Positions 1 to 64,000 of a stretch of DNA of 64,000 nucleotides are shown in pieces. The DNA comes from Tigriopus japonicus (taxonomy: Eukaryota > Arthropoda > Copepoda > Harpacticoida > Harpacticidae). Both the position numbers and the translations under genes were made by a program. The stretch spans positions 3,103,556 to 3,167,555 of the forward strand of contig CM021314.1 in the NCBI GenBank assembly GCA_010645155.1, written 5' to 3'. How positions within the stretch are numbered: position 1 is the stretch's first letter; the number at the start of each line of letters is the position of its first letter. The notes below the pieces were generated by a model. That model did not search any database. It had not been told where the DNA came from and saw only the letters and a list, made by a program, of their open reading frames with translations.

Positions 1-166
1 CTCGCAAAGTTTGAGACTAGCTGATTAACCCACTTTGAAGGCACTTAATCAATGGAAGAGCAACCATGTACACATTTATGGACCATAAATGGAGGATGAA
101 AGTTAGCTCAAATGGGCCGAGTTTGGAGGATAACTGAACCTCATTCGATTTTGTTCGTATTTCCAG

Positions 167-671
167 TACCCAAGGTTCATATCTTTGGGGATCAAGACAT
201 ATTTGTGAAGTCGTCGAGTACTGTCCATATGAAATGTGTGATATCCCAATCCCTGGAACCACCAAATTACATTGAATGGCGACACAATGAACAACGTCTT
301 TCACCCGGATTGGGCGGGCACACCCGCATTCAAGCCACGCCTCCCGAGCACATTGCCGAAGGAACCACCATGAGTACTCTGACCATTCTCGAAGCTGCCA
401 AGTCCGATAGTGGCGAATATACGTGCCATCCAGCCCAAATGGACAAGGCTAGAGTCATGCTTCATGTTTTGGACAGTAGGTTTTTTTTCAAGAAAAAGCC
501 TTCCGGGTTATAAAAGTTTTTCTTCTTCAGTTAATTCCTTTCCATTTCATTACAGCCGATTATCCCGCCGCCATGCAGACCAGTGACAGCTGTCCGGGAT
601 TATTCTCAAGATCAGCCATTGTTTTTTGTGTTGCTCTAATGTGTGCCATTCCCGTTCTTGCCGGCCTCTAA
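167..671 (+). CDS. Dpr-like immunoglobulin-domain cell-surface protein, 3' exons only
   Basis: Two exons are visible, 167-475 and 556-671, joined by a GT-AG intron (acceptor AG at 165-166, donor GT at 476-477, acceptor AG at 554-555). Exon one encodes an Ig domain: a Cys in the B strand (HMKC), the WRHN tryptophan, and DSGEYTC at the F strand. The approach PPNYIEWRHN and the end LHVL resemble the second Ig domain of insect Dpr proteins, which pair with DIP proteins in synaptic partner recognition. After splicing, the reading frame continues DYPAAMQTS and ends in a hydrophobic tail followed by TAA at 669-671, as expected for a GPI-anchored or membrane-tethered protein. AATAAA lies at 706-711. 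The first Ig domain and signal peptide must lie left of the window. Family assignment rests on motif resemblance. Confidence 0.78.
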
Positions 672-711
672 TTATGTCACCCAAGGATTTGACAGCCTCT
701 AATTCAATAAA

Positions 712-2327
712 GGAGGAGGCCATTGGCCAGTCTTCACGAGCAACGACAAATTTCTCTTGACCCCATTGTTCGCTCAAAGATATGAAGGCCAGCCACATCG
801 ACTTAAAACGGATGGATCACAAGAGAGCTGAAGCTGAAAAAAGGAAAAGGCTTAGTACGGCAGCCTTCATTTCACCTCTGGTCAACAAACTTTATCCTCA
901 TTCCGTTCGGGTTCAACCACGTTCCATCGTGGGAAGAAAAGGAATCCTTGAACTCCATCCACACAATGGTCATTTCTTGAAGCACGGCCAAGGATTATGG
1001 TTCAAGGCCCCTTTCAAACAATATTGAACCTCGAACGTCCTGTTGTTTTGAGCTTAGACGAACAATGTTCCAAAACTCGCGAGCAAAGCTATTGCACAAA
1101 TGCTGAAGAAGCATTACTTCCTTAAATACCCTCGAGTCATAAACATTCAAATCCAACTCCTGGTCTCTTTTTTGCGAGGAAAGGCATTTTAGCAAAGGCT
1201 AAAACTCAACGAGCTCTTACAAGCAAGACGTCTTTCACGATGGCAAAAAGTGTCATTTTAACCTCGTCCAATCATCACCTCTAACTGGTTGTGGTGTGGT
1301 TCGTCCCCTGAAGCATCGCCATTTCTCGAGCACCTTCTTGCATTCCAGCCTCATCAAACGGATTCGGAAAAAGAGTATGGAGTACCAGGTGGAAAAAGAT
1401 GGAATGCTAGATATAGCACAAGCTTGTCGACTAACCATCCTTGAAACCACATTTCTCCCCTGGCAAGAAGTGCAATTTTCCGGGGAGCTGATGATACTTT
1501 TTTATGACGCCCTCAATTCCACACTGGCTGAGAGATTACTCCTTTAATTGACCAAGACAGTTGGGCCGACCATTTTCCTGCCTAACCTGCGAGGGCCCAA
1601 TGATGTTCAGTCTGCCTATGCAGGCTGTTACCTCCTGCTCCGATTGATGGGCACAATTAGTATCAATCTAGACGGCCGTTTCTGGTGTCAAATTGACGCT
1701 GGGATGCAATTTCCCAGCCAGGAATAGTTGATAGAGCACAGGGGCTCAAATTCCAGGAATTTCCAACATAATGAGAGACAAGTCTTTTCTTGAATGAATA
1801 ATGATCCTGTGCACGTGAATGATTCTCAGAGACAAAACCAGTGTATACTTTAAATAGATATCGGTGAGTGATTCTCAAATTCATTACCTGTGTCTGCATT
1901 GAATTTACTTGAAGGCTCGGATATCTTGTCAGTTTGTTCGAGCAAATCTTTTTGTGTGTCACAGAGATAGTCTGAAATAAATCTATTATCACTTTTTGTG
2001 TAAACTTCATGCCTTTCAAACATTTCATTCAACCAAAAGATGCGTAGAGTTCGTCAATATCTAATCTGGGCCAGCAACCAATGATCCAAATTTGAAGTGC
2101 ATCAAACAGAACCCAAAAGGGTTAAAAGACCGAGGGACCTTTCTGCCAAAATTTAATGATTGAACATCCAAAATAGAGAGGTTTAGATCCACGGAAGTCT
2201 TGTTACAAAACAGGTTATTCTTACTCTGAATGAAGAGCCAGTTATTTCATTAAGAGTTGGATTTTAAAGTGTTATCATTGACGGCAACACCACTACAGGC
2301 AGTTTGGGAATATAGGATATATCAATA
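712..2327. other. Intergenic, no gene recognised
   Basis: Short open frames on both strands lack recognisable domains, splice context or consistent codon use. The segment follows the polyadenylation signal of the Dpr-like gene and precedes the inverted-repeat element. Confidence 0.5.
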
Positions 2328-3387
2328 GGAAAATAGAATACAAAAAAGCATCCAAAATGCAATTAAAGAAAAGAAAGCGACCATGACAAATTGAAAATGA
2401 AAAAATGAGCCAAAAAAATTACATGTTGCTCTACAATTGTAAAGGGTCATCAATTTACTCCAGCTTGTCAACAATGGCCATTTTACACACAATAAACAGA
2501 GCTGATATAACTTTGTCATTTCCCCAAAGCTCAAAAGGTAAAAAGTGATTTCCCTTCAAATATGAAAACAAAACATAAAGATTAGCAAATCCCCGGGAAA
2601 GATGAAGGTTGCTTTTAGATCTATCTCGGAATAATGTGGAAAAACGCTTTACCGCACAAAAGTTTGATAAAAAGCAAAATTAAACACACACAGTGTTACT
2701 CTTTGGTGTACATGTAGAAAACTAGAAGATTAATTTGCCGTAAAAAACGTAGTATCATTCTTTTGATGTGGTAAACTGACATTTTAAACTAGTGATTCGT
2801 GGACTGGAGGACTGAGCATTATCTGGGAACCACAAACTAAATAGCAGCTAATATTTTCGTAGCTTTTCCGTTTCATGCTCTTCTTTTTGCTCCAGCCGAT
2901 CCAGTTTAACAATTCAATCCGACATCGAAAGAAGTTGGTCGGATCAAAGGGTCAACACGGTATTTTGAATAGCTTTCTAGGTTTGGATAGAAATACCCAA
3001 AGACATCTTGGCACTTTTTGGACCCAATATTTAAAGGGGAAGCAACTTTATTTTATCTGTGCAATATAATGTTAGGTCCTGGGGATAAGTTATATACCAA
3101 AAACCCTGTTTATTATAACATTTTTTGATAAACTATTCAATCAATATTTAGAGACCATGTAGTTACCTGTTGAATTCAAATTGAATACAAATACATTCAT
3201 CAGCAGCTAAATTATTGAGTTTGAATGGTCCATTTTGACCCCAAAAAGTCTAATAACGCTACAGTTATATAAAAAATTTGGCTCATTTTTGGCTAAATTT
3301 TTGGCTCATTTTTTCATTTTCAATTTGTCATGGTCGCTTTCTTTTCTTTAATTGAATTTTGGATGCTTTTTTGTATTCTATTTTCCT
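2328..3387. repeat. Long inverted repeat pair, about 93-bp arms, 0.9-kb interior
   Basis: The arm at 2328-2420 reads almost identically in reverse complement to 3297-3387, with one clear substitution and a short indel near the inner edge. Weaker similarity continues outward for about 25 bp on each side. The interior of about 876 bp is AT-rich and has no convincing gene. The arrangement fits a foldback or MITE-like non-autonomous element with long terminal inverted repeats. Target-site duplications were not resolved. Confidence 0.7.
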
Positions 3388-3427
3388 ACTCTCTTTCCAT
3401 ATCCTATATCCCCAATCTATCCCCAAT

Positions 3428-3640
3428 GGGAAGATGGTGTAGCGCAGTTGACTAACGCGCGACCGAGCTATGCTCGGGTTCATGGGTTCGATCCCAGGTC
3501 TCCCCCCCCCTATCTGTCTAGTGGATATTCCGCCTCGAACGGCGCCTCCAGAATGGGCCCCATGACTCCATTACAATTGTTGTATAACCATGTATAAATA
3601 TATATCCTATGAGAAAATTCTCGCAATAAACATTATATAT
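3428..3640 (+). repeat. tRNA-derived SINE-like element
   Basis: The head at 3428-3507 has a tRNA shape. It has an acceptor-like 5' strand that pairs imperfectly with the C-rich 3' strand, an A-box-like TGGTGTAGCGCAG, an anticodon-like hairpin CCGAGC/GCTCGG with an atypical loop, and a B box GGTTCGATCC. The T loop is one base short, so a functional tRNA is unlikely. It is followed by an unrelated body of about 130 bp and an AT-rich tail with AATAAA near 3625, the usual tRNA-SINE layout. It abuts the right arm of the inverted repeat. Confidence 0.55.
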
Positions 3641-4140
3641 AAAAAACAAATTTCCAAAGATTTCATATAGCTTTCCAATGTCGCAAAAGAAAATGGAATT
3701 TTTCATCTTTGAAGTTTATGTCAAAATAGATATTCAATATAGTTATTCGAAACACCGTGTCGATGTAGTCGTAAGTAGTTGAACGAATCAGCAGATAAGC
3801 TACGAAAATATCAGCTAGCATCTCCTAAACGTTCAAGAGGAAGACAAGAACGGAATCGTTACAAATTCAGGGACGACTCGTGACCGATAGCCATAAGCAA
3901 ACATGTGTTGCCCACCTTGAATACAAAATTTCTTTACCCTGTCTTATTTAATCCAACCCCATTTCACACATTGTTTCGACCATTCTGTTACGACAACGAG
4001 CAAAGTTTCAAAAATCTGGTGTTGCTTATCTCGGTTATCAAATCCATGTGAGAATTAGATAATTCCTGTTTTGCTTGGGTTACTCTTCTTTGCAAGGGAT
4101 TTCATCATAAACGAGTAGTTCGTCTTTGTTCATAGCCACG

Positions 4141-5688
4141 ATGAGTTCTCCTCGTTTATTGTGCGTCGCATTTATATTTCTCGCTTGCGTTCTACCGTTC
4201 TGTATTTCAATGAACGCGAAGCCAAACATTTTGGTATTTCTCACCGATGATCTCGATTCGGAACTTGGTGGATTGAAGCCGTTGGTGAAGACACGAAGGT
4301 GGATCGCGGATCACGGGATCCACTTTAACAATTCTTTCGTTTCCTCGCCCATATGTTGTCCAAGTCGATCAAGTACCCTAACCGGTTTATATCAACACAA
4401 CACCAAGGTCTTCAATAATAGTGTTGGGGGTAATTGTAACTCTCAAATGTGGCAAAAGGGTCCAGAAACCAGGACCTATGCCACAGAATTGAAGAAAGCT
4501 GGCTATGTTACCATGTATAGTGGGAAATATCTCAACACTTATGGCTCAAAAGCGTCGGGTGGGGTAGAGCATGTTCCCCCAGGGTGGGACTTCTGGTCTG
4601 GATTGGTGGGTAATTCGAAGTATTATAACTATACCCTTTCAATTAATGGCAAGGCTGAACGTCACGGAGACTCCTACGAAGACGACTATCTGACCGATGT
4701 TATTGGGAGAAAGGCCCAATCTTTCTTGAACCATTTCCTTACCATCAACTCTACATCTCCTTTCTTGATGGTTTTAGCGCCTCCTGCACCTCATGCTCCA
4801 TTTACTCCTGCCCCGCAATATTCAAATCATTTCCTCAACCACACAGCACCCAGAACTCCGGCCTTTAACCACAAATCTGACGGAAGCACTCGAAAACATT
4901 GGTTGATTCAATCCCAACCACAATTGATGTCTCCAGAGGTGATTGCTACAGTCGACGAGGCCTTCCGCAATCGTTGGCGGACTCTGCTTTCGGTAGACGA
5001 TTTGGTGGATGGGGTGCTCCAGACCTTGGACCAATCCAATCTCCTCAAGGACACGGTTGTGGTCTTCACCTCGGATCATGGTTACCATTTGGGACAGTTT
5101 GGATTACCATTGGATAAGCGCCAGCTCTACGAGACCGATTTGAGAGTTCCATTACTCGTTCGAGGCCCTGGCATTGTAAGCAACACCACTAAAGGAAATG
5201 TGGTTACCAACATCGACCTGGCACCAACCTTGATAGAACTGGGCATGGGACGAATTCCTGTCGAGATGGATGGAGCTTCATTCGTTCATTTGATTCGAAA
5301 TGAGAGCAATTTCATTACTCCACCTCAGCCCCAACATTCATTCTTGGTTGAGTATCATGGAGAAGGTGGCGCTCATGGTGTAGATCAACAATGTCGAGCA
5401 ATCACCGATCAGAATATGGTTGAGTGTGGAGTCCAGTATGGTTGCAAGTGTCAGGATGTAAAGAATAACACTTTCAGTTGTGTTAGAACTTTTTCTCAAT
5501 CCGAAGACACAATCTACTGCCATTTTCTGGACGATGTGGGTTTCATCGAGATGTACAATTTGAAACAAGACCCGTTTCAATTGTATAACATCGGCGGAGA
5601 ATTGACTCCTGAAGTGAAATCTGTGTACGAAGAAAAGATTCAAACACTCAAAAAATGTCAAGGGCGGGAAGAATGTTTTCAAGCGTAA
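4141..5688 (+). CDS. GNS: N-acetylglucosamine-6-sulfatase (lysosomal)
   Basis: A single uninterrupted frame of 515 residues. It begins with a signal peptide (hydrophobic residues 6-23). KPNILVFLTDDLD then supplies the metal-binding aspartates (D36, D37). CCPSRSS supplies the sulfatase signature, in which C72 would become formylglycine. TSDHGYHLGQF near residue 310 supplies the second metal and sulfate-binding site. The closest fit is glucosamine (N-acetyl)-6-sulfatase, which removes 6-sulfate from GlcNAc in heparan and keratan sulfate. Human GNS is slightly longer at 552 residues. The ATG at 4141 was chosen because it directly precedes the signal peptide; upstream in-frame codons lack an ATG. 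Several N-glycosylation sequons are present. AATAAA lies at 5870-5875. The lack of introns, unlike most neighbours, suggests a possible retrocopy origin, but the frame is intact. Confidence 0.9.
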   Translation: MSSPRLLCVAFIFLACVLPFCISMNAKPNILVFLTDDLDSELGGLKPLVKTRRWIADHGIHFNNSFVSSPICCPSRSSTLTGLYQHNTKVFNNSVGGNCNSQMWQKGPETRTYATELKKAGYVTMYSGKYLNTYGSKASGGVEHVPPGWDFWSGLVGNSKYYNYTLSINGKAERHGDSYEDDYLTDVIGRKAQSFLNHFLTINSTSPFLMVLAPPAPHAPFTPAPQYSNHFLNHTAPRTPAFNHKSDGSTRKHWLIQSQPQLMSPEVIATVDEAFRNRWRTLLSVDDLVDGVLQTLDQSNLLKDTVVVFTSDHGYHLGQFGLPLDKRQLYETDLRVPLLVRGPGIVSNTTKGNVVTNIDLAPTLIELGMGRIPVEMDGASFVHLIRNESNFITPPQPQHSFLVEYHGEGGAHGVDQQCRAITDQNMVECGVQYGCKCQDVKNNTFSCVRTFSQSEDTIYCHFLDDVGFIEMYNLKQDPFQLYNIGGELTPEVKSVYEEKIQTLKKCQGREECFQA

Positions 5689-5889
5689 ACTTAAATATGA
5701 GGAAGTACCCACCTTTGAAGAAATATTACCGGCCATTCAGTATGCTTTGAACTTTTTCTTTTAATGTAGATTTCTTCTGATGTATTAGCTTTCATGTTCG
5801 AGTTCCGTTGTTGAGGCAAGACTATTTATATATAGTGTAATCTTGCAATATTTGTTATGAAGTTCACCGAATAAAGTATAAATATGAAA

Positions 5890-7460
5890 AATGTACAAAC
5901 GTTTCTCTTTCAAATGTTCCTTTTTCTTGAATTAGCCATTTCTTGACTTATTCAAGGGGATACTACGGACATTCCATTCTACATTTAGAGACATTCTTTG
6001 GCACTTCGCGAGTGCTTACTCTCTTTCGTGATCTGATAAATGCTCCTTTTGTTGTCTGCCGTTTTAGTTTTTCCTATTAAAGATTTCTGGTTTACGCAGA
6101 GTTCAGTTTCTTCCCAACATGTGGTGTTTCCAAAGCTTAACCTTGTGGTTTTGAAAAAGCAAACAAGCCAAAATAAAAAGGAGCCGTCAGCTTTGCTTCA
6201 AGGTACAATACGCGCAAGATCAGGAAAAGTAAAGAGCCCATTACACCTCTTGCCTCTGCCTATGGTTCAAAAAGAGCCTTTCACATCCTCATAAAGGCAG
6301 AAGTTCAATTTAAAACATTGTGATAGTTAGAAATGAATAGTAATTGGACAAACTGAAATTGCCGAAAAACGAAAACAAGGTAGAAGTTCGGCCTATGAAA
6401 ATTTTCTTTTAAGAAAACGCCCCTATGATTTTTGAGGCGTACCGATTTACGCAGGTACCTTTTATAAATTCTTTTTCTCCTGGACCAAGGACTCTACAAC
6501 TAGACGGATAGGAGATCCGGTTGTCCTTAGATGTCAACGCCATTTTTTCTGCCCTCAGAGTTGCTCTCCAATTTTCGAGAATCAGGGTGCCAAGAACCTA
6601 AAAAAGCTCATTTTAGAATTCCGTAAGTATATGGGATATTTGATTAATGGATATCTTTTTTGTATTGCAACCACGGCCACCTACACTCGAGTATCAGAAA
6701 ATATCTGTACCATGGGTGGCCCGACGACGTGGCGCCTCGACTGCTGGGTTGAAACTACTACAATGAACCCATTCGTAAGCCCAGGAGAATGCTCATTGTA
6801 GTTTTAAACAACCAAGTCGAGCTAAATGCCCAAGGCGGGAGTTATAATTATTTCGCCTTACGATTGAGTGGTACTACTTTGGTAAAATTGACCAAACAGT
6901 AAAGAATAACGACACCCAGCCAATTAATGGAAGTACACCAAAAACTTCCAAAGTTACGGTAAAATTTTGGACTAAATACTATTGTGAAATACCAAATGTG
7001 AGACTATAAATTTAGAAATGAACTTTGGAAACTGTTTCAGCCATGTGGCTAATTCTTTCGGAACATCACTTGCATTAGGTGGCAGGTAAATCCTTTGGTT
7101 TTAGATTTTGTAGTTAACGAACATGTGATGCTAGTGACATAAGTGGATTTTTTGGATACAATTAGGTTTAACTGATAAAGACTTTTCATGAAGAATAAAA
7201 AACCGTGCCACTTCATGACACATTTTGTATCGAAGTCAGAAACAAACTTGTGTTTAAGTTATGATACTGTCACACAATTAGCTGATGCACCCAGAGCTTC
7301 TGCTTGACTGCGATGACAGCTTCACATTTGATCATCTTTGCTCCCATTCACGAGAATGTGTTATATTTTAAAGGAGCTGTTATTGATATTTTAGAGAATT
7401 TGTATACGCATTTTCAGCTCAATGAAACAACAGAGTTAAAAATCTGGCAGCATAGGTACC
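5890..7460. other. Intergenic, no gene recognised
   Basis: AT-rich DNA after the sulfatase polyadenylation signal. Small frames such as the one near 6040-6294 show no domain. An imperfect inverted pair is present at 6736-6767 and 6792-6821. Confidence 0.45.
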
Positions 7461-7469
7461 AAGTATAGC

Positions 7470-7640
7470 TGTGCATCGGATCCGACTTATCGGATCCGAT
7501 CCGATTCGGATTCGTTCGGATTGACGCAAGAAGTTTCGGATTCGGATTCGTTCGGATTTCAGCGCGAATTTTCGGATTCGGGTTCGTTCGGATTCGTCAA
7601 AGCATGTCGAATTCGGATTTGCGAAATATTTTTTCGGATC
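7470..7640. repeat. Imperfect tandem repeat built on TCGGAT/TTCGGA
   Basis: Units of roughly 33-38 bp containing TTCGGATTCG and GTTCGGAT recur at about 7495, 7538 and 7571, separated by variable spacers. The segment opens with overlapping GGATCCGA palindromes and closes with a diverged TTCGGATCC near 7632. On the minus strand it translates as an Arg/Ser/Glu-rich repeat with no recognisable domain, so a repeat rather than a gene is favoured. Confidence 0.6.
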
Positions 7641-8012
7641 CAACATAATCCGAAAACAATCCGCACTTTTTAGTTCATTTTATTGAAATTTCATTTTTTG
7701 AGATTTCCATTTTGTAACATTTTTTCTTGATTTTATAATGTAATTTCCATACCTTCAACTAAGGAATTTTTTATTAGTCTGCAAGTTATTTGATTGTTTC
7801 CTGTTTTATCAAATATACAAGTATTAACAGATTCTATAATTAATAAAATAGTAAAAAAGATTCGATAACTAACGCAAGAAAATTGAGTCATTGAGCAAAT
7901 ACTACCATTCAGCCACTCAGCTTGGCCGTGCATTGTTGTAGGTGTTATCAAAGAGTAAAAACTATTTGCTCGTTTCACGAGGTCATTTAAGGGTGGAGGA
8001 CAGTGATGGCAT

Positions 8013-8130
8013 ATGAATAAAAGCCACTTTCTGCCACCTGGCAGAAATTGGTGGCAGAAAGTGGCTTTTATTCATGCGAAAAAAAGTGGCAGAAAATGGC
8101 AGAAAGAGGCAGAAAATGGCAGAAATTATT
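8013..8130. repeat. 26-bp perfect palindrome plus GGCAGAAA tandem copies
   Basis: Positions 8013-8038 and 8050-8075 are perfect reverse complements separated by an 11-base loop. The loop itself carries GGCAGAAA. Immediately to the right, four more copies of a GGCAGAAA-like motif follow between 8086 and 8130. The hairpin and the direct copies share the same core word, suggesting expansion from one unit, perhaps within a transposon end. Confidence 0.65.
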
Positions 8131-9279
8131 TTTCCAGGAAACTCATTAAAATTAATATATTTAATACTTAAAGGGACAAAATTTGGTACTTTTGATATCT
8201 TACTATGGCCTTACCATCCCTGCAAAAGCTCATTGTATCGAAGAAGGAATGTACAAGTTTATGAAATTGATCTCCTCGATTCGTTTTTGAATTTCCCTCG
8301 AAGCCAAGGTGGCCAACGAGCACTCTTATTTTGTCTAAAATATACCCCGATAGTCAAACCATAAATGCGATTTATTTCTAATGTGCTTGGTCATTATTTG
8401 AACACTACCGTTTAGAATTGTAGGTTTTTAAAATGTTAAAATATCTTAAATGGAAAATATTTTCAAAATTTAAATACTAAGGCCTAAATTCCGTTTTTCA
8501 AATCCAATTACAACACAGTCTGGCAAAATTCATTTGAAGTAAAAAATACTTGTTATTTTCAAGTCAAGTTTGTTTACTCAAATATAAAATGAAGCTAAAC
8601 ACTGACTTTCTTGCCTTTTACAATTCCAATATGTTTGATGTATAAATTACGACTTAACATTAAGTTTTATCAAAGTCTGATGTTTGATGCTGGCTTGCTA
8701 TGAACTGAATTAGTTTAAATGAATTACTTTAAAGCAAATTTAAAAAAAAATTGAGATTTAAAGCCAAACAAGTCATTTTTGTTTCCTTTTAAAAAAATGA
8801 TAATGGGGCTTTACAAAAAATTTCAACAATTACTTCCTGGGGCACAATTCACTTATTAATTCGTTTAATTAATTACGCTATCAATTAATAAACCATATGA
8901 TAATATCAAGCATTCTAGAAAATAGGGATATTCTCATTCTGATATCCCTTTTCAACACTATGTAATATTTTAGTGACTTTGAACTGCAAATTTTGTTTTT
9001 CAAATATCATGATTATATCAACAATTTGAAATATGAAAGAAGTATATCATAGACGCTTTTCATTATTTCACATAAACTTTCGTCATAATTTCAATAGAAG
9101 TTTTTATTTCACCCTGAATTATTATCACTATATGGCACATCAAAGGAATAACGGATTTTTTTTCATCTTGATTTTTTTTGAAGTCGTTAAGTCGTTTTTT
9201 AAAGATGTGTTTTCAAATACAATGTGTTTTTCTAGTTATTTGAGCATAACCTCAAATGCCGTGACTTCTAATGGCATAT
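8131..9279. other. AT-rich intergenic DNA
   Basis: No recognisable coding domain. Long A/T runs occur. It leads into the 5'-truncated retrotransposon. Confidence 0.4.
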
Positions 9280-10945
9280 TCCGATATCAGGGTGTACTCT
9301 GTGACTTTACGGTCACAGACCAAGAAGCTTGGTCAGAAATCCGGGAGCTCAAGGTTTCAAGCTCTCCTGGTCTGGACGGCGTCACTACTCAATTTCTGCT
9401 TAAATGTTCCAAAACCTTGGCTCCAATCTTTTGTTACCTCATGCGCCGAACAATAGACCATAATGAGTTTCCAAAGTCACTCAAGATGGCTCATGTGGTG
9501 CCTCTATTTAAGGGTGGGGATAAAACCTTGCCCGAAAACTACAGACCAATATCCGTCACGTCAAATCACGTCAAAAAGGTTTTGGGAAAAATTCTGAAAG
9601 CCAAACTTTTGACTTACATTGAACAAAATGACATATTACCTCCAAACCAACATGGATTTAGAGCTCACTTCAGTACCTTGACTCAACTGGTTCAACACAT
9701 AGGCAGTGTTATAGAAGGGTTGGAAACGCACGAATTCGTTGACGTAATCTACCTCGATTTTGCCAAAGCTTTTGCCAAGGTCGACCACGGATTGCTACTT
9801 AATCGTTTATCTACCATAGGAATACATGGTTAAATATTTCAATGAATCAGTAATTTTATAAGTAGAAGAGAGCAAAGGGTTAAAGTTGAGGGTACTCTAG
9901 GTCAAAGTGTGAATGTTACTTCAGGAGTTCCACAAGGCTCAATCTTGGGCCCCATCCCCTTTGTTATATGCATTGCCCCTCTCCAAAACGTCCCCAAACA
10001 TCGTTCTATATCCTCCTACGCTGACGACACAAAACTTGTGTTTGGAACGAGTCTATGGTTGGGTTAAAAGCAATAACATGTGCCTGAATGGAAATAAGTT
10101 CCGGGTCATGACGTTTGGGCAATCTGAACTAGCTTATCAAGATGATAAAAGTAATGAAATTGAAAGGGCTTCTTCGATGGGATTCAAATCCAAGACACAG
10201 GGAAATTCGATGATCATATTCAAGCCAAGGTCACAAAAGCATTTCAAACAACCTGCTAGATCTACAGAAATTTTAGGTCGAGAGATCAAATCACGATGCT
10301 AACATTATATAAATCCATCGTGCAGCTGCATCTGGAGTATGCTTCTCCCATTTGAGCACCAGTAAGCTCGAGTGGCCTTCAAAAGATTGAAAAAGTCCAA
10401 CGTAATTTTACCCGTAAAATTTGTGGTATGGAAACCCTACATTATTGGGATAGGCCAAAAGCCCTACGACTTTACACTTTACAACGTAGGTACGAGAGGT
10501 ATCTAATAATTTATGTTTTCAAATGCATTCATGGCCTTTGTCCCAATGCAGGCATTGTTTTCAACCACAATGACCGGAGTCATTAAATCACATGCGAAGT
10601 TAAAGCCAAGTCAAGACCAGGAGACAGGAAATTGATCAAGACAATGAAATCTAACTTTGTATTGTATCGCGCTCTTTCTCTACATAACTTGCTTCCTTCA
10701 TCTTTGCGACGAATCTATCCATTAGACGACTCATTGTTAAGTTTTAAGTCTTATTTAGACGACTTTTTATCCACCACCCCTGACCAGCCCTATGTTTAAG
10801 GACTTTATCGGGCAACTAATTCTAACTCCCTTACAGACCAATGCTTTTATCAGGCATGACTTTTCCCCACTCGGGTTTTATCTTCTCCTGACATTTACAT
10901 GGAATTACATTCTTTGTATCGGGTAAAAATCCGTAAAAAAAACTA
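9280..10945 (+). mobile_element. Decayed non-LTR retrotransposon (jockey/CR1-like reverse transcriptase)
   Basis: The 5' part reads as a reverse transcriptase: SSSPGLDGV, FPKSLKMAHVVPLFKGGD, ENYRPIS, QHGFR followed by ST, and VIYLDFAKAF before a stop near 9831. The frame then shifts and resumes with SGVPQGSILGP and the catalytic SYADDTKLVFG. The 3' part resumes again with LEYASP, IEKVQRNFTRKI and a C-terminal LFN/LHNLLPSSLRR block, ending with TAA at 10797-10799. Stops and frame changes between blocks show that the copy is dead. No endonuclease or ORF1 is seen upstream, so it is 5'-truncated. A tail with A runs near 10930-10945 may mark the 3' end. Confidence 0.88.
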
Positions 10946-12040
10946 AAAGCCACTCAATGTGTAGTTTCATGCAAAAAGAAAATTGATAGCATGCGCTTAC
11001 TCATCAAATTAGCACATGATCTTGAAAATAACCCGCACATGTTGGTAGAAATATAAAAGACGGAAATCCATCAACTCTATCAAATTAAAGCCTGTTTTTA
11101 GGGCTAAGCACAAAGTTGTTACTGATTTCATTGTCGGCCCCCTCTGGGTCACGGCAAATTTTCGTTCTGCATTCACTTCTTCTAGTGATCCGTGGATAGG
11201 ACAATTTTTTTGCATTTAAAAAACTTGTTTCAAGTGTCCAAGCAATAGCACCAAGTGAATGGCATGTTGTTTAAGGAACAATTCACAAATTGCTTTGTTA
11301 GGATAATTTCTTGCAAGGGTTGTCTTGTCATCTGGTTTGATAGTTTTATCCCTTTAAATATCAATAAACAAGTGCTGAAAACATTATAGAATAGTCAAAA
11401 TTGATTTTAAAAAGGTTTGGTAATCTTTTGGGTATTTTTCGTAAAAAGGCAAAGTTTGGATAATTTTGTAGGTAATTTTGACGAAAAAAATCTGAGAGCT
11501 CTGGAAGTGGGTGTACATCCGTAACATGAAAATCCAGTTTTTTCTCTGCATCCTGTTCCCTTGAATTTTTTCAAAATTATTTAAAAATCACCAAAGAATG
11601 TTAAAGGAAAGCATAAAATAGTAAAGTCCATGCGCTTGGATCAAGTGCGTTTTTACGGTATAATTGAGGTGTGGCACGTCTAAATCCAACATGTGGGCGA
11701 GGTTAGACTCTACATTCAGTTTGGTTTTATGATTCTTTAACTTTGTTGACTTTGATACTTGATATTCTAATCTTTTGATTGTCATCTTAAGCAAGATATA
11801 ATTGACTGAAGTTTTTTGGCAGAATATATTATTCTGATTTAGGTTAAATTAGTATGCTTTGCTTCACTTTCTCAAGTTTACTTGAGTTAGTTGTTACTGA
11901 GAAAGACTTTCTGAACAAAAGCACAAGGGCCCTCAAAAGTGTTTAAGAATAAAAATCACAGATCCATCCGAAGTATGGCCCACCTTAAACAAAAATAGGC
12001 GAATCGCTAACGAAATACAAAGCGTAATAAAAAAAGAACT
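10946..12040. other. AT-rich intergenic DNA
   Basis: Only short frames without domains are present. The minus-strand polyadenylation signal of the next gene (AATAAA, seen as TTTATT at 12044-12049) bounds it on the right. Confidence 0.4.
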
Positions 12041-12079
12041 TATTTTATTTGCATTACTATTTCTTTTTCCTAAATCAAC

Positions 12080-13147
12080 TTATAGTTCATCTTTCCCTTC
12101 TCGGGGGTCAACCACCAAATCGGGTCGCAATGCCTCTCGGTTTTCATGATTAAAATAGAATTGGTCCATCCCCAACTTTTTACGGTAACTTTGTTGGAAC
12201 TTTTGGTACATGTGGTCAATTTGTTTGGGAGTGAGATCAGAGCAGACGAGTATTTCCGGACTGTAGGCATCATTCTCTAGGAAGTCGGTTTTGGCTTGAG
12301 CATGACTGGATAAGAAAGCCAAAGACCAATCATAGATTTTTACAGATTTGGGTCGAATCACGCCCGTTACATAAACATCGTCAATCCAAAAGTAATCATC
12401 TCTGCTCTCGGCCAAATCAAGAACTTTTCTGATGGTAAGAGGATTTGTCACATAAGCCCATCCAGCACAATAACCAGGATATGTGTGACCGGGAAATTCC
12501 TCTTCTGGAACGAACCATTTAAACATAGGATCACGGCCAATCTTTTGATCCGGCAGATAATGGCACAAGTAGAAGGGTTCCACAAAGTCATGAATGAACG
12601 TGGTCACATAAACGCCCAAATGAAGCGTGTCTACTACCACATCATCGTCCGCTTTAAGCACCAAATTCACATCCGGGCAATGTTCAGACACCCATCTAAA
12701 AAAATTGACGAGTATAATATCCATCCATTAGCATTGCAATGATAGAAACTACCTGTAGCCAAGAAGATGCTTGTACGTCATGTTACGATAAGCGTCTAAG
12801 AACGATCCTTGAACGATATCATTAAATTCGGATGATTCTCGATCAATTTGATCGCTGAGCTTGGGGTTGTCAGATGTTCCTAGGACAAAGACTGCCATCA
12901 TTCCTGGTCTTTTTGAAACCCATGTGGAACGGAGGGTCTTTCTTAGCTCCACATTTTTAGGTGCACTATGAACTAAGACGAGTAATTGGTGGGAGGTGTC
13001 GCAATCGATCCCTTTTTCTCCTTTGAGGAACGAGACATTGGTCAAATTCAAGATACTAAAACTTTTAACAGGCACTAATATATTCAAGATTTGAAGGATT
13101 ATTGCACTGATAATCAACTTGCCGATCCCAAACATGTTGACGGACAA
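12080..13147 (-). CDS. GT31 beta-1,3-galactosyltransferase-like protein with C-terminal KDEL
   Basis: Two exons, 13147-12753 and 12695-12080, are joined by a 57-bp intron that reads AG|GTAGTT and TTTTTTTAG|A. The protein is 336 residues. It has an N-terminal hydrophobic segment (about residues 8-30, signal or signal anchor). The GT31 blocks follow: LRSTWVS, FNDIVQGSFLDAYRNMTYKHL, ADDDVVVD (the DxD-type metal and UDP-sugar site, about residues 148-150), YPGYCAGWAYV, and WIDDVYVTGV in the position of the usual EDVxxG. The enzyme would transfer a sugar, probably galactose or a relative, in the secretory pathway; donor and acceptor cannot be read from the sequence. The last residues are GKDEL, a match to the ER retrieval signal and unusual for this mostly Golgi family. 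The start lies 172 bp from the stop of the polycystin-like gene on the same strand. Confidence 0.86.
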
Positions 13148-13319
13148 CTCTCCATATGAATATTTTCTTTACCTGTGCATGTTACTTATGTCAAATTTAG
13201 AGTGAGAGCAATGAGTAATGGTACGGAAGATTTAACAAGAACCAACACCCAACCTCTCAGTTAAAACCAAGATTTTATTTTTCGAGGTGATTTTTTTGTC
13301 GTTTTAATGATATTGATTA

Positions 13320-16300
13320 TTAGTCTTCTTTCTTTTGGTTTCCTTTGAAGAGAGCGTCAAACCCGTAATTTATAATCTTCTTATCATCGGGGTCTGAAGC
13401 TTTCATCTTGTGCATGAAATTGTCTCCATTACTGACGAATCCGCTGAGATAGGTATCTTCAATGTATCTGAGTAGCTGATCGGTCTTGTTCGTGAAATCC
13501 GTAGATACATCACCAGAACCTTCGTCAACTTTGTCGGTCTCAACATCCTCATTATCCATATGCTGATCAACTTCGTCTTGATAAACTGGCACGATGGGTG
13601 GAGCTACTTGAATGCCCACCAACTCTTTCACGGATCGTTTTAAGTAATCTACCAATTCGAAACGATTCTGAAAATCGGCTTCGTTGGATTTGATTTCCTC
13701 AAAAGCCAGATTGATAATGGCCATCATCATGTTAATGAGAATCATATTGACCACAACGGAGAAGATGAAGAAAATCCAGGCTGCCATTTCATCTGCGGCT
13801 CTTAATTCGGCAAAGTTGAACTTTCCAATACTCATGGCCATGGTATTTTCCAAAGATCGGATGAAATCCCGGAAATTGTCCAAGTCATTCTTTAAGACAA
13901 AGTAGAAAAACGACGTGAAGCCTCCAAATACGATTGAAAACTCCACAAAAAATGTTGAGAGCCCTTGGAAACAGAGTCGAATGGTGGCAGCTACTTGCAT
14001 GAACGCCTTTTGGAAACTCAAAAGTCGACAGAATTTCAAAGTAGAGGTGAAAACCGTGAAAGAGACCACATAAGTGTAGTACTCGTCGACGATGGAGGCA
14101 TAACTAAGTCTGATATAAGCATTGCCTTTGGTCTCGTCGAATCGCTTGGTCATATCTCTCGTAATCAGCATCCGGACGACGTACAAGATTAAAGCAATAA
14201 GAGATAGGATCACAGTGAAGAGATCAATGACATTCCAAGTGCTTTCGAAAAACTTGGAGCATCCCTCTTTCTTCATCACCACAATGACGTTGATCACGTA
14301 GTAGAAAAAGGCCACCACAAAAAGTATTTCCGCGCCCGTGGTCACGAATCCGAATCCATCAACATTGGCGAATAACCGGACAGCATCCACTCGAAACCAA
14401 GGTTGAACTCCTCCACCAATGAATTCGGCCACACAAGTGACAATACCAAACATGTTCACCTAATCATTGGAAAAATGTTTGATAAATTGATCTTTTAGAA
14501 TCATAATAAGTCTCTACCTGAGCATTGTAAACCGAGAACTCGACAAATACGGCACGTGTTCGATTGTCGATCCAGTTTTGTTCCTTGAGCATTTGGATTT
14601 TTTCCTCCACATCGCCAATGAAGCCTTTGATTCTAAAAACGTAGCCTCCTCCTCCATAAGTGTTGATTCCGGCTGTTATCGGAGCAGCTTCCAATTCAGT
14701 GGCCGAAGTATACCTGTATAACAATTTACTTTGCTTATGTCGATACTTCTTCTTGATTTTTTTAATATCTTTTTTTACCTGAATTCTTCGGCTTCTGTGC
14801 AATTTTTGTTGTCCCCACCTACTTCGTATTGCTTCCATCCGGCGCAATAATCCCGAGAATCTTCAACGTTCAGCCCTCCATCCCCTGTGCACGTTTCAAC
14901 GGCATCTCTTATCACTTTGGCAGGCCTGAGATTTAACGTTTTTATGTTATAATAATAATAATAATGCTAAGTCTCAAAGTTAGTAAGTGTAATAAGTACT
15001 TGCAAGTCCCCAGCTCTTCACGAACTTGACGGACAATAGCGTAGCCAATGAGTCGGTTCACACGATCGTTCAAGTATCCTTTCAAACCATAGGGTTGCCT
15101 TCCGTTGTACCAAGGTTGGACTCTAACATTAGGTTGGAGAGTCCTATCCATCCAATACCACCATTCATTCACATCTCGCACTTTCATGAAATCAATATAA
15201 GGTTCGGGAACATCTTCGGGATCACAACTTTGGTAATTTGGGTCATCCTCCGGCAAAACTTCGCAATTTAGAGCACCATGAACCACTGATTGTTCCAAGG
15301 ACTCCTTTTCTAGGAACGAGCTGGGATCTCGATTGCCGTAACTGATTATAAAGATGATGAGCACGTAAAAGAAGTAAATGACCAGATCTCGCACAATGGT
15401 TTTCATCTCCATCTCTTGAAGCTTTCTCTTTGTCAATTGGGCCAAAAATTCAGACTCAAGGACTCTTCGTTTGGGTTTATGCTTTCTCGGGCGTTTCTCT
15501 GATGGAAGAAATGTGGTAAAATTGGAGTTAACCGTTATTTAACAATCCTATTTGGGTTCAGTCTTACGTGAGGGTTTGGAGGGATCCCAGTAAATGACAG
15601 GAGGGTTTTCATCGGTGTTTGTATGATCCACTACCTTTGACTTTTGATAACATAAGCTAATCAGTCCAGTCAAAATAGCAATCTGAAAAAAAAACAAGTA
15701 GTATTTTTGTGCTAAGATTGGAATATAGGATACATTTCTGATAGTTAAAAGTACTCACGTAAATGGGTTGTGTGATCAAAACCGACGAGAAGAAGGAGGA
15801 AATCATAGCTACTACCCATTGGTAAGTCTTGTCATTGCCAAAAGTGATTCCGTAAGAGAATACCACAAAAATGCCACCGAGAATACAAACGAGCACCAAT
15901 ACCCAAGCTAGAATGTGCAACACCATCGGCCAAGCTTTCCACTTCCTATGTTTCATAAAGTCATGCATGGTTGGGATGGTCGACATATTGCTTTTAAGAA
16001 TCGTCTTACCTTGCAATTTCTTCTTTGTATACTGGCTTAAATGTTTGAGATGGTGGAACAAAATCTCCCGTATCTTTAGCTAGAATTTCCGGTGAATCTG
16101 TAGACTTAATTTTACAGAGTTTATGCATTTTTTATATTCATACCTTCTTCCAAAGCGAGATCGAATCGGCTTGTCCTCTTCTTAAATGGTGCCGATTTCT
16201 TGAAGAGAACAACGGCCAAAATCAAGGGCGGAAATACAATCAAGTTGCTGATAAACCCAATGCCGACCTGAAATACCAAGAAGTTTACTCAGTTATTTTT

Positions 16301-16528
16301 TCAGTTTGATTGGAAATATATTCCATTTACATCTATGGGATCAAAACCAATCAATCCGAGGGAGAAATACGGATCAGCCACTCGAGCAGGATAAGTTCCA
16401 TAGAACATGGCATTTGCCAACATGCACAAGCAAAGCATGGCCATACAAGTTGAAACTCGTTGACACCGAGAGAATCGTGATCGGATGGGTCGAGAAAACA
16501 CTGACCACCAAATGTGATCATCGCTCAA
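13320..16528 (-). other. Polycystin transmembrane and channel module
   Basis: Exons at about 16528-16330, 16061-15760, 15445-15003, 14930-14775 and 14710-14520, with the terminal exon 14459-13320, encode the polycystin helices TM2 onward, the extracellular domain (MDRTLQPNVRVQPWYNGRQPYG) and the S1-S6-like segment. The pore stretch reads NTMAMSIGKFNFAEL and is followed by the S6 helix (NMILINMMMAIINLAFEEIK), which aligns with the PKD2-type pore and S6. Confidence 0.88.
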
Positions 16529-19500
16529 CTTTGAGTTTCCTGCGGATTTTATTAGATAGTACGCATTCGCAGCCTCTTCATCTTCAATAGCGTGAAGGGT
16601 AATGTCATCCTAATAAAACACAGGGTTGTCAACATTGGTCATGAGAAAGACTCTGAAATGACGTACTTCGTAAGTGCCACGATCGATGGCTAACCATTGA
16701 TCGGCGATAAATCTTGTAGTTTCGCCCGTTTGGATATCAAACACGCTCACACTCAAAAGATACCAAGCTCCATTATCGGCCAAACCCGTGTTATCTTGCC
16801 AAATACGAAGGTATTTCAGCTCTCCAAGAGGAAACTCTGTGGACATCAGGAACGGATCCAAGGCTCCGGCCTTGAATATTTCCCGATCTGGATCTTTGAA
16901 TTGGCGTACATCTGTCTCATCGTCTTCTCCTGAGAGAATAAACTCGACATTTGAAGTTGTGGCATGCGAGTTCAGAGGACCAGTTTCAACTATGATCTCA
17001 TAGAAGTATGAATGCTCCGGATTATTGTCCTTCAACAATGGAACCTTGAGCTGAAAAACGGAAACGTTGTGTCTCTTTTTCAAAGTGCTTCCACTCGAAA
17101 CATCATACCGCTTTGGTGTCCTTTTGATCCTTCAAAATGGCCCAAATCATGGCAATGATATAAAAGATCAAGCAGATAATGACCAAGAGATAAATGGTTA
17201 GATTATCTTCAAAGGATGCGTGAGCAAAAACGAAGTCAAAATCGATGGTGTTGATTTGCGGGAAAAATCCTGTTGCGAACGATGTTAAATGGTTTGACCC
17301 ACAAGCCGACACCAACTTGGACGTGTTCAAGATCTGGATCACGGAAAGAATTAATTGAATCAAGACAGTTCATTTTAATTATGGTGAATAACTTACAGTC
17401 ATTCCACTGGATTCCCATTCGTCCGTCTTTTCATTCAAGTAATAGCAACCAGACGTGAAGGTTTGAATTGTGTACTCGGTGGTCTTGAAATCTGATGACA
17501 GAATGTCTTTGGTCAATTTTTGGTCCTGACAAGGTGCCATGTCTTCGAGGGCATCAAGAGCGTCCTCATTGGCAACAGCTAGAACGCCCAAATACCATTT
17601 TCCTGTTCGATTTTGAACATTCTCCAATGGAATAAACCAATCGCGATACTCGCCTAGAAACAAACTTATTTTTAGTATGCTCACAGATGTATTTTCCGAG
17701 TTTTAGTAAATATTGCTTACCGTCCATTAAAGTAATTGTCTTGACCTTCTTTATGAAGTCACATTGATTCAGTAGGGGCATTTTGGCATTGCGAAGTAAG
17801 AGGACAATATTGGAATCATTGCCAGTTGTTGAATCGATCTTGATTTGTATATTAAGCGATGCAAACTCTATCGAGACATTCAGCTCGTGATAAATAATGT
17901 AAGGTTTTTGTCTCCGATCCAAAGAGGCGATCCTATTGGCTATGTTCACATTTGCTCTGGCCGATACTGCAATTTTCCAATAAAAATTTCAAGTTCATTA
18001 TTTCCATAAAAATATGCCGTGGTTTATCAAATATATACGTACCAGGAATCTGTACAGCTTCGGGATTCTTTCTCCTCATTCGTCCAATAATGAATTCGAT
18101 CCAATGTTCCATATCTGACACATCCACCAAATTGCCATCAGGGTCGTACACGTCAATATCGAGTTGTTTCGTCACAGGGTTCAGGTTCTTAGAACTCTTA
18201 GGGTACACCTATAACCCAAAAGAGATCAATTCCGCGTGTTGTTAATACTATAAACCAAAGCACTCGCTTACCTTTGTGATGGTTTCCCACTCCTTCAAGA
18301 CGAATCCCCATTCTCCGATGCATCGAAAGTTGATCTGTGGATCACTGACGTTCTTTCGATCTCCAGGACAATATCCCAAGGGGAACTGGATCACGGAATT
18401 TGAGTCTTCAAACTCAAAACGCAAGGGTATATCTGGCCATCCGTCTCCATTGGAATCTCTCCCAATTGTTTTGGACCATGGGATTCTGGTCATGATCATT
18501 TTGATTCCTTTCGGCGAGCTAGTTTTCAACTCTTCGCCTTGAACACTGTTCATTACCACGGTTTTTCCAGCTTGATTCAAGAGGTCCAGCATTTCATTAA
18601 CGTTCTTTTTAGCCGTTGCCTTGGTTAGTTTCATGACGTTAAATCGCATAGCATCATTGGGATCATCAGGGATGTCCGCATCACGGCCCTCTCCAATGTC
18701 CGTATCATAAGGCATATCAAGAGCGGCCTCCATATCACTGGGAGGAATACTATCAAAATCCTCGGCAAAAATTATCTTATTCAAGTTCTGGAAGACAACA
18801 AAGTGTGAATGAATTTGTTCAATAGTTCTTTGCCATTAAAAATCAAATACCTCTATCAGGGACATGGCTGATCCAGATGTGCCCTCTAAGAATGCTTTGA
18901 AATCATTTGGATTGTCCACTGTCTTAGTTGACGTGAGATGCTCAAATCCGATATTCATTTTCTAATAAATATTTTTTTAAAAACCTCCATCAATGAAAAT
19001 AATTCCCCATCTCGTTTTACCTTGAACATTTCCAAAGCGGCTTCTCGTCCTTTGGTATCCATGGTTTTCGCCGTCATGTCATTCTTGTTGATCCCTCCAG
19101 TAATTGAAAACAGCAATCCTGCTCCTTGATTCAATTCATCCAAGGTTTTGTAACTGAGAGCATTTGTGGCTGCTGTAAGGGCATTCGCATTCGACTGAAA
19201 GTACCAATCATGGGTCCAACTTTTGATTCCAAATGATCAATGAACTGAAAAAGCATAATTACCAAGGCCAAATCTTTCAGAAGTTGCTCGATTTGAGCCA
19301 CGTCTGATTCACTGTAGACCTTCTCAATTCCATTTGTTCCATTCACTTCCTTTCCAAGCGTGTTGATCTTTTGTTCAGGATCGAAATACTTAGCGAGTTG
19401 TTTGATTGAAGCCTAGATGTGATAACAATCTTAAAAAAGAACCTTGATTGTAACTAATTATTTAATAATTGTTACGTCTGCCGACAAAATTTGAGCCACT

Positions 19501-22500
19501 CTCGCGCCATCTCCAACACTCTGATATAGACTAATCTCCGCCTGAACATCCATAGATCGATAATCTTCCTCATTCGGAATATAGGAATTGAATTTTTCAT
19601 CGATTATAGTGGTTGCGTAAGTTCCTCCCGATTCGTGGATATCAGCTTCAAGAGTGAATTCACCCACAGCAAGAACAAACATCAAGTCAGAGCGTGGTCC
19701 CGCATACAAAAATAAGGGTGGGTCTTCGGAATCAATCTTTTGAGCTTGAAGAAAGTATAAATATGTTTATCTTGCCTTTTTATAGAATTCATTTTATATC
19801 AGATGCTAATACCTTTAAACACAAATTTCGTGATTGAGTGTCCATCGGGATCAACCCAACCGGAACAAATTACTCGAAGAACGTCCTTCAAAGATCGAGC
19901 ACTTGAAGCTGGGATCCACTCTTCTTCATTATTCTCATTGGTAGTCAGAACCAAAAGTTCGCATGTTCCATTCACAGGAGGTTGATTTACAATGATGTCA
20001 AGGTACGAAGATCCACTCGAGCTAATTTCCCTTTGTCCATTATTTACTGTCTTGGTCACATTGAACGTGATTCTGAAGTTCTTCAAACCGGGATTCAGTT
20101 CAAAGAAAAGCTCTCGAATGGCCAAATCTTCTGTTGTTCTCGAATCACTTCGTCCGTTGCCAAACACTATGATAAGAAAGAATTGCTAGATTTAAATACT
20201 AGTACTTTTAAACATAAGGTTTACTCACCGTATTCGCAACCATTGGGAAGATCAGGTCCAATTTGCTCAATGTCTTGAGGGAGAAGGGTTTGTCGCTTTC
20301 GTCTCTTGTTAGAAGAAGGTCCCGTGGGTTCAGGAAAAAGATCTGATACACTCATCTGAGATGTGACAATTTTCAAGTCGCTTGAGTCATCCTCAAAGTT
20401 CGAGGATGCGTATTTTTTCGAACCAAGTGTCGTGATTACAGACGCGACTGGAAACAAAGGTAAGGAACAAATTATGTTTACTAGAAGCTTACTAAAATCA
20501 TGTTCATAAACTGTACTAGATCTGACAAATGGTGCAGCGGTTGTGACTGTTGTTGTTGGAGCGGTCACTGTTGTTAAAGACGTGGTTGGAAGGGTAATCC
20601 CAGGGGAACATTGGCTCTAAATTAGAACAAAATATATTTTGAAATAATTGTCCCAATGTGCATAAATAAATAAATCAGCCTTACATAAACCAATTTCTTG
20701 TAGCCTCCTAAAGGTGTAATTTCGTGAACCGACCAGAAATACGTCAGATCCCCCTCACAAAGGTCTACGCAATCTCCAACCAAAGCCAATCGTTTGGTTG
20801 GATTGACGAATAACCCTTTGAAAGATGGGAAACACATCTGTTCTTGGCTCAAACAAGCCAAAGTAGTAATCGGAGGAGGAAAACTCGTCACTTCAACCCT
20901 TAATGTAGTGATAGCCTTTCTAGTGTCCTTGGACAAAATTAAAGTGAACTCAAAGGTCCGAGAAAAAGTGATGAAACTACTCGTGTTGAAATTGATCCTG
21001 CCCGAACCGGTTTTTAAGGGTCCGGGACCAAGTCCAAAGCAACCTGGAGGTGGCTTGATGGCCTTGGGACGACCGGGACTTCGAATAACTTGGGCTTGAC
21101 TTTCTACATAAATGGGCCAGCCATTGTCATCGACAAAGGGATATTCCTCTGGAGTTGGCAACACTGAGCGGCAAAACCATTCGTAGGTGAAATTCTTATC
21201 TTGGGGAGCATCTGGATCAATCGAGAAAGACCGAGGGTTCAATTGCAGTATTTGTCCCCATCCACGGCTCACTTTAGAAGCAGATCCTGTGATAATTATG
21301 GGCACTAACGGACTTGGAACAATCTGGAAATATGTGAAAGCCTCGCCAAAGACCGGAATTTCGGGATCATACGTCTCGATCTGAAAAAGAAAAGGCCAAG
21401 AAGCTTAGGATAAATCCTCTTGGGTTTGGCAATTGACCTTACATCTAATCGAAAAACAGCTTTGTAGACTCCAACATCGTAAGTGAGCCCGGGAACCACC
21501 AAAACGGACAAATTCCACGAAGGATTAGTATCACGCAATGGAATCTCAACGAGGTCTTCTTTTACTCCAATTTGGCTACTTTCATCAGGGATAAAATACG
21601 CTTGGTACAGCCTCCAAGACATGCTTTAAGTAGAAAAACAACTTGCAAGGTTAGGTCGTAAAAAACGCGTGTTCCAAGCAAGCCTCTTACTAAGTTGGTG
21701 TGGGTTTGGTGCATTTTATGTTTGAGACAGCATGGAATTCAAAATCATCGGCTTTGAGTTTCCTCGGAATCATGTTAACTTTGTCAATAGAGGTGTGATT
21801 GAGCGGGATCCATATTCTGGGGGCGGTGCAAGGCATTTTGAAAACAGTAATTGGCAGACTTTTCTCGACAAAATGGCGAATATCGAAAGCCGTGGCATTC
21901 ACCGAGAACAATCCTCGTTGTCTACAATTGATTAAAATTCCATTAAACTAGCAATCCAAATATATCACGGAAGCCGAGACCTACTTGTAAACTCTAGTTT
22001 CTTTGATCACTTTCGTGACATGATTGAAATATCCAACGTCAGATGGCGTTAGAGTCGGGTATCGAATCTTACAGGACAGTAAGTTTCCATAGAGCGCCAA
22101 TGGTTCACCGTCTCCCCAATCAACGCTCACGCAAGTTCGTTGTCCCGCATATTCCAGCTTCACTTCAAAATTTCTTGGCTCACCCTGTATATAAACCATC
22201 ATTGATAGAGAAATCAAGTAAACACAGGACCATTGATCAAACTCACAGCATCAGTAATCACTCCCCAATCATCAATAGTGATTGGCCCGCATTGGGATAG
22301 AACTTCAATGAGAATATCGTCCGTGTCCATCCATCCATCCAAAGGATTGAAAAGGGAAAGCTTTAAGGTGTATGTGCCTTCAGTCTGAAAAGACATTTCC
22401 TGAAGCAGACCTGTTTTTTTAAGTATGTAGTTTGGTGATTCTTACAATATTGGGACAATGGTTGATGCGCCAGGTATTGGGTAAGACTTCCTTTGGCCAA

Positions 22501-25500
22501 TCCATGAAACAAGGAGGTGGATGATATCCCGCAGGATCCACGTTTTCCATAGAGTATTGGACACGACGAACGTCCCCTAAATATGGATATAGTAAACACT
22601 TTTACGTGGTAAGGGAGGTTTTTTTTCTCACCCCCGAAAGATCCGATATCGAATGAAGGATAAGCCGAAGCGGGAAGATAAAACCGATCCTCCACAAAGT
22701 CGCAGTTGAACTGATTCGCTCCATAGAGATCTGGTAATGTGTACCGCAACTTATAACTGAGTGGCTCCTCAATTGGGGTGTATGTTTCAACCTGGACATT
22801 TTTTGGATTAAGAAAGCTTGTGGCAAATACTAGTGTAACAACTTACGAAGTTGACATCCCACTTAACAACTGTGACATCCACCCATTCTCCAGAACTCAG
22901 AGGACCTTCATCCAGAACAGATATCACTTCCGTAGCCGTTAGTTGAGTTTCATGGTGATATTTAATGCTGGAGATGGGGTTCCGGAACTCGACCGAAAAG
23001 CCTTGTGAAACCTCAGAACTCTCAAAAATCAAGCCAATTTCGATAGTCAATCCACTTGGTCCTGGAACGTAAAGTTTAATGTCTTGTGTGAAGAACTGAA
23101 GCAACTCATCGCGGGAAATATTTTACCAGAATTATCATTCGGAGACACGCCAAGGTCCAAAAATTCGAGTTCGGTCACGCATCGTTTTTGATTTGGTATG
23201 GAGCAATCCGGATCGTCTACAGAGCTATTGGCCAAGAAAAATGTCAACGGGTTCTGTTTGTCTATCTTGACATTATTATTCAAAACTTGACGGCCTTTAA
23301 TAGGAAAGAATTTCAAAACCGGCCTCGTTGGTAATGGCTTATTCGGCTGAATTGATAACGTCAGTTTGAAACTGTTTTCTGGCCGAACGAAAGGCTCATA
23401 ATCGATTTCCCAATCATCCGGATTGATAGGATTGGCACAAATCACAGACCAAGTCAAATGAGCTTGATCTTCGGGAACCAAATTGTTTTGGGCATGGAGC
23501 TCAAGATTGTAGATCATCCCAGGGGATGAGAAAACGCGTAGCAGCGAAATCGTAGTTTCAACCGGCAAACGATAATCGTTTTGGAACACGGTGTTCCCTT
23601 CTTGGAACTTGCTCACATTCAATGGGGCCTCGTCAACTTCAATCAGTCTCTCATCTAGAAAAAGGATCTCTCCTGTTGTATTTAACAAGGTTATTTATGT
23701 TTATGTTTTATGTTATTTCTATTTTTTATGTTTATGTCTAATGATTAGAGCGCGAATTTACAGTTTTTATTTAAACCCTTAAAAACTATTTTTGGTTCAC
23801 TTGAATAATAGCAGTACTTTCGTATTTTCTTGAGAAAATGTAAAAAAATAACTCGTCAGGTTTTTTTTTTCAATATAAAAACCATTTTTACGAATATTCA
23901 GATTTGACTCAAAAATGTAGACAACTTTAGTACTCTCGACACATAGAGTTGATTTTCAAAACTTAATTTTGCCACTTAAACATTTTTGTCCGCTTTCAAT
24001 ATGGTACCAATGTCAAAGAACTCACTTTGCACGTGACAAACGTTGTTGCAGATTCCAACCTCGGTGGCGACGTTATCCAGATCCACACTAGTGGCACAAA
24101 TGGGTTTGCCGCTCAAAGCTGAGGTGTTTGTACAACCATAATGAAGAATCTTATCCTCGTGATCATATCTGAATGGGAACACACAAGGAGTACTGCTAAC
24201 GGTGTTGACCGTGATTCCACCTCCAGGAGCAGGAGTTATTGCTTCACCGGTTACGGAACAAATCTCGCCTTGTTGGGTCTCAGTCCAATTGACAATCACG
24301 TGACTTCCACTACCGAATTTGACGTCCCAAGTAAAAGGTTGGTCCGTGACCAACCACATCTCTGCCAAATAATCCGTACGATTCGGGGTAACTCGGGACA
24401 GAATTTCTTCTTTTGTGGGCAGAGGTTTGATCACTTTGAATGGAGTGAGTGGATCATTGTTTGGGTTCTCTAAACTGAGGTCGTAGATTTCCATGATTGG
24501 GTATTGGCAGCTGATCGTGGGAGTAGATATTGGACTCAAGGCGTCACCATCGTGAGTTATCACCTAGTTAATGGCATGCATTGTAACTACAATTTCAGTC
24601 AGAGACTTGGCTTTACTCACATTGAGAGTCACGGTCTTTTCTGTAGGTTTATCGCAAAAGAATCGTTGTTCAACCCGTAAATGACGGTTTTCAACGGTGA
24701 AGATTCTAATGGCATGTTGCCTCTTAGGATTGGCCACTTGGCCTAATTTGAAGATTCCCGCACTCACGCTTACAACGGGTATATCCGGTATTTCAAATGA
24801 TTTTGGAGTTCTTAAGGAAAAGACCCATTTAATGAACGGCCTTTAAGGAGATGAAAATGTGTCATATTACCTGAAGTAGATTTGCGGACAATTTGTTGGG
24901 TCAGGACATTGTGCGACCAGAATAGATCCTCTTGGAAAGGCAGTGTCATTGCGTAAAAGATACTCATTTCCTGCCCTTTTTGGGTCTATAAAGGTGGCCT
25001 TTGTTATGGGTAAGACGACCTTTCCTGTTGTTGATGGATTGATATCCATCTCGAAAGACCACAACTCTGCATAACCCGTGGGATCCTTTTTCACACTATC
25101 TACAGGGTATTAGACAAAATATCCGGCTATTGACTAGTTTGATACTTAAGACTTCTTGGGACCAACCTTTTAAAGGACAACTTAAATGGTTGCGGCAACT
25201 TCCTTCCAAAGAACAAACATCATTTTGTTCCTCAGCTGGACACGTTAAAGGTTCTGGGCTAGTTTGATAAGTGTCTGCACATTGAGTTTCACAAATCATG
25301 TTCATGGAACACCAAACGGTGCCGCTCGGACAAATAGGTCGTGCAATCTAAATAAAAGAGCAACTATTGGAACTTATTCCATTCCTTGATTGTTCCATTT
25401 AACCGATTTTACCGAAAACTTCAGGAGTCCAGGTGTTTTCACCGCAATTTCAATCTTGGACACATTCGCCAAGGCTTTAAACGCCGTGGATGGAAAAGCA

Positions 25501-26817
25501 TAGAAGAAACTAGTTCCACTCGTTACTTGAGTAGAGTCGTTGTAAGCTCTATGAGGGAACACTTGACCCGGCACATCAAACCAATAATCTGGCACATGCA
25601 TCGCGATTGTGTTGACATCCACCCGACCACTAATATCATCCACCATTTTCAAGTTGATCTTAAGGTTGGTTCCAATTCTGAGAAAGACCCAACATTGGAA
25701 ATATTGGCCAGGTCTCAGAAGGTGAGGACACGATAGCTCGACATCTTGAGGGACGTTCGGTGGATCAAATATGTCCTCGTAGATTTTGATGCTTTGATAG
25801 ACTGACTCTATTCTACTTGTCAAAATATTTTTGGCTGATAAAAAAGGGATGCAATAGAGTTAGGTCAAAGGTTGGTTAAAGGTAACAAATCCCCATACAA
25901 ACCTATAACTGCCACCATAAATTCCCCTGGGTAAGTGTACACGTGGGACCACAAATCAGTCGTTTCTCCAAGCACGTAATTGTATACCAGGTCTCCAGAA
26001 CCGTCTCCAAAGTTGATTTTCAATTCAATCGGATGGTCACACCCATTGACCAAATTGCAAGTCACAACAGGTCCATCATTGAAGGTGATTTCCAAATGGA
26101 TCAACTACAAAAAACACCACTCTTATTTCCATAGACCGATAACATCTAAAAACTTCGACTTACGGTTTCGGTTGTAAACTCGTTCAGAACTGGATTGTCA
26201 TTCTCATCTTTTAAAACCATTCTGAGACCACTCAACACGGGACTTGGAGCAACTCGACTCAGCACCCCCAAGAGTCCTCTTTTTGAACCACACGTAAATG
26301 TTTCCCCGGTAGGACTAGTGCAATTTTCACAATAAATTGGATCGATTACCTCGACAAGGTATTCCGCTGAAATATGAGAACATTTTTAGGTGGAATTGAG
26401 TGAAAGTTTGCCAATTTTATTACCAGCAGGGGAGTTAGGACAAAAACAGATTAACTCATCTGTTCTTGTCTTTGTAAAAGCAATGACTTGAAGGTCGGGT
26501 TTTTGCGCCAAGCATCGGTTCCAACAGCTTTCAGGATAGACCTCATTTACAGGTCCAGCAGCTGCACTATAGCTAAAGTGAACTGGAAGTAGAAATTATG
26601 AATTATAATCCAATTTAGCCCCTGGTTCGAGGGAGCAATTTACCGGATTTCCATGGTGTAAGACAATCTAAAATGAAATGAACACAATATTATTAAAAAC
26701 ATGTTGCGAAATGGATCCAATTGATTACTCACATTCGTTGTCAAAATTGGGGTATGCATGGGATGGCACCAAAGAAAAGACAAGAAATGTCCAGGTTAAA
26801 GGAACAAATTTCATCAT
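13320..26817 (-). CDS. Polycystin-1-like receptor/channel (PKD1 family)
   Basis: A 13.5-kb minus-strand gene of roughly 30-35 short exons. The start at 26817 begins MMKFVPL and a clear signal peptide; the stop is TAA at 13320-13322 with AATAAA at 13274-13279. In order the product carries a WSC-like Cys domain, PKD-type repeats, a Cys-rich stretch, a fibronectin-type-II-like domain, an REJ region, a GPS cleavage motif, a first transmembrane helix, a PLAT domain, further helices with DHIWWSVFSRP, a polycystin extracellular (TOP-like) domain, and the terminal channel helices. This order is that of polycystin-1, which senses extracellular cues and complexes with a PKD2-type channel, often on cilia or sensory membranes. 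The exact subfamily (PKD1, PKD1L or PKDREJ) is not resolved. The C-terminal tail is acidic. Confidence 0.93.
16613..17052 (-). other. PLAT/LH2 domain of the polycystin-like protein
   Basis: The exon carries REIFKAGALDPFLM, FPLGELKYLRIWQDNTG, AWYLLSVSVFD and DQWLAI, the conserved PLAT strands that follow TM1 in polycystins. The usual histidine of IWHDN is Gln. PLAT domains bind lipids or proteins on the cytoplasmic side. Confidence 0.88.
17103..17680 (-). other. GPS autoproteolysis motif and first transmembrane helix
   Basis: The exon ending at 17397 gives SGCYYLNEKTDEWESSGMT. After the intron the frame continues KLVSACGSNHLTSFATGFF. HLT|S is the classic GPS cleavage tripeptide and W and the first and last Cys are present. 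As in vertebrate polycystin-1, the GC of adhesion-receptor GPS motifs is changed (GM here). About 30 residues later a helix (YLLVIICLIFYIIAMIWAIL) forms TM1. Confidence 0.85.
19815..21380 (-). other. REJ region of the polycystin-like protein
   Basis: Exons here give SIDPDAPQDKNFTYEWFC, VNQPPVNGTCEL and ICSGWVDPDGHSI, the strand and proline blocks of the receptor-for-egg-jelly module of PKD1-family proteins. A short dibasic stretch, NKRRKRQ (about 20285), lies between the two halves and could be a processing site. Confidence 0.75.
24030..24195 (-). other. Fibronectin type II-like domain within the polycystin-like protein
   Basis: The sequence runs PCVFPFRYD, then HYGCTNT, then KPICATS, then GICNNVC. 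This matches the four-cysteine spacing of FN2 (kringle-like) modules and their CxFPFxY opening. The usual WC pair is replaced by IC. FN2 modules bind collagen or other ligands in known proteins; the ligand here is unknown. Confidence 0.65.
25865..26817 (-). other. Polycystin-like N-terminus: signal peptide, WSC-like and PKD domains
   Basis: The signal peptide is encoded by the exon at 26817-26735. The exon at about 26580-26425 carries ESCWNRCLAQ and LICFCPN, with the Cys spacing of a WSC carbohydrate-binding domain. The exon around 26104-25905 gives INFGDGS and SHVYTYPGEFMVAV, the signature strands of a PKD repeat. A second PKD-like exon lies at about 22186-21990 (VDWGDGEP, then FNHVTKVIKE). 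Confidence 0.75.
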
Positions 26818-27223
26818 GAGCATTAGAATTTACTTAAGGCTCATTTTTCCCACTTGTCTGAATAAACTCGAGTTGGTTCTCAAGAAGTTCTCAAGCTGAA
26901 CTGAAGAGAAGCAGGATTTGAATAATCCATTAAAGAAAGGTCGACCCCAAGGGGACAGTTGACAAGACAAAGATCGGGTTTCTTGGAGACAAAGGCCCAA
27001 ACAGTGGCTAACATGCGTGTTTTTTGATCGATAGGTGAAGAAAGCAATCACAAAATCCAAGGGCGACTTAATAGTGTAAAAGACGGGCAATTTTCAGTAG
27101 GAGTAGTATGTAAATTGGGCACGCAATTGGTCGTCTCCAATCGATTCTGTCTTCTCTTGACTTTAATCAAAAGGTACACACATTTGTTTTAATAATAAAG
27201 AAGCAACTCTTGGAGTGTATGGT
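26818..27223. other. Short spacer between two minus-strand genes
   Basis: It holds the upstream region of the polycystin-like gene and the polyadenylation signal of the peroxidase (AATAAA on the minus strand at 27224-27229). No separate gene is seen. Confidence 0.5.
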
Positions 27224-27291
27224 TTTATTTTCATTTTTTCCGTCCAAATGATTTTGCTCGAGAGATCAATGACTGTTTGAACACAGACCAA

Positions 27292-30200
27292 TCAATTTGT
27301 GGAATTGACGCACATGGAGTATATGGATTGCGAGGACCAACTCTTCGGAAAACTCTCAACGGATATTCTATGAGAAAAATACACTTTCAAGTACCCAACC
27401 AACTTTTTAAGGATCCAAATGTCATCAAACTCACTCAAATTCCCAGGTCCTGCTTTTCCCACCGAAGAGTCACAAAGCAATCTGGACATTGTGATTCGCT
27501 TGATTTGAGCCAATTCTCGAGGTGTGAACCGAGTCAATCGACTAGTTCCTTCTTCATAAAAGAAGCGATCTGCTCGCCGAAACCGGGCAAATTGACTTCC
27601 CACCAAACCTAGATTACTTGAAGTAGTAATAGCTCTTTTTCTTAATAATACTTATTATCCTCACTAGCATGAGTGGGTCCAAGAACATGGAGGCGTCTGC
27701 CTCCACGAGCAGGAGGTTTCTCTAAAAGTCCTAGAATGTAGGTATCGGTATCCTTGTAGGATTTGTACAATTGTTTCAGCATGGCTGTCATGGATTTTCC
27801 ATAAATCAGGTTTTTGGCAAACCAGTCCCAGCCAGTTATATCTTCACCTCGAGCAAGTTTTACGTACTGATGAAAGGCTGGATGAAAGGTTTGGCAATAT
27901 GGGTCGTGAGGTATAGAGGCATTTTCGTTTGAATTGTTCCCTACCTCCAAGACCGTGATCTCGACCCCGATTGATGTTCCAAGCAAGAAGGTCATTCCCA
28001 CCGTTATTGGCCGGAAAAGGTACATTGGGACCATCAAAATTGAAAATCTCTCTGGCTGCTCGAGTAAAGAAACCATCAACTCGACCAGCGGGTGTGGAAA
28101 TCATTCCTCTCAAAAGATCTTCCTCAAAACGATTGACCCTGTGAAAACAAAAGAACCAATTCGTACATTTCAAGCCCGATTCTATAGAAGGTAATGTTTT
28201 ACCCAACCGAAATCTGAACCAATCGAAAACGAGATTGTGCGGATTGAGTGTGGTGATGTTGTTGAGATTTTCGTCGAGAATCTGAACCTGATCCGGAATC
28301 ATGGCATGTCCAAACCTAAACGAGGCCGTGGCAAACACATTCATCACTCCCACATCTAGATTTCGATTATATTGCCGAGAGTAACCACGCCTTCTGGGGA
28401 ATAATTTGAACTTGCGCATCATTCTCTGGCCTTTGAAACAAAACCTCATGAGTCAGTCGAACTTGGAACAGAACATGTATCATTCAAAGCCCTTTTTACC
28501 TATCAACAAAGGTAAATACTCGTTGTAGACAATATGCTGATACATTGCCACACAAATTCTTCGAGCTTCCTCTAACCGAATCCGACTTGGCCAAGCTATC
28601 GGCAATTTGTTCGCCACAAAGTTGTGAAATCGAACAAATATGGTTTGAATGGCCGCCAACCCGAGATTTTCATTGGTTCTGAAATCACCTGTTTGTACAT
28701 TGAAGCAGAGACGCATTATTGCGCAATCGGCCCATTGGGTGCTAAAGGCATTCATTCATTTATCCCTTTCCACACATGTACTACAGTACTACGCAGTACG
28801 CACCTCCAATGAAGCAATTGCCTCTGCTAACCAAACCATTTCTTCTGGCACTTTGCAAACACGCAGGACAAGAATTGACCGGAGTTCCCGGGGGAGGGGC
28901 AGTGGTGAAGCACAAGGGCATGTAATTATTGGCCGACGTCCGTAATAGTGGAGTGTTCAATTGCGCGTTGAGAGCGTCAAAATAGGTTTTCTTCGAATTG
29001 TAAATCTGAGACAAGTCCAACCAATGGGAAATTTGGGTCATCTAGTGGAGGGAGATCTATCAACAGGTCGCTTGTTGATTGTACAAACTCAAATATGTCA
29101 GAAAACTCAACTTAGTTTAAGTATAGCACAGTTTCAACCAAAGCTGATGTCCAAAGAGCAAACTTTAAAAACTCACATATTTAAAGAAAAAAGCAGCATC
29201 AAGTCAGATGAAGATGAGTACCTCAACGATACTTTCAAGAGTTTCAACTCATCAGCTGTATTTGTGATTCTGTTGATGGGCTGAGAGTGTACTCATGGAT
29301 TTTTAATATGACCTTTGGAATGCTCGAGATCTTCTCTGAAGTATCATAACATGCAACCTTTGATTTTGTTGATCAGAGGTCAAATTGACCTTTAATCATC
29401 AAAACAAAAGGTGAATTTTTTGTGCTATTTAAGTTTGTGCAGTAAATGTGAAATGAGAACAATTGTGGAACTTACGATTTGGCGTGGTCCTAATTTACAA
29501 CTAAACGGTGGAACTGAACCCGTTGTGATTTGAGCCATACATTGCCATCTCTTGTTAGGCGCTTTTCGACTCCAATAAGGGTCGTTAGGTGGAATCCTGT
29601 TCAGCATGAGAGGATCAATTGTATTATTGTTATATCTAGCAAGAACACTTTTTTACCGAAATGGAATGCAGAAGCTCCTTGAGGCTGCATTTCCTTGGAT
29701 GAATGTATTTGCAGTATTGTTGGCATTGGTCACATCAAACTCTGGAGGCAATGGCCCACAACAAGAAGTGGCAGCTCCACTGCCTCGAACAGTGTGAGCT
29801 GCTCCAAAAACAGGCGTGGAACTGGATTCAAAGTTGTGCCAAAGGTTAACAGTCTCTTTCGTGACAATTAGGGGTCAGTCTTTTAACTTTTACTTGGTTA
29901 TGGAACGCACGAGGGTGTTGCTGAAATCGTGAGCCAAAAATTGTCCAAAAAACACAAAGAACGTGTTTACGTTGGGATCGGGGAGATTTTTGCCTCGATT
30001 TCGAGACGACCTTCGAACCACCTTTGTTACGCCCAAACTAATTGACCTTGGATTGGGAAGTGGTGACCCATCGAAACGACTTCGACGAAATTTTGAAATG
30101 CCATCTGAATAATTGCGATGAGGGCCAAATGAGATTATGGTTGACATTTCAATATTTCTCTTGTTCATTTCACGATCTCACCGTGATAATCCCCTCGAAT

Positions 30201-33200
30201 AAGTCGATCAAAGGGCAAAGAGAGTAGACCAAAATGTCTTCTTCTAGGATGAAGGTTGTTGCAAGCTCCTGAATGAGTGCGATAAATTCGTGGATTCGCC
30301 CCATTGACGCCAATTTGGCGGAAACCTTGTTCTGTGCAAGTTTGAGGAAGCTCGGCCGATCTTAATTGGGCAGGTTGTTTCCAAATGCAATTTGCCCTTT
30401 GCCGACTGAAACCCAGGACTCGTGTATCAAAATTTATCCTCAAGGGATCATGCATTCGTTCAAAATTACCCCAAACCGACCGCAGCTTGAATGGGATTCA
30501 AGCCTAATTTTTGTGCCAATTTTTCCGTTGTTGAGAGAAAGATATCGCTGTAAAGTGAGGCAGCCTTAAACGCTGGATCCCCTTGAAGATTTCTTTCCAG
30601 CGGCCTTCGTTGAACTCCAGCATTCGCTGGAATGTCAATAGTCGCTCCAATACGAGTAATCCTCGAACTTGGCTACGGAAATCAATACTCCAAAGTCAAA
30701 CCAATTTACCCAACCATTGGTTTGAATATAGCACCTGAGCTGTTAGATCTCCATAGGCATTCAAGGCACCTCCCTCCAAGAATGTCTCATTAGAATAATC
30801 ATAAGACACTTGGCGTTTGGTTCGGACAGACCGAGACTTTGGACATGTGTTTTGGAAATGGCATCCCTCCTCCAGACCGATTTCCTCATCTCTCAAGGTT
30901 GTCTCCCAAGCTTCATGAAGAAGTGCCTCCAGACTGGGGAAATTTTGCTCGGTATTCGACGTGGTTGTGTCTAGTAATGAATGAACAAGTATTATCTTTT
31001 TGTTCTGACAAGAAGTTCAAAGCTGACTGAAAGAAGCTGAATAATTTATTACCTATAAGCTTCTGTAAGGTGTTGTCGTCAATTGGCATGGTGGGTTTCA
31101 CAGCTAAAGGAGCCTCGAGAATGTCTGACACCACCGAAATCTGCCGTGCCTTCTCCATATGCATTCCCGTAACAATATCCTCGTGAGCTGATGGGAAAAA
31201 GATGTAAATCTGCACACATTCTGCACAGGGGGAGTTTAAATACGGTTCAATACTACATTTTACTGACCAGTGCAAAATTTGTCCGGATGGCAAACCAAAA
31301 GATCATCATCGCAATCTTGGTCGTGCTGACATGATTTTGAAATGCATTGCCCCGCCTGGCATATTTGCCTGACCGGACAATCCAGATTAAGATCACAGTG
31401 ACCGTCTTTATGGACTACACAAGTCCGATGTTGGCACTTTTGGTTTTCTAAGCAGTCTTCATGTCTCGCACAATCACTAGCTGAAAAAGTAGCAAGTCAA
31501 TCAAGATGTATCAAAGATGAAAGACGTCTCAGTTTTGAGTTCTCAAATTTCATGGCCCACTTTCCTGACCAGAGGCTCTTTCAGCCCACAACCTTGACCT
31601 TTCGAGGTTTCTAGATCTTAGCATTTTACGACTTTGACCCTTCAGCGTTCGCTTTAAAAAATCGTCTTATCCTTCAAAGAGATTTATATTAGCGTACACT
31701 TGCAAAAACCGGATTCGGCATTGCATTTGGAGTTCTTGGGGCATTGGATTGGTTCGTTACAAAGAACTTGAGCACAAACATTCTTGAGGCAAATATGATC
31801 CTGAGGACAATCTGAATTGAACCAACATCGAGAAGAAAGTTGGCATTTCCCTTTTTGACAAGACTAGAAAAGAAAACCAATTGAAAGAAATCGAGTTTTA
31901 CATGATCGGGAATGCTTTTCGAATTCACCTCGAGACTAGCACATATTTCAGTTTGCTCTGAGTTTTCTTGACAATCTCGTGGGAAGCAATCCTGACTTGT
32001 CGTGCATGTGAAATCTGAAGCATTAGGAGATCATTTGCTTGATTGATTGCCGAATTTGATTTACCGAAATGAAAGACACTTACGAGTCTTATCAACTATG
32101 AATAGCATTCACCTGAGCAATAACCAGACCATCGGTCTTGGTGACATAATTGACCTTCTGGGCAATCCGAGTCATGGGAACACATCAGTCTTGTGCAAGT
32201 CTTGGTTCGATTCGAGCACATTCTTGAGCGTTTAGGGCAATCCAAATGAGACTCACAAACCTATTATAATCATAGATCCCAAGGTTTTTTTTCAAACAAA
32301 GATAGACAGTATTACCTTTTTATTGGCCTTGGTTTCTAATGGCGTGCAATGGTTGGATTCGCAAATTTGATTGGGAGGGCACAAGCGATCGTCAGTACAG
32401 GGTTGACCCCGACACTTCCTTCGTATGCACCACATATCCCCTGGACAATCTTGTCTACTCAGACAAAGTTCTTTGACGCAAAGATTGCGTGCAATATGGC
32501 ATACATAGTCTAGAGGGCAAGTCCGATTGGCCGTGCAAAACTTGGCTGAACCCTAAGCAAAGAGCATTTCAAATATCAAGATTCTAATCCGTCTCAGGCA
32601 ATTTTTCTTTTCTTATGCCAACAAACCCAAGGATACTGGTAATGAAAAGAAACAATAAGGTGCATGATGGTATTTAACCCTTTCAAAGAGGCGTCATATT
32701 CGACACGTGACCTTCCGCCCTTTGTCGGATGTTTCAACGAGAGACGAGACGAGATTTGACGTTTGAATCAACGAAAGTGAATGCCAATTACTTTTTTTTC
32801 ATACCGATCGCGTGATGCATGAAAAATGATTTTGCATACTTTTGTGACGATCGTAGATTCTATGTAGAACTTCGCAATGGTCGCATTATACTTTCGTTCT
32901 CTGGTTGAGGATGATTTTTAGATCGTTCATGGTCTACATATTCTTCTGAATGGCCTAGATCTCCGTTCAAGCGAATTGAAAAGCTAGGTCCCGAGGATCA
33001 GACTCGAGATTTTGACTTATTGAAATTTGATCATCGAACCCTGTTCGATTGAATGAGATCGTTCTGATTAATCCCTTCTTATCTGGCTGATTTCAATTTG
33101 TCTTCATTTGTGGGTTTCAAACGAAAATTTGTCCACAAGCCGTACAATTAAACAACCTCAGACCAGATGTCAAGGGCAAAAAATAGAAATCATAATTTCA

Positions 33201-33894
33201 TTATATTTCTTACGAATTTATGAATACAGTCGTTTTCTCTCCGTTAAATTTACAACGAATCCTCTGACATAATTTATTCGAAATGAAAGTTAGCCCAGGT
33301 GGCATTTCAATTAAACCTTAACCAGCAATAGAAAAGCCAATTTGCCAAAAGGCTCTTTTCTCAAAAGATGCAAAACAGCTTCACGCACAACGCAAGTTTG
33401 CAATGAGTTCTGATGCGTTATATCAAAGGTGCAAGAGTGCTGACCACCTTTTGTTAGCTCATCATATCCTTAAAACGGCCATTGACGTCTCAAAGCAAAG
33501 ACTCTTTCAATATTCTTCCAGCATTGGATAGCGCCGCCAGGATCCTCTTTTGACTCTTTATCACACTCAGTCACTCACCAAGGGTATTTGGATGCAATTG
33601 CCTTTGATGCAAGCCTGTCCTTCCGAACAATCCCCACTGTTCTGGCAATGACGCTCTTCACAGCGGGAATTGACGCAATGATGCATGAATGAGCTGTTGT
33701 TGTAAGGTTGGATGCATCCGGAATCAGTATCACATGTTGAGTCTAGCACCGTCAGATGTTAGTTAGGCTGTTAGTAATGGACATTGTATGCATGACACTT
33801 GACTTTGGGTCCTACCATTGAAGTCGGAACTTGTAACGAATTGAGCCAGGATCACGGAACTGAGATAGGTGGTCCTAAGAAGAAAGCTTGCCAT
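27292..33894 (-). CDS. Secreted haem peroxidase with cysteine-rich prodomain
   Basis: The start is at 33894 (MASFLLRTTYLSSVILA, signal peptide; exon end 33816). Exons from about 33745 to 31270 encode roughly ten repeats of the type C-x(3)-DC-x(5-6)-C-x(4-5)-C. A linker follows, then RSVRTKRQ, a furin-like site, then an animal haem peroxidase domain: NNLHPRRRHFG, FGQFLAHDF (distal His), TQISHWLDLSQIY, FVRFHNFVANKLP (distal Arg), SFRFGHAMI (proximal His), NINRGRDHG, and ARFRRADRFFYEEG near the end. The stop is at 27292. Introns are mostly short, with one of about 1 kb near 33574-32560. Such enzymes oxidise halides or phenols in matrix hardening, chorion formation or immunity; the sequence does not say which. 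In the covalently bound mammalian enzymes an Asp precedes the distal His and a Glu follows the Arg; here they are Ala and Phe. Confidence 0.92.
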
Positions 33895-36800
33895 GCTGAT
33901 TGGCGGTGCCATTGATCTTTGGAGTCTCCGTAATGTTCTAATGAAGGGATGTTCGACACTGTTCGGACAAGGATAGATGGCATGATATAATTTCTCTCAA
34001 GGATGCATTTGTGTTCAGGTGCACCGAAGCCTGGCAAAAATAATACGACCAACTGTTTTACCATTGCTCGATGGCCAATGAATGTGGAACAAAAAATTTG
34101 GCCTCAAGAGAATTTTCCGGCTTTCAAGTAATCAATCTAAACTTATTGAATTTCTAATTTGCGACTTGCCCAAGCGAGGATTTTAGTTTTTAAATATGTG
34201 TAAGGTTTGAATATCCCTCGGCGTATGCAAAAAGGGTTTGTAAAATTGGATTATCAAATTCGTTTTACTAGAAGTTTATGACACTTCCATGATGAAATAT
34301 GTGCATAAAAAATGACCAACCACGTTCAAAAGGCTGCTTTTCAACCGTTTCTTCATCAATAAAAAAGTGGGTTTGTTGTGGAGGTATAACCGGATTTTCT
34401 AAATGTGCTTTCCCGTACTTGAAACGGAAATAATTATTTCCAATAGACTAAATTTACAGCAAATGCCTACATAGTCGCCAAAAGCTATGGCCCTTTTAAA
34501 AAAGGTGAGATAATCTTATGAAAGATACTTATTAGAAAATGTGTGACCGTTTTCTAGCCAAAAGTTTTAGGATCTAACCACCAATCAAATACACATAATA
34601 ATTGTTTTTTTTTAACTTGTCCTGTTTTTTAAACTCAATGCATTTTTTGCGGTTTGCAAAAAATGTGTGTTGAAGTACGAGTAATCATCAATAATCTGAA
34701 GAACGGTATAATTATGTCATTTCAATGATTGGACTTCAAAATCAAGAGAGAGGAAGATCTGAATTTGAAGTTCCACAGGTTTTAGAAATTGTCGTCTTCA
34801 TCGTGACTTCAATTCATCTTCTTCTTCATCATCTCTTGCCAGTTGTATTATCTGTTAGTTGGGTAGCACGAACCGGTCCCAAGATAACCAAGTGAAATCC
34901 ACCCTACTATGCCCTATTTGACATTTCTTTCAGACTCTCTGACCAAATAGACGGAATGTAGTTGGCTCGTTGGTTGTCACTCAATTCTTTGATACCTTAA
35001 GAGCAACCGGTTCCGGATTGTGAAATTTCCCTCGTCCGAATTTCTGGTTTTCAATGGAGTCTCTTTCTTTGCACTTCTCGGATCCTCAATCGCGGAGAGC
35101 GTACAAACAAACGGACCTGGTTTTTAGAAACCTTGAACAGGGCTCTTACGAATGTACTTGGCATGGATTGGACATTGAGAATCGAGCTAGGTGAAGAGGT
35201 CTATTTCTTGCGCCACGGCTCTGTTCTTCCTCCTCATGTCGAGAGGGAAAGTGATTGCCGAAGCTGGCTCTGGCGAGCCAAGCGATTCGAAACGAGAATA
35301 AAACGAAATCCTGGAGCCGTGTCAAGAGCGAAACGCGACGACTGCTATAACTACTAGTACCACCACCACCTGCATTATAACCACCAACTCGTGTCCTGCT
35401 TCTTTGGCCTCTTGCCCCTCTTGGTGTCTGGTGCCAGGTAGTTCAGCATGTGAACGAAGGTTTCAAGGAGGTTGTCGTAGTCGTCGTCATCATCATTTTA
35501 TTATTGACTGGCCAGGCTAAAGCCGGAATTTCTATCCTAGTCCTTTCCCTTGGCTCGTTGAAAGAGAGAGAGAGAGGTGGTGGTTGATGCCGAAGAAGCA
35601 TGACGCCAATATTATTTGGAAGTGAGTGGAAATGAAAAGAAAAGGCGGATCTGGTGAAGAGATGACGAAGGAAGGCCAAGAGAAGCCCGAGGCTCTAAAG
35701 AGGCTGAGGAGAAGGAAGGAGAAGGCATTGGTTGGTGATGGTGATTGTGAAATCTCTCAGCTTTCAGAGTGTGAGTGTGCTAGGATGATATGGGGTTTGT
35801 GAAAAGGTTTTTTTGTTGAAATGAGACAAACAAGGATGATTTTAGTTTTTTCTTGGATTTGTTATTTTTTTGTTCTTTATTTTCCACATCTTTTCTTTTA
35901 GACTTATTAAACACACCAAACAGACTTTCAATCCTCTATCTTCTCAGGACCCTTTAGCATAGGAGAAAAAGAAGAAAATAAAGGGGGATCAAGAAAGTAG
36001 AGGAGTTTTCAATGCTTGTTGTTTCGTTGATAAAAATTCTCAGGGATTTTACATAGTATCACATAGCTCATTTAGGTAGGTTAAATATTGATTTCTTCCT
36101 AAGCTAAAAACTTAACAATTACGACCCTGCGATTACACAATACACTACTGAACAAGTACTTTAGTAGTAGATATGAACATGGCATATAAAGTAGTAGTTA
36201 TTTAGAAAGGTGATTGTCAAGTAAACAATGAATGATTGAATGAATGTTTTCTCATCTCTCATAGTTCATGAATCCAGTTGCTATTCTTGTTGTTTGTTTC
36301 TTTCTTCATAGAGTTGTTTTCGTATGAATGATCTTCGAAGCGTTCATATTTGATTCCAATGGAGCAGGTCTCAGGGTCCAAAGATTCGGTTGTTGTTGGT
36401 TGGTAGTGTTGTTTTTGTAGTAGTAAGGCCATTTTCTTCAAATTCTCTATCTATTAGAAGTCCTTGGTCGTCTTGGGTCTCATCGCAGTCTGTTGGTCGT
36501 CTGAAAAGTTTACTGGTAGATGGAAGAGCACTTCGAATGACTCATCACTGCCTGCATCCTTGGCTCACTACTTGGTTGATTCGCTCGCTCGATTCACGGG
36601 AGATGATGGGTCTTGGTTCGTCGATTCGGGCGAAAGCAGTGAATGGTGGTGGTAGTGGTGATGAAAATGAGGATAATGATGACGATGATGATCGTATGTG
36701 GCTCTCCACTGAGGTTTTGGAGGCTGCGATCTTCACAGATCGTAGAGGTCGATGATTTTTTGATTTGATTTCGATCTACAAACAGTACTTAGTACTTACT

Positions 36801-37647
36801 ATACATAGGAGTCGAATTTCGAAACTTTTTTGTTCAGTTTTCTTCTGTTTTTATGATATGGAAGACGGATATAAAAAGTGCTACTAGAGAGTGGCAGCCC
36901 CGCCGCCAACGTCTTCAACCTGTCTAGCCTTTAAGGGGCTTGGAACCAGCCAAGCCGCCAACAAAGGTGGGTGGTGGGTTTCCTCCTTGGATGGAGAGAA
37001 CGGTGACGTTGGACAACGGGTCGGTCCACTCGGCAGAACGACGGCTTCACATCCGGTCTTCTATCACATACCGTCGGGTTTCTTTTGTAACTTTCTTTGT
37101 GCGTCCAAGCTCCGAGATGCCAACCTCCGATTCGGTTGAACGAAAGAGACACGTCGAAGCAGTCTTGGTAGAAGTAGTGCCCGGAAAAGGCCTCATCGAC
37201 ATTGACACCTGGTGTAAAGGCGCCGACAGAACCGGGCGTCTTTTTCAGGATCCAGAGGGGAAGAATGAGGAGGGCCGATTAATCCAGGGGGAGGAAAGTT
37301 GATTGTTGAAGTGGAGCAGAAAAGTGCCAGCAGGGGGTCAAGTACAGAGACCAGCCCTAGCTCGCGATAGTAAGACCATCACCGCCCAAATTTGTCTAAG
37401 AGGGAGTCCTGAAACATCTTTGAGGTTTGTTGATACGTTGTTTGGAAGTAGAGAAAGAACGAGTTCGCCTCGTTTCATGAGGATACACGACGCGGGGAGG
37501 TTATTCTCATTCACTTTGGCAGTTGTGTAATAGTGTTGTTGGTGTAGAACAGTTGGAAAGTTTGAATAGTTGTTGGGTTGTTGGGTTGTTCATGCGTGGT
37601 TTGCGTTGTGTTTGTTGCTTCTAAACGAAAATTATGTAGAAATGGGC
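33895..37647. other. Intergenic with low-complexity DNA
   Basis: The upstream region of the peroxidase gene, followed by AT-rich DNA. GA-type (about 35563-35578) and GAT-type (36665-36695, GATGATGACGATGATGATC) simple repeats are present. Several short frames at 36250-37300 are open on both strands but show no domain or convincing splice structure. I call no gene here. Confidence 0.4.
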
Positions 37648-38074
37648 TTAGAGGCTGTTGCCACTGATGTTCCTCTTGAAGGAATCCTTGATGGAGTAGG
37701 GGCATTGGAAGAACTCTTCGCATCCCTTGTTCTGCTCGGCGCGAGAGTTGGCGTCCAAGTATTCGTCAAGGAGTTCCCTCATGTCGTCGGGAAGGCTCAA
37801 GACCTCGAGGTACTTGGCGTATCTAAAGAAAAGACCACTCAATTAGCATCCCATGAGTCGACATTTTGCCTTTAAATGACTTTCAACTTACTGGAATCCA
37901 GCCTTGAATTTCTCGGCAGCGGCACCATAGTAGTCGGGTTCCCTCATGACTTCACAGATGAGTCGCTTTTGGCACTCGAGGTCGTTGTAGTCGAATCGCT
38001 CATAGAGTTCTTGGAGCATGGAGATCCATTGGATGATGTTGAGCGAGTTGAACTCGAAGCCATCGTTGGAAGAC
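37648..38074 (-). CDS. Shared C-terminal exons of an alternative-N-terminus gene: four-cysteine DM4/12-like domain
   Basis: Exon 38074-37892 follows TTTTTAG and ends CA|GTAAGT. Exon 37822-37648 follows TTCTTTAG and ends with TAA at 37648-37650. Read in the frame set by an upstream Arg codon (AG or CG plus G), they encode about 118 residues. NSLNIIQWISMLQELYERF is followed by DLECQKRLICEV, then KYLEVLSLPDDMRELLDEYL and GCEEFFQCPYS. The paired Cys spacing C-x(5)-C and C-x(5)-C and the CE and CP context resemble the arthropod DM4/12 domain, whose function is unknown. The two exons lack their own start codon and signal peptide. Four upstream exons with matching phase can supply them. Confidence 0.75.
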
Positions 38075-38410
38075 CTAAAAAGCAGTTAAGCATGTGAATT
38101 GCCAAGCTCGCGTCAGATTGGCGGGTGCTCCCGTCACCTAGTATACCGCATTCATAGTTTTCGATTCGACGCTTGTGTTCAATATTGTATATAGACTCTC
38201 ATTGTTAAATCTCGTGGAAAAATATAGACATAAATAAACTCATACAATCTTGCTCTCTTGAAGTATGAACTGCAGTGGCAGGTGATAAAAAAAGGTGTCA
38301 GCTTATTAACCATGATGATAATTGGAAATGATTCTGATGCGTAATGTGCCAATGGTGAAATAGGATGACTTGCTGATGTTCGTTCCAATGTCCCTGGTTG
38401 CGGTACTCAC

Positions 38411-38949
38411 CGTCTCTTCAAGCGAGAAGGGACACCAGCGGTGGTCTCAATAGGAGACCAGTCATAAGTCATTTCGCTTCTACGAGTTGCAGTCGGACTT
38501 GTCGGAGGAGGAAAATCAGTTTGGCCTTGCTCGTAAACGCGAGCCCAATCGGAATAGGCTTTCAGGTATTGCTCGTACTCTCGATTGTATTGAGACTCCT
38601 CGGCATATTCTACACATTGCTTTGAACAATCACAAAACTCTGATCCCGAAGCCAGATTATCGGCATGAGGCTGAGTGAAAAACGAGGAAGAGGCTCTCGT
38701 TTCTAAAGGTTCCTCCTCTTCCTTCGGTTTGGGCCAGTTCTTCACGGCCGCTGCAGACAGAAAAGCTCCCGCCAAAAGAATACCAGAAGAATAGGCCAAG
38801 GAGGTGTTTGTAATAAAGCCTACTGGATTGGCCCTAGGGAAGTGTTTTTCGCTGAAGAAATTACTGAATGAAAATGGGTTCGAGGCTGCGATTGTCGCCA
38901 TGCCGACCAAGCATAAGACTGTTGGATTCATCTTGGCTTACTTTTTGAC
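38411..38949 (-). CDS. Alternative N-terminal exon D (longest, cysteine-containing)
   Basis: Acceptor TTTCTATAG lies before 38949, the ATG is at 38931, and the donor is ACG|GTGAGT after 38411. It encodes 173 residues plus two bases: a leader (MNPTVLCLVGMATIAAS), a helix (TSLAYSSGILLAGAFLSAAAV), an acidic stretch (KPKEEEEP), a Cys trio (FCDCSKQC) and a Tyr/Glu-rich segment. It ends SRLKR plus CG. Joining to 38074 gives Arg and keeps frame. This is the nearest of the four to the shared exons and the least similar to the others. Confidence 0.72.
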
Positions 38950-39461
38950 CTATAGAAATCAAAATCAAAGCGGGCGTTGAATATTTACAAAAAAAGCCAT
39001 CTGAGGACAAACATCTGATGTGGGAGAGAAAGAACCATCTGTTTCTCACTTGGGAAAGGTCGTACATGAATGTGTGCAATGCGTGAAGTCATGCTCTAAA
39101 CCTTGAACTTGTTGATGTCCTTTCGGTACATCAGCCAGAAGTGGAAATATTGCACTAGTTCAAGCTGAAAGTCCGACATTTTGCCCTGTAATCCTCTCGT
39201 ATTTAAGTACTGTGACGGAGAAAATCTCCAAAATCAGTGGCCCGGATAGTTTTGTGATGAATATCAAACGTGTGCAGAGAATGAATGCTCCAAGGGAGAA
39301 TGTGACCTAAACACTTAGTAGGATATATCCAACTATACATAGACTAGGTTGTATGAGTTTATCATCCTTCCTGCCTTCCACATGCTAAACCCATATTCTG
39401 CGTTAAGGCTCCGAATGAGCGTGAAGACGGGAAATCGGCGGTTTTGTCGTCAGATCCTTAC

Positions 39462-39824
39462 CTGGCATATTGTTGGTAGCCATAAGAGTTGCTGCTGCCA
39501 TAGCTTTGACCGTAACCGTAGCCAGTGTTGTTTTGCGATTCAAGGAACAAGTAGTATAGTGCAATTGCAACGGCACCGATGATGGCTGCCGCAACCAGAG
39601 CATAAGCTAAAAGTGTGGCATTCACTTGAACTAAACTAGATGTGAAGTTGACAAAGAACAATCTAGCGTCTGCCCCGGCATCACTCAGATCCTCAAATTC
39701 TGAGAGCTCTGAAGCATAAGCTGTGGCGGCAAACAAGAGAATGACTGCTAAACACTGATAGACTTTCATTTTGAGGTTCCTTTTGGGTGTGTCACGGGTC
39801 AACGTAAGGGATCAACGAAAGTGG
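39462..39824 (-). CDS. Alternative N-terminal exon A (Gly/Tyr-rich tail)
   Basis: A likely acceptor (CTTGTTACAG) precedes 39824, the ATG is at 39769, and the donor AG|GTAAGG follows 39462. It encodes 102 residues plus two bases: signal peptide (MKVYQCLAVILLFAATAYAS), acidic segment, ADARLFFVNFTSS with an N-glycosylation sequon, one membrane helix (AYALVAAAIIGAVAIALYYLFL) and a tail GYGYGQSYGSSNSYGYQQYAR. The exon ends in the same phase as B, C and D. Confidence 0.72.
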
Positions 39825-40621
39825 CTGTAACAAGATTAGAGGAGAATATGCTGGTGAATGGTTGATGGGCGACTGCCAACCCGTTCCAGGGTGGTGGTTC
39901 TCTCTCACCAAACAGCAATTGCTCCAACAACTATGAAAAGTTGGTTGTGACGGTCACAAGAATTATGAATGCTCAACAGCCGGGATTATCCTTTTTGTGG
40001 GAAGGGATAGTTGATTAACTTCACTTGTACAGGTGGTACAAGACAAACAACAAAAAAAAAGATTCAAGTAGCTCTACCACCACTACTACTTCTCTTGATC
40101 TCATACACTCACTGACTGGTTGGTTGTCAAATTCGGTCAAACCTTTACAGATGCCCTCAAGTTCATACAACTGACTGACTGGATTGGCGGAATGCCCGCC
40201 GATTTCCTCCCCGACCAAAAACGATCATTTAAATGCCCCGGGAATGCCCTGTGGTAAACATATTAGACACTCACTCGGCGTGCATGGCCATCTGATCTAG
40301 AAGGCCAGATGGTTCATGTTCTATCACCGACCGCTGGGACTAAGAAATCAAGCGTGGACAATGTTAGAACACGGACGGATGGACGAACAGATCAGACTTT
40401 GTACAGCAGTGTTAATTCCGAGCCAAAGCCCGCTTGTCAGCGTAAAAGCAAGGCAGATATGATGTAATTGTGGTTGTTGGACTAGCCAATCACCCCGTGA
40501 AACAAGGACGATTACCCTTAACATCGCCTTGATCGCAATATTCAGTATGACCTCAACCTCTCGTTACTGTCAAAGTCAAGCATGAGCCACAATAAAGGTA
40601 GTACATATATTGGTGACGTAC

Positions 40622-40958
40622 CGGTAGACAGGATAAGCACGCTCAGAGTTTTGATTTTGTTGCTGATAATACTGGGCGTAGTCTCTATCGGGAACGGGCT
40701 CTGTACGGGACGTATTGCCGTAATAGTCATAGAAATACAAGCCCACCCCCACGAAGAGAACCAAAACAGCCCCCACTGCAATCCCATATAGCACAGTCGT
40801 GGCATTGAAATCGGCCAAAGTTCGGGCGTACTGAAACTCGGGAACATCCTCAAAGAGGAGCTCGCTAGTTTGAGCGGAACTCTGTCCCAGAGAAAAGCAA
40901 GAAATGAGAAGCAAAAGTACAAGCTTTTCCACGACGGAGAAGGCGGCCATCATCCGAC
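40622..40958 (-). CDS. Alternative N-terminal exon B
   Basis: Acceptor CCCATTTAG precedes 40958, the ATG is at 40953 (a second at 40950), and the donor CG|GTACGT follows 40622. It encodes 110 residues plus two bases: signal peptide (LVLLLLISCFSLGQSSA), then YARTLADFNATTV with a sequon, a helix (LYGIAVGAVLVLFVGVGLYFY) and a Tyr/Gln-rich tail ending AYPVYR. The architecture is the same as in A and C despite low identity. Confidence 0.72.
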
Positions 40959-41337
40959 CTAAATGGGGTATATACTTGATATGAGGAGAAGGCAGTGGTG
41001 GTGTGTGGGGGAGTTATTGTGATTCAAAGGTATGGTGGACCATGTAGACAAACATCTGTGGTCGAGGTAGAGAATGGGGGAAATTAGTTTTACTGGCAGA
41101 GAAGTGACGGGAGGGGAGGGGGAAAGGATGGATTGTGCAATAGTTTAGAAACTCTGAGTGAGCGATCGAGCCACGCCTATGCTTGAAGGAATCTACTTAG
41201 AACTGACGGCCTACTGACTGCGACATACACATTGAACACAAGCGACTCAGCGATAACGTACGTGGTAGGTATTGTTTGTTGTTGACATGATTTTACCCTG
41301 GAAGTGCTCACACGGCGAGCGAGTCTCTGATCCTTAC

Positions 41338-41638
41338 CTATATTGAGCATATTGTTGCTCATAGTTTGCGTATTGGTCGTTGCCGTATTGCTCATAGCCA
41401 TTTCTGTTGTAACCAGTGGAACCACCCAAAATACCACCGGCATAAATAAGATAGGCAATAACTCCAAGAAGAATGAGGGCGCCGATAATTGTAAGGCCGG
41501 CAGCGGTACCAGAGGTGTTCATGAACAGGAATCTGGCCTCGTTCTCGGCTAATTGGCTGTCATCGAAAAGTTCCTCAGCAAAGGCTTGCTGGGCGGCCAA
41601 GCCGAGCACAACACAAGCTATCCAGAACTTCATGATAC
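41338..41638 (-). CDS. Alternative N-terminal exon C
   Basis: Acceptor GCGTTGTTTGTAG precedes 41638, the ATG is at 41633, and the donor AG|GTAAGG follows 41338. It encodes 98 residues plus two bases: signal peptide (MKFWIACVVLGLAAQQAFA), NEARFLFMNTSGT with a sequon, a helix (LTIIGALILLGVIAYLIYAGG) and a Tyr/Gln/Asn-rich tail ending YEQQYAQYR. It is closest to exon A in the ARxF-N motif and tail. Confidence 0.72.
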
Positions 41639-42246
41639 CTACAAACAACGCGAGAATGGGAGCGTTAACTGTTGTAGCGTTGCTCTCTTAGGCTTGGAAT
41701 AATGAAATCCTAGACACTACCAAGTTCAGAAGGTATGACCACCAAGTGTCAGCAGTAGTCACCAAAACGTCAATACTTGCAATAAGTAAGTCAACGAGAG
41801 AGTCCAAGCCAGTTTCAAAGTTGGGACCATGCAAATGAGTGTTTGTTTGTCGTTTGAGATGGGCATACTACCATAAGCAAAACTACCACGGTTTAGTGCA
41901 ACTAGTAATTTAGGTTTTGGGTTAGACGAAGCGATCTAACACCCAAAAGAGGTGTTAGGCCCCTACCGATACGAATAATCTCGGAAAGATCTTGAGCCCT
42001 CGAAAACTGGTTCCCATTTTTGAAACTGGGGATGTGTGTGTTGACATCCAGAATACTCTCATGCCATTTCTACTGCTTCGACTAAAGAAAAGCTTGCGTG
42101 GCTGGTATTGATTGGAAGGAGACGTATCAAAGGCGGCCTTCTGCTAGAGGTGAGCTACGAAGTGACAAAAACCATCCCAAAGTAATAAAAAATAGCTTTG
42201 CCCCCAAAATAGGTTCCATATTCCCAAACCTACGCCTTGAAATCCC

Positions 42247-42277
42247 CCACCTCTCTCTCTCTCTTTCTCTCTCTCCT
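42247..42277. repeat. CT/GA microsatellite
   Basis: CTCTCTCTCTCTCTTTCTCTCTCTCC-type dinucleotide tract upstream of exon C. Confidence 0.85.
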
Positions 42278-43004
42278 TCCCCGTATGGTTTGGTTTGCTT
42301 GGAGAGGGCAATCACCCTCTCCAGTCTTGACCTAAGTAGGTCAAGCTTATGGTCGGCTAGAAAAATGGCCTGTTTCTTATCGCAAAGGGAGGACGAAAAT
42401 GAAAGAACTACGTTTTGAAATTGGTTGGTTGCTTGGTTGGTTAGCGTTGAGGGAGTCGAATGTTATGTGTGTCTGGTAGTCTAAAGGTAGGGGCTTAAAA
42501 AAGGCAGGGTTTAATACTCTGGTCTCAAGAAAGTCGGACGAGGAGGACAAGTGAAATAGTCGACGAGACCTACACAAGCAGCAGGACTACCAATACCATG
42601 CACACACCGCAGAAAAAACTTTTTCTTTCAGGCGATCCACAATGTGGCCACTTTTCTGCCGAAGACCATCCTAGTCCTAGTTCTAGTAAGTGATGTGGGC
42701 AAGGTACAGAAAGTGGACGAGGAACAGGAGGAGCAGCAGTAAAATACCAGTCCGTGAGGTTATAGTATGTATGGTAGGTAGACGGGAGGAGGTTACAAGG
42801 TGCTCTTACTACCCAGTCTTCGTCGTGTTCATCATCAGCAACAGCATGATCAACCTGTGCGGACCTGGCTGGTGGTGGGCCATCTGTGGACGGCTTCAAC
42901 TTTCACTTGAAACCATAACTAGTAACTGGCGACTGCCATCATTTCCTTGAGCCGGCTACTTAAAGCCAAATGAAATATTTCGAGACCGGCCATCTAGGGG
43001 TGAA

Positions 43005-43319
43005 CGCAGTAGTAGCGGTAGTAGTAATAGTAGTAGTAGTGGTAGTACAAGCTCATTTGCGCTTCGGGCCTTCGATGAATGATCGTAATGGAACACTCAC
43101 TGAGATCCTTCTAAATAAGAAATCTTGCGCAATGAGATTGTACAAGAGGAAGGCCTCTCGTTTGGACAAATAAAACCAACAAAAGAGGAATGGTAGTTTC
43201 AGTAACAGGAGTTGTGGTTGTAGCTGTAGCTGTAGTGGTGGTAGTAGTAGTAACAGTAGTAGTGGTAACAACAACAACAACAACATTAGAAGTAGTAGTA
43301 GCAGTGGTAGCGGTGGTTG
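43005..43319. repeat. Trinucleotide microsatellite cluster (GTA/GTG, then ACA)
   Basis: Two tracts, 43005-43048 and about 43195-43319, are built of GTA/GTG triplets. The second switches to ACA triplets (43268-43284) and back. All frames stay open because the period is three; the apparent low-complexity proteins are artefacts of the repeat. Confidence 0.85.
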
Positions 43320-44713
43320 AATCTGATTGCATAGTATTTGCATTGTCCCAAATTGAACTACTGGATTTCGAGCCTTAGCCAAGGCCCGAATTACAAGGAT
43401 TGTTTCTGGCTGCTCAAAAAGGACCTGGCTTGTTGAACATTGCATTCTGGTGACCTATTGCTGCGTGGTGATGATACATTTTGAAATTGACATCGTTAAA
43501 ATGAAGACAGAGAAAGAAAGAGACATTGAGACAAAAAAGAACAAAAACGAGACGATAAAACAACATGCAACTGAATAACACTTTGGTTCGTCACTTGCGC
43601 GATGGTCGTTCATCTGGAGAATAATTTCAAGCTTTACTGACCAACAGTGACCTAGAAGACCATTGAAATTGTGTGCATACATATCAAGTGAATTACCAAA
43701 GTGCGCACGTAAGGAGTAGGTACGTTGTCGGTGATTGATTTGACGATGTGAAAGTGAATCTTCGTCAAATCATGGAAGATTTGCCAACAGATTGCTTAGA
43801 CATCAATGAAAGGTGATTAATTGATTGGTGGTGAAGTGCGACAGTTCAGTTTTGAACTTGCGACAGGTACAGTGCTCAATGTTTTTCAGATGTTTGTCTA
43901 CAGTCGAAACTTGACATCAAACTATAGCAGGTTTTGAATCAGTGGCAAAGCATGTTGAAAAGTGCTATGATGTAGTCGAAAGAAAAGTTGCCGTCCAAAA
44001 TTTTGCGAGCAAAGCTATTGGTAAATAAAGGAATGGTTTGTTACATTACAATCGATGGGTAACAAATGTTCCCGAAGTCATGTGCATGATGTGCCGATTC
44101 CCTTTCTTGGCAGAATTGAAGAATTGTGGAAGAAAAGCGGCGGACGCTTTTTTCCAAAGAAATTTTCTCCTTTTCTCGAGCTCTCTGTCAGATTTTCCAT
44201 GTGGCGGCAGCAACAACGAGAAGAAGTGAACAGTTGGAAACAATTTTCTATGGCAACACGTGTTGTGAACACTCCGTCAGTGATGTGAGTCTCTAGATCA
44301 TGAGATATGCGCCATAAAAGCGGAGGATCTCTGGTAGATTTGCAGGCTTTTCGCAACGAGACAACCCAAGCAAAAATGGAACGCCCAAGTCACACTGGAT
44401 CCAACTTGGAAAACGGCTCTCAAATCACACATCTCAATCACTAGATTCTCATCATCCATTTCTGGAGCCTTCATCCAACACAACTGTTCCATTGCAAACG
44501 GTGCACTGTTTTCAACACTCATTGTGGCACTGGGACTAAAGGTCACTGGTTTTTTCTTTTTCTTTTATGGTTCGTGCTGTTGCCGATGATGTTGTCGTTG
44601 CTGCTGTCACATCACAATCTTTCAATTCGTACCAAGGAGGATCGTCATCCACAAAGTTTCTCTGCTTCATTTTAAGGATGTGGCTGATTGGAGCTCTGTG
44701 CTTTGAGACTTAC

Positions 44714-44851
44714 CTGATGAAAGATGTCCGTTTTCTCCACCCAAGAAATGAGAAGCTACACAGGTCTTTACTGTCTGTCACAGTTTTACTGAGTGACTTC
44801 AGATATGTAGGTGAAATGTATTTATACTGGCCCCAGGAAACTGTGACGTCA
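44714..44851 (-). promoter_or_regulatory. Candidate TATA/initiator promoter with CRE and leader exon
   Basis: Read on the minus strand, the palindromic CRE TGACGTCA lies at 44844-44851, TATAAATA at 44819-44826 and an arthropod-type initiator TCAGT at 44788-44792. This is about 36 bp downstream of the TATA start, slightly long. From there a leader of about 77 nt without ATG runs to CATCAG|GTAAGT, with the donor after 44714. A transcript starting here could splice to any of exons C, B, A or D. The promoter call rests on motif spacing only. Confidence 0.5.
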
Positions 44852-44899
44852 CGAGGGCTCCCCTGAAGCCAGCTCCGTCCGTACACACACACTCACATA

Positions 44900-47800
44900 C
44901 GAATATATCCTCTTGACTCTCGAGTCCAGAGAAGTAAGTGCCTCTTTTCTTGGAGGGCGCTCAGAGATTTCAACGACCACTCAGAAAGGAGCTTGTCTTG
45001 AAGCCCTTATGTGTACCCTCAATCAATCCCTGGCTTGAACATTCTTGACGTACACGAGGCTTTGGCCCTAGGAGAAGCACCCGCTATAGAGTGGTCCAAG
45101 TGGCTTCACTAGAGGATGGCAGTTTTCTCCACCAATCTTCACCAACAACCTCCATGTCCTGTATGCATTGTCTCTATTCCTGTGGTAGTGGTTGTGGCTT
45201 CATACATAGTACTACCCTCGGCTACTCGGGAGCATGATGATTTTTTTGGCTTATGGAGTCTTCCTCGGGAAATTGTTCTTGATTCGCATGTGGCATTAGT
45301 CAAGTGGCATTCCAGCCCGCATACCGGGATTGGATGAAGGCAATGAAAGTGTTCTTCCTCAGGTGGCGAGAGAAATTTGTCTCGGTTCCTTTCAGGGTAA
45401 CCTGCTTTGAAGGATACTACTCATGCGTTGCAATACCAATCATCATCCTGGATATATGTACGTAGCACATGCATGCATGTGTTTACGGTGTCCGTCTTTC
45501 GAAAAGGTATACAAATTCATGACCAGCCAATTCCATTAGTTCTAGAGAAGAGGCAGGGAGAGGGCGATCGTTTATGATGTCACGTGCATTCTGAAGCAGT
45601 ACAGCGGCGTGCAAAAAAAGTATCAGCAAATCGAAATTCTGCCACACCAAACGACTTTAAAGATCCCTTTTTTACGAAAGTCTCTGGCGATCGCAGGTGA
45701 ATTTTTGAACCTGCATGACCATGATTTGGAAGTCGTTTTCCACTGGTGTGGTGGACCAGGGGAAGAAGGACGCCCCCTTCTTCTTTCTTCTTCTTCTCCT
45801 TTGCCTCCAAGTTCGTGGTGAGTGCCAGGTCTTACACACGACCAATATGTAGTCACTGGCTCTGGCGTTTTTCCTGGCTTAGTAGTGAGTAGCAGGCCTT
45901 GGAAAATGTTCACATCCTGCTTTCAATCTCGACAGCAGCCACTGGACAGTCACGAGTATGAATTGGAGAATGGGGATGGGATGACTACAACACAAATATG
46001 CGGAATACGTACGTACAGTACCTAGTAGTATCTCGGGGTTCCTTTGGCCCATCTTGATTCAATTATGTAAGCCAACTTTCATGCTTGAGTGAAGGAGTTA
46101 GGAAGACGACAAAGAAGAGGTGAATGAAATGTCATCACTTGAGTCTGCTAGGATGTGTTTCTTTTATCTGACATATCAACTAGGAAGCCGAGAAAATTGG
46201 TTTGGCATTGACGGTTTGTCCTAAAGAGCTGAAAATGTTGTCTTTTCTACGAGAGGACTCGGTAAAAAGGCACGCTACGAACTAGTATTTTACTTATTAT
46301 CCCGAGCGAAAAGAGACCTTGAAAGACGCCGTCGTTCAATGCCATTAACTTGGTTCAGAGAATCCGGGGTCTAGATGCTTACTATTAGTGTGTGAATGTA
46401 CACCAAACCCTGAGCGGAAGCACGATCAATTGAAATCTGACACTCCCGGAATCCCCAGGCATAGAAATTGATTGTGAAATCGATGATATTTCAACCGTGT
46501 AACCATTGATCAGTTGACAGTCTTGACTTAGCTAAATGATCATACATAGTAGATTTAACACGTTTAAACGCAAAATAGGGCGACCATTAATTTGTTGGCT
46601 TAGCGAAGTATGCCGTTGCCTAAAAATAAAAATTTGATGCGGTTGTTCTTATTGTAGGCCTAAATTGTGAAAGTACGATATTCGCTCTGACCAACATCAA
46701 ATGGGTTCATGCTTGACTCCACCTTGTACTATTCTGAATATTTTCACATTGTCCAAACTAGGCTCTCTGATACTTTTTCATTATTACAGGCACACACGGT
46801 TGAAATACCATACAAACAAATATTAATAATAATAATACACATAACAATACAAATTTAGCATGCAAATTGAAGTATGTTATTTGTATGGATTGGTTTGATT
46901 GAGTGGTCTCTGGTATTACTAGGAAGTGTTTCAAAAATTGTATTTTATTTTATTTCTTTCAGAAATATTTTTGTTCTTTAATATCATCGGCAAATCGTAA
47001 CATGAAATCTCATTTTTTACGTCAGTTTAATGAACGGATATTTCTCAGGTCCTGGATAAGCTATGGAGAAGACAATGGGCTAGATTCTTCAAGGAAAATA
47101 CATCGGAAGTCTGGTTAAAGCAGGCCACCTCCCGAGAGAAATAGAGACTCTTATCTTTTCTTCAATTTTGAAGTAAATACCAAGAGCCAGGAAAGAGTCG
47201 GACGTTGTGCAATGCATTTGGCTCGTGAGTGACTGGAATTGGCCAATTGGTTATTTTTTCTTTGGTTTTCTTCCCGATAAAGATACATGTCTTTTGATAT
47301 CTTCTTGATTTGGACCCATTGTAAAGGCCCAGTATGACATAAGAGCAAAAGTCATCCCGGTTGAGAAGTGGCTACTGTACATATATACGTACGTACAGTA
47401 TCTTCCAAGCTTAAACATCGTGACTCGAAGCTTTCATTCTACAGAAGCCTTCTTCTTTTTTTCTTTCATTCGGGTTTCCATTCTTGGACATTTCTCAACT
47501 TTCGCCTTCACAGCGGCTGTTTCAGACTTTCATTGTCCTCCTTAGTCGAAGAAGTTTCCATACCATCTGCAAATAATTAGTCTAAATCTGTGGAGTCAGT
47601 TCTTCTGTCGGATGGTGGGTGAGCCACTCGCTTCATGAGAAAACAAAATGACGGAATCCTCCTACCAACCAACCAACCAACCAACCACCCGTTTCGCTTC
47701 TCGTTTTACTTTTCGCTCTGTGCAATACCTAATTCGATCCCCAAAGATCAACGGGGTTTTGAGGCCCACCAGCCAAAAAGAACAGCTGACAGAGTCCTTG

Positions 47801-50800
47801 ATGAGAGCCTTTGGACGCGGGTTCTTCTTTCTTCAAATTGAAGGGAGAAATCAACCGCAAGATAAGTTGACCGTTGCTTTCCTTTCAACCGGCGTATCTT
47901 ATGTCTACATTACTCCGAACAATATGCAGGATTGCAAAAGAATCTATCTCCACTGAATTCAAAACATTTTTGTACTAGCTACTAGATTGGAATATACATT
48001 GAGGAATGGCCAGTGAGTACTACATTCTTCAGTTGGATTGATAAGTATGTGTGCCTATGTCCTGCTTGGTAACAAAACGTGTGATTGCAAGCCTTGAACC
48101 CTCTAAAACTTATGTATTTTGGAATATTTTGTAAATTTCAATTTCACAAATTTAATATTAGGATACAAAAGAATTGGTGAGGCTAAGTGGTGATTTAGGC
48201 AGAATGTGGCAAGAAATAATAAGGTAAAAATCTTTCCTAAAAGACGGGCGTTCCTCTATCGAGAGAGGAAAAGACAATTAGACAAAAAAGCATGATTACA
48301 CATATCTCTTTTATTTTTAGTAGATAATCATTACCCTCAAATCTGGTCTTTTTGTACCTTCGATAACTAGACCTTCTTGACGAAAATCTTGCAATCTAAA
48401 AATGCAGTTTCATGCCTCCGTCGTCAGCCTTTTTGAATATTTTTGACTGTCTTCAAGGAATTGAATAATCACTCATCGGGAAAGGGTTTGATAACTCTTT
48501 TATTTTTTGTGTTTTTCATTAAATAATTCAGTCAAAGAAAACCAACTGCAATTGAAAACCACTTGCTCGAGAAAAAATGTGAAATTCATTCAATGTCATA
48601 CGAACACATTATAACTACATAAGCGGTATTTGAGCTCGAATATCTCGGGAATAATTTCCATCGAGACCTCGATCAAGGCTTGTGGTGTCTTTGGAGAAAG
48701 TTGAATTCAGGTTTTCTTCTGCCGTGACAAGAAGAGTAAAAGAGAGAGAGAGCTGAAAACAAGAAATTGTGTCGAGGATCCTCTTCTTCATCATTCGTTG
48801 GTTCTTCGTTTCGTATCTTCTCGTGGTGTTGCTTGGTTGAACCAAGCGAGTCTACGTACATACTGCTCGGCCACCAATGGTTGTCTCTCTAGGTCAGTTG
48901 ATCAGTTGAAGGCTTGGACTGGCCTTAAGAAACTATAGAGAATGAGAGCAGCAATCGAGACTGGACAGTTGGTCAGCTTCAGTGCACACATGGCATGTTT
49001 TCTCGGCAACACTTCTTCGTAGTCCATACGTACTACATTCATGTGGTTGATAGGAGGGAGACGCATGCACTTCGTCGTATTAGCTCGCGAAGAAGCACGG
49101 TTAGGGGAGAAATAATACTCCCACGAAAGGTATTCTTGGCAGGCCATTGGACATCCTGTATTTCGTGCTGAAGTCAGCTCTGTAGAAAACTAGAAAGTGA
49201 ATGATCTTCACTTGTGACACCCACATTTTCTTTGGCAGCTCTTCTCCCACTTTTACTGCTTCGTCTTCCGCGTGGTCGACTTCATCCTGCCCAAATGCTA
49301 CAAAACGAAAACTCATCCTGTCACGTTGGCTGACTTACTTTAAACATTCGGCTGATTTCGTTCTCGGATCAATTTGGCCGTAGAAAATGCTCAATGAAAA
49401 CAAGTAGAAGAAATTGTTTCCTCTAGATGACTCGAAAGTGTGCGAAATCCTTGAAAAATGCATCTTGACCCGATCGAACGAGGAGTAGGAAAGCTGGATT
49501 GACCAAGTGTCCCTTTGGCGATGGGTGCGGAAAGTGCACTCAAGTCCTCAAACTTGACCCTCTCTTCATACTCAAAGTATCCCTTCGTAAAGAAACTTGA
49601 AGTTTTCGCCACTCTCAGATCGTCAAGGCTATTCCAAATCAAAGGGACTTCTATTCAGTTGACCTTGGCTCACCCATGCTCAAACGAACCTGGATGGACG
49701 TGAGGTTTCATTGGTTTCGCGCACAGGGGTCACTTCCTTAATCACACATGCCCTAACTACTCTTGTTTCACTTAACGACGAGTCAAGCTATCCTATCCAT
49801 GGACGTAGATCGACCCAGTTTCCGGTTGGGCGAGTTAGTTTTGCGGAAAAACTCGGTCGTAAACGCCCCAAAGAGAACATACACAATTGCATTTGCCAAG
49901 TATGCGATTTCGGTGAAGCCGACCGACGCTTTGAAAAAACACACACCGAGAGGGAGAGAGTTGGCATTGCTCAAGATTATTTATGGCCCCGCATCTAGTT
50001 GACCATCGATTATGGAAGGACATTCCAAGCTCTTCTTGTTCAAAATGTTCAAGCCATGAAGTCTGACGTTCTTTCTGCTTGAGTCAGAGTCAATGTGTGG
50101 GTCTTGTATTCAAAAATCGCGCCATATTGGCAAATGGAGGGTGAGATGATGAAATGGCTCCCTCGCAGAAGATTTCGTCTTTCGTTGTGGTTGTCTTCGA
50201 AGCTTTTTACCTCGTTGAATCGACAAGAATTTTGAAGTATTGTCTCGAACTCAAATCCGTGACGATCGTCTCAAAAGGAGACGTCGCCAGAGGCGTTAGA
50301 AATATGCTCTTGAACTAGGTCAAGGATACTGGGCTATTTTATACCTACTACACAGCCAGTAAGTACATACTGTACGTGTACATGTATGTGTGAGTACATG
50401 TCGAATACGTCCAAGGGGCAAAAAGGGATTTGAAAAATATGTTCTGCACACTTATTTCACTCAAACAAAGTATGAGAACATCCGAGCGTATCAAAAAATC
50501 CAATGTCATTCCATGTGTATCTAATGTTGCTTCTTGGCACAGGGTGACAACATACTTGTGTTAATCCTATTTCAGAGGTCCTTTATTGATAGAGAAGTTT
50601 CGCTTTTAGAAAAAAATACTCAAAAATGGAACACCATTTGAAAACATTCGAAACGTCGTAAAAAGTGGAAAAAAGTTATAAACCCAAAAATAGATAAAAT
50701 TCGCCCACGTTAAAATTATGGTATACATTCAAATTATGTGAGAAATTTACTAAAATAAAATTCTACCTTTTTATTAGTCAAAAGATAAACAACGGAGGCA

Positions 50801-53800
50801 CATCAAATGTGACCTAATGGTAGTAACGCTACTTGTAGGACTATAATATAAACCGTGTTGATTTCTTATCACCCGGTAGATCATTCATCCCTTTAGTGTA
50901 AAGCTTCGTTATGAAAATTTGACGCCGTTGATTCCACCAATGATTTGAGTTCTCGAAATCATATTTACATCTTGGGCATTTCGAGAAGGACTTGGTGGAC
51001 GGAGGAGTCCAAGGTTTTGCTGATGATTTGCTGAGTGGACTAGGTCACGACAAAGGGGATACTCAGTTGAAAGCTTCTCGACTGGCCTCTGCTCCTTCTC
51101 CTCTTCATCTGCATTATAACACCAGTAACATTCGAGAGTGAGTCAGACCTGTGATTTTCATCTTTCCTCACATTCCACCTTCAGGGCTTGAAACTAAGCG
51201 ACCTAATTCGGCCCGTTTTCCCTTCTTGAACCCACATAGCCCATCATCATCGCCGAGTGAAGGAAGGGGCTCTTCATGGTTCACTCTTGCTCCTCTGGAA
51301 TGGGAGGTTGGTTATCGCTTCAACTTTCAGTTTCAAACCCGGACTGCCCCTGGTGGTCCTGCTCGTTGCTGCCAAACCATGACCACAACGCTCAAAGAGC
51401 CTCACTGAGAAGACTACCTAGTAGATGAAACCAACGAACACCTTTGAGGCAATTTCTCCGAGACTTGTTTGCATTATTCGAGGCTGGATTCTTCTTGTTG
51501 GTTGGCTATCAGGGCAAGAAGAGAAGCTCAGACTTGGGAGCTACATACACGTCTTAGAACACGTGTAGCTTGTGCTAGTTGAAGCGAGCGGAACATTCAT
51601 TCATGTATTGGGGCTTTTTCGATGATTTCTCTTTTCGTTCCTTTCCGTGAATTCTTTGAATGGAGCTTTTTTGACTCAAAACTCTCCATGTGGCTGTTTA
51701 TGTTTTTGTTAAATTGGATGGGAAAATGAAGTCTAGCTTTGGATTGGCCATGATATTCAAATTTGGTTGGAAAAAATCCATTTGGTTGGAATCTGAAATC
51801 TTCCGTTCTTCTGAAAACGGTATCTAATTGATTAAGTTCTCTATTGTGCAACCGCGAAGCAGACATTACTAGCAATTCCTATGCCATTACGAACACCAGA
51901 CATTAGACTTAATCAACCATAATAATTTGATTGCTTATGAAGTTATTCCCTTTGAAGACGGAATAAAGCCGACCAGACCTTTCCCAACCTTGATATCTTT
52001 TGGTGTAAAGCAGACAATAAAGCCTTACTGCATGTAAGACTCAAGGGTGTTGTTGAATGCATCTCACATTGTAAACTGCAATAAAACAATACCCCCCAAC
52101 GAGGGACCTCTTCGACATAAAAGCAATCGTCCCGGACATTTCTAAAAGAACGAAACAAATATGACACGGGATATTTTCAACCTTCACCTCGATTCAATTT
52201 TTGGAGCCTGAAAAGCCCCGAGATTCTTTACCTTAAACAATGGAGAAATCTTTTGTACCGATCCCTGTTTCGTCAGGTTATCCATTCATCAATGGAGCCA
52301 AACGAAATGTTATTTGTTCTGCAATTCTCAAAACCCTAAAATCCCCCAAACGTCATAATTGCTCTCGTTTGGAAATGCATTTCAATCGAATACTTCCGTG
52401 GGTTATCATTTAGAAACCGCGTGTCTCTAATTCCTATGAAATTGCTCTGACATCTGACCTCCCATTGGAGTATTTGATCTCAAGCTCGTAATTGATGGCG
52501 GAATGCGGATGCTGAGCAAGAAAAACAATCCTTATGCATAAAAACAACACGTTTTCTTGTCCACATTTTTCAGTTTCTTTGGGTCCTGTACCTTCAATTG
52601 AACACGTTGTACATCTGTGTGTGTGTAAATACGTAATACGAGCCTGTCAGTGGACCTAGTTCAACTTTCTCCTGTCTTTTTCTCGGACCCCTCCTGACGT
52701 GGGATATCCCAACCACCATTCCACTCGGTAATTGCCCTTGAGGCCAACACTTCTGGTGGTAATATCCTGATATTGAATCTTCTGAGCTTCAAACCCGGAT
52801 TTTGTAATTCGGTGAGACCAATTTGACACAAGCTGGTTTTAATGATGGTTCGTACGACATCCACACCTTTTCGTACAAATAGCATCCGTCGTTCAAGGTT
52901 TGTCTGGGATGGAATGACCTTGCAAATGAACGGCTATTCTTTCATTCTTTGTTCTGAGGCAATTAATTGTTTTGAGGAGATGAATAAAAAACACACTTCC
53001 TTTTTTTAACCATAACCGATGTAGTTGGTTGAATAGATATTGTCTTATGACATGTGCTTTGGTGTCTTTTCTATTGTGATGACCAGCATTGGCTTTGGTC
53101 ACACAGGAAGGTCGACGTACGTATCGGAAGAAAAGTTGCACTTGTCAATGCCAAATCTCGGGATTCTCGGCAAATACTAAGGCTCAGTTTCTAAAAAGAC
53201 TTGCACCCGACAAATTAGCCTGAACATTGAAACTTAATGGTTTGGTCAATTGATATGGTTCTTGTCAAATCTAGCCCCCTCATCAGTTTTTTGTTGGCAT
53301 GATATGCATCGTCGGATCGTTATGTGGACAATTGACATTTGACCGAAAACGGTCGTCCAAATTTTCTTGCTTGATCGAATTTCAGATTTTAAAAAGTTGT
53401 TGCATGATAAATTTCGTTCAATGGAGTTCGATGTTTTTAAAGAGTACGGGTCAAAAATAACTTTACTGATTTGTCAAATAAAACAGCCAAATGCTCAGTT
53501 TGGCTTAAAAGGTAGCACAAAAACGCTATGTTCTAATAAATCTTAAAATCATATTAGTCCCACAACCAGTCTCACTTTTAGCCGAATTGAAATCCCTTTA
53601 CCCCTGTAAATGAAGTTTGCTCAAATGGAATTTTTAAAACAAGTGTGACAAAAAAGAAATTATTCAGAAATATCCCACCTATAAAAATGTATTTGTTTTC
53701 AAATTTCCAGAATCTTGTAAGCATTTTGTCGAGGCTCAACCTGTTATAAATGCCTGAGGCTTTTATAAGTTCTTTTCGTTTATTGTCTTGCGGTGTTGAT

Positions 53801-55000
53801 GGCATATTCGTAGATATGCAAACGAGTGTCACAAAACAACCGAAACTCTTAAAAAAAAGAAACAGATGTTTCAGCAGGTTTCTTTAGAATATGTAGGGCA
53901 TTTAACCAATTTTTAAAAAAACTCGTTGGTCATATTCTATAATTGGTTAAGTTTTACATTTCAAATTTATTACTTAAAATATGGCATGGGGAAATTTTAA
54001 TGGTATCACAAACAATAGAATCCTTTTAAGTGACAAATGAATGATAAAATATTAAGAATTTAACATCCTTATATTTGGTATGCTAGAAAATTGCAATTAA
54101 CGTATCTGGGCGAAAGCTTTAACTTTTCCATTATTTTTTGCTGTGTTTCTCTTCGGAGCATATGTGCGTTTTTCTTGAAATTGGATCAAGTTTGAGGCGT
54201 TACTACTCTTGCAAACTATCAAACTTAAATTACGTGGCTTGAAACATTCAATGGCATGGGTTTCATGAGTTTCTTCTGAAGGCATTTCTTTGCAATCAAA
54301 CTTTTCGCACAAATTTTACAAAATATTCCACGGAATAAATAGTCGAGCCGCGTCAAAACCCGAATTTTTTTGACTGTTCCTTAGGAGCAAGGAGAGCAAA
54401 TGCCCTGTGGCAAAAGCCACGCTATTTATTTTTGTTTTGTGTTTCAATATGTTAACTTGTAAAAGAATGCACATTTTCAATGTATTAGAATTGGTTTTGA
54501 GCAACTCGAAAGAGAGTTTGTTGGGTTTAAAAATGTTTGTTTTGTTGATCTTCCAAGATTTGCCTCTCGATGAAGTCGTTCAATAGTTCAATAGGGAGCG
54601 CTTCTGACAGGATTGATACGTTCTAAATGCTTCATAGTAAAGGCTAGAGACATCTATGGACAAGAATCTTTATTAAGACCTCTAATTCCCTCATTTGTCG
54701 CTTATTTTTAATTAGTGTTCCCTGCATGGAGCACTAAACAAGGAAGGACACAATAGAAATACTTATTGAAGAACTATATACTCATTATTCAGCAAAGTCT
54801 TTAAAGCAATAATCGTAGAGTTAAGGCCCACTTGCAATGTTTATTTCAGTTTGTCATCGTTGTCATATCAATGTTTAGCAAATACAGATCAACGTAATAT
54901 CTCTTTGGGGAACTATATTTTCTCAATGGGTATTTTTGAAATACAAACTCCCTCTACATTACAAAACATTTATGTGGATTAGAACAAGCTTCTTGGGTAA
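44900..55000. other. 10-kb segment without a recognisable gene
   Basis: Many short frames on both strands lack domains. Simple-sequence islands are present, for example CCAA copies at about 47667-47692 and recurring ACGTACGTACAGTA words at about 46010 and 47388. It may hold regulatory DNA for the flanking genes; nothing in it was recognised as coding, RNA gene or transposon. Confidence 0.4.
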
Positions 55001-55100
55001 TGAGTCAACGCCAACTTATTGCAAGTCTTTCCAAAGAAACTCCAAGCGTTGTTTGGAATCTCAAGAATGTCGGAAAATATAAAGAAGCTTCTGTTGGAAA

Positions 55101-55310
55101 ATGTATCTGTATTCAATGTTGTATTTGAGCCAAGGCGACAGGTTCAAACACACCATGATTGTGGTCCATTGGTCTCTTATCATCATTTGTATCGTGAGTT
55201 TGTTCCTCATTGGTGCGATTTTGACAGTGTTAAAGATTCTAATTGAAGATACTCGACAAGACATATACCATTCGCCAGATGGCAACGCCTACATTCTCAC
55301 CGATGTGTAA
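55101..55310 (+). CDS. Possible small single-pass membrane protein
   Basis: A 69-residue frame with one strong hydrophobic helix (WSLIIICIVSLFLIGAILTVL) flanked by charged ends, then KILIEDTR and a polar C-terminus ending in TAA. Its composition looks like a real membrane peptide more than a shadow frame. Translation could start at the first ATG (55101) or at the ATG before IVVHW (55155). It may instead be the last exon of a longer gene whose upstream exons I could not identify. It converges with the receptor gene, stops 2 bp apart. Confidence 0.35.
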   Translation: MYLYSMLYLSQGDRFKHTMIVVHWSLIIICIVSLFLIGAILTVLKILIEDTRQDIYHSPDGNAYILTDV

Positions 55311-55312
55311 GC

Positions 55313-56638
55313 TCAAGACGTTTGTGGGTTCATTGGTTGTAGTTCAATGTCTTTTTGTCGAGATGATTCCACTGTCAGATCTGAATGACTTGGAGTGGTG
55401 CTCCCTCTTTGATTACACGTGCAAGTGATGTAGAGATAAACGGTGTGTTTGACTTGGTCCATGAGGAACACGACCAATAGAGGAATCAGCAATGACTCAC
55501 AGTAGCTGAGCCATGTGGCCGCTTTGAACACTGACATTGGAACCTCTTCTATCAAGATTGGAGCAATCAACATTAGTAAAAACGACGGAGCCTGAAGGAT
55601 AGCATGAACGATGGATAATGTAATCACAAGAGGCTTAAATTCATCCTCGATATCCTCTCCGTTAGTCTTCATGGGTTTGAATCTCGACCATCTCAAGAAA
55701 CACGGCGTGAGGATCAAAGCGGGCAAAATGAAGAGGATGACGCAAACGTAGATCATCATTGCGGAATACCTTGGAATCATGGAACAAGATTCAACATCCA
55801 ATAAACATTCGAAAGCTATAGCTGGCGGAATCGACAACAAGAACGAACCCAACCACACCCAAGCCAGGATGATGCCCATCTTTTTCATTGGAATCTTGCC
55901 ATCGTGAATGTAGTGAAGCATTATCAGAGTGGGCCAAGTCCAAGATTTCACACATATCAACATGAGATGGGCGTACATCCAGAGCTTGCAACTTGTGATC
56001 CCTAATGGATTGAAGCCTTCGTACAGGGAGGTGTGTATGATGTGAAGTGGAAGCACAATCGCCACCATGAAAACTTCGGCAAGTAGAGCACTGAGTAGGG
56101 CCAAGTTCAAAGGTTTTCTGTACTCTCGTTTGATGCAAAGCGCCGCAGCCACCGCAATTATGGACACTAAGCTTAGGAAGATGAGGAGTGACAAGAATAT
56201 GTTGGCAAAGGTTGTCTCCATATCGCCGGATGTCATACCCATGACATTGGAAATCGGTGGGCCTGCCGATAGTTGTGGAACCAGAGCACTGTCACTTGAC
56301 TTCATCGAGGTGTCTCCATTTTGCATTCGTTTGGGACAGTTGTAATTGCCATAGCAAGGAATGTGCCATGCGGCAACATCCACTGTTTCAATGTTTCTTA
56401 ACTGAGAAGGCATTTTGATAACTGACAAATTTTCTGGACAATACAAGATTCTAAATAGAAGAATGAATGATCCGTATAGCTGATTTCTGACGTTAGTAAA
56501 GTTAAACTGATCGAAATTCAAGGAATTGGCATCAGTTTTGTTCTTATCGTCAGCAAAAAAAACACAATGAATTGTTTGTTCAATTCGACGGTTGAGATAA
56601 TGAGATCCTCTGAAAACGCAGTTTGCCCACTTAAACAT
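55313..56638 (-). CDS. Divergent seven-transmembrane receptor (rhodopsin-like, orphan)
   Basis: An uninterrupted 441-residue frame. After an extracellular N-terminus of about 145 residues come seven hydrophobic helices: IFLSLLIFLSLVSIIAVAA, LALLSALLAEVFMVAIVLP, the TM3 segment after CKLW, MGIILAWVWLGSFLLSIPP, VILFILPALILTPCFL, a TM6 segment (PLVITLSIVHAILQAP) and TM7 (IPLLVVFLMDQ). Cys at TM3 and another in the second loop (SCSMI) could form the usual disulphide. The DRY motif after TM3 is replaced by HYI and no NPxxY is seen in TM7, so it is a divergent class A type with unknown ligand. The start is uncertain: there is no signal peptide, and another ATG lies at about 56412. The tail is Ser/Thr-rich. 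Confidence 0.8.
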   Translation of the reverse strand: MFKWANCVFRGSHYLNRRIEQTIHCVFFADDKNKTDANSLNFDQFNFTNVRNQLYGSFILLFRILYCPENLSVIKMPSQLRNIETVDVAAWHIPCYGNYNCPKRMQNGDTSMKSSDSALVPQLSAGPPISNVMGMTSGDMETTFANIFLSLLIFLSLVSIIAVAAALCIKREYRKPLNLALLSALLAEVFMVAIVLPLHIIHTSLYEGFNPLGITSCKLWMYAHLMLICVKSWTWPTLIMLHYIHDGKIPMKKMGIILAWVWLGSFLLSIPPAIAFECLLDVESCSMIPRYSAMMIYVCVILFILPALILTPCFLRWSRFKPMKTNGEDIEDEFKPLVITLSIVHAILQAPSFLLMLIAPILIEEVPMSVFKAATWLSYCESLLIPLLVVFLMDQVKHTVYLYITCTCNQRGSTTPSHSDLTVESSRQKDIELQPMNPQTS

Positions 56639-56639
56639 A

Positions 56640-59600
56640 AAATGGTCAGATCATAATCCGTTATGATTTATGAGTATGACCTTCCTAGTTATTCCAATAA
56701 CTCAAGGTTTGTCGATGTTTGGTTAATGAATTTTAGATGCCTAAGATGGATGAAATTTGCACTAATTGGAAATGATTCACCTTTTTCAGTTCGTCATCAA
56801 GCAAATTGAGAGGAATGCCTTATCTCATTCATTGATGATAGATAGTTTCGAGCATTCTGACAACACTCAATATAACAAGTAATATAAAAGCAATATTGAT
56901 AAAAGAATGCGGTTTTCTTCCGATCGAAAATTTGATAGTTTCATTTTATTCGACCTTGAGCAAAGAAGCAAGAGATACGAGAGTTTTGCCGATTTCGAAG
57001 TCATTTGTTTCTCTAATTCAGGGTACTCCTGATGTATCTGTGGTGAAAGGACATAGTAACGGAAATCTCAATTATGTAAAGAAGATTGCCTAACAATAAT
57101 ATTACTCATCCTCTTGGCTCTGAATCATTTTCTAGCGAAACCAACCGCGGTCAGGGTAGATTATTAGCATGTGGTGGGTGGTTGGTTGGTTGGGTTGTTC
57201 AGAACCGACCATCATAAAACCATGATGTCGTGTACCGCCAGCCTTTTAGCCCAATCCGATCCAGGGAAGGTTTTTCTGACAGATGGTCCGTGACAATGAG
57301 ATCGCCCTGGACGGAACGGAACAACGAACGAACTTACTACATGCTACAACAACTGTACCGCCCGAGAATAGTGAAGGGAGGTCGAACCGGAGAAAAACGA
57401 GCACGACCACACGACAACACTCAAAGACGAAACGGGACGAGAAAGACTAACTCCGTGATTCTGATTCCTTGAGGATCTGCTTGGCGCGGGTCTGTACTTT
57501 CCAACAGAAGTTTGTTAGGGTGGCATAACCTCAACAGGACAAGCAGAATAAGCAGAACGTTTTCTTACCTTTTATAGTATTCTAGCTTCTTTTCTTACAT
57601 ACAAAACCTAAAAATTCCCCCCTTCCCCCAATACAACGCACTTTGGTTTTCTGAAGGATACACTTGTCCACGGAATCAATCTTTCATCCTACTTTTGAGA
57701 TGGCCAGCACATCTCATGTGACTTTAAAGTGAGTTCTTCAAATTATGGGCTCAAGCATAAAGCTAAAAACAAAGGTGATTCTCGTTGCTTTATATTCTAA
57801 TGAAGCATATAGCCAATCTTCTCCAAGGTTTAGTGAGCCATAAAGTAGCGTTGCGCCCATTATCTGGATGGCTACGGATTTGTTATGCCATCCGTTCAAT
57901 AAGGAGGGAAGTCGGAAGCACGGTGAACAGCAAGTCCGAGAGAAAGGCATGCAATCTCAGGTACCCCCCGCCCCTTCCTCCCCCTTGATGCAATGTTCCC
58001 CTTTCTTGATGCTATAGTGTTGAATTTTGGTTATATAATATTCTTGAAACTTAGCAAAAAACTCGAAACTAGAGCCAACAGTAAATGTCGCATGCTAAAA
58101 TAACTCTAGAACCCTCTTCTCTGTTTTGTCTACTAGAGTGCACTTTTGAGCCTTTTTTCTGCCAAGAAACCTCCGAGAGCAGCATCTTGACGTTCTCAAT
58201 GTTTGTGTGATTGTTGTTGTTTGTTGATACAAACCAGGCCAGAGCCACAAGACAAGGGCACCGTAGAAACTCTTTTCTCAACTTCTTTCACGGGCTGTCA
58301 GAACCTAAAGAGATCCCACTTTTCCTCTCAGATTTCTCTTTCATGATTGCCCGCCATTTTCTCCCGATTTCTCTCTCTTTTCTCTGCACTCTGAAACACC
58401 CGCTCCTCCTCTCTTTGCAAGGAGCTCGTTGGAAACGGAAAGGGAAAGTGGATTTTCCCGCCAAATGTCTACCTGTAAGCACTTCTGGTAATTAAACGAA
58501 AACAAAGGAAATCTCGGGAGGTAATTAACAGAAGTGTTAATGAGTAAACAAATCCAACCAATGAGAGCCCTGGATTCGGCTGTTTTTCTTCACACCTGGC
58601 CTTTTCGTTACGCATCATTGAATAAAGAAAGGCATTTCAGTTAGGCGAGAAGAACAGACACAGAGTAAATGGCGCACTCATTTAAACTTTCACTTTCTCG
58701 AGCCAGTCACTCTTAGCTTTTCACGATCTTGTAGTTCTCGGAGGAGGCCAGACAAGATTGTGAGGGGGAAAACAATGAGGGTGGAAAAGAAATGGAGGGA
58801 TGATCAGAGTTCGAACTTTAGGAGTGGAAATGTACCCTACTTGTTTCTTGAATTGCCCTCTTTAAATGCATTCGTAGATCCACAATCTGGAACTAGGGGC
58901 AGCTATGTTTTAGATATGCCTTTTTAAGAGAGGTGGAACCAACCTGTGGGTTTGAAATAGCGGTCGGTTTTTTTTGTTCTGGTGGCTCCTTCGCACGTTT
59001 TTCTTGCTCTCCTGATAGTCTCTCCTCTCATTTTGTCTCGGGGAAATTTGGGAATGCAAACGAACGTTTAAGTAGGGTTAAAGAGAATTTATGTTATGGC
59101 GTTCCAGCCGGTTTATGGAAGGCCATAATTTTGGGTTATCCGCCATTCTCCCTCCACCATCCCACTGGTGTTTTTTTCCCTCTTCGGTGTATAACTAGAA
59201 CTTCTCCATCTTTCTGTGCATAGAGTACAAAAAGGCTGCTTGGGAAATAAATTGATCTAGTGAATTTATTTGCCAGAGGGATGGTCCTACTCATTGATCA
59301 TTGGGGTCCATGTTCCTCCTTCCTTGGCAAGAAAGATATTAATATTGTCCTGCATTCATTCATGCAATAGTCGTCGCAAGCTGTCCAAATCAGGGAATCT
59401 GTCCATTAATTTCCAGAATATGGGACATTAATCTTGCTGTCGGCCTCCTGGGTTTCATCCAACGTTGACTTGGCTCTGTAAAATGTGATGCTCCAATTAC
59501 CATCATCAGTCATTGATGTTGCTGTGGTCATAAATCATTGGGACCAGCCTTATTTTACGGCAAAATCAATGAATACTTATCACACTGTGCTCACTCAGCA

Positions 59601-61130
59601 GCAGCTAGGAAATACAGAACTTTTCGACATGTCTCACATCAGGAAGTCATAACCGCCAAGAGGCTGCCCTCTCTTTTATGGCCAAAGAGGGAGGCATGAT
59701 GGGAATTCTAATGTGAACTCGCACACTCAAGAGGGTACTACATACTATTAGAGTACTCCCACACGAGGGGATGAACAGTAGCAAATTGGAAGGGGGGCCA
59801 CGAGGCATGAACAGCTACCAGAAGCGCCACCACCACCAGTTCGGTTTGTGAGGCTCTGGCAAGGAGAGAAAAGAGAACGAAGGAGCCCTCTGCGAGAAGC
59901 CTTTTCAAGCAGAGCTCTGGTTTATGTTATGCTACAAAGGGCCCCCAAATAACAGGAGAAAATGGATCTCTACAGGAGCCAAATTTCTTTCTGCACTGCC
60001 ACCCATGCCCAGGCGTCCAGACCTACCCAGATACTGAATGCTCTCTTTTTCTCTATTAGCCACAATGCACCATTTTCTAGACTGTGAGAATACATCTATC
60101 TACATTTTGAATTTTCTTGCTCTAATTTTGAAAACAGTCAGAACAAAAAGCCCTGGTTTCCAAGTTGCAACATACTCTTCAGACCTACTCGCATAAAAGG
60201 CAGAAAGTTTTAGTAGAGATCCCGCCATCATTACCCCAAATTCAAGAGAGAACTTTGAGCCAGTACGTTTTCCCTATTCCGGAAGTCTCGCCAACATTTC
60301 AGATAGCCCGGAAGCTATCGCCGAGAAGAAGGACCCTGGCGGACGGGTTTGGACAGGTTATGAGAACATGCCAAGAGTAGTTTCCTGTCTGCCAGTGGCT
60401 GACTCGAGTAAACATTAGGCCTGCCCCCGTCAACAAGCCAAGCCTTCTTGTTAGAAGTAGATCAAACTCAATACTCACACGAGTTGACGACTTGAGATAC
60501 GTGAGGGGTTATTTCGGATTACAAAAGTATCTTTCAGGCTCAACCCTCTCATTTATTTCAGTCCATTTACGAGTCATTTTGAATTGAAACCAAAAGTATG
60601 TTCTAAAGTAAATCTGGAGCAGCTGTGTTTTCAAGTTATGACTGACAGACCCCCAATTTGTTGACGTCACAAAAAGTAGGCCTAGGCAAGACTGCATGAA
60701 ACGCCCTCCATGGTTGTTATGAGCTCTTACTAATGAATGTACAAAAATCTGACTTGCTGTTTTTGAAGGTGCCTCGTCACTACGTCCGAGTTGATGCACC
60801 TGCAAGTTTCGACGGGGAACCCAGTCAAAGAAGTCTTCGTTCCAGTCTTCTCCTGAAGGCACATTGGAGAATCGATGTCCCGCCGTAATCCCGTATTAAG
60901 GAAATGCTGAATAAGCACTTGCTATCCATACCAGTCTCGCTCTAACTCTGTGGGTAGACCATAGAAAGCGTTCTGAAGATGTAAAGCTAACCACTCTTAG
61001 CAAGCTTCTCAAAGAACAAATATGTAGACGAACAACACGTTAACGTCTTGAAGGCTGAGGCCGTCGCGGTCCTCTTCTTTCTCTAAGTTGACTTTCTATC
61101 GAGGTTGAGCGAGTTCCATTTCAAGAGGAA
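56640..61130. other. Intergenic, no gene recognised
   Basis: Short unsupported frames only. G/T- and C-rich simple stretches occur near 57178-57200 and 57962-57985. A TTGACGTCAC CRE-like word lies near 60660. Confidence 0.4.
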
Positions 61131-61182
61131 ATGATTTATTTCGAATCATGTACATTTCCAACAGAATAAGGTCAACAAATTA

Positions 61183-62571
61183 TTATGCTTCTTCGTCATA
61201 CTGATTGCGTAGTTTTGTGATCGTCTTTGAGGGTAATGGATTGGACTTTTGGAATATTGTCTGAAAGCAGTAAAAGTTCTAGTTTGTACATGAGGACGAT
61301 TTCAGAACATATTTGTTTACTTACATTGATGAAATCATGACATTGCATCGTGTCCGAGTTAAGAGTGCATTTTTGAAATGTCTCAACCATTTCGCCAAAT
61401 TCTTTGGTTTTAAGGATGTTGTCCGCATTCATAAGAATAAGTGTGATAGCTGCCCGTAGAAGAATTTTGGATCCCTCATAAAACAAGCAATCCCAAAGTC
61501 TTAAACAAGTTTCCACTGGAAGAACGTCACTGAACAAGCAAACAAACCATTTGGAACAAACTGAAGCCCATGGCATCTTGAAATTCTCCACATGTCGATA
61601 AACGGCAGGAGATTTGATTCTGTGAGAGGAAAAATATGGTCATGTTGGAGGTATTTTACTGGCCTGACAATAAAAATACTACCTTATAATTCTTGCCAAT
61701 ACTTTGACATCTGTCAATAAACCTGAAATATCTGGCCCGTAATACTGAGGTAGGAGGTCATCAGTAAGGCATTTCAAAAGCCAAAACGATTTTTCCTCAT
61801 CCCTGGTAACAAGCAACAAAAGTCCAGCAACGTAATTCAACCCCTGAAATTTGATAAGAGCAAACAAGATAGCCATAGATTAATGTACACAATGATTTGA
61901 TGAATGAATGATCCAGATATTGAGTATGGACAGTAAAACCAAATGAGATGGAAATCCACAATACCTGGCAATAGCCAATATGTGGGCTGGAGTTAGCAAA
62001 TGCCACTAAAACATTATGTAAAGGTGTCTTCAAGCTTTTCACATCATTGTCTTTGGTAAAATACATATTATTTGGAAACGTTCGATGAAGATCATTCTTG
62101 ATTTGCTCTTGAGCGATGGCATCTTTGAGAGGTTGAGAGAGCATGTCTTTAAAATGCATTCGCTTGGCTTTCCGTTTGTCATCCGCTCCACTGATTCGCA
62201 TCCAGACCTACAAGATCTTTGTCATCTTGGCAAACGTTGATTGATTAAAAAAATATTGAAGTGGCTTGCCTTGGTCCGATATTTGTTTGGAATGCCTTTT
62301 CTTACGAACCGTTTTAAAGTGCGGTTCTTTTTCAGTTCCTCTGTCGATGATTTTTGCAATAGTTGCTCCCATCTTTGACCGCGTCTCACCAATATTTGAA
62401 GGTACTCGGACATGAAAGCCTCATGAGCTGCCACATCAAAATCCTCTGGCCTCTCAAATCCATATTCATCATAAGCGCTAAATAGAAACAGTCCTACACT
62501 CTAATGAAATATTTTAATTCAAAAATGCTCCCTCACCTAAATTTCGATATTGGGGTCTGTGGCACTGCCAT
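61183..62571 (-). CDS. GRTP1: TBC-domain Rab GTPase-activating protein, GRTP1 type
   Basis: Exons 62571-62537, 62477-62270, 62207-61965, 61843-61683 and about 61620-61195 (with one further intron) give about 345 residues. The N-terminus MAVPQTPISKF joins SAYDEYGFERPEDFD, typical of growth-hormone-regulated TBC protein 1. The TBC domain begins VRKGIPNKYRTKVWM. It has the arginine finger in IKNDLHRTFPNN and the glutamine finger in YCQGLNYVAG, so it should be catalytically active in stimulating Rab GTP hydrolysis. In the last intron GTAAGT to TTTCAG is 64 bp; splicing it yields a family-like C-terminus (LPSKTITKLR, stop 61183-61185), whereas reading through gives an unrelated end. The second intron has a GC donor (AAG|GCAAGC). 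AATAAA on the minus strand is at 61135-61140. Confidence 0.94.
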
Positions 62572-63560
62572 TCTTGCTCACGGATCAGTAGAACAAGACT
62601 AGCTTCTTTTTTTCAAAGCCACATATTGCAAAATTCACAAGTGCTCCAAGGCATACTAACTAAATGAACAATAGCGTTGCTTCTCATCGGGAGCAATCTC
62701 TGTCACTGGCGCCTTCAAGGAGGTTTTGAGAGTTGCGAAATTAGACGGAGGGACCTCAAAGAAAAGAGGGCGTTTGCTTTGACGTGTAGTTTATGACGTC
62801 ACTCCATGCCTGAAGGTAAATAAGAATCCATGTCGCGGAAAATTCAAACCATAATCAAGGCCACTGTTGCGTTTCGAGTTCGATTTGTAGCATAATCTTG
62901 CAATCTTTCTCTCTGCTTAGGTTTTTGGGTCAAAAATCTTACCTTTACCAGATGTTTTCAAAGGTAGGAGGCAAAAATGCCTCGTTAAAATTAACAAAAA
63001 TGTCAACTCTAAACACATCAGTAGTCGAAGTTGGATTTATGAATATTTTGGTATAATTTTAGCTTTAAAGTGGGGTAAAGTAGAGTTTTTGTTCTTTCCC
63101 GTTTCTTGATTTTTTGAAGAAAAGAAAGAACGTGTCCTTTTGAAGAGAACTAGAATATAATTTTAGCGTTTCCTAGAAATCCATCTAAAGCAAAAAAGAA
63201 AGATGCTATTTGCTTCAAGACTGAGAAAAAAGTTTTTGAAAGAAGAGGCTCCTCTGCCTTCCTTTTCAATCACAATAACCGAAGAAGCAACTTAATTTTT
63301 ATTTGAACAGTTGTTTGTACTATTTTTGTCGGTTAACGCCACAAATATTCTTTCAGTGCTAACTGAGAGTCATTTAGATATCGAGCATCCTTACAAACAG
63401 ATTTCTGAACGTGTACAACGTTAGTATGGACACTCGTTGTTGAGATTGATTCAGTTTATGAAATGGATAACAAGCCTTGTTTCGAGAAAGAAAAATAATA
63501 ATCAAAACTTTATATATTCATGTTTTTTTCGCTCAGAGAGCACCTCCAAATCCGAAGGAA
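62572..63560. other. Upstream region of the TBC gene
   Basis: A palindromic CRE word TGACGTCA lies at 62794-62801, about 225 bp upstream of the TBC start codon. The remainder is AT-rich without a recognised gene. Confidence 0.4.
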
Positions 63561-63564
63561 TCGA

Positions 63565-63693
63565 GGCTAGTTCAAACAATTAAGTCCTCCTCTCTCCTTT
63601 ATCGGGATCCGTCATTGTTCAATTTGTTGCCCATTAGTCTTCGTCGGGAATATCAGGAACCACTGTACTTCAGGACGGATTTCAAAAATACAC
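63565..63693 (+). mobile_element. 3' fragment of the same LINE family as 9280-10945
   Basis: Translates as QTIKSSSLLYRDPSLFNLLP and SLRREY, matching block by block the end of the first element (KTMKSNFVLYRALSLHNLLP and SLRRIY). No other part of the reverse transcriptase is present. Confidence 0.7.
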
Positions 63694-63794
63694 ACTGGGT
63701 CCGATCATTGTACTAAAATGTGAGGTTTTTGCAACAAATATATTGTTCCGCTGAATTTCCATTGTACTAATCGGACCCAGTGCGTATTTTGAAA
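63681..63794. repeat. Inverted repeat with about 31-bp arms
   Basis: 63681-63713 and 63764-63794 are imperfect reverse complements sharing CACTGGGTCCGAT, with a 50-bp spacer. The left arm overlaps the 3' end of the LINE fragment. Confidence 0.65.
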
Positions 63795-63846
63795 GTAATC
63801 CTGGCTTGAGTCATCCTTGGGAATATGTAGGAGCGATCCTCTAACG

Positions 63847-64000
63847 CAGGGGTGTGCAAACTTATTTAGCAATGGGCCAGATTGGCCGGACCTTTGGCGC
63901 TCGCGGGCCAGACCATCCAAAACGGCAAATAATTTCTAGTTTAAAATTCTACAATCTACCTACCCTACATATGTAAAATAACGGTAGATCGATAGTTATG
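63847..64000 (+). mobile_element. Terminus of a hAT-like DNA transposon, cut by the window edge
   Basis: Begins CAGGGGTGTGCAAACTT and continues with GGGCCAGATTGGCCGGACC and GCGGGCCAGACC, the characteristic start of many hAT terminal inverted repeats with GGGCC-rich subterminal DNA. The candidate 8-bp target duplication would end at 63846. The other end lies outside the window. Confidence 0.6.

Follow-up and report, generated by a model that had tools for sequence, protein, structure and literature searches.

A copepod gene that appears to attach alternative membrane-anchor exons to one shared DM4/12 domain

Mutually exclusive exon clusters are known from Dscam1, which includes two alternative transmembrane exons, and from the muscle Mhc gene, and in these clusters one exon enters each mRNA. 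In a second arrangement, that of UGT1A and the clustered protocadherins, alternative N-terminal coding exons are joined to a constant 3' part. The locus described here, on the minus strand of a 64-kb window (the whole stretch of Tigriopus japonicus DNA that was analysed), resembles both. It shares with Dscam1 and Mhc the tandem same-phase exons between constant exons, but its alternatives also carry a start codon and a signal peptide, the four of them (A, B, C, and D) have diverged far from one another, and the parts tested lack a detectable docking/selector pairing. With UGT1A and the protocadherins it has in common the variable N-terminal coding exons and the constant 3' part, whereas its alternatives have splice acceptors and appear to use one promoter and one leader. 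The constant part encodes a DM4/12 domain, described in PMC12825958 as a 115-aa motif of unknown function (DM4_12) whose four conserved cysteines lie near the C-terminus; according to that paper, planthopper Osiris proteins with DM4_12 carry a signal peptide and a transmembrane region as well. With the DM4/12 proteins of other arthropods, among them insect Osiris 17 and 24, the Tigriopus gene has the domain in common, its own copy scoring above the Pfam cut-off. A point of difference is that a Pfam search of its protein gave no DUF1676 match. In the open-licence papers searched, no alternative N-terminal exons were found for any DM4/12 gene, and no description of the Tigriopus gene or its isoforms was found by domain or gene names.

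The preliminary description of the window had proposed four exons, each with an acceptor, an ATG, a hydrophobic leader, a membrane helix, and a donor in the same phase, and re-reading of the splice signals and phases confirmed them. Exon C (41338..41638, ATG at 41633) encodes a signal-like segment, an NTS sequon, a membrane helix, and a Tyr/Gln/Asn-rich tail, and the same layout was found in exon B (40622..40958, ATG at 40953), exon A (39462..39824, ATG at 39769, core RLFFVNFTSSLVQVNAT), and exon D (38411..38949, ATG at 38931), the last continuing into a long tail that ends in RLKRR; all four lie on the minus strand. The acceptors before C, B, A, and D were re-read as TTGTAG, ATTTAG, TTACAG, and CTATAG, and the donors after 41338, 40622, 39462, and 38411 as GTAAGG, GTACGT, GTAAGG, and GTGAGT. 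The final two exon bases are AG in C and A and CG in B and D, and all four donors are phase 2. Shared exon 3 (37892..38074, minus strand; boundaries TTTTAG/G ... A/GTAAGT) encodes the first part of the DM4/12 domain with cysteines 1 and 2, and shared exon 4 (37648..37822, minus strand) encodes the second part with cysteines 3 and 4 and ends with the stop codon at 37648. The spliced products comprise 217 aa (C), 229 aa (B), 221 aa (A), and 292 aa (D), and in each of them the junction with 38074 forms an in-frame Arg codon, as had been claimed. Tandem alternative exons of a single phase between constant exons are the layout of a mutually exclusive cluster.

The proposed identity of the shared domain was borne out by Pfam DM4_12 (PF07841, cut-off 22 bits), to which the spliced C isoform matched with 27.7 bits and the spliced D isoform with 25.5 bits; exon 3 alone reached 19.2 bits, below the cut-off. 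C and D were examined as full isoforms, and A and B as N-terminal modules only. The four cysteines C133, C139, C194, and C200 (numbering of the T. californicus protein P0001) were invariant across 40 aligned C-type proteins. The AlphaFold2 model of P0001 was of low confidence (mean pLDDT 55.8, pTM 0.37), a fold search of the PDB gave 0 matches at E <= 0.001, and a PDB sequence search returned two weak matches only (best E 0.009, profile positions 26-82). Because of the low-confidence model and the weak PDB matches, no function was drawn from structure.

Two elements upstream of exon C are new here. An untranslated 5' leader exon without ATG (44713..44794, minus strand) ends at the donor CATCAG/GTAAGT, and its start was placed by the spacing from a TATA box, TATAAATA (44819..44826, minus strand), which lies 30 nt upstream of TCACTCAGT. 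On the minus strand of 37600-45200 no other TATAWAWR match occurs; since base counts predict roughly one by chance over such a length, it is the position of the box that counts. The outer bound of the preliminary description, 44851, falls just upstream of the TATA box at 44826.

Additional N-terminal residues in some C-type relatives, and in one A-type relative, matched the leader reading SLSKTVTDSKDLCSF. Controls as good as the leader match numbered 0, 0, and 1 of 1000 for the C-type P0057, P0066, and P0078, which are near-copies and were counted as one observation, and 1 of 1000 for the A-type P0174; the leader peptide is common to P0066 and P0174 at 12 of 16 residues. Matches at 0-1 per 1000 were obtained for 4 of the 43 scored N-terminal extensions of at least 12 residues, most extensions being unmatched and many of these being signal peptides rather than leader. 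The P0162 extension gave a fifth match, at 2/1000 and with a low score. The apparent presence of the leader before A- and C-type proteins elsewhere favours one promoter and agrees with the variant of the preliminary description in which the exons are fed by a common leader.

Some or all of the alternative exons could instead be first exons with promoters of their own, as in UGT1A or the clustered protocadherins, the acceptor being unused or used by C only. Each of them includes a start codon of its own, which is typical of variable first exons, and in exon A the part between acceptor and ATG is longer (55 nt), which would suit such a role. Against this stand the acceptor directly upstream of all four exons, the leader peptide preceding C-type proteins and one A-type protein, and the confinement of TATAWAWR on the minus strand of 37600-45200 to the leader, a search that TATA-less promoters could escape; we regard separate promoters as quite improbable. 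The earlier suggestion that the acceptors receive a trans-spliced leader is disfavoured and scarcely credible. Spliced-leader trans-splicing does occur in calanoid copepods according to PMC4664967, but that paper records no spliced-leader matches in harpacticoid data sets. The leader found here is single-copy in the genome and lies upstream in cis, not in a separate SL RNA gene, and when compared with three of the six copepod spliced leaders in that paper it was no more similar than chance, 326, 283, and 347 of 500 shuffles scoring as high.

The junctions of C and A with the shared domain were observed in other copepods. T. californicus LOC131879455 isoform X3 (P0001) was 97% identical to the C product over all 217 aa, and the A junction was present in L. 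salmonis P0178 and in many environmental proteins, with the DM4/12 residues found in 61 of 67 A-type relatives. In a louse transcriptome, a single Trinity gene gave the isoforms P0175 (A-type) and P0090 (C-type), whose last 119 residues are identical and whose N-terminal parts, 100 and 97 residues long, respectively, are of different type. The alternative-exon interpretation of the preliminary description is thereby supported, with proteins and transcripts of other copepods attesting C and A and with the B and D junctions being predicted. At least two of the four anchor choices, A and C, extend to relatives as remote as the salmon lice. More T. californicus isoforms are implied by the NCBI name "isoform X3"; however, searches with the A+B and D modules brought up no annotated T. 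californicus protein of A or D type.

Most of exon B, with its terminal Arg, was conserved in TCAL_16958 (P0122), a T. californicus gene model in which C is joined to part of B and the reading continues past B; this C-B fusion may be either a prediction error or a real double inclusion. The protein searches found no protein in which B or D is joined to DM4/12, and the exon D module returned only the window's own sequence. These results, together with the helix of exon D being the weakest (hydropathy peak 1.74, compared with 2.52-2.62 in the others), would fit a gene in which only C and A are functional alternatives, B and D being decaying or separately used. We consider this rather unlikely, given that the conservation of exon B with its terminal Arg speaks against decay and that exon D has the full layout with correct donor and acceptor, a layout that none of 20000 shuffles of the D residues reproduced.

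The A- and C-type proteins were also compared in their domains. The C-type counts rest on the 120 matches, out of 550, that the first homologue search listed. Of 191 proteins, 177 were divisible at the Arg junction and 14 were not. Identity was counted gap-free between domains of equal length, and the A/C labels were taken from the N-terminal motif, 10 unlabelled rows being set to C and one to A by eye for the trees. Among the matches listed, 26 of 55 A-type domains were identical to some C-type domain, several of the 26 being near-copies; both N-termini were found on 18 of the 126 distinct domains. In the domain tree (172 rows, 55 A and 117 C, after removal of P0002 and of rows differing in length), the A/C label needed 40 changes, 26 of them forced by starred branches, against a shuffled mean of about 43, and 79 and 90 of 500 shuffles were as low; the label was thus scattered like shuffled labels. 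In the N-terminal tree, A and C were separated by one change, which is partly by construction since the label comes from the N-terminal motif. P0062 looks mixed by eye, and environmental assemblies can be chimeric.

The protein data alone are compatible with paralogues in species known from proteins and not from the genome, so that the A- and C-type proteins might come from paralogous genes kept alike by gene conversion, with the Tigriopus arrangement a secondary collapse. The identical domains in 18 sets and the two isoforms of one Trinity gene argue against this, as does the Tigriopus genome, in which the spliced C query matched solely at the locus, at its three exons, in agreement with the earlier statement that no second copy of the shared exons is seen between the four. 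We therefore hold paralogy to be very improbable and retain alternative exons of one gene.

Motif counts in the 191 proteins, among the matches listed, gave 180 with C or A alone, one with B alone, one with C plus B (P0122), and nine with none of these three motifs. When two alternative exons were included in genomic order, six of the six pairs reached a stop before the shared domain, although such stops are likely by chance too. Skipping of all four exons left a first ATG out of frame; the claim that the shared exons lack a start of their own holds for the region ahead of the domain, where no in-frame ATG is present, and not for the domain itself, which contains in-frame ATGs. Because double inclusion meets stops and skipping leaves in-frame starts inside the domain only, only single choices would give the full anchored protein. 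A steric block is unlikely, since the introns between the alternative exons measure 379-797 nt. Docking/selector RNA pairing was sought between the leader intron (its first 800 nt) or the D-to-shared intron and the 200 nt upstream of each alternative exon, and none was stronger than in 11 shuffles of these parts; the best common pairing sites reached -13.7 (shuffled -13.0 to -16.4) and -12.9 (shuffled -12.2 to -15.9) kcal/mol.

We consider it probable that the locus is one gene with one promoter, in which the leader is joined to one of C, B, A, or D and then to shared exons 3 and 4. The RNA would start at about 44794, some 32 nt past the TATA box, and the untranslated leader (to 44713) would be spliced to a single exon among the four, which would supply the start codon, signal peptide, glycosylation sequon, and membrane helix before being spliced to the exons of the DM4/12 domain. 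With a single exon chosen, the membrane anchor and its flanking segments would be swapped while the domain stays constant, and the swap would most likely tune the membrane position or the partners of the domain, by tissue or stage. We infer that B and D are used in this way; the regulation, topology, and function are likewise proposals. More tentatively, and with some doubt on our part, a copepod anchor-swapping gene may predate the split of Tigriopus and salmon lice, Tigriopus may have added exons including D, whose RLKRR end could allow a furin-like protease to release the domain, and the choice of exon may set localisation or release. With the same function-unknown domain on interchangeable anchors, two of them kept across distant copepods, the role of the anchor can be addressed directly, and the Tigriopus gene is a compact, testable case of exclusive choice among exons that each provide a start codon and a signal peptide.

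At least one automatic annotation, TCAL_16958 with C and part of B, seems to mishandle the locus, so similar loci may be hidden. A looser module scan of 10 other regions (L028-L037) found no similar arrays, and it was insensitive, as it missed N-terminal modules visible at C29 and C123 (L036 and L037). Open-frame length was rejected as evidence, the longest run reaching at least 117 codons in 253 of 500 mononucleotide shuffles of the region and at least 176 in 16 of 500. The full module pattern (acceptor, nearby ATG, N-terminal hydrophobic stretch, sequon, helix, and phase-2 donor), scanned with thresholds chosen after the four exons had been seen, occurred in none of 20 one-strand mononucleotide shuffles of the window; in the window itself all 4 occurrences were on the minus strand and within the locus, with 0 on the plus strand, and it is this combination, not the open-frame length, that is unusual. 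In the genome, the modules A, B, and D each gave one strong match and, like C, are single-copy.

All splice sites named in the preliminary description were found on the minus strand. Splice signals in the sequence delimit four alternative N-terminal exons, C (41638-41338), B (40958-40622), A (39824-39462), and D (38949-38411), and shared exon 3 (38074-37892), followed by shared exon 4, which runs to the stop codon (37822-37648). As described, an Arg codon is formed at each junction from the AG or CG preceding GT in the alternative exon and the G opening the shared exon. The spliced products measure 217 (C), 229 (B), 221 (A), and 292 (D) amino acids; in C and D, the two isoforms submitted whole, the DM4/12-like domain was confirmed by a DM4_12 match above the cut-off. 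Open-frame lengths of the exons by themselves were unremarkable. A scan for the full module layout, using criteria chosen post hoc once the four exons were known, gave exactly four matches over the two strands of the window together, every one of them at this locus; 20 mononucleotide shuffles of a single strand yielded no match. Exon D has its hydrophobic peaks (residues 4 and 45) and sequon (residue 42) at positions like those of the other exons (1, 45, and 39 in exon C), and none of 20000 residue shuffles regained its layout. We regard a gene placing four alternative N-terminal exons on one shared domain as a well-founded model, with higher confidence in A and C than in B and D.

The proposal that alternative exons feed one domain held for C and A, whose junctions occur in proteins of relatives. 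Among the best 120 of 550 proteins in the C search, Tigriopus californicus LOC131879455 isoform X3 (P0001) was 97% identical to the C isoform over all 217 residues, a level that points to a Tigriopus genome, probably one other than the reference T. californicus. The A and B module search returned 70 proteins, 67 of them A-type by motif and including Lepeophtheirus salmonis P0178; DM4/12 residues were present in 61 of the 67, and P0188 was an additional, truncated A-type protein. In one EukProt transcriptome, TRINITY_DN252_c0_g2 has an A-type isoform, i1 (P0175), and a C-type isoform, i3 (P0090), which are identical over their last 119 residues, with first segments of different types (100 and 97 residues). 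Over 61 N-terminal and 97 C-terminal residues, P0175 is identical to Caligus rogercresseyi P0190, which makes this species probably the source of the transcriptome.

At least 26 of 55 A-type domains were identical to a C-type domain, and at least 18 of 126 distinct domain sequences carried both N-termini, both among the matches listed. On the domain tree (172 rows among the matches listed, with few columns and many weak forks), the A/C label requires 40 changes against a shuffled mean of about 43, and 26 are forced by well-supported branches. The N-terminal tree (173 rows) separates A and C by one branch, partly by construction, with B and D on long branches that give them no firm placement. 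Among named proteins, C occurs in harpacticoid Tigriopus, A in siphonostomatoid Lepeophtheirus and Caligus, and both in the Trinity set. Nameless environmental sequences, the majority, were assigned to no order. Two old paralogous genes, one per N-terminal type, would not predict the observed mixing over domain sequences and tree; the label scatter and identical domains are what alternative exons of one gene would be predicted to give. The arrangement is real and old, ordinary in principle as a use of alternative exons, and unusual in what gets swapped.

Beyond the Arg, five A-type proteins (P0130, P0131, P0149, P0164, and P0189) continue with unrelated sequence, for example ARYV and ARLV. Because they fit donor read-through in genomic contigs, exon A seems to terminate at the same position in other copepods. 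P0002, a 292-residue relative from an ENA source, contains a DM4/12 domain, a C-like membrane segment without a signal peptide, and a second DM4/12 domain, in that order, and may represent a tandem gene, read-through, or an assembly join.

For B and D, the proposal found no joined protein. Exon B is conserved in T. californicus, where gene model TCAL_16958 (P0122) fuses C to a portion of B and then extends beyond B; the near-identical P0121, from a 12-kb contig, likewise reads through the B donor. No protein joining B to the DM4/12 domain was among those found, and the D module search returned solely the window's own protein. B and D are likely used as alternative exons.

Double inclusion in genomic order creates a stop ahead of the domain in all six pairs. 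The shared exons had been said to lack their own start: skipping all four exons does leave an out-of-frame first ATG, but the in-frame ATGs exist only inside the domain, yielding neither signal nor helix. The introns separating the alternative exons measure 379-797 nt, a length that makes a simple steric block unlikely. No docking/selector RNA pairing stood out between the first 800 nt of the leader intron or the D-to-shared intron and the 200 nt upstream of the exons. In a minimal model, a frame/NMD filter would act on unregulated or factor-regulated splicing.

TATAWAWR has one minus-strand match in 37600-45200, at 44826, 30 nt ahead of TCACTCAGT at 44796. The leader, which is single-copy in the genome, ends at the donor CATCAG|GTAAGT at 44713, and no ATG was found in it. 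Some environmental proteins seem to contain translated 5' untranslated sequence: when 43 N-terminal extensions were scored against the leader, a leader frame match (SLSKTVTDSKDLCSF versus SLSDSVTDESEICVF) was obtained for C-type P0057, P0066, and P0078, near-copies that count as a single observation, and for A-type P0174. Random window stretches scored as high in 0, 0, 1, and 1 cases per 1000, respectively, and P0066 and P0174 have a common 16-residue block (12/16 identical). The suggested common leader was thus borne out in that proteins of both N-terminal types seem to follow one leader sequence, the A-type case being P0174. A single promoter with splicing in cis is accordingly favoured, for the A type on the strength of that one protein. 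By eye, GTA-, GTG-, and AAC-rich simple repeats lie in the 3-kb leader intron (43010-43330, plus strand).

With its signal peptide removed and a single helix in the membrane, the protein would have its sequon in the lumen and its DM4/12 domain in the cytosol; reversed helix insertion, or cleavage of D after RLKRR, would place the domain outside. We infer both topologies from the protein features. Structure prediction was too weak to inform function. In planthoppers, Osiris 17 and 24 are described as carrying a signal peptide, a membrane region, and a DM4_12 domain, the domain being termed function-unknown (PMC12825958).

In the genome searched (194.85 Mb, 158 contigs), the spliced C query matched solely the three exons here, and modules A, B, and D had one strong match apiece. 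The PF07841 profile gave 14 matches at E <= 10, nine over the cut-off; an exon at this locus is among the five under it. The family is larger than one gene, given the other PF07841 matches. Thirteen lie outside the locus, some clustered (C1 at ~11.20 Mb, C10 at ~2.84 Mb, C7 at ~9.34 Mb), and a clustered pair could come from separate exons of a single gene. Module A has two weak relatives at other loci, L021 (1366-1938, plus strand; E 0.0017) and L022 (1327-1758, plus strand; E 0.0044), which probably form the N-terminal parts of further proteins in the wider family. Both are A/C-like, with RFFFFNLS or RFLFSS ahead of a helix and a Gly-rich tail, and the L022 reading frame continues to RRFKR.
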